The position numbers were made by a program, and so were the translations under genes. Shown in pieces: positions 1-23,172 of a stretch of DNA of 23,172 nt. This DNA is from a virus: IMG/VR virus record IMGVR_UViG_3300008117_000440, positions 2,437 to 25,608 of that record. The stretch is one strand, 5' to 3'. Under the pieces are notes generated by a model. The model searched no databases and was not told where the DNA came from. It was given only the letters and a program-made list of their open reading frames with translations. Each line of letters begins with the position of its first letter. The first letter of the stretch is position 1.

Positions 1-3000
1 CCAACATTAATTGCAGCCGATACATTTGCTGTACCAGTAATATCCAATCCGGAAGTACCAGTAATTAAGCCTGATGCATTAATTGTGTTAGCATTCAACA
101 ACCAGCGATTAGCTGCAGCACCTAGAGCTGTGCCAGTGCTATTAGAAGCTGGAAAGACACCAGTTGTGTTAGCAGTTACGCCTGTAGTTGTATGAGAGGC
201 AGCATTAACTGTGCCAGTGTGGTAGAGACCTGAGCTGTTGCCAACTAAGCTTGCGCCAACTGTTACAGAAGCAGCGTTGACTGTGCCCGTATGATACAAT
301 CCAGTTGTATTACCGATTAGGGATGTACCAACTGTAATCAATGCAGAGTTTACAGATACTGAGGCATTAACAAATCCAGTTACTGTAGTGTTGCCTGCTG
401 CCAGTACACCAATAACATTAGCTGTAGCAGCTAAGAGATTGTTGGCCTGGAAGTTTGCAATTCTGAATGTATTGTTGGCTGTATCGACAAATGCCCCATT
501 TGGTTCTGGAGCAAGATTATCAAACACCTTAAAGTAACTGTCTGTAGCATCTCTAAAGAAACCAGCATGTTTAACTGTACCATCATCATACTCGCCAGCA
601 AAACCTAGATCTGGGTTAGCAGCTGATCTACCTTCCACAGTACCACCAGAGACGTAGGCGCCTGGTGAACCTGTGTTGGCTACAGCAAAGGTTGTGGAAT
701 TAGCAGATGTAATTATAGCATCAGTTACATTATAACCAGATGGGTCTACGCCAATGACTCTTACAGTCATCCCCACAGTGTAACCATTATTTGTGGTGTA
801 TAGGAAATGCGTACCATTTGACGACGCAGCAGTAATTGTTTTTACTTCTGGTTCATTCAAATAAATGAGGTTATCTGTAATCTTCAAGTCGACAGCACTT
901 ATGACAACAGAATTACCAGATACAGTTAGGTCACCATCAATTGTTAAGTTACCGCGAGCTGTAATATTGTTTGCAGCAATGTTACCGGTTAGGTTTGCCC
1001 ATCCTGTGATTGTAGTGTTACCTAGTGCTGCTGTATTTGATACAGTCAAAGCACCATTAACTGTCACATCCCCACGTAGTGTTGCATTACCACCAACATT
1101 TGCAGTTGAAGATACATTAACGAAACCAGTTACGGTTGTGTTGCCAGCTGCTAGAGTACTACTTAATGTTGCAGCACCAAGTACAGCAAGTGTGCCATCT
1201 GTGTCAATGCTTGTGCTTGTTATTTGTGTATTAACAGTTGAATTGCCAATATAAACAAGGGTTGCATTTGCTTGGAATTCAGGATTGTTAGGTAAAGAAG
1301 TAGTTCCTGCGTTGATTCCACTAGTTGCTCTAAGAGCATCTGTTGTGCTTACACCATCAAATCCAGCACCCAAACCGGCTACTATTGCCACTGGAGCGCG
1401 TTGAGTACCATCACCATTATTTCTTCTTAGAACAATTCTTGGTGAATCAGCTGTACCAAAGAATAGATCAATATCGCCAGCTGGTGTGGCTCCTGCTGAT
1501 GTTAGATTATTTTTTAATACAAATTGGGTTGATGCTATAGTGGCATTAACCGTACTATTACCGTGGTAAATGTATGATGTACCACTATGCTTTAAGTATA
1601 GATTACCACCGGCACCACCAACATCAGAGCCTATAGTAATATTAGCAGTAGAGTTACCAGCTTGAATTGCTGATGTATTAACAGTGACATTTGAACCCAC
1701 TGATAATCCTGTGGATCGCATTGCAGCATTAACAGTACTATTGCCAATAAACAATGCAGTCGTATTAACAATTAAATTTGCGCCGACACCTACAGCTGTA
1801 GTGTTGATTGTAACATTACCAACATCAATTTCAGTTGAATTAGCTGTCCAAAATACTGATGAATTACCAACATATACATTGCCAGAAATATTAGCAAATC
1901 CTGTGACTGTGGTATTACCGGCTGCTAGTGTATTTTGTAGACTTGCTGCGCCCGAAACTGTTAGGCCAGTTAACGTGCCAACTGATGTTAGAGACGAACC
2001 TGTTACGCCAGTGCCAAGAGCTGTTGAATTAACTACCTGGACTCCATTAATTTCATATTGCTTTCCAGAGACTAAGTTGAAGTCTTCTGAAGAGGTCCAA
2101 GCGTCTGTTGAATCAATCCAATTCAATGTCTTATCTGTGGTACCCTTTAGTGTGATACCACCACCATCAGCCGTAACATCTGTAGGTGTATTGACATCAC
2201 CAATGATGATGTTCTTATCTTCGACAACTAGGTTGGTCGAATTAACATTAGTTGTAGTACCGTTAAAGAATACGTTACCTGATACAACTAGGTCACCTGA
2301 GATGGTTGTGTTACCAGTTAGTTGAGATGTACCAAGAACAGCTAAAGTGCCGTCTGTATCAATACCAGCACTAGATATGAGTGTATTAACTGTCGAGTTA
2401 CCAACCAACAAGGCTGTTGAATTTGCAACTACGTTTGTGCCAACTCTTAAAACTGTTGAGTTAGCAAATACATTGACTGTTGAGTTACCTAGTGAGAATA
2501 CTGAATCAGAAATTGTAATATTACCAACTGTTAGCTGTGTACCCTGCAAGTTAATGTTACCAGCCTGGATGGTTGTATTAACAGTGCTATTACCAATGAA
2601 GATTGTTGATGTGTTGATACTAACATTGGCACCAACATTAACAGCTGTTGAAACATTAACTGTAGCTGGTAATCTCGCAGTATTCAATGTGCCACTAGCA
2701 ATATTGTCTGCATTTGCAGCAAATGATGTTGCATTAGTGTAGGCGTCATTAGCTCTTGTTGCTGCATTAGAAAATGCAGTGGCACCTACAGTATCACTAT
2801 ATGTTCTGAGAGTAGATGCTGTGTTACCACCAACTGTTGCTGCATCTACTGATGTAACAGATGCGCCATTACCAGATAGATTTGTTGCCACTACGTTAGA
2901 TGTTGTTACAACCGAAGATGTTACAGTTGTATTAACAGTGCTATTGCCAACATTAATTGTAGATGTTGATAAGTTAACATTGGCGCCAACATTAATTGAT

Positions 3001-4157
3001 GTTGTTGCATTGGCAGTGCCGCTAACAGATAGGCCATTTAATGTGCCAACAGATGTTAAAGAAGAACCAGTAATACCTGTACCTAGAGATGTGGAATTAA
3101 TAACTTGTGAGCCATTAATTTCATACTGCTTACCAGATACTAGATTAAAGTCCTCTGATGCTGTCCAAGCGTCTGTTGAATCAACCCAAGTGAGAGTTTT
3201 ATCGGTTGTACCCTTTAATGTTATACCGCCACCATCAGCTGTTACGTCAGTTGGAGTATCTGTATCACCTAGGATAATGTTCTTATCTTCAACGACAAGG
3301 TTTGTTGAATTGACGTTTGTTGTTCCGCCGTTAAAGAATACGTTACCAGAAACAGTTAGGTCACCAGTAATTGTTGTATTACCAACTGCTACTGTACCAT
3401 CAATGTCAAAAGAATTTGCAGTTAGTACAGCATTAACTGTTGAATTGCCAATGAATAGAGCTGTTGTGTTAGCAATTAGATTTGCACCAACCGTAATACT
3501 ATTAAGTGCATTGAGATATAGTAGCGTATTAGTTGGTAGGAATACATTAGCAGATGCACTCCATACTAATATTTGGCTATTAGCTGGTGGTGTTGTTGTA
3601 ACGTCAATAGGAATAGGGGCTGCAGCATTACTTGTAGCAGCTTCATTAATAGCATTTGCTGCAGGTACACCACCAGTTGTTGGAACAGCAACTACACCAC
3701 CTTGTGGAGAAACAACTGTTGCAACTGGGTTTGGATCAGCAACTGTTGGCTTTGGAATAATTGCAAGAGCACCAGAATTGGCGTCTGTCTGCAATAAAGC
3801 GCCGCCAAGATCAATTGTTGAACCAGAAAGATACAGATCTCTCCAGCGCATTGAAGAATTACCTAGATCGTAGGTAACATTTGCACCTGGTAAAATATGA
3901 CCGGTAACATTTAGGTTACCAGATGTAATTGTACCATCGATATCTAGGGAATTTTGGGTCAATACGGCATTGACGGTAGAGTTGCCAACGGAGATGGCTG
4001 AGGTGTTAATCGTGATGTTTGAACCAACACCGATTGCAGTAGCATTTACTACCGTAGTACCGACAGCAATGTTAGCTACCAGAGCACCTGAGCTATTTAC
4101 TACAAGTACGCCGCCGACCTCCAGGCCGTTTTTGACTCTAAAGTTTTCGTTTGCCAT
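1..4157 (-). CDS. Very large repeat-rich tail fibre protein, C-terminus outside window
   Basis: Starts at ATG 4157 (MANENFRVKNGLEVGG) and stays open to the left edge, giving at least 1385 residues with no stop. An AGGGAA-type ribosome site lies a few bases upstream. I count about eleven GNSTVN-type repeats and six GNTT[VI][TS]G repeats, Asn/Ser/Thr/Val-rich and probably a beta-helical or beta-prism shaft. Modules in order: a YDLGNSSMRWRDLYLSG segment (about residues 90-110); SGNVFFNG / VVEDKNI / TADGGGITLKG / NLVSGKQYEING (about 257-376); an almost identical copy (about 613-732); and an SGNSVVISAVDLKITDNLIY / DLGFAGEYDD / HAGFFRDATD module (about 1075-1240) with an extra domain inserted. These are familiar tail-fibre modules of marine T4-like phages. 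It is the last gene visible in the leftward series and has its own putative late promoter. The receptor-binding tip should lie beyond the window. Exact role (long fibre or side fibre) is unknown. Confidence 0.9.
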   Translation of the reverse strand, partial: MANENFRVKNGLEVGGVLVVNSSGALVANIAVGTTVVNATAIGVGSNITINTSAISVGNSTVNAVLTQNSLDIDGTITSGNLNVTGHILPGANVTYDLGNSSMRWRDLYLSGSTIDLGGALLQTDANSGALAIIPKPTVADPNPVATVVSPQGGVVAVPTTGGVPAANAINEAATSNAAAPIPIDVTTTPPANSQILVWSASANVFLPTNTLLYLNALNSITVGANLIANTTALFIGNSTVNAVLTANSFDIDGTVAVGNTTITGDLTVSGNVFFNGGTTNVNSTNLVVEDKNIILGDTDTPTDVTADGGGITLKGTTDKTLTWVDSTDAWTASEDFNLVSGKQYEINGSQVINSTSLGTGITGSSLTSVGTLNGLSVSGTANATTSINVGANVNLSTSTINVGNSTVNTTVTSSVVTTSNVVATNLSGNGASVTSVDAATVGGNTASTLRTYSDTVGATAFSNAATRANDAYTNATSFAANADNIASGTLNTARLPATVNVSTAVNVGANVSINTSTIFIGNSTVNTTIQAGNINLQGTQLTVGNITISDSVFSLGNSTVNVFANSTVLRVGTNVVANSTALLVGNSTVNTLISSAGIDTDGTLAVLGTSQLTGNTTISGDLVVSGNVFFNGTTTNVNSTNLVVEDKNIIIGDVNTPTDVTADGGGITLKGTTDKTLNWIDSTDAWTSSEDFNLVSGKQYEINGVQVVNSTALGTGVTGSSLTSVGTLTGLTVSGAASLQNTLAAGNTTVTGFANISGNVYVGNSSVFWTANSTEIDVGNVTINTTAVGVGANLIVNTTALFIGNSTVNAAMRSTGLSVGSNVTVNTSAIQAGNSTANITIGSDVGGAGGNLYLKHSGTSYIYHGNSTVNATIASTQFVLKNNLTSAGATPAGDIDLFFGTADSPRIVLRRNNGDGTQRAPVAIVAGLGAGFDGVSTTDALRATSGINAGTTSLPNNPEFQANATLVYIGNSTVNTQITSTSIDTDGTLAVLGAATLSSTLAAGNTTVTGFVNVSSTANVGGNATLRGDVTVNGALTVSNTAALGNTTITGWANLTGNIAANNITARGNLTIDGDLTVSGNSVVISAVDLKITDNLIYLNEPEVKTITAASSNGTHFLYTTNNGYTVGMTVRVIGVDPSGYNVTDAIITSANSTTFAVANTGSPGAYVSGGTVEGRSAANPDLGFAGEYDDGTVKHAGFFRDATDSYFKVFDNLAPEPNGAFVDTANNTFRIANFQANNLLAATANVIGVLAAGNTTVTGFVNASVSVNSALITVGTSLIGNTTGLYHTGTVNAASVTVGASLVGNSSGLYHTGTVNAASHTTTGVTANTTGVFPASNSTGTALGAAANRWLLNANTINASGLITGTSGLDITGTANVSAAINV
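1018..1160 (-). repeat. Segment shared with the 792-aa fibre gene (partner 13901-14043)
   Basis: Aligns to 13901-14043 at a constant offset of 12883 bp with no visible indel. Encodes, in the same frame, a DVTVNGALTVSNTAALGNTT-type stretch plus VNVSSTANVGG; the partner encodes DLTVNGVLTVGNTATLGNTT and INVSSTANIGG. Confidence 0.75.
1961..2319 (-). repeat. Copy B of a 359-bp in-gene duplication
   Basis: Pairs with 3029-3387 at a constant offset of 1068 bp (356 codons) with no indel visible by eye. It encodes the SGNVFFNG / VEDKNI / LKGTTDKTL / SGKQYEING module a second time in the giant fibre. Most differences look like third-position changes. Confidence 0.85.
2521..2633 (-). repeat. Second segment shared between the two fibre genes (partner 14381-14493)
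   Basis: Aligns to 14381-14493 at an offset of 11860 bp, no visible indel. Both encode IGNSTVNTTIQAGNI followed by a GTQL / VGN motif. Confidence 0.72.
3029..3387 (-). repeat. Copy A of the 359-bp in-gene duplication
   Basis: The N-terminal-proximal copy of the module at 1961-2319, same frame and length. Sequence differences are spread along the repeat, so the duplication is not recent or is under selection at protein level. Confidence 0.85.
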
Positions 4158-4195
4158 ATTGGTTCCCTATCCCCAATAATAATTGTTATTTGAAC

Positions 4196-4203
4196 TATTT
4201 ATG
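4196..4203 (-). promoter_or_regulatory. Late promoter-like box overlapping the 117-aa stop codon
   Basis: The minus strand reads CATAAATA, one mismatch from the TATAAATA late box, and overlaps the TAA stop of the 117-aa gene. The ATG of the downstream giant fibre is 39 nt away, leaving a leader of about 30 nt that contains the GGGGATAGGGAA ribosome-site region. The position matches the two exact boxes in this window. Confidence 0.5.
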
Positions 4204-4552
4204 CTTCGACTAACTCTACACTAAATTTGAAGTTTGTTGTGCCAGCATTTGCCGGCGTAGCTCTCAATCTTAGATTTCCAGAATTAATATCAGCTTCGTA
4301 AGTTGCTAGTTCACCAACGTCATAAATTGAAGCAAACTGTACTACCTGTGTGTTTGTACCATCATGTTGAACCATAATGTGAATTGTATGGTAATCTGTG
4401 CCATTTGTTGCTGTAATTAAGTATCTTGCAGCTCTATAATTTGCAACTGCTACAGTATCTACAGTACCAATGCTTGTACCAGCAATAGAGGCAGAACCAA
4501 CTTTATTGTATCTTGTGATTGTTGCTGTTGTAAATGCTTTTGTAGTTGGCAT
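4199..4552 (-). CDS. Small virion-type protein, paralogue of the neighbouring fibre's C-terminal domain
   Basis: 117 residues, starting MPTTKAFTTATITRYNK. GAGG about 9 nt upstream of the ATG lies inside the end of the preceding gene; the gap is 4 nt, so the two are almost certainly cotranscribed. The order of motifs (VANYRAARYLITAT, then HTIHIMVQHDGT, then ADINSGNLRLRATP) matches the last ~100 residues of the 486-aa fibre encoded just upstream (VSYRTAKYLVQAN, SSEAIVVHDGT, ADINAGDVRLRVTP). It is therefore a single beta-sandwich domain encoded as its own gene. I know this domain type as a C-terminal piece of cyanophage fibre proteins. It could be a fibre tip, a decorating subunit of the 486-aa fibre, or an alternative head domain kept for recombination. 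No signal peptide, membrane segment or enzymatic motif is visible. Confidence 0.82.
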   Translation of the reverse strand: MPTTKAFTTATITRYNKVGSASIAGTSIGTVDTVAVANYRAARYLITATNGTDYHTIHIMVQHDGTNTQVVQFASIYDVGELATYEADINSGNLRLRATPANAGTTNFKFSVELVEA

Positions 4553-4556
4553 TTGA

Positions 4557-6017
4557 TTAAACCTCTATAATTATTCTTTTTGACTTGAATGTTGTGCCAG
4601 ATCTTGTTGGAGTTACTCTCAACCTTACGTCTCCCGCATTAATATCTGCTGATAAAGTAAACAATGAGCCATTTGAGTAAACCATACCATATTCAGAAAT
4701 ATAAGCCGTTGTACCATCATGAACTACAATAGCCTCGCTTGAATGAAACGAGTCTACTGTATTGGCCTGTACCAAATATTTAGCAGTCCTGTAACTTACG
4801 GCATTATATGTGTCAATTGTTAATATACTTGTTGATCCTGATCCATATGCAGTAGGATTTGCAAGATCCGCAGTAGCTGATTGAGCTGGATAAGTTATTA
4901 CTTCAACAATATCGCCTGAAATTGCATTTGATGATAATACAATATGGGTCGTGTTTGGGGCAGTATAATCACTACCAGATGCTAGTTTAATACCATTAAG
5001 ATAGACTAACTCATAACCAGCAACATATGTGAATAAAACTGTGTTGTCATCGTTGCCTGTAATGTTGACAGTATTAGAGGCAATAGTGAATTTAAATGAC
5101 TCGTTAACTAACTTAACACCATTGAGGTATACACTTTCTTTGTTAATTGTGTAAGCTAAGACCTTTGTAGTATCATCAGGGCCCTCAAGTACAGTTGTGT
5201 TTGATGCAATTGTATAAACAAATTTGGATACAGATACATCACCACCAGATGAATTGGCCCAGTACACCCCACCTGTAGCATTTGCTGTTAATACCTGACC
5301 ATTTGTGCCAGCTGCACCATTGGCATGGACAGCACCATTAAATGTTACTGTATTAGAGAACGAATGGGTATTGGTCCATGCAAATGATGCATTAACATTA
5401 GTGGACAAAGCTCCCGATGCTGCCCAATAGGCACCTGTTCCGTTAGAAAATAGAACATCGCCTGCCGTTCCGTTTGTACCATTAGCAACAATTTTTGTGA
5501 CTGCAATGGATGTGCTGTTAACTGTGGTGTTAACAGTACTATTGCCAAACGTTGCACTAGTAAATGTTGGTGTTAGAGATGTGGAAAAGGATATGGATTG
5601 AGGTGTATTGGCTCCATTAGCAATAATGCTAATGTTGTCACCACTAATAAAGTTAACTGTGTCTAGACCGCTAGCAGTTAATTGTGTAGTACCATTAACT
5701 TGCCAAAATTTAAATGTGCTATTGATAGCAATCTTAGCAACACCAGTGGATGGATTAGTAACAGCAAAGCCACTATCCTCATCAAACTGAAGTGTAGAAA
5801 TTTGTGTATAGGTAGCAACATTTGACGTTAAATTGGTTTGTTGTACGTTAAATGCACCTACTTCAAAATAAGCAGTGCCATCAGATGAATACAGTTTTTT
5901 ATCTGTTAAATTGAGCGCCAACTCACCTGCTGCAATATAAGATGTGTTTGCAGCATTCGTAGTATTAGGCGTACGTCCAGATATGGACGTTCTTTTAATC
6001 TGAAATTTTGTAGCCAT
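4557..6017 (-). CDS. Tail fibre protein with Mtd-like N-terminus and 'LNG' domains
   Basis: 486 residues. Starts MATKFQIKRTSISGRTP after a GAGGG ribosome site. Residues 1-55 (FQIKR ... AAGELALNLTDKKLYSSDG) match the short N-terminal domain seen in many phage fibres and in the Bordetella phage tropism determinant, usually a trimeric attachment piece. The middle carries GNSTVNTTVNST and two 'GAVHANGAAGTNGQVLTAN / VYWANSSG'-like repeats. Residues about 262-375 hold two tandem beta domains of the YLNG[VI]KL type, the first lacking its second half. Residues about 385-486 form a beta domain (SYRTAKYLVQ, VVHDGT, DINAGDVRLRVTP) repeated as the separate 117-aa gene downstream. An exact late promoter box lies 65-72 nt upstream of the ATG. 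Probably a homotrimeric receptor-binding or accessory fibre; the binding target cannot be told. Confidence 0.87.
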   Translation of the reverse strand: MATKFQIKRTSISGRTPNTTNAANTSYIAAGELALNLTDKKLYSSDGTAYFEVGAFNVQQTNLTSNVATYTQISTLQFDEDSGFAVTNPSTGVAKIAINSTFKFWQVNGTTQLTASGLDTVNFISGDNISIIANGANTPQSISFSTSLTPTFTSATFGNSTVNTTVNSTSIAVTKIVANGTNGTAGDVLFSNGTGAYWAASGALSTNVNASFAWTNTHSFSNTVTFNGAVHANGAAGTNGQVLTANATGGVYWANSSGGDVSVSKFVYTIASNTTVLEGPDDTTKVLAYTINKESVYLNGVKLVNESFKFTIASNTVNITGNDDNTVLFTYVAGYELVYLNGIKLASGSDYTAPNTTHIVLSSNAISGDIVEVITYPAQSATADLANPTAYGSGSTSILTIDTYNAVSYRTAKYLVQANTVDSFHSSEAIVVHDGTTAYISEYGMVYSNGSLFTLSADINAGDVRLRVTPTRSGTTFKSKRIIIEV

Positions 6018-6035
6018 GTGGCCCTCAAGTTGTAA

Positions 6036-6049
6036 CCAGTATATACTGG
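6036..6049. repeat. Perfect 14-bp palindrome in the 5' leader of the 486-aa gene
   Basis: CCAGTATATACTGG is a perfect inverted repeat between the larger palindrome and the ribosome site. It has no T-run. It could be a second leader hairpin or a protein-binding site; no further support is visible. Confidence 0.5.
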
Positions 6050-6058
6050 GATAAAGCA

Positions 6059-6074
6059 GGGGTTATATAACCCC
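6059..6074 (-). terminator. Perfect GC-anchored palindrome, possible weak terminator or 5' mRNA hairpin
   Basis: GGGGTTATATAACCCC is a perfect 16-nt palindrome. On the minus strand it is preceded by CTGAAA and followed by TGCTTTATCCC, so the T-run is short and interrupted. It could end transcripts coming from the 836-aa gene weakly, or form a stable 5' hairpin on transcripts begun at the late promoter just upstream. Confidence 0.5.
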
Positions 6075-6081
6075 TTTCAGT

Positions 6082-6089
6082 TATTTATA
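6082..6089 (-). promoter_or_regulatory. T4-type late promoter box upstream of the 486-aa fibre gene
   Basis: The minus strand reads TATAAATA exactly, starting 3 nt past the stop codon of the 836-aa adhesin and 65-72 nt before the ATG at 6017. By T4 spacing the start site would be near 6076-6075, at the foot of the GGGG/CCCC palindrome. It would drive the 486-aa and 117-aa genes. Activity is inferred from the match and location. Confidence 0.78.
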
Positions 6090-6092
6090 AAC

Positions 6093-8603
6093 TTAGTCTA
6101 CTCCTAATTCAGCAGAGAATGTAGCATCAATTGCTTTGTCAGGAGCATCTGGACCACCAACGCCTGGTACGGTACCACCACCACCTGGACTATCACCACC
6201 AGTGTCACTTGGAGGATTTTCAACAACAATTGATACAGATAATGTGTCTGAGACGCTGAGCGTGTCAACACCAGTGATAACAAACGCATAGGTGCCAACA
6301 GTTGTTGGAGCACCACTGAGGTAGTATTGGTGACCTATAGTTGGAGTAGCCTGTCTCTCTGTAGCCGCTGTTATTCCTGGCGGTAATGTGCCAGAAGAAA
6401 TAGACCACGTTAGAGGACCAGTTCCTCCTTCATATGAGACAAATACTTCCTCACCTCTGTCATTATAATTCACACCCACATAGCCTTTTGGTGTTGCTGC
6501 AACAACAAGTGCTAATGGATCCGCAGATGGAGGAGGTGGTGGCGGAGGTGGTGGCGGAGGAGGCGGAGGAGGTGGGGCTGGTGGCGTAGCAGCTTTACTC
6601 TGTAACTTAAATGATGCTTGCTTACCTAAGTCTGGTAAAGATATAGTAACTATTCTTAAATTATTTGAACCACCGTCTGATTTAGTTTTAACAAGTGCAA
6701 TATAAAATGCCGAGGAGATTTCTAGGTTACCAATACTGAATGTTCTGGTATACAATTTCCACTCACCATTGAGTGATGTTACCGCGCCTTCAACAGACGT
6801 ATCCAACAACGATTCTGTTAGTCCTGAAATAGAATATCTTACACCAGTGCCAACAGCTTGTGGGGAAGCACTAATTGATACAAAAAATGAATCCCCCTCT
6901 GTGAGAACAGTATCTGCCTCAATAGGTGTATTAGATGATGTCAGTAATGATAATGCATAATTAATTGGATCTGGTGTAGTTGAACTGTCAATAATGTTGA
7001 CTTGTTTAACTAAATTGAGAGATGGGATGGCAAATGTCATTGTCTCAGTTCCCGACTCTGTAGTAAAGTCCTCAATTGCTCTAATTGTAATAGAACCTAT
7101 ATTTTTATTAATTGTTATATTACCATTCAATGAAATTGCATTACCCAACGAATCTCCAATATCTCCTGCTCCAACACCCGTAATTCTATAAGGTATTGTT
7201 GTATCATCAGCGACAGTTGTAGTGTAGAGAGTAAATGTTACTAGTTGACCCTCGCTAATCTCATCAGCTGTTGAAGATAAACTGTATGTTGGGTTTGCAT
7301 CAGTGACATCTACAGTAAGGCTTAGATTCAAACTTGGTACTCTAATTCTAAATTTCTTATCTGTATCAACAATACCATTAGGTCTAATAGTAAACGTTTT
7401 TAGAGAATAAGGCAGATCTGCTGGCGACATCTGATCAGGACCATTATAACCAATTATAAAGGCACCAAACAATGGCTCACCAATATCTTCTGTTGTTACA
7501 CCATCAACAATATAATTAAATATTGTACCTAGAGATGATCGTGTATGTGTCAATTTGATTTCAATTGAATTACCTTCTTGAACTGATGCAGCAGATGATT
7601 CAAGTTTAATTACTGCTGGTGATAATGATGTATCAGCTATCGTAATTGGTAATGATGTTACCCATCCTGGCTGATTGACCTTAACATCAGGTAGAGCAAC
7701 AATCATTGTCTCCAGCCCTTCAGTGGTCAAGTCAGCTGCTGCCGTAATATCAATATGGCCAACATAATATGTTTCTACGTCATATCCTACAGGTTCACCA
7801 GCAAAGATTCCACCAGATGTTACAAACCTTGGCTTTCTTACTTCTGTAGACTGCACAGTGAAGTTACCACTTAATGGAACATCAATATCGCCTGCGCTTA
7901 CTCCACCAATGACATAGGGAACTGAGGCACCATCTGTCTTATTGGTTGTTATCAATGTAACTCTAATTGTTTCACCTTCTTCAATACCAGTTTTATCTGC
8001 ACCCAATACCCAATATTCATCAAGCCTTACTGGCACATCTCCATCATGGACAACAGTTAGTTTCATTGTAAGATCTTGGAATGCACCAGACGTTGATGTT
8101 ACTCTAATAGTAAATGTAAATGCTCCTATGGCATCTGGTGTACCTGAGAAATTGATTGGCGCTGTACAGTATGAATCAATAGGTCTTGTGCCACCTCGAA
8201 CATTGGTAGTAGCACCGGCTGCGATTGTTAACCATGCTGGTTTATTGCCACCACTCAAAACTGTTACAGTAAATACGCTATCAAAAGAACCCAATTCTAC
8301 AACAGACAGTCTATATTGACTGAATGCTGTATTCAATGCTACACCCTTTATTGCATTAGGGAGAACACCAGCATCATCAATCAAAAAACCAACAAATTGT
8401 AATGCCGATGATATTGTCATAGTATAATCATTATAGGCACTTTCAGGATCTGGCACTGTATCATCAGTAACTGTATAGCGCCAATTGTATGTGCCAATCT
8501 TTGTTGGCTGACCTTTTAATAATCCCGTTCGGCCACTGTTGAGAGTGGTTAATGATAAACCAGGAGGTAGACTACCACTTGTTAATGTCCATTTATATGG
8601 CAT
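6093..8603 (-). CDS. Multi-domain Ig/Calx-beta-like adhesin with poly-proline hinge
   Basis: 836 residues from ATG 8603, preceded 8 nt upstream by an AAGGAAGG ribosome site in a 17-nt gap. Visible architecture: a He_PIG-type Ig domain (1-70: SGSLPPGLSLTTLNSG, PTKIGTYNWRYTVTD); a second Ig-like domain (about 85-185); four Calx-beta-like repeats (about 195-330, 333-440, 441-545, 550-670) with the marks EGETIRVTL / EGNSIEIKL / EGQLVTFTL / EGDSFFVSI and TTEGLETM / TTESGTETM; an Ala/Pro segment with 16 consecutive prolines; another He_PIG domain (about 697-790: SSGTLPPGITA, APTTVGTYAFVITG); and a Gly-rich tail (GGDSPGGGGTVPGVGG). Such domains are common in adhesins and phage tail surface proteins. 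No signal peptide or anchor is seen, which fits a virion protein rather than a cell-surface one. It probably works with the 1257-aa adhesin in the same transcript. Confidence 0.87.
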   Translation of the reverse strand: MPYKWTLTSGSLPPGLSLTTLNSGRTGLLKGQPTKIGTYNWRYTVTDDTVPDPESAYNDYTMTISSALQFVGFLIDDAGVLPNAIKGVALNTAFSQYRLSVVELGSFDSVFTVTVLSGGNKPAWLTIAAGATTNVRGGTRPIDSYCTAPINFSGTPDAIGAFTFTIRVTSTSGAFQDLTMKLTVVHDGDVPVRLDEYWVLGADKTGIEEGETIRVTLITTNKTDGASVPYVIGGVSAGDIDVPLSGNFTVQSTEVRKPRFVTSGGIFAGEPVGYDVETYYVGHIDITAAADLTTEGLETMIVALPDVKVNQPGWVTSLPITIADTSLSPAVIKLESSAASVQEGNSIEIKLTHTRSSLGTIFNYIVDGVTTEDIGEPLFGAFIIGYNGPDQMSPADLPYSLKTFTIRPNGIVDTDKKFRIRVPSLNLSLTVDVTDANPTYSLSSTADEISEGQLVTFTLYTTTVADDTTIPYRITGVGAGDIGDSLGNAISLNGNITINKNIGSITIRAIEDFTTESGTETMTFAIPSLNLVKQVNIIDSSTTPDPINYALSLLTSSNTPIEADTVLTEGDSFFVSISASPQAVGTGVRYSISGLTESLLDTSVEGAVTSLNGEWKLYTRTFSIGNLEISSAFYIALVKTKSDGGSNNLRIVTISLPDLGKQASFKLQSKAATPPAPPPPPPPPPPPPPPPPSADPLALVVAATPKGYVGVNYNDRGEEVFVSYEGGTGPLTWSISSGTLPPGITAATERQATPTIGHQYYLSGAPTTVGTYAFVITGVDTLSVSDTLSVSIVVENPPSDTGGDSPGGGGTVPGVGGPDAPDKAIDATFSAELGVD
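6528..6575 (-). repeat. Sixteen-proline codon run in the 836-aa adhesin
   Basis: Sixteen consecutive proline codons (mixed CCA, CCT, CCG) between the last Calx-beta-like repeat and the C-terminal He_PIG domain. The run probably forms a stiff polyproline helix that projects the C-terminal domain. Mixed codons mean it is not simple triplet slippage of one codon. Confidence 0.85.
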
Positions 8604-8611
8604 TGATTGAT

Positions 8612-8619
8612 CCTTCCTT
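8612..8619 (-). promoter_or_regulatory. Ribosome binding site of the 836-aa adhesin
   Basis: AAGGAAGG in the 17-nt intergenic gap, 8 nt before ATG 8603. It fixes this start and implies independent translation initiation within the two-adhesin transcript. Confidence 0.7.
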
Positions 8620-8620
8620 A

Positions 8621-11600
8621 CTAAGAGTCACTTGCTAACATTGCTTGGCTGTCTCCGGCGACACCAATTGAGCCACCGCCAGTAGTGCCACCACTACCAC
8701 CAGCAATATTACCTGGATCGACAAATAGATCCTCTAGGATGATACCGCCCGTCACCGATCCAATATTTAGATTTACATCTTGACCTATTAAGGCATTACC
8801 TGGCTGGACAGCTGTAAACACTAAAGCAGCTGCTGCAGGTGGAGGTTCTATATAACCACCATTTGAAATAAAGACATAATCAGCTGTTACACCAGCTGGT
8901 AATACAGGTGGCTCGTAAATGAACCAATCAAATGCATCATTATTACTAGATGTGTCATTCTGGGTTGTTTCTGATCTTGCCCACAATCTACCGCAAGGGT
9001 ATGATTTACCATCAGATCCAATAAATGTTATAGCGCCGATAGCTGCAGCTCCTGTCTCAGCAAAGCTCATAATCATAAAATAACCAGTTGGTATGATTAC
9101 ATTAGGTGTTTCATTGCCATGGGCTGATCTATGTCCAATACTACTATAGTATCTTGTAGCGTTTGGGAATTTACCTGCATAAAGTGGTCTACCAGATAAA
9201 GCGTATATCGTACTGCCATTATGGAATCCAACAAACTTTGTCTCTGGACCATTGAGACCATTTTCAAAAGGTATTCTGCCATAGTCAATCTGCTCATTGC
9301 CATTACCAAAAACATCGAATGTATGATACATTCTTGGACCATGAGAGTATGTTGACAATCTATAGCATCTACCAGCAGGCATTGGCAAGCTAGCATTAAA
9401 TGATGCGGAAGCTGGGCTGCCTATACTATATGTTACACCAGATTCTGTACTTGTTAACTGGGCAGATACATCAACCTTACTAGATGATGTTGTTATTGTT
9501 GGTAGAACGCCACTAAAATTAGCACTACTATCATAATATACAGATTTTACAGTAATATTAGCTTGACCATTAACAGGATTTGAAACAACTGTAATATTAG
9601 CGTCAGTATTATCGCTAGTTGTTGCAAAAGCAAATCGAGGTGTTGGTATTGTTGTTTCAGATGTGTATGTTGCTGTATAATCAACTCTTTGTTGATAATT
9701 AACCTCAAGTGGATGAGGTTCTTGATAACCAAATCCATTATTAGATTTATTTGTAACTACAAAAGCCTTTGCAGTTGTATTATCTTGGGTAAGGACAACT
9801 TTAGCACCAGCTTTTGGTACTGGAACTTCTATTCCTTGTACTCTTAGATCTCTTAAAAACTTTCCGCCAGGCTTATCATATAATTCATATGTAAAATCAT
9901 AATCAAAGAAAATACCAATAAATGGTTTTAATGTAACTCTATCTCTTCTCTTATTAGAAGATGCTGGATGTTGTGCTGGCGCAGCATTTGTGTTTGCTGC
10001 TTCATTGTAGAATGGTCCAGCTACTTCAGTACCACCAAGTCTGTTGTCGACTCTTCTAATTTCGTAATCAACATTAATTGTACCTGGATAATCTGATTCA
10101 ACAATAATATCTTCGTAGTGATTTAAGACATAGGAGTAGCCACCACTAGAGCCTGTTACCTGACCACTTGAACCAGAAAAATTAATGCCGCCAATACCTA
10201 GGACATATGATGAATATGTTACAGGAAATTTTGTGGCAACTAATGTTGGTGCAAGCGCACTGACAGAAACGCTTACATCTTTAGTTACTGTTCTCGTGAT
10301 ACCCCTATAAACTGATTGAGCTATGACTTTATAAACACCAGATTTAGATGACTGAGTTGCAGTTGCAACAATTGTAATTTTTGTAGGTGATTCTTGTGTG
10401 ACTACTAGATCATCACCACTAACCTTTGCAGGGGGAAACTGAAGACTATGTGTACCCTGGACAGCTGATGAATCAAATATACCTGTTGCTGATTCTGTTT
10501 TTTTGTCTGATGATATTGAAACATTAGCGCCAAGTACTTCAAGCTTAGCAGTTGTAGCATCAATGTTTAAGTTCTGGACACTTTGTGTTTCAATTAGTCT
10601 AGCGCTTGGATCATAAAGATCACCAGTGACCATTGTTGTTTGGTTGTTTGATGTTCCAGTTGCTTGCGATGTGACAAAAACATTAGCTGCAGTTGAGTTT
10701 GTTGAAAAACCAGTTGTGGCATTATCACGAGACCATGTAATAGTACCAACAGATGTAGTACCTGTTACAAGTAATGAAGCAGTTGTACCCGATAAAGCCT
10801 CAAATTGAATATTAGAAGTAGATGCAGCATCTATACTATAGGTATATGGTAGTGATTCTGCTTTAATTAAAACATCTCGAATAGTTTCTGTCTTAACCAC
10901 AACATCATCATATGTTAATTGACCAACAAGCTCAAACGTTGCTGTATTAACAACAGCAGCCGGCTTGTTTTTGCCACTTGGAGATGTAGCTTTAATGTTA
11001 ACTGTTGATGTTGTGGGTAGATCATCTGTCTCAGATTTTGGACCAGGATTACTTCGTGTGATCGATGTCCACTTAAATGTGCCGGCACCCCATGTGGCAG
11101 TACCACTCGAAGTTGCAGTCTGAGCAGAGTAACCACTTTGTGTATTTGAAGGAGGTGGTGTTATTGTTAGACCATATGTACCAGCTCTCAACACAATTGG
11201 TGCTGACCTCTTTTGATCCATGATAATGTTATCAGGTGATCTTAGTGTAGCAACTACAACGACAGATGCTTTCTTGAAACCAAAACCACTAGCATCTTTA
11301 TTGTGATATAAACTTATTCTTTCAACCTTTGTGGATGTGTTTGAAGAAATAGTTTGTTGAGTAACTGTATCACCAGTTGTCTCAAGTGTAAATGTGATTG
11401 TGCCCTGGGCATAGTCTGGAGCAACTGAGTTATGTACCGCTGTAATATCAATTGTGGAGTATTGGCTGGCAGAATTTGAGAATTGATTGTTGGATAATGC
11501 AGCTGGTGTTAATGATGTAATTTGTCTATCAATAAATTGTGCTTTGATATCAATTGTAGATGTATTAGTTGCAACTACTTTTCCATTATTAATCATCTCA

Positions 11601-12394
11601 GATAGTAGAGAATACACTACAGCATTTGTTGATGGTCTTGGAGCTGAGACACCAAAAGATACACTATCCCCAACTCCAGGAAGAACGCCATCGAAGGTAA
11701 ACGTAGGAGTTATTTCTCCAGTGCCCGACAAATACTTTGGTGTAAACCTATATGTGGTTCCTGTCAATGATGCATTAGATGTTGCTGTTACTGTAACAAA
11801 TGCTGTTTGGGCTACGACACCTGTTGCATTAATAGTGAATGCTGGGGTAGCAATAACTTGGAAGGCAGTGTTGACGGCGTTTACCGTCAACTTTATATTT
11901 TTTGTGCATGTATTAACAGTATGACCACCAACTGTCATCACACCAGTCACAGTTAGATTGGCAACCTTAGTACCGCTTAGCGAAGACAATTTAACAACAG
12001 CAGTTTTGCTATTTGTTTTTGTTACTACAATGTCGCTAGCCGTAACACCATCAGAACCACTATCAATACTATAGGTCCATGTTAATAGAGGATCAAACAT
12101 GTCGCTATTGGCCTGAAGCGTAAGCTCAGCCGTTATTGGAGCACCACTTACTGCAATACCACCTTGGGTGTTCGTTGTTGACGTAGTAAAAATTTCTGAG
12201 AAACCAATTTTATTACTCAGATCGCTGAAAAGGATTTCTGTTCCTTGTCTTGATTTTGCTGCTGTTCCTGTTAATTGTCTAACAACAGTATTGGCGCCAA
12301 CATCTTGCTGAATACCAGAACCATCACCAGGATTGATTTCATCTCTGATGTCGGATACATCTAATGCATTGGCTGGTGTCGTTGGGGTGGTCAT
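8621..12394 (-). CDS. Giant Ig-repeat tail adhesin with a globular C-terminal domain
   Basis: 1257 residues, start MTTPTTPANALDVSDIRDEINPG, with AGGG about 8 nt upstream and a late promoter/terminator element just before it. Residues 1-60 (VVRQLTGTAAKSRQGTEILFSDLSNKIGF) resemble a short N-terminal element of many phage tail proteins that ends in 'ISFSDF.GK'. Residues about 60-720 hold roughly six Ig-like repeats of 90-110 residues, most ending in a beta-strand pattern of the kind TGVMTVGG...NIKLTVNA, VGQLTYDD...DVLIKAES or IAQSVYRG...DVSVSVSA. Residues about 720-1020 contain more divergent beta domains. Residues about 1025-1190 (GRCYRLSTYSHGPRMYHTF ... YPCGRLWARSE) look globular and rich in Tyr, His, Arg and Gly, followed by a Gly-rich tail (GGSGGTTGGGSIG). 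This C-terminal part is the best candidate receptor-binding unit. I do not recognise a named family for it. Confidence 0.86.
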   Translation of the reverse strand: MTTPTTPANALDVSDIRDEINPGDGSGIQQDVGANTVVRQLTGTAAKSRQGTEILFSDLSNKIGFSEIFTTSTTNTQGGIAVSGAPITAELTLQANSDMFDPLLTWTYSIDSGSDGVTASDIVVTKTNSKTAVVKLSSLSGTKVANLTVTGVMTVGGHTVNTCTKNIKLTVNAVNTAFQVIATPAFTINATGVVAQTAFVTVTATSNASLTGTTYRFTPKYLSGTGEITPTFTFDGVLPGVGDSVSFGVSAPRPSTNAVVYSLLSEMINNGKVVATNTSTIDIKAQFIDRQITSLTPAALSNNQFSNSASQYSTIDITAVHNSVAPDYAQGTITFTLETTGDTVTQQTISSNTSTKVERISLYHNKDASGFGFKKASVVVVATLRSPDNIIMDQKRSAPIVLRAGTYGLTITPPPSNTQSGYSAQTATSSGTATWGAGTFKWTSITRSNPGPKSETDDLPTTSTVNIKATSPSGKNKPAAVVNTATFELVGQLTYDDVVVKTETIRDVLIKAESLPYTYSIDAASTSNIQFEALSGTTASLLVTGTTSVGTITWSRDNATTGFSTNSTAANVFVTSQATGTSNNQTTMVTGDLYDPSARLIETQSVQNLNIDATTAKLEVLGANVSISSDKKTESATGIFDSSAVQGTHSLQFPPAKVSGDDLVVTQESPTKITIVATATQSSKSGVYKVIAQSVYRGITRTVTKDVSVSVSALAPTLVATKFPVTYSSYVLGIGGINFSGSSGQVTGSSGGYSYVLNHYEDIIVESDYPGTINVDYEIRRVDNRLGGTEVAGPFYNEAANTNAAPAQHPASSNKRRDRVTLKPFIGIFFDYDFTYELYDKPGGKFLRDLRVQGIEVPVPKAGAKVVLTQDNTTAKAFVVTNKSNNGFGYQEPHPLEVNYQQRVDYTATYTSETTIPTPRFAFATTSDNTDANITVVSNPVNGQANITVKSVYYDSSANFSGVLPTITTSSSKVDVSAQLTSTESGVTYSIGSPASASFNASLPMPAGRCYRLSTYSHGPRMYHTFDVFGNGNEQIDYGRIPFENGLNGPETKFVGFHNGSTIYALSGRPLYAGKFPNATRYYSSIGHRSAHGNETPNVIIPTGYFMIMSFAETGAAAIGAITFIGSDGKSYPCGRLWARSETTQNDTSSNNDAFDWFIYEPPVLPAGVTADYVFISNGGYIEPPPAAAALVFTAVQPGNALIGQDVNLNIGSVTGGIILEDLFVDPGNIAGGSGGTTGGGSIGVAGDSQAMLASDS

Positions 12395-12406
12395 TTCAAA
12401 CCCTAT

Positions 12407-12439
12407 AAAAAAAGGCTACGTATCTATTTATACGTAGCC
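12407..12439 (-). terminator. Intrinsic terminator after the 78-aa gene
   Basis: On the minus strand a perfect 10-bp stem (GGCTACGTAT / ATACGTAGCC, 12439-12430 and 12423-12414) with a 6-nt loop AAATAG is followed directly by seven T's (12413-12407). This is a textbook rho-independent terminator. It sits 19 nt past the stop codon of the 78-aa gene and would end the upstream transcript. Confidence 0.9.
12425..12432 (-). promoter_or_regulatory. T4-type late promoter box inside the terminator hairpin
   Basis: The minus strand reads TATAAATA exactly, the -10 box used by the gp55 sigma of T4-like phages. The box spans the end of the first stem arm and most of the loop. By T4 spacing, transcription would start about 6 nt downstream, inside the second stem arm, so the new transcript would lack the full hairpin. 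It would drive the 1257- and 836-aa adhesins with a leader of about 25-30 nt. That the box is functional is inferred from the exact match and its position. Confidence 0.78.
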
Positions 12440-12457
12440 CTAGTTGAGATTTGAAGC

Positions 12458-12694
12458 TTATTTTTGAATTTGTTCTTGTGCCTGGGGAGCAGGTTTAGGT
12501 GCTCGGAGTGCTTCAATCTTCTTTTTTAAATTTGTTATTTCTTCGTCTTTTTGTAATAATGCAGCCTCTAGCTGGGCCACCTTTTCAGTATTAATATCAA
12601 GTTGTGCTTTTAATAATATTACTTGTCCAGTAGTTTCAATCCACATATTTCTATGACCATTAAAAAGCCTTTCGACTAAATCATTTTGACTCAT
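12458..12694 (-). CDS. Small coiled-coil protein
   Basis: 78 residues, starting MSQNDLVERLFNGHRN, with GAGG about 7 nt before the ATG and a 20-nt gap after the 792-aa fibre gene. Residues about 25-65 form one strong heptad-type helix (ILLKAQLDINTEKVAQLEAAL, then KDEEITNLKKKIEAL). The tail is Pro/Ala/Gln/Lys-rich (PKPAPQAQEQIQK). There is no signal peptide or membrane segment. It is the last gene before a strong terminator. I do not recognise a family. A trimerising connector, small fibre chaperone or accessory virion peptide would each fit the context. Low-complexity charged coiled coils are hard to assign from sequence alone. Confidence 0.8.
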   Translation of the reverse strand: MSQNDLVERLFNGHRNMWIETTGQVILLKAQLDINTEKVAQLEAALLQKDEEITNLKKKIEALRAPKPAPQAQEQIQK

Positions 12695-12714
12695 AATAAC
12701 CTCAAAAAATTATA

Positions 12715-15093
12715 TTAGAATGTACCACCATCTAAATCGCCCCAGACAGGATATCCTGTTGAGTTGGCTTGTAGAATCTGGCCATCCGTACCAGCTGCAG
12801 TTACTTGAAGAGCACTTGTGCCATTACCATACAAGATACCCTTTGATGTAAATGTAGCAGCGCCTGTACCGCCTGATGCTACACCCAGAGCAGTTGATAG
12901 GGCTAATGTGTTAGCTGTAATGTTTACATTAACTGTAGAGTTTGCTGTAATTGTCAATGCAGCCGCATTTGAAACCAACGCACCTGATAACAAGTATGCA
13001 TTCAAATCAGCAATAACAAATGTTGGATCTGCAGTATTGACGGTTGCTGCTGCCTCGAGGTCTTGGGTCAACCCTCTGAACAAATAGAATTGATCAACAG
13101 ACGCATCTCTAATCAAACCAGCATGCTTACTTGTAGCACTCTGATAATAATTACCTACAAAACCTATATCTACCAAGTCGCTAGATGTATTGTTACCAGC
13201 CAAGTAAATCATTGGGTCAGAAATGACTACTGACTGTACATTTGTCGTGATTACATTACCAAATACTGTTAGGTCGCCCTTAATCTCAACATCATGCTCG
13301 AAGTAACCTTGATCAGCATGGACATTGCCAGCATGAACCTCTAACCAGTATAATGTGTTATTACCTAAGCTGTGGGTTAGATTTGCTGATGGAATAATAA
13401 ACGAATTGATAAGCCCATTGAATGTAACAATGTCTGAAGCATTGCTACCAAGGGTTGTGTTACCAAGGACATCAAGAACAGCACCAACGGTAACATTTGC
13501 GCCAAGAATCTTATCGCCGTTTACTTCACCCCATCTTAGATCAGCACGACCCAACTTATGTTGGTTATTGGCTGAAGGTGAAATTTCTGTATTAACTGTT
13601 GACTTAAATGATACAATATCAGTACCAAAGCTGTCGCCAAGTACAATGTTGCCATTTACGTTTAGATCACCAGCTACATTAGCCCAGCCTGTGATTGTTG
13701 TGTTGCCAATTGTTGCAACACCTAGGCCTGCAGCAGGTGATGTTACAGATGAGGAGTTAATAACTGTGTTGACAGTTGAGTTGCCAATTAATAATGAAGC
13801 AGTATCAAGTGTAACGTTGGAACCAATGGCAACTACAGTTGAATTTACTACAGCATTTACGGAAGAGTTGCCGACTGATACAAAGCCAGTTACAGTTGTG
13901 TTGCCAAGAGTAGCTGTATTGCCGACTGTTAATACGCCATTGACTGTTAAGTCACTTCTTGCTGTTACAGCACCGCCAATGTTGGCAGTTGAAGATACAT
14001 TAATGAAACCGGTTACAGTTGTGTTACCGCTAGCTATTGTACCATCAATATCAAATGATGTAGCTGTTAGAGCAGCATTGACAGTTGAATTGCCAACTGT
14101 AATTGTGCTTGTTGTAACAATTACATTTGAACCGACCCCTACTTGTTCTGTAGCACTGACATTAGCTGCAAGAACAGTATTTGTAGATACAGCTGTTGAA
14201 TTAACTACTGAGTTGACAGTTGAATTACCAACTGTAATTGTACTTGTTGTAGCAACTACATTTGAACCAACACTTACTTGACTTATAGCAACAACCGTAT
14301 TTGTTGATACAGCTGTTGTATTAACGACAGAGTTGACAGTAGAGTTGCCAACAGAAATTAAGGAACCATCAAATAATGTATTGCCAACTAGTAATTGTGT
14401 ACCTCGTAAGGCTATATTACCAGCTTGAATTGTTGTGTTAACAGTACTATTACCAATGAACAATGTTGAAGTGTTCAATGATACATCTGAACCAACAGTA
14501 ATGCCGCCAGTCAATGCAAACGTGTTTGTTGATATGGATGTTGAATTGATTGCTGAGTTAACAGTCGAGTTGCCAACTGTTAGCGATGTATCCACTGTTA
14601 CTGTTGGTGCTAGGGATACTGTAATGTTCTGCGAGGCAAACGATACGTTGACTTGGCCAGAATTGCCAGCTATTGTGTGGTTTTCCCACTTGCTCGAACC
14701 AGCATCGTAAATTAGAAGATCGTTATTGGCAGTACTTGATAGAGTTACATCTGTAAGACCAGCTAGAGATGTTACTGGAGCTGCCCAATGTATGCCACCA
14801 GTGCTATTTGAAGTTAGTGTCTGGCCAGCTGTACCAAAGGCACCATTTGCATGTAGGTATGTTGCAACAAGGTTTGCTACAATTACTTTATCAATACCAC
14901 TTGTTGAGTTGGCAACAAGAGCTTGGTTAGCTGTTAATGTACCAGGATTATGGACGCCGCCAATTGGAATAACAGCTGAGCTATTACCAACAAAGAGTTT
15001 ACCTGACAGGTATGATACCGCTAATTCGCCTTCAGCTAGTGTTGCGGGAGTAGCTGTACTGCTACTTCTTTTAATTTTTAGTGTACTTGCCAT
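12715..15093 (-). CDS. Repeat-shaft tail fibre protein with Mtd-like N-terminus
   Basis: 792 residues. The ATG follows the previous stop with no gap (TAAATG); its GGAGG ribosome site lies within the previous gene, encoding that protein's C-terminal Gly-Gly. Residues 1-40 (LKIKRSSSTATPATLAEGELAV ... GKLFVGN) are the same Mtd-like N-terminal type as in the 486-aa fibre. Residues about 165-475 form a shaft with about seven GNS[TS]VN and several GNTTVTG repeats, including near-tandem units of 40 and 45 residues. Two SANLTHSLGNNTLYW-type segments follow (about 500-580). Next comes a DLTVFGNVITTN / VVISDPMIYLAGNNTSSD / DIGFVGNYYQ / HAGLIRDAS module (about 600-690). The protein ends in WGDLDGGTF. 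This is a typical fibre of marine T4-like phages. Which virion fibre it forms is not clear. Confidence 0.88.
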   Translation of the reverse strand: MASTLKIKRSSSTATPATLAEGELAVSYLSGKLFVGNSSAVIPIGGVHNPGTLTANQALVANSTSGIDKVIVANLVATYLHANGAFGTAGQTLTSNSTGGIHWAAPVTSLAGLTDVTLSSTANNDLLIYDAGSSKWENHTIAGNSGQVNVSFASQNITVSLAPTVTVDTSLTVGNSTVNSAINSTSISTNTFALTGGITVGSDVSLNTSTLFIGNSTVNTTIQAGNIALRGTQLLVGNTLFDGSLISVGNSTVNSVVNTTAVSTNTVVAISQVSVGSNVVATTSTITVGNSTVNSVVNSTAVSTNTVLAANVSATEQVGVGSNVIVTTSTITVGNSTVNAALTATSFDIDGTIASGNTTVTGFINVSSTANIGGAVTARSDLTVNGVLTVGNTATLGNTTVTGFVSVGNSSVNAVVNSTVVAIGSNVTLDTASLLIGNSTVNTVINSSSVTSPAAGLGVATIGNTTITGWANVAGDLNVNGNIVLGDSFGTDIVSFKSTVNTEISPSANNQHKLGRADLRWGEVNGDKILGANVTVGAVLDVLGNTTLGSNASDIVTFNGLINSFIIPSANLTHSLGNNTLYWLEVHAGNVHADQGYFEHDVEIKGDLTVFGNVITTNVQSVVISDPMIYLAGNNTSSDLVDIGFVGNYYQSATSKHAGLIRDASVDQFYLFRGLTQDLEAAATVNTADPTFVIADLNAYLLSGALVSNAAALTITANSTVNVNITANTLALSTALGVASGGTGAATFTSKGILYGNGTSALQVTAAGTDGQILQANSTGYPVWGDLDGGTF
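13901..14043 (-). repeat. Segment shared with the giant fibre gene (partner 1018-1160)
   Basis: The homologous stretch inside the 792-aa fibre, same frame and length as 1018-1160, indicating module exchange or common descent of the two shafts. Confidence 0.75.
14079..14350 (-). repeat. Near-tandem 120/135-bp units in the 792-aa fibre gene
   Basis: Successive GNSTVN repeats start units of 40 and 45 residues that share VGNSTVNSVVN, TAVSTNTV and VGSNV..TTSTI. The DNA is very similar between units, differing by a five-codon insertion (the ATEQV-containing stretch). This is the most recent-looking repeat expansion in the window. Confidence 0.7.
14381..14493 (-). repeat. Second segment shared between the two fibre genes (partner 2521-2633)
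   Basis: The partner copy in the 792-aa fibre. Order relative to the 1018/13901 pair is conserved (both lie N-terminal of it in their genes), but spacing differs, so sequence has been added between the shared blocks in one of the genes. Confidence 0.72.
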
Positions 15094-15354
15094 TTAAAAC
15101 GTGCCTCCATCAACCGTAATCTCGACGTTAGAGATTGCTTTGACTTCGTATTTGTCTAGAGCAGCATTGTATGTCACTACGTCACCATTACTAGGAGTAC
15201 CTTCTATAACATCAGCTAACTGATCAAACCTATTAACACTTGTTCCTGCACTTACAAGAGTAACAGGGTTGACTCTACCAGTTGACTGTAATGTTCCGTT
15301 AACAGATTTAACAACTACATTTGCTGTTGTTGTCGTTGTTGTTAAAAGTGCCAT
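15094..15354 (-). CDS. Small conserved-type phage virion protein ending in DGGTF
   Basis: 86 residues, starting MALLTTTTTTANVVVKSVNG. Motifs: TSVNRFDQLADVIEGTPSNGDVVTYNAALDKYEVK in the middle and VEITVDGGTF at the C-terminus. The 'F.QL.DV.EG.P..GDVVTYN...KYE' pattern is the one fibre proteins use to present short repeats, and I recall similar short proteins among tail genes of T4-like cyanophages. The C-terminal five residues are identical to those of the 792-aa fibre encoded next, whose start codon abuts this gene's stop. This suggests a shared assembly site or common origin. No catalytic motif. Function is unknown; probably a small structural or fibre-associated subunit. Confidence 0.82.
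   Translation of the reverse strand: MALLTTTTTTANVVVKSVNGTLQSTGRVNPVTLVSAGTSVNRFDQLADVIEGTPSNGDVVTYNAALDKYEVKAISNVEITVDGGTF
15104..15108 (-). promoter_or_regulatory. Ribosome binding site of the 792-aa fibre inside the upstream gene
   Basis: GGAGG lies in the last codons of the 86-aa gene (encoding its C-terminal Gly-Gly), 10 nt before ATG 15093. Because the upstream stop abuts this ATG, translation of the two genes is probably coupled. Confidence 0.65.
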
Positions 15355-15376
15355 TTTCTCTATCTATCCTTATTTA

Positions 15377-15703
15377 TTATCTTGTTACGTTAGGGGTCAC
15401 AGTAACAATGCCTTCAATTAATCTTGAAATAACGTTGGATGAATCTGTTACTTCTAGATCATAAACATATCTGCCAGCAACAAGATTGCCAGTTTGATTA
15501 GCTGTTAAAGACAGCGTAATGATTCCTGTATTTGATAATGATACTGCAAAGCTAGTGGAATTGGAAGACGTGAAGTGCTTTCTCATTTGAGCTGCACCGC
15601 TATATGAGCTAAAGTTAATCGTATTACCACTCTCGTCGTTGAAAGTAATAGATGTTGCAAACGTTGCGCCTTGATCGACGATTAAATTAACTTTCGTAGC
15701 CAT
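15377..15703 (-). CDS. BppU-N-like small virion protein
   Basis: 108 residues, starting MATKVNLIVDQGATFATSITF. The all-beta pattern is that of a widespread phage structural family: N-terminal 'QGATF...ITF.D..GN.INFSSY.GAAQMRK', a central 'GIITLSLTANQTG.L.AGRYVYDLEV' and a C-terminal 'SRLIEGIVTVTPNVTR'. I associate it with the N-terminal domain of baseplate upper proteins and with small cyanophage tail proteins. Here the domain stands alone. The gene begins 1 nt after the stop of the S74 fibre gene, with an AGGTAA-type ribosome site overlapping that stop. Its position among fibre genes supports a baseplate or fibre-connecting role, but this is inference. Confidence 0.83.
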   Translation of the reverse strand: MATKVNLIVDQGATFATSITFNDESGNTINFSSYSGAAQMRKHFTSSNSTSFAVSLSNTGIITLSLTANQTGNLVAGRYVYDLEVTDSSNVISRLIEGIVTVTPNVTR

Positions 15704-15704
15704 T

Positions 15705-16826
15705 TTACCTACTGCTTATACGGTATTTGTCTTCAAGCTCAGCCTCGAGTATATTTACTTTATAGCTGAGTTCCTTAATAGCCTCAATTAGCACAGGAAC
15801 AAGTTTACCATAATCCACAGCCTTATAGCCATCTTCTCTTTCTGTCACTGCCTGTGGGAATACCTTTTCAACATTTTGGGCTAGCAAACCAATATCATTG
15901 TCAGGCTTAGGACCAACATGTTCAAGGTTAACAATTTTATCTTTATCCCACGTAAACTCCACACCCTTCAGCCATCTGACCTTCTCCAAAGCATCTTCAA
16001 TTTTAACAATATTCTTCTTTAATCTCTCATCAGATGTGTAGAAGGCTGTGATATCGCCAGTTGCATACACAGCGCCAGCGACATGAAGAGGGGCTTGTGG
16101 ATTTGTGATACCACCTACACCAATTCTTGCTGCTGTATTTGAAACAAATAGTGAAGAGGTAGTACCACCAAAATTTGTATTAGCATTTACTCTAACTTCA
16201 CCCGTAGCAGCATTAGCAGCTACTCTACCCAACGTAAGAACATCAATTTCTTGAGTCTGAAGATGCGTTAATCTAGTTCTTACCCACTTATTACTTGCTG
16301 TGTTATATACAATTGTATCATATAATGAATTTGTAGAGGTAGCATAGCCCACGTTTGATGTGAGCAAAAACTCTAGGGGATCAAGATCTGTACCTTTGAC
16401 AGCTAAGTTAGACATTGCAACATAGCCAGACGAATTTGTTTTCAGCCAACCAGTTGTAGAACTATACAACGTGCCACGGTCTGCAAATCTCAACTTGGTA
16501 GCTGTATCAATAATAATATCACCCTTAACATTAAGGGCACCAACAGTGTATAAATTAAAGTTGTTGGCAACTACCAAATTTGCTTCTAGGGAAACATTAC
16601 TTGTTGTTACGTTAGATTCAATTAATGAAGCTACTCTAATAGTATTGGCAGCAACTCTACCAAAGACCTTAGCATTAAAATTTACAGAGGCGTTACCAGT
16701 TACGCCTTCCGAAGAATTGGCTGTAACTACAGTAGTACTGATGGCATCCGATATGGAATTTGTAACAGCAATCCACTGTGCAAATGTATCTGTATTTGCG
16801 TTAATTGTATTGATTGTTATTGCCAT
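15705..16826 (-). CDS. Tail fibre protein with C-terminal S74 intramolecular chaperone domain
   Basis: 373 residues, starting MAITINTINANTDTFAQW; the start overlaps the end of the 74-aa gene by 26 nt in another frame. Residues 1-264 are fibre-like (NASVNFNAKVFGRVAANTIR, NLVVANNFNLYTVGALNVKG, ARIGVGGITNPQAPLHVAGA). From Ser265 the protein has a peptidase S74 / endosialidase-type chaperone domain: SDERLKKNI, VKIEDALEKVRWLKGVEFTW, DIGLLAQNVEKVFPQAV, YKAVDYGKLVPVLIEAIKEL, then a short coiled coil (ELSYKVNILEAELEDKY). In this family the domain trimerises the fibre and then cuts itself off just before the Ser of the SDxRxK motif; Ser265 and Lys270 are both present, so self-cleavage is expected. It would leave a ~264-residue mature fibre and release ~109 residues. 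Confidence 0.92.
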   Translation of the reverse strand: MAITINTINANTDTFAQWIAVTNSISDAISTTVVTANSSEGVTGNASVNFNAKVFGRVAANTIRVASLIESNVTTSNVSLEANLVVANNFNLYTVGALNVKGDIIIDTATKLRFADRGTLYSSTTGWLKTNSSGYVAMSNLAVKGTDLDPLEFLLTSNVGYATSTNSLYDTIVYNTASNKWVRTRLTHLQTQEIDVLTLGRVAANAATGEVRVNANTNFGGTTSSLFVSNTAARIGVGGITNPQAPLHVAGAVYATGDITAFYTSDERLKKNIVKIEDALEKVRWLKGVEFTWDKDKIVNLEHVGPKPDNDIGLLAQNVEKVFPQAVTEREDGYKAVDYGKLVPVLIEAIKELSYKVNILEAELEDKYRISSR

Positions 16827-17025
16827 TTTTATTCCCCAGTGCGATCCTTAGTAAGTTCTTTAACTCTTCCATTTCTTCCTGTAAATTCTGAATCTTTTGA
16901 TTCTGTCTCTTTCTTAATTTATATTCCTTCAACTTAGCCATATTAGTATTTAACACAGCACCAGTATCAGGATCCTTAATATAATCAGGATTCTCTTGAA
17001 CCCTATAAACAACTACTTTTTCCAT
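16801..17025 (-). CDS. Small basic coiled-coil protein of unknown function
   Basis: 74 residues from ATG 17025 (MEKVVVYRVQENPDYIKDP). A TTG six codons upstream (17043) would give 80 residues and lies inside the preceding gene. I prefer the ATG, which begins 1 nt after the preceding stop and opens a natural-looking N-terminus, though no good ribosome site precedes it. Pattern: YRVQENPDYIKDPDTGAVLNTN, then a charged helix (KLKEYKLRKRQNQKIQNLQEE, MEELKNLLRIAL) and an Asn-rich tail (GNKNGNNNQYN). I recall similar short proteins near structural genes of marine T4-like phages, without a known function. The 3' end overlaps the S74 fibre gene by 26 nt, suggesting translational coupling. Confidence 0.78.
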   Translation of the reverse strand: MEKVVVYRVQENPDYIKDPDTGAVLNTNMAKLKEYKLRKRQNQKIQNLQEEMEELKNLLRIALGNKNGNNNQYN

Positions 17026-17026
17026 A

Positions 17027-18742
17027 TTATACTTGTAATGCAATTACCCTTAGATCATTAATTTTTGGATACAAATATTCTTTACCTGAATCAGAAGTAA
17101 GTACTAACTTGACACAGAATTTTTTAATAACCTTGTCTTGTCCTGCACCACCATAGAACGGACCGTTTGTTATACCACCAGTTGAATTTGCTGCATAATA
17201 AACAACAGGTGTTGTGTTATTAGTTTGATATGCTGCAAATGCATTTCCGGCCAATGTTGGTGTAGTTGCAAATGAATAAACATATTCTAGATATTCATCT
17301 GGATCATTTGTATTTCTTGCAGCTTCTGAACTCTCAATAACCATTTTTGACCAAACCTTATCGTCAAATAGTTGTGGATCAGAGGCATTCCATATTTTTG
17401 TATACACATAGATTTCAGTATTAGCTGGCTTATTGGCTGTAATGTACAGCTTCAAATCTTCAGCTTCCATACCATCTTCAAGTGTAATAATTTTTGAAAT
17501 ATACTTTGCGTCGGCGCCGCCAAGTCTTGTGTGCTCGTTAGTTGTATTAGCGTTGACCCTATTCTTAATTAGGATCATACTGTTCTTTGCCAGATCAATT
17601 ACAGGAGATACAAAGTTACTATCAGAACTTAGTGTAGCTTCAACAACAAGTGTAGAGTTACTGCATGCTTTGCCGGATGGTGTTGTGCCTGTTCTGAAAT
17701 CATTAGATGAACTTTTTTCTTCTGTTTCACCTAAAAAATATCTTGTATTATCATTAAATTCTAACTCAATATTATTTTGAAGAACGCGAGTGGTGTCCTG
17801 TACGTACTTTGTACCATTATAGACAGCACCCTTCATTGTTAATGCTACATCTGTAGCTGGAACTTTACCGATACCAAATTTTGGTACAATTGCGTGGTAA
17901 GGAAATTTATATAGACCATTATTGGCTGAGCTGTTAATTCTAGCTAAACCAAGGAATCCAGAGTCATCAATGAACGGCTTCCCTTCCTCACCAGTACGAA
18001 CAAAAGCAATATCAGTATTAGGAGTGAAATTACCAGAAGAGTTTGCAATATAGAGTAGTTTATTTACTGTATCTAGTTTTAATACAGTACCACTAATTTG
18101 TGAATTTGCATACCCATTAGCAAAACCGTATACTTGGTCTCCAGCTCTAATATCAGGACGCCCAGTTACTGGTGAAAAATTATAAAAGTCCAAAATGTCA
18201 ATGTTTTTATTTCTGATAGCAGCTGTTCCAGTTGCCGCAGTAAATCTAGCTCTATACAAAATAAACTTTATATCTTGGTTTACTAAGTCAGCATATCTCT
18301 CAGCATTACCAGAATAGTATGCTGTTTCAACAAGAGGATTAGAACCAATAGGCTTGTCATTGGCAAGATCTCTTCTTCCTAACTCTCCTACCCACAATTC
18401 ATAGTCTGGGGAACTTGCAATAGGTTGGACACAAAATCCGTAGGACTGATCTGCTTCAAGATAAACTAGTTGTGGAAACACAAATTGAGTTTCTGTTGAA
18501 CCATCCGTTGAAATATTAACATCTTCAGCATCAACAGTTACCATTGATCCAGGAATTACTTTATCAAGATCAGGGAATCCATTGGTCAATCTAATAAGAT
18601 AGACCTGAACACCAAGCGAGTCTGACTTTTTTCTGAAATATAATCCCAATTTTGAAACATAAATGCCTGGCACACCAACAGGTGTAGTTACCCTGAAAGT
18701 TTGTGTTAGGCTATTATATCTTATTGATGCTACGTCTGTCAT
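17027..18742 (-). CDS. Large virion protein, second half of a DUF4815-like structural protein
   Basis: 571 residues, starting MTDVASIRYNSLTQTFRVTT, with a GAGGAATATAAATG ribosome site/start. Residues about 1-165 form a beta-sandwich (YNSLTQTFRV, GIYVSKLGLYFRKKS, VQVYLIRLTNGFPD, LEADQSYGFCVQP, YELWVGELG, IKFILYRARF). In marine T4-like phages I know this module as the C-terminal part of one very large structural protein ('..LAQTF.V....G.FITK.DLFF..K'). Here it is a separate gene, 15 nt after the preceding one. Residues about 165-240 (IRNKNIDILDFYNFSP ... DQVYGFANGYANSQI) and the rest are beta-rich, with GGADAKYISKIITLEDGMEAEDLKLYITANKP and a terminal YLYPKINDLRVIALQV. Probably a distal baseplate or tail surface component. 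The family assignment is from memory. Confidence 0.85.
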   Translation of the reverse strand: MTDVASIRYNSLTQTFRVTTPVGVPGIYVSKLGLYFRKKSDSLGVQVYLIRLTNGFPDLDKVIPGSMVTVDAEDVNISTDGSTETQFVFPQLVYLEADQSYGFCVQPIASSPDYELWVGELGRRDLANDKPIGSNPLVETAYYSGNAERYADLVNQDIKFILYRARFTAATGTAAIRNKNIDILDFYNFSPVTGRPDIRAGDQVYGFANGYANSQISGTVLKLDTVNKLLYIANSSGNFTPNTDIAFVRTGEEGKPFIDDSGFLGLARINSSANNGLYKFPYHAIVPKFGIGKVPATDVALTMKGAVYNGTKYVQDTTRVLQNNIELEFNDNTRYFLGETEEKSSSNDFRTGTTPSGKACSNSTLVVEATLSSDSNFVSPVIDLAKNSMILIKNRVNANTTNEHTRLGGADAKYISKIITLEDGMEAEDLKLYITANKPANTEIYVYTKIWNASDPQLFDDKVWSKMVIESSEAARNTNDPDEYLEYVYSFATTPTLAGNAFAAYQTNNTTPVVYYAANSTGGITNGPFYGGAGQDKVIKKFCVKLVLTSDSGKEYLYPKINDLRVIALQV

Positions 18743-18757
18743 TTATATTCCTCAAAC

Positions 18758-21700
18758 TTATTTGTGTTTCATTGGTCCGCGATCTGGATCATATCTACCA
18801 CCACCACGTGATCCACCGCCGCCGCCACCAGGGCCTGGGGTTGTTGGTGGTGGATTGGATGGCGGAACGCTTGTTGATCTCAATGTAAACACTTGTGTAA
18901 CATTAGCAATAGAATTTGCGTATCCATTAGCCAAGAACATGTCGGCCTTCACTTGTACAACTGATGGTGTTGTGTTAGATGCATTTGAACGTAATGTCAA
19001 TAGGTCGTTTGTTAATCTTGCTGTACCTGGTACTGTGTTAGCCGTATCACCAGCAATTAATAACAACGATGCACCTGTACCAGCAGACGTATTACCGTTT
19101 GTACTGTTAGCAGGAGCTGTGCTATTGGCAACTTGTACCCTAATATTATTTACACCAATTAATCCAGTGCCTGGTGTACCATTAATACTATAATAGACAG
19201 TTACATAATCATTCAATGCTGCCTGGGTTGTCAATACAAGTGTTGAGCCGCCTGATACAGAATAGTCCGTACCACCAAGCTGAACGACACCGTTGATTGT
19301 AACCTGGATACTCGTGTTTGTATGACCAGATCCAGTCATTGTAAAGCTATTATTAACGGTACTGTTTGCAATAAATGTGGAAACAGTTACAGGAGCACCG
19401 TTTGAGAAATTACCAAACGATGTTAATGTGACCTTGGCAATGCCTCCAGTCGCATTTGTTGATACTGTACCAAACGCATCAACCTGACCGTTTGAGAATC
19501 TCACAGTATCAGAATTTGAATATCCGGAACCACCAGCTGTTACGTAGACTTGCGTTAGGTTTGCATATTCATACTCTGAGATTGTTGGTCCACTTAGTGT
19601 TGTAACTGTCCAAACAACATTACCTTCATAATCCTTATCAGGCTTGGCTATAATTTTTAGAACGGCCGTTGTGCTCAGAGCAGCAGCAGTATCATATGTG
19701 AAGTAGGCATATGGGTAGTTCATGTTGATGTTGAAATACAACGGATCAACGTTTGTCACACCCCATCTAAAGTAATCAAACACATCTGAGATCTCATCAT
19801 AGATACTTGATAGAAGTGTTAAGTTACAGTTTGGAACGGCGAGAGATGTATTAGGTGTTGTATTACCGCTATCAATAATCTTAGGCAATTTTCTTAACGT
19901 AAATGTTTGAGAAGTTTCTGATATTCGTGAAGCATTATCAGTTACCTTCAACGAAACGCTAACGTCCTGAACTGAATCAGTTGTCTTATAGGTTATCGTG
20001 TGTGGACCTGCACCCGATAATGTATTGGATGAACATTCGATTACATTTGGTATAGCGCCAAATGTCCACTCATAGGCTGTAATAGTACCATTCTTTACGA
20101 ATGAGTCGTCAGTAAATGTAATGGAGAATTGGCCATTTGGCATATAACCAGTTGAATTGGCTACTGCGTAAATTGTCTGTTCACCAGACACAATGAAGCG
20201 GGCAATTACATTTGGTGTTGGTTGAGTGTTGCCGCCTGTTACAGGTGTATTAGCACTTGTGTTGCCGCCAGTGTTTGCACCAGTGTTTGCTGGAGGTGGC
20301 TGTGTATTTGGCTGAGGCTGCTGTGGTGGATCTTTGAGATCCAATGTTACAGCAAACAAACCCTCGGCAAATGATTCATCGACACCAGAAGATATTGTGT
20401 TTCTATTTCTTAGAGTTAGCTTATGTGTGCCTGAAGAAACACTGTTTGGTGGTAGAATAAACTTACCTACAATCTCACCTCTTGAATCTGATTCAAGAGG
20501 CGTATTCCATGGGGACGTTCTTGTAACAAATGACTCATCAGGCTTCGTTGAGCCAGATAGTTCACCAAGAGCGGCCAACTGTGAATTATTATTACCATTA
20601 ATGAATAGATAGTGGATTGTATTTGGCTTCAGGCCTACAGCTCTGAAAGCAAATACTTTCTCAGCTGACAGATAGACAATACCACTTGATACAGTATCAC
20701 CATTTTCACCCGTCATCTGCTTGGTTGTTTGCATTGCCACTGATGTAGCATTTCTTGCATCATTGCTTGAGTTACCAATATTATAATCATCGTTATTCTG
20801 AATTTCACCTCTCCACCAGCCATAGTTTGCTGTGCCTGGTGTAACAGCTACCATCTTAGAATAAGACTCAGCAACCTTAGATGTACTACCAACTGCTAGA
20901 GCTGGTTTTAGGTATTCAATACTATTTGTTACTTTTGGTCTGATATCGATAATACCATTCCATAAAATTGGAACGCCAGATACATTAACAGGATCTGATG
21001 CATATGGCTGATCAAGATATGCCTCGTGGGTGTATGCTAGTGATATCATACCACCAGTAACTGCTACGTTTGTGTATGAGTCTGTGTTTGTGTCAAACTC
21101 CATTTCCACAACTTCAGGAATAAACGAAGGTCTCAATAGACCCTTCTTTTCATCAATAGCAATTTTATACTCTAGATCATCGGTTCTACCAAAGGCATGG
21201 CTTACAAATGGGTCTACGAAGAAACCGTTCTGGAATCTAGCGTCACCATTGTCGTCAGAAACTGTTGTCTGAAGAGCTAGAGACTCAAGCATATTTAACG
21301 TGGTATAATATTCTAATCTTTCAATTCTCTTTTCTAAAATTGAAATATCCTTCATTGTGAAACGCTTATGAGATAGAACATCATACTTAATATTGTAGTC
21401 TGTTCTGAATACTGACTGTCGTTCAATATCTGTCAATGAAGGATAAGGAGGAACTGTAACCTCGGCAATAGTTAGTACATCTGGGCTGGCTGCTGGTAGT
21501 CTTGGGAACCTGTCAGGTAAACCTTCCTGCACTCTAAAAATACCATCACTGTTCAGAGTTAATCTATCCTTTCTACCCAGATAGTAGGTAAAGTTGGAGA
21601 TAAAATCTTCTCCAGGGATTGGATTATAATTAATTGTATTACTATTAAATGTATTAGTTAATGGTGGATTAATAGTAGCAGTAGCCAGAGCAGTTGTAAC

Positions 21701-23172
21701 ATTGGCTGTATTAGCCTTGAATGGTCTAAAGTCAACAACATCTCTGAGGTCATATGTGACTACAACATTAGCCATTGTAGTTGTATACTGAGGAATTTCA
21801 TATGTTCTAATGTATACACTTGTGTTAGCGTTAATGTTGTCATTAGCTGGATATGATTCAACAGAGAAGAATCCCTCACCAGAGGAAGCATTAGGTGTGA
21901 AGCAATCAAATTGAACCAACAAGAAGTTATTAGCTAATGTACCAATTGAAGATGTTTGTGATAATGAAATTTTTGCATGGTCGTAGAATGAATCTCTCTG
22001 ACCAGAATCCAATATAAAATCATTGACTCTATTTTGGGTCGTGACAAAATTTGTAGCATTACTGCCAAGATAAACACCAGTTAATCTAAAGACGTCTGGT
22101 ATACCAAGCGACCATGGACCTGTGCCATTTGTTACAGCATTGTTACCTGTATTAATGATTACAAGGCAGTTTCTGTTTACATCTTTACCAAGGTGGGATG
22201 CTTCATTATTATATGCTTGGAATCTTACTGTAGCTGTAGTTGTTCCTGTGTAATTAACACCTAGGTTTGCTGTAGCAGTCTGACGGTCCTCTGATACAGT
22301 AACTGTTCTCTTACTACCCGTTGCTGGATTTAGAGCAATTGTTGAACCCTTTAAGTGGACTCTTCTATATGTGTTTGCAGCTACTGTTACATTGCCGTTA
22401 ACCGTCAAGCTTGTGTTGCTTGTAATGGCTGTAATTCTTCTTGTTGTTGCAGCACCAACAAATTCAATACACTCACCAACAACAAAGTCATCTGTGAATG
22501 TTGTGCTTGTACCAGTAATAACATTTGTAGCTGATGCTGCTACAGTACCCGATAGAGCTACTGTGGATGCATTACCACTTGTCGGAATAATCTCAATCTT
22601 AGACTCGCCAAGGTCAAGAGCTGGGTTACCACTGAATCCAATTTGACCCTTTAGTGAACCTACGCCAAATGAAACAAGTCCACTTGTAACATTGATTACA
22701 GCTGTAGTGTTTGCTGCAATATAATAGTAATTGGTATCGTCATTACCATCTGCGTCTTGTAAATTTTTAACAGCTTTAGCACCTAGTGAGAAGAACATGG
22801 CCTGGCCATTTGCTTCTAGTAAATTTGGTAGGCTGCTGGTTAAAACAAGATCTGCAAATGCTTGTGAATTTGTAGAGTTAGCTGTGCCAGTGTGGTATAC
22901 AACTGATCTTGCGTCCTTGAATGAGAATGTGCCAACTGGTCTATAGTTGAAAATGTATAGTCTATATTTGGCGTCTGGGTTACCCTTCTTTGTTGAACCA
23001 TCATCAATAAACTTAATAGCTCTTGCATTTGCATAGCCAACAATTGTTCCTGTGGCAGCTTCACCAGCAAGTACTTCGTTTGTTACAGCACCCTGGGCAG
23101 TGCCATAAAACACAACTTCAACTGTTTGATCGGTTGGGAAGAAGCCTACAACTTCTTTGATCTCGACATAAT
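18758..23172 (-). CDS. Very large virion structural protein (DUF4815-like), N-terminus outside window
   Basis: 1470 residues are visible; the frame is open to the right edge (YVEIKEVVGFFPTDQTVEVV before the first possible internal start at 23113), so the true start is upstream. Around residues 570-620 come VTVPPYPSLTDIERQSVFR and FTMKDISILEKRIERLEYY, a helical hallmark I associate with huge DUF4815-type proteins of marine T4-like phages. Around 850-910 come FRAVGLKPNTIHYLFINGNN and SRGEIVGKFILPPN, also typical of these. A Pro/Asn/Gly linker (about 945-985) leads to a PKD-like domain (about 990-1095), then YVTAGGSGYSNSDTV and QVTINGVVQLGG-type beta domains. The protein ends with a Pro/Gly tail (PPPTTPGPGGGGGGSRGGG) and RYDPDRGPMKHK. 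Probably a baseplate-periphery or fibre-base protein; the next gene seems to continue its usual architecture. Confidence 0.88.
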   Translation of the reverse strand, partial: YVEIKEVVGFFPTDQTVEVVFYGTAQGAVTNEVLAGEAATGTIVGYANARAIKFIDDGSTKKGNPDAKYRLYIFNYRPVGTFSFKDARSVVYHTGTANSTNSQAFADLVLTSSLPNLLEANGQAMFFSLGAKAVKNLQDADGNDDTNYYYIAANTTAVINVTSGLVSFGVGSLKGQIGFSGNPALDLGESKIEIIPTSGNASTVALSGTVAASATNVITGTSTTFTDDFVVGECIEFVGAATTRRITAITSNTSLTVNGNVTVAANTYRRVHLKGSTIALNPATGSKRTVTVSEDRQTATANLGVNYTGTTTATVRFQAYNNEASHLGKDVNRNCLVIINTGNNAVTNGTGPWSLGIPDVFRLTGVYLGSNATNFVTTQNRVNDFILDSGQRDSFYDHAKISLSQTSSIGTLANNFLLVQFDCFTPNASSGEGFFSVESYPANDNINANTSVYIRTYEIPQYTTTMANVVVTYDLRDVVDFRPFKANTANVTTALATATINPPLTNTFNSNTINYNPIPGEDFISNFTYYLGRKDRLTLNSDGIFRVQEGLPDRFPRLPAASPDVLTIAEVTVPPYPSLTDIERQSVFRTDYNIKYDVLSHKRFTMKDISILEKRIERLEYYTTLNMLESLALQTTVSDDNGDARFQNGFFVDPFVSHAFGRTDDLEYKIAIDEKKGLLRPSFIPEVVEMEFDTNTDSYTNVAVTGGMISLAYTHEAYLDQPYASDPVNVSGVPILWNGIIDIRPKVTNSIEYLKPALAVGSTSKVAESYSKMVAVTPGTANYGWWRGEIQNNDDYNIGNSSNDARNATSVAMQTTKQMTGENGDTVSSGIVYLSAEKVFAFRAVGLKPNTIHYLFINGNNNSQLAALGELSGSTKPDESFVTRTSPWNTPLESDSRGEIVGKFILPPNSVSSGTHKLTLRNRNTISSGVDESFAEGLFAVTLDLKDPPQQPQPNTQPPPANTGANTGGNTSANTPVTGGNTQPTPNVIARFIVSGEQTIYAVANSTGYMPNGQFSITFTDDSFVKNGTITAYEWTFGAIPNVIECSSNTLSGAGPHTITYKTTDSVQDVSVSLKVTDNASRISETSQTFTLRKLPKIIDSGNTTPNTSLAVPNCNLTLLSSIYDEISDVFDYFRWGVTNVDPLYFNINMNYPYAYFTYDTAAALSTTAVLKIIAKPDKDYEGNVVWTVTTLSGPTISEYEYANLTQVYVTAGGSGYSNSDTVRFSNGQVDAFGTVSTNATGGIAKVTLTSFGNFSNGAPVTVSTFIANSTVNNSFTMTGSGHTNTSIQVTINGVVQLGGTDYSVSGGSTLVLTTQAALNDYVTVYYSINGTPGTGLIGVNNIRVQVANSTAPANSTNGNTSAGTGASLLLIAGDTANTVPGTARLTNDLLTLRSNASNTTPSVVQVKADMFLANGYANSIANVTQVFTLRSTSVPPSNPPPTTPGPGGGGGGSRGGGRYDPDRGPMKHK

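Follow-up and report, generated by a model that had tools for sequence, protein, structure and literature searches.

The gap upstream of a large adhesin-like gene of an uncultured phage contains a 33-bp element that is probably a self-exempting unit, in which a T4-type late promoter is nested in an intrinsic terminator whose hairpin the promoter's own transcript would be unable to form. The main support, drawn from sequence comparison, is conservation of the element in six phages with diverged flanking genes, and a counterpart in Stenotrophomonas phage DLP6 in which the structure and the position of the box are kept but the letters of the stem are not.

Locus and anatomy of the element

The window, i.e. 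the whole stretch of 23,172 nucleotides that was analysed, corresponds to bases 2437–25608 of a 41,223-base virus record, which is a fragment of an uncultured phage's genome (contig G000). The G+C content is 38%, and all genes of the window and the contig are on the minus strand. They include gp25- and gp6-like baseplate genes and genes for large VrlC-like, tail-fibre and adhesin-like proteins. DLP6 is the closest isolate found, with identities of 47% for gp6, 38% for the VrlC-like protein and 30% for the adhesin; no adhesin relatives were found in bacterial genomes. The element lies in a 63-nt gap between a 78-aa gene, the last before the element (stop codon 12460–12458), and a 1257-aa adhesin-like gene (ATG 12394–12392), which would be the first gene of a restarted unit, the next being an 836-aa gene (6093–8603).

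Table 1. Features of the element and its surroundings (window coordinates)
Feature	Coordinates	Strand	Remarks
Upstream gene, 78 aa	12458..12694	-	Coiled-coil-like; weak similarity to tail-fibre PHROG 1766
Conserved block	12383..12460	-	From the stop codon of the 78-aa gene through adhesin codon 4; nearly identical across six phages
Terminator stem, 5' arm GGCTACGTAT	12430..12439	-	12 pairs if extended to 12441
T4-type late promoter box TATAAATA	12425..12432	-	Nested: end of arm 1 and loop
Hairpin loop AAATAG, 6 nt	12424..12429	-	Sequence and fold
Terminator stem, 3' arm ATACGTAGCC	12414..12423	-	Sequence and fold
Predicted late +1 (G)	12419..12419	-	Placed by T4 spacing (box from -13 to -6)
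T7 tract of intrinsic terminator	12407..12413	-	Also +7 to +13 of predicted late transcript
AGGG, probable Shine-Dalgarno of adhesin gene	12401..12404	-	Sequence
Downstream gene, 1257-aa adhesin-like virion protein	8621..12394	-	DLP6 homologue, 30% identity

On the minus strand from 12439 to 12407 the element reads 5'-GGCTACGTAT AAATAG ATACGTAGCC TTTTTTT-3', and this was confirmed base by base. An earlier note on this DNA had described a 10-bp minus-strand stem with a T7 tail and an exact late box that occupies the end of the first arm and most of the loop, and each of these features was found. The stem is perfect over 10 bp, or 12 pairs when outer G-U and A-U pairs are counted, and the exact TATAAATA box takes up 3 nt of arm 1 and five of the six loop nucleotides. 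The hairpin starts 18 nt past the stop codon of the 78-aa gene, and 9 nt separate the end of the inner hairpin from the AGGG. Late boxes of T4 are located at -13 to -6 relative to the start (PMC1524935); the late start was therefore placed at 12419, the fifth base of arm 2, with a predicted leader of 25 nt.

Other features of the window were recorded as well. The 836-aa protein has a putative Ig domain and, nearer its C-terminus, a long polyproline run. A run of N at the window end (about 23168–23172, or about 25604–25612 of G000) interrupts a reading frame, and the GTG start of the large open reading frame at 23113 is probably an artefact.

Predicted terminator and late promoter

A fold energy of -16.7 kcal/mol (z = -6.0) was obtained for the hairpin, and none of 200 shuffled sequences folded equally well. 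It was the top site in a terminator scan that gave 26 sites against 12.2 expected, and the 41-kb contig has no other strong terminator on its coding strand. As in intrinsic terminators, a stable G+C-containing stem is followed directly by a T-tract, just past a stop codon. The opposite strand of the palindrome has no T-tract; hence, the terminator is one-directional. If a box were dropped at random into the coding-strand gaps of this phage family, it would hit a strong terminator in about 1% of cases, so that a single overlap in a genome is not astronomically unlikely in itself. What decides in favour of the element, at the level of sequence, is its conservation.

The TATAAATA box is not more frequent in the window than expected by chance (2 found, 2.4 expected). 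However, each of the contig's four copies is on the coding strand immediately before a gene and none is on the other strand, and in four related contigs 49 late boxes are in the coding and 4 in the antisense orientation, 31 of the 49 being in gaps upstream of starts. Thus, the box is non-random in placement rather than in frequency, which supports a real late promoter. The 188-kb relative G001 encodes homologues of gp55 (E 9e-19), gp45 (1e-18) and gp33 (8e-4), i.e. the late sigma factor, clamp and co-activator, and also gp23, gp20 and gp17. The presence of gp55, gp33 and gp45 was read from G001, since the contig that holds the window is not complete enough for this.

Two other late-box sites were noted. 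Past a second exact box of the window (6059–6089, minus strand) comes a palindrome, AGGGGTTATATAACCCCT, with which the mRNA would begin, and the palindrome arms at 48982–49010 of G001 (GAGGTTATATAACCT) appear changed in step; this is a possible 5' stabilising hairpin. An exact box directed opposite to nearly all genes, with the conserved flank TATAAATAcctatatgagttataaggggcg, was seen in G001 (13195, minus), G002 (52965, plus) and G003 (30821, plus), and is possibly a conserved antisense late promoter.

Conservation in related phages

The element is present in the window and in five IMG/VR contigs (G001, G002, G003, L278 and L279), with one copy in the window's contig and one in each relative. 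The hairpin, T-tract, ribosome site and first four adhesin codons are invariant, the exceptions being a single T insertion in G002 and a single base of codon four in L278. Between the window and G001, G002 or G003 the gap is 89–100% identical, while nucleotide identity in the flanks is 55–60% for the 78-aa gene and 50–80% for the adhesin start, and in the most diverged pairs the flanking genes share 48–60%. The median identity of gaps that separate orthologous neighbours is 0.73, and given the divergence of its flanks the element gap is the most conserved of those compared; nearly all other gaps with at least 90% identity are flanked by proteins that are ~80% identical or better.

In G000, G001 and G003 the gap is 98–100% identical, and amino acid identity steps across the element from ~49% in the upstream gene to 67–97% in the adhesin N-terminus. 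Because of this step, exchange of the adhesin module, and not selection, may account for part of the near-identity among the three. In G002, identity is only ~40–50% for the adhesin as well as for the upstream gene, and the gap is nevertheless kept; thus, module exchange alone cannot explain the gap.

The adhesin itself (8621–12394) appears mosaic in comparison with G001, G003 and L279. Its first ~420 amino acids are 67–97% identical, followed by a stretch with ~35–55% identity (G001 and L279), and the gene immediately upstream of the element is 47–49% identical, which puts a step at the element.

The DNA of the element had no match in 50,697 phage records. Among the matches listed for a loop-geometry pattern with SCTTTTT, the full stem was found in the window's family only, the remainder being mostly AT-rich chance matches or other palindromes.

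A counterpart in phage DLP6

The orthologous gap of DLP6 (KU682439, 165817–165892) reads CAGAGCCAGCGCTAAATACAGCGTCTGGCTCTTTCTTTTGGAACCGAAATG. It contains the hairpin AGAGCCAGCGCT-AAATAC-AGCG(T)CTGGCTCT followed by TTTCTTTT, with 12 bp, one bulged T and a fold energy of -20 kcal/mol. The loop is AAATAC, the stem arms are unrelated in sequence to those of the window, and the distance from TAAATA to the ATG is 36 nt in both phages. When the two gaps are aligned in register, four pairs are changed on both sides, a number reached by none of 500 shuffles, and the outer pairs re-form past the bulge; this evidence for compensation comes from one divergent sequence and requires the 1-nt bulge.

TAAATA occurs 17 times in the 168 kb of DLP6, 15 of these on the plus strand, and eight plus-strand copies, mostly TAAATAC, are located 30–49 nt before plus-strand starts. 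Since the motif is scarce, confined largely to the plus strand and positioned before starts, the TAAATAC in the adhesin gap is likely the late box of this phage, although as CTAAATAC it falls short of the full consensus. At the level of sequence, then, the structure and the register of the box are kept between the window and DLP6, and the letters are not. An account of the terminator and late-box arrangement of the adhesin gap was not found in the main text of the DLP6 paper.

Recurrence of nested late boxes

Late promoters placed in ribosome-site hairpins are known from T4 e, soc, I-TevI, segB and I-TevII and from mobE of Aeh1 (PMC2988022). The frequency of such overlaps was determined in T4, DLP6, G001, gp6- and VrlC-based loci and eight isolates, a partly ascertained set, with nine hexamers matching the late-box composition as controls. 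A fold scan at an E cut-off of -8 gave many matches in coding regions at rates near those of the control hexamers; hence, only strong hairpins in gaps were used. Seven of 354 late-box cores in gaps, compared with none of 802 control hexamers, were in the loop of a hairpin with at least 8 pairs (p = 2e-4). Among the seven are two T4 cases that act as positive controls, genes e and I-TevII, together with the near-copies L238 and L239 and the window-type element of G001, which was known beforehand. With a T-tract after the hairpin the counts were 2/354 and 0/802 (p = 0.09, in the partly ascertained set). The test suggested in the earlier note, whether the overlap exceeds chance in T4-like genomes, thus gives a positive answer for hairpins around the box, and only two cases for hairpins with a T-tract. 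The counts are lower bounds, and a second nested type, between genes 19 and 20, was missed by the scan as its box bases are paired.

This second type was found in 19 contigs of another T4-like group (L378, L373, L430, L418, L417, L406, L396, L372, L436, L422, L420, L410, L401, L391, L369, L366, L365, L414 and L437). A perfect 12-bp hairpin, ATAGGTCCGCTA-AATA-TAGCGGACCTAT, is followed by T7–T8, and the nested CTAAATA box is ~32–36 nt before the portal start codon. The flanking genes were identified as gp19 and gp20 by phmmer against T4 (E at most 1e-21 and 1e-106, respectively). The search pattern fixed the inner stem, with the T-tract and the gene position outside it, and the 19 contigs are close relatives; therefore, they were counted as one further origin. 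L437 has a compensatory outer pair.

In most of the gene 19/20 contigs an upstream AGCGGA, absent in L437, could pair with arm 1 (TCCGCT) and could thus form an alternative, antiterminator-like stem. In L259 (4349), a late box occupies the loop of a 15-bp hairpin that carries a Shine-Dalgarno sequence in its 3' arm (GGAAGAGAGGATAATTTTTTATGG); this hairpin of an uncultured phage resembles the ribosome-site hairpins of T4 e and I-TevI.

Looser arrangements occur as well. G001, G002 and a few other contigs have a related hairpin in the gene 19/20 gap without a good T-tract; in the corresponding gaps of isolates, ACG-2014f has a terminator and then CGCTAAATATA, and in ACG-2014d the box begins within the last bases of arm 2. 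In T4 and phiAS4 the box abuts a hairpin between genes 18 and 19. In the T4 genome, no late box nested in a T-tailed terminator was found, and there were only tandem pairs. Judged from these sequences, nested terminators are rare as a whole, but where they occur they are strongly conserved, and they recur in the gene 19/20 gap.

Discussion

RNA polymerase arriving from the fibre genes would copy both arms, and the resulting RNA hairpin would cause release at the U7 tract. Late in infection, RNA polymerase carrying gp55, with gp33 and the gp45 clamp, would recognise the loop-forming TATAAATA and start at ~12419 inside the 3' arm, giving an adhesin mRNA without the 5' arm, in which the terminator cannot form. 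Such nesting is possible because a T4-type late promoter consists of an 8-bp box only. In this way, 33 bp would suffice for stop and restart, and the adhesin unit would gain its own level of transcription. The location of the start, the efficiency of termination and the coexistence of the two activities are predicted here.

The proposals of the earlier note that a late promoter and a terminator share one ~33-bp element, that a start in the second arm lets the new transcript escape while the incoming one is stopped, and that the element separates a fibre cluster, here a fibre/chaperone unit, from an adhesin cluster with restart of transcription all gain support from conservation in the six phages and from DLP6. 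Its further idea of a switch, operated by hairpin extrusion or mutual interference, found no support. A bistable switch in which DNA cruciform extrusion or read-through sets the active function has the palindrome itself in its favour and nothing further; there is no alternative conserved pairing, the one-way logic accounts for the anatomy, and a self-exempting unit needs no switch. We consider such a switch highly improbable.

It is possible, though on the whole unlikely, that the block is a late analogue of the PeSL recombination cassettes, retained mainly as a homology joint for swaps of adhesin modules, with termination and initiation secondary or relaxed. PeSLs are composite promoter–terminator motifs that, according to the title of Comeau et al. 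2014 (listed in PMC5931544), mediate shuffling in T4-like phages. The near-identical gap of G000, G001 and G003 between an upstream gene of ~49% and an adhesin N-terminus of 67–97% identity would fit such a joint, as would the location at the border of a host-recognition module. However, G002, with flanks of ~50% identity, has the same sequence from hairpin to start codon bar one T, which needs selection; DLP6 retains the structure without retaining the letters; and the element is single-copy in each genome whereas PeSLs are repeated. The joint and the self-exempting unit are compatible readings.

Control at the RNA level is a poorer candidate. Here the hairpin and an outer helix would mask the adhesin ribosome site in read-through RNA, and the nested promoter would yield hairpin-free RNA, as in T4 e, soc and I-TevI. 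An outer helix (UUCAAAUCU/GGGUUUGAA) indeed pairs the ribosome-site AGGG in G000, G001 and G003, and the same geometry, a late box in a hairpin with the predicted start in or after the 3' arm, is shared with T4 e and I-TevII (our scan; PMC2988022). On the other hand, the outer helix is missing in G002 (it is present in three of the four relatives folded), the predicted accessibility of the ribosome site is no higher in the late RNA, and the inner hairpin stops short of the AGGG and has behind it the T7 tract typical of a terminator. Still less credible is a coincidence in which a terminator and a late promoter, both ordinary and under no joint constraint, happen to overlap in a short gap. Tandem pairs of the two are frequent, and with ~1% of random gap positions hitting a strong terminator one such case in a genome or two could arise, but conservation in six phages, the DLP6 match with other arms and the repeat at the gene 19/20 gap speak against chance, which is disfavoured because of the latter two cases in particular.

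A wider reading, for which we see the balance as even, is that nested hairpins are a recurrent device of environmental T4-superfamily phages. The loop would be the promoter of a self-exempting terminator that arose at least twice with unrelated arms, in the tail-tube/portal and the fibre/adhesin gaps, under selection on structure, and that also serves as an exchange joint at host-recognition modules. If the self-exempting reading is true, a T4-type late promoter in its minimal form, with 8 bp and no -35, fits inside a terminator loop, and one 33-bp hairpin ends one transcript, begins the next and spares its own, making a compact natural insulator. It would explain separate levels for capsid, tail and adhesin genes within one long late operon, and predictions that treat terminators and promoters as mutually exclusive will miss such sites. 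In the literature searched, no account of a terminator with a late promoter inside it was found. The pairing of terminators with late promoters is already known in the form of common tandem units, and what is new here is the compact nested form.

Comparison with known systems

PeSLs, reportedly described by Arbiol in 2010 and Comeau in 2014, are said to combine a stem-loop with an early sigma70-type promoter and to occur in many copies in hyperplastic regions. Like these, the window element is a compact composite of terminator and promoter at a module boundary and a possible recombination joint. With regard to breakpoints of gene replacement, the identity step seen across it between G000 and G001 or G003 may mark one. 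It differs from PeSLs in that its promoter is late and nested and the element is single-copy beside a virion adhesin gene; no sigma70-like site was among those listed for the gap (12395–12457), and multiple copies were not found in the contig or in any relative.

Like the window, the DLP6 adhesin gap has a terminator with a late-type box, in DLP6 with the loop AAATAC and the box TAAATAC, an equal distance to the ATG and a homologous downstream gene. It differs in the unrelated arms, the one bulge and the CTAAATAC box.

In the ribosome-site hairpins of T4 e, soc, I-TevI and segB and of Aeh1 mobE (PMC2988022), a late box is likewise within a hairpin, and the late RNA lacks the inhibitory 5' arm. 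Those hairpins block translation of longer transcripts, whereas that of the window has a T7 tract and should end transcription. Its inner hairpin does not pair the downstream ribosome site, which an outer helix may do in three of the four relatives folded. The tandem units of T4 (genes 8/9, 35/36, alt and 18/19) and their cyanophage equivalents are alike in that transcription of one unit stops at a terminator or hairpin and is restarted for the next virion gene from a gp55-type box. In these units the box lies 0–30 nt past the hairpin, while in the window element the box is the loop and the predicted +1 falls in the 3' arm.
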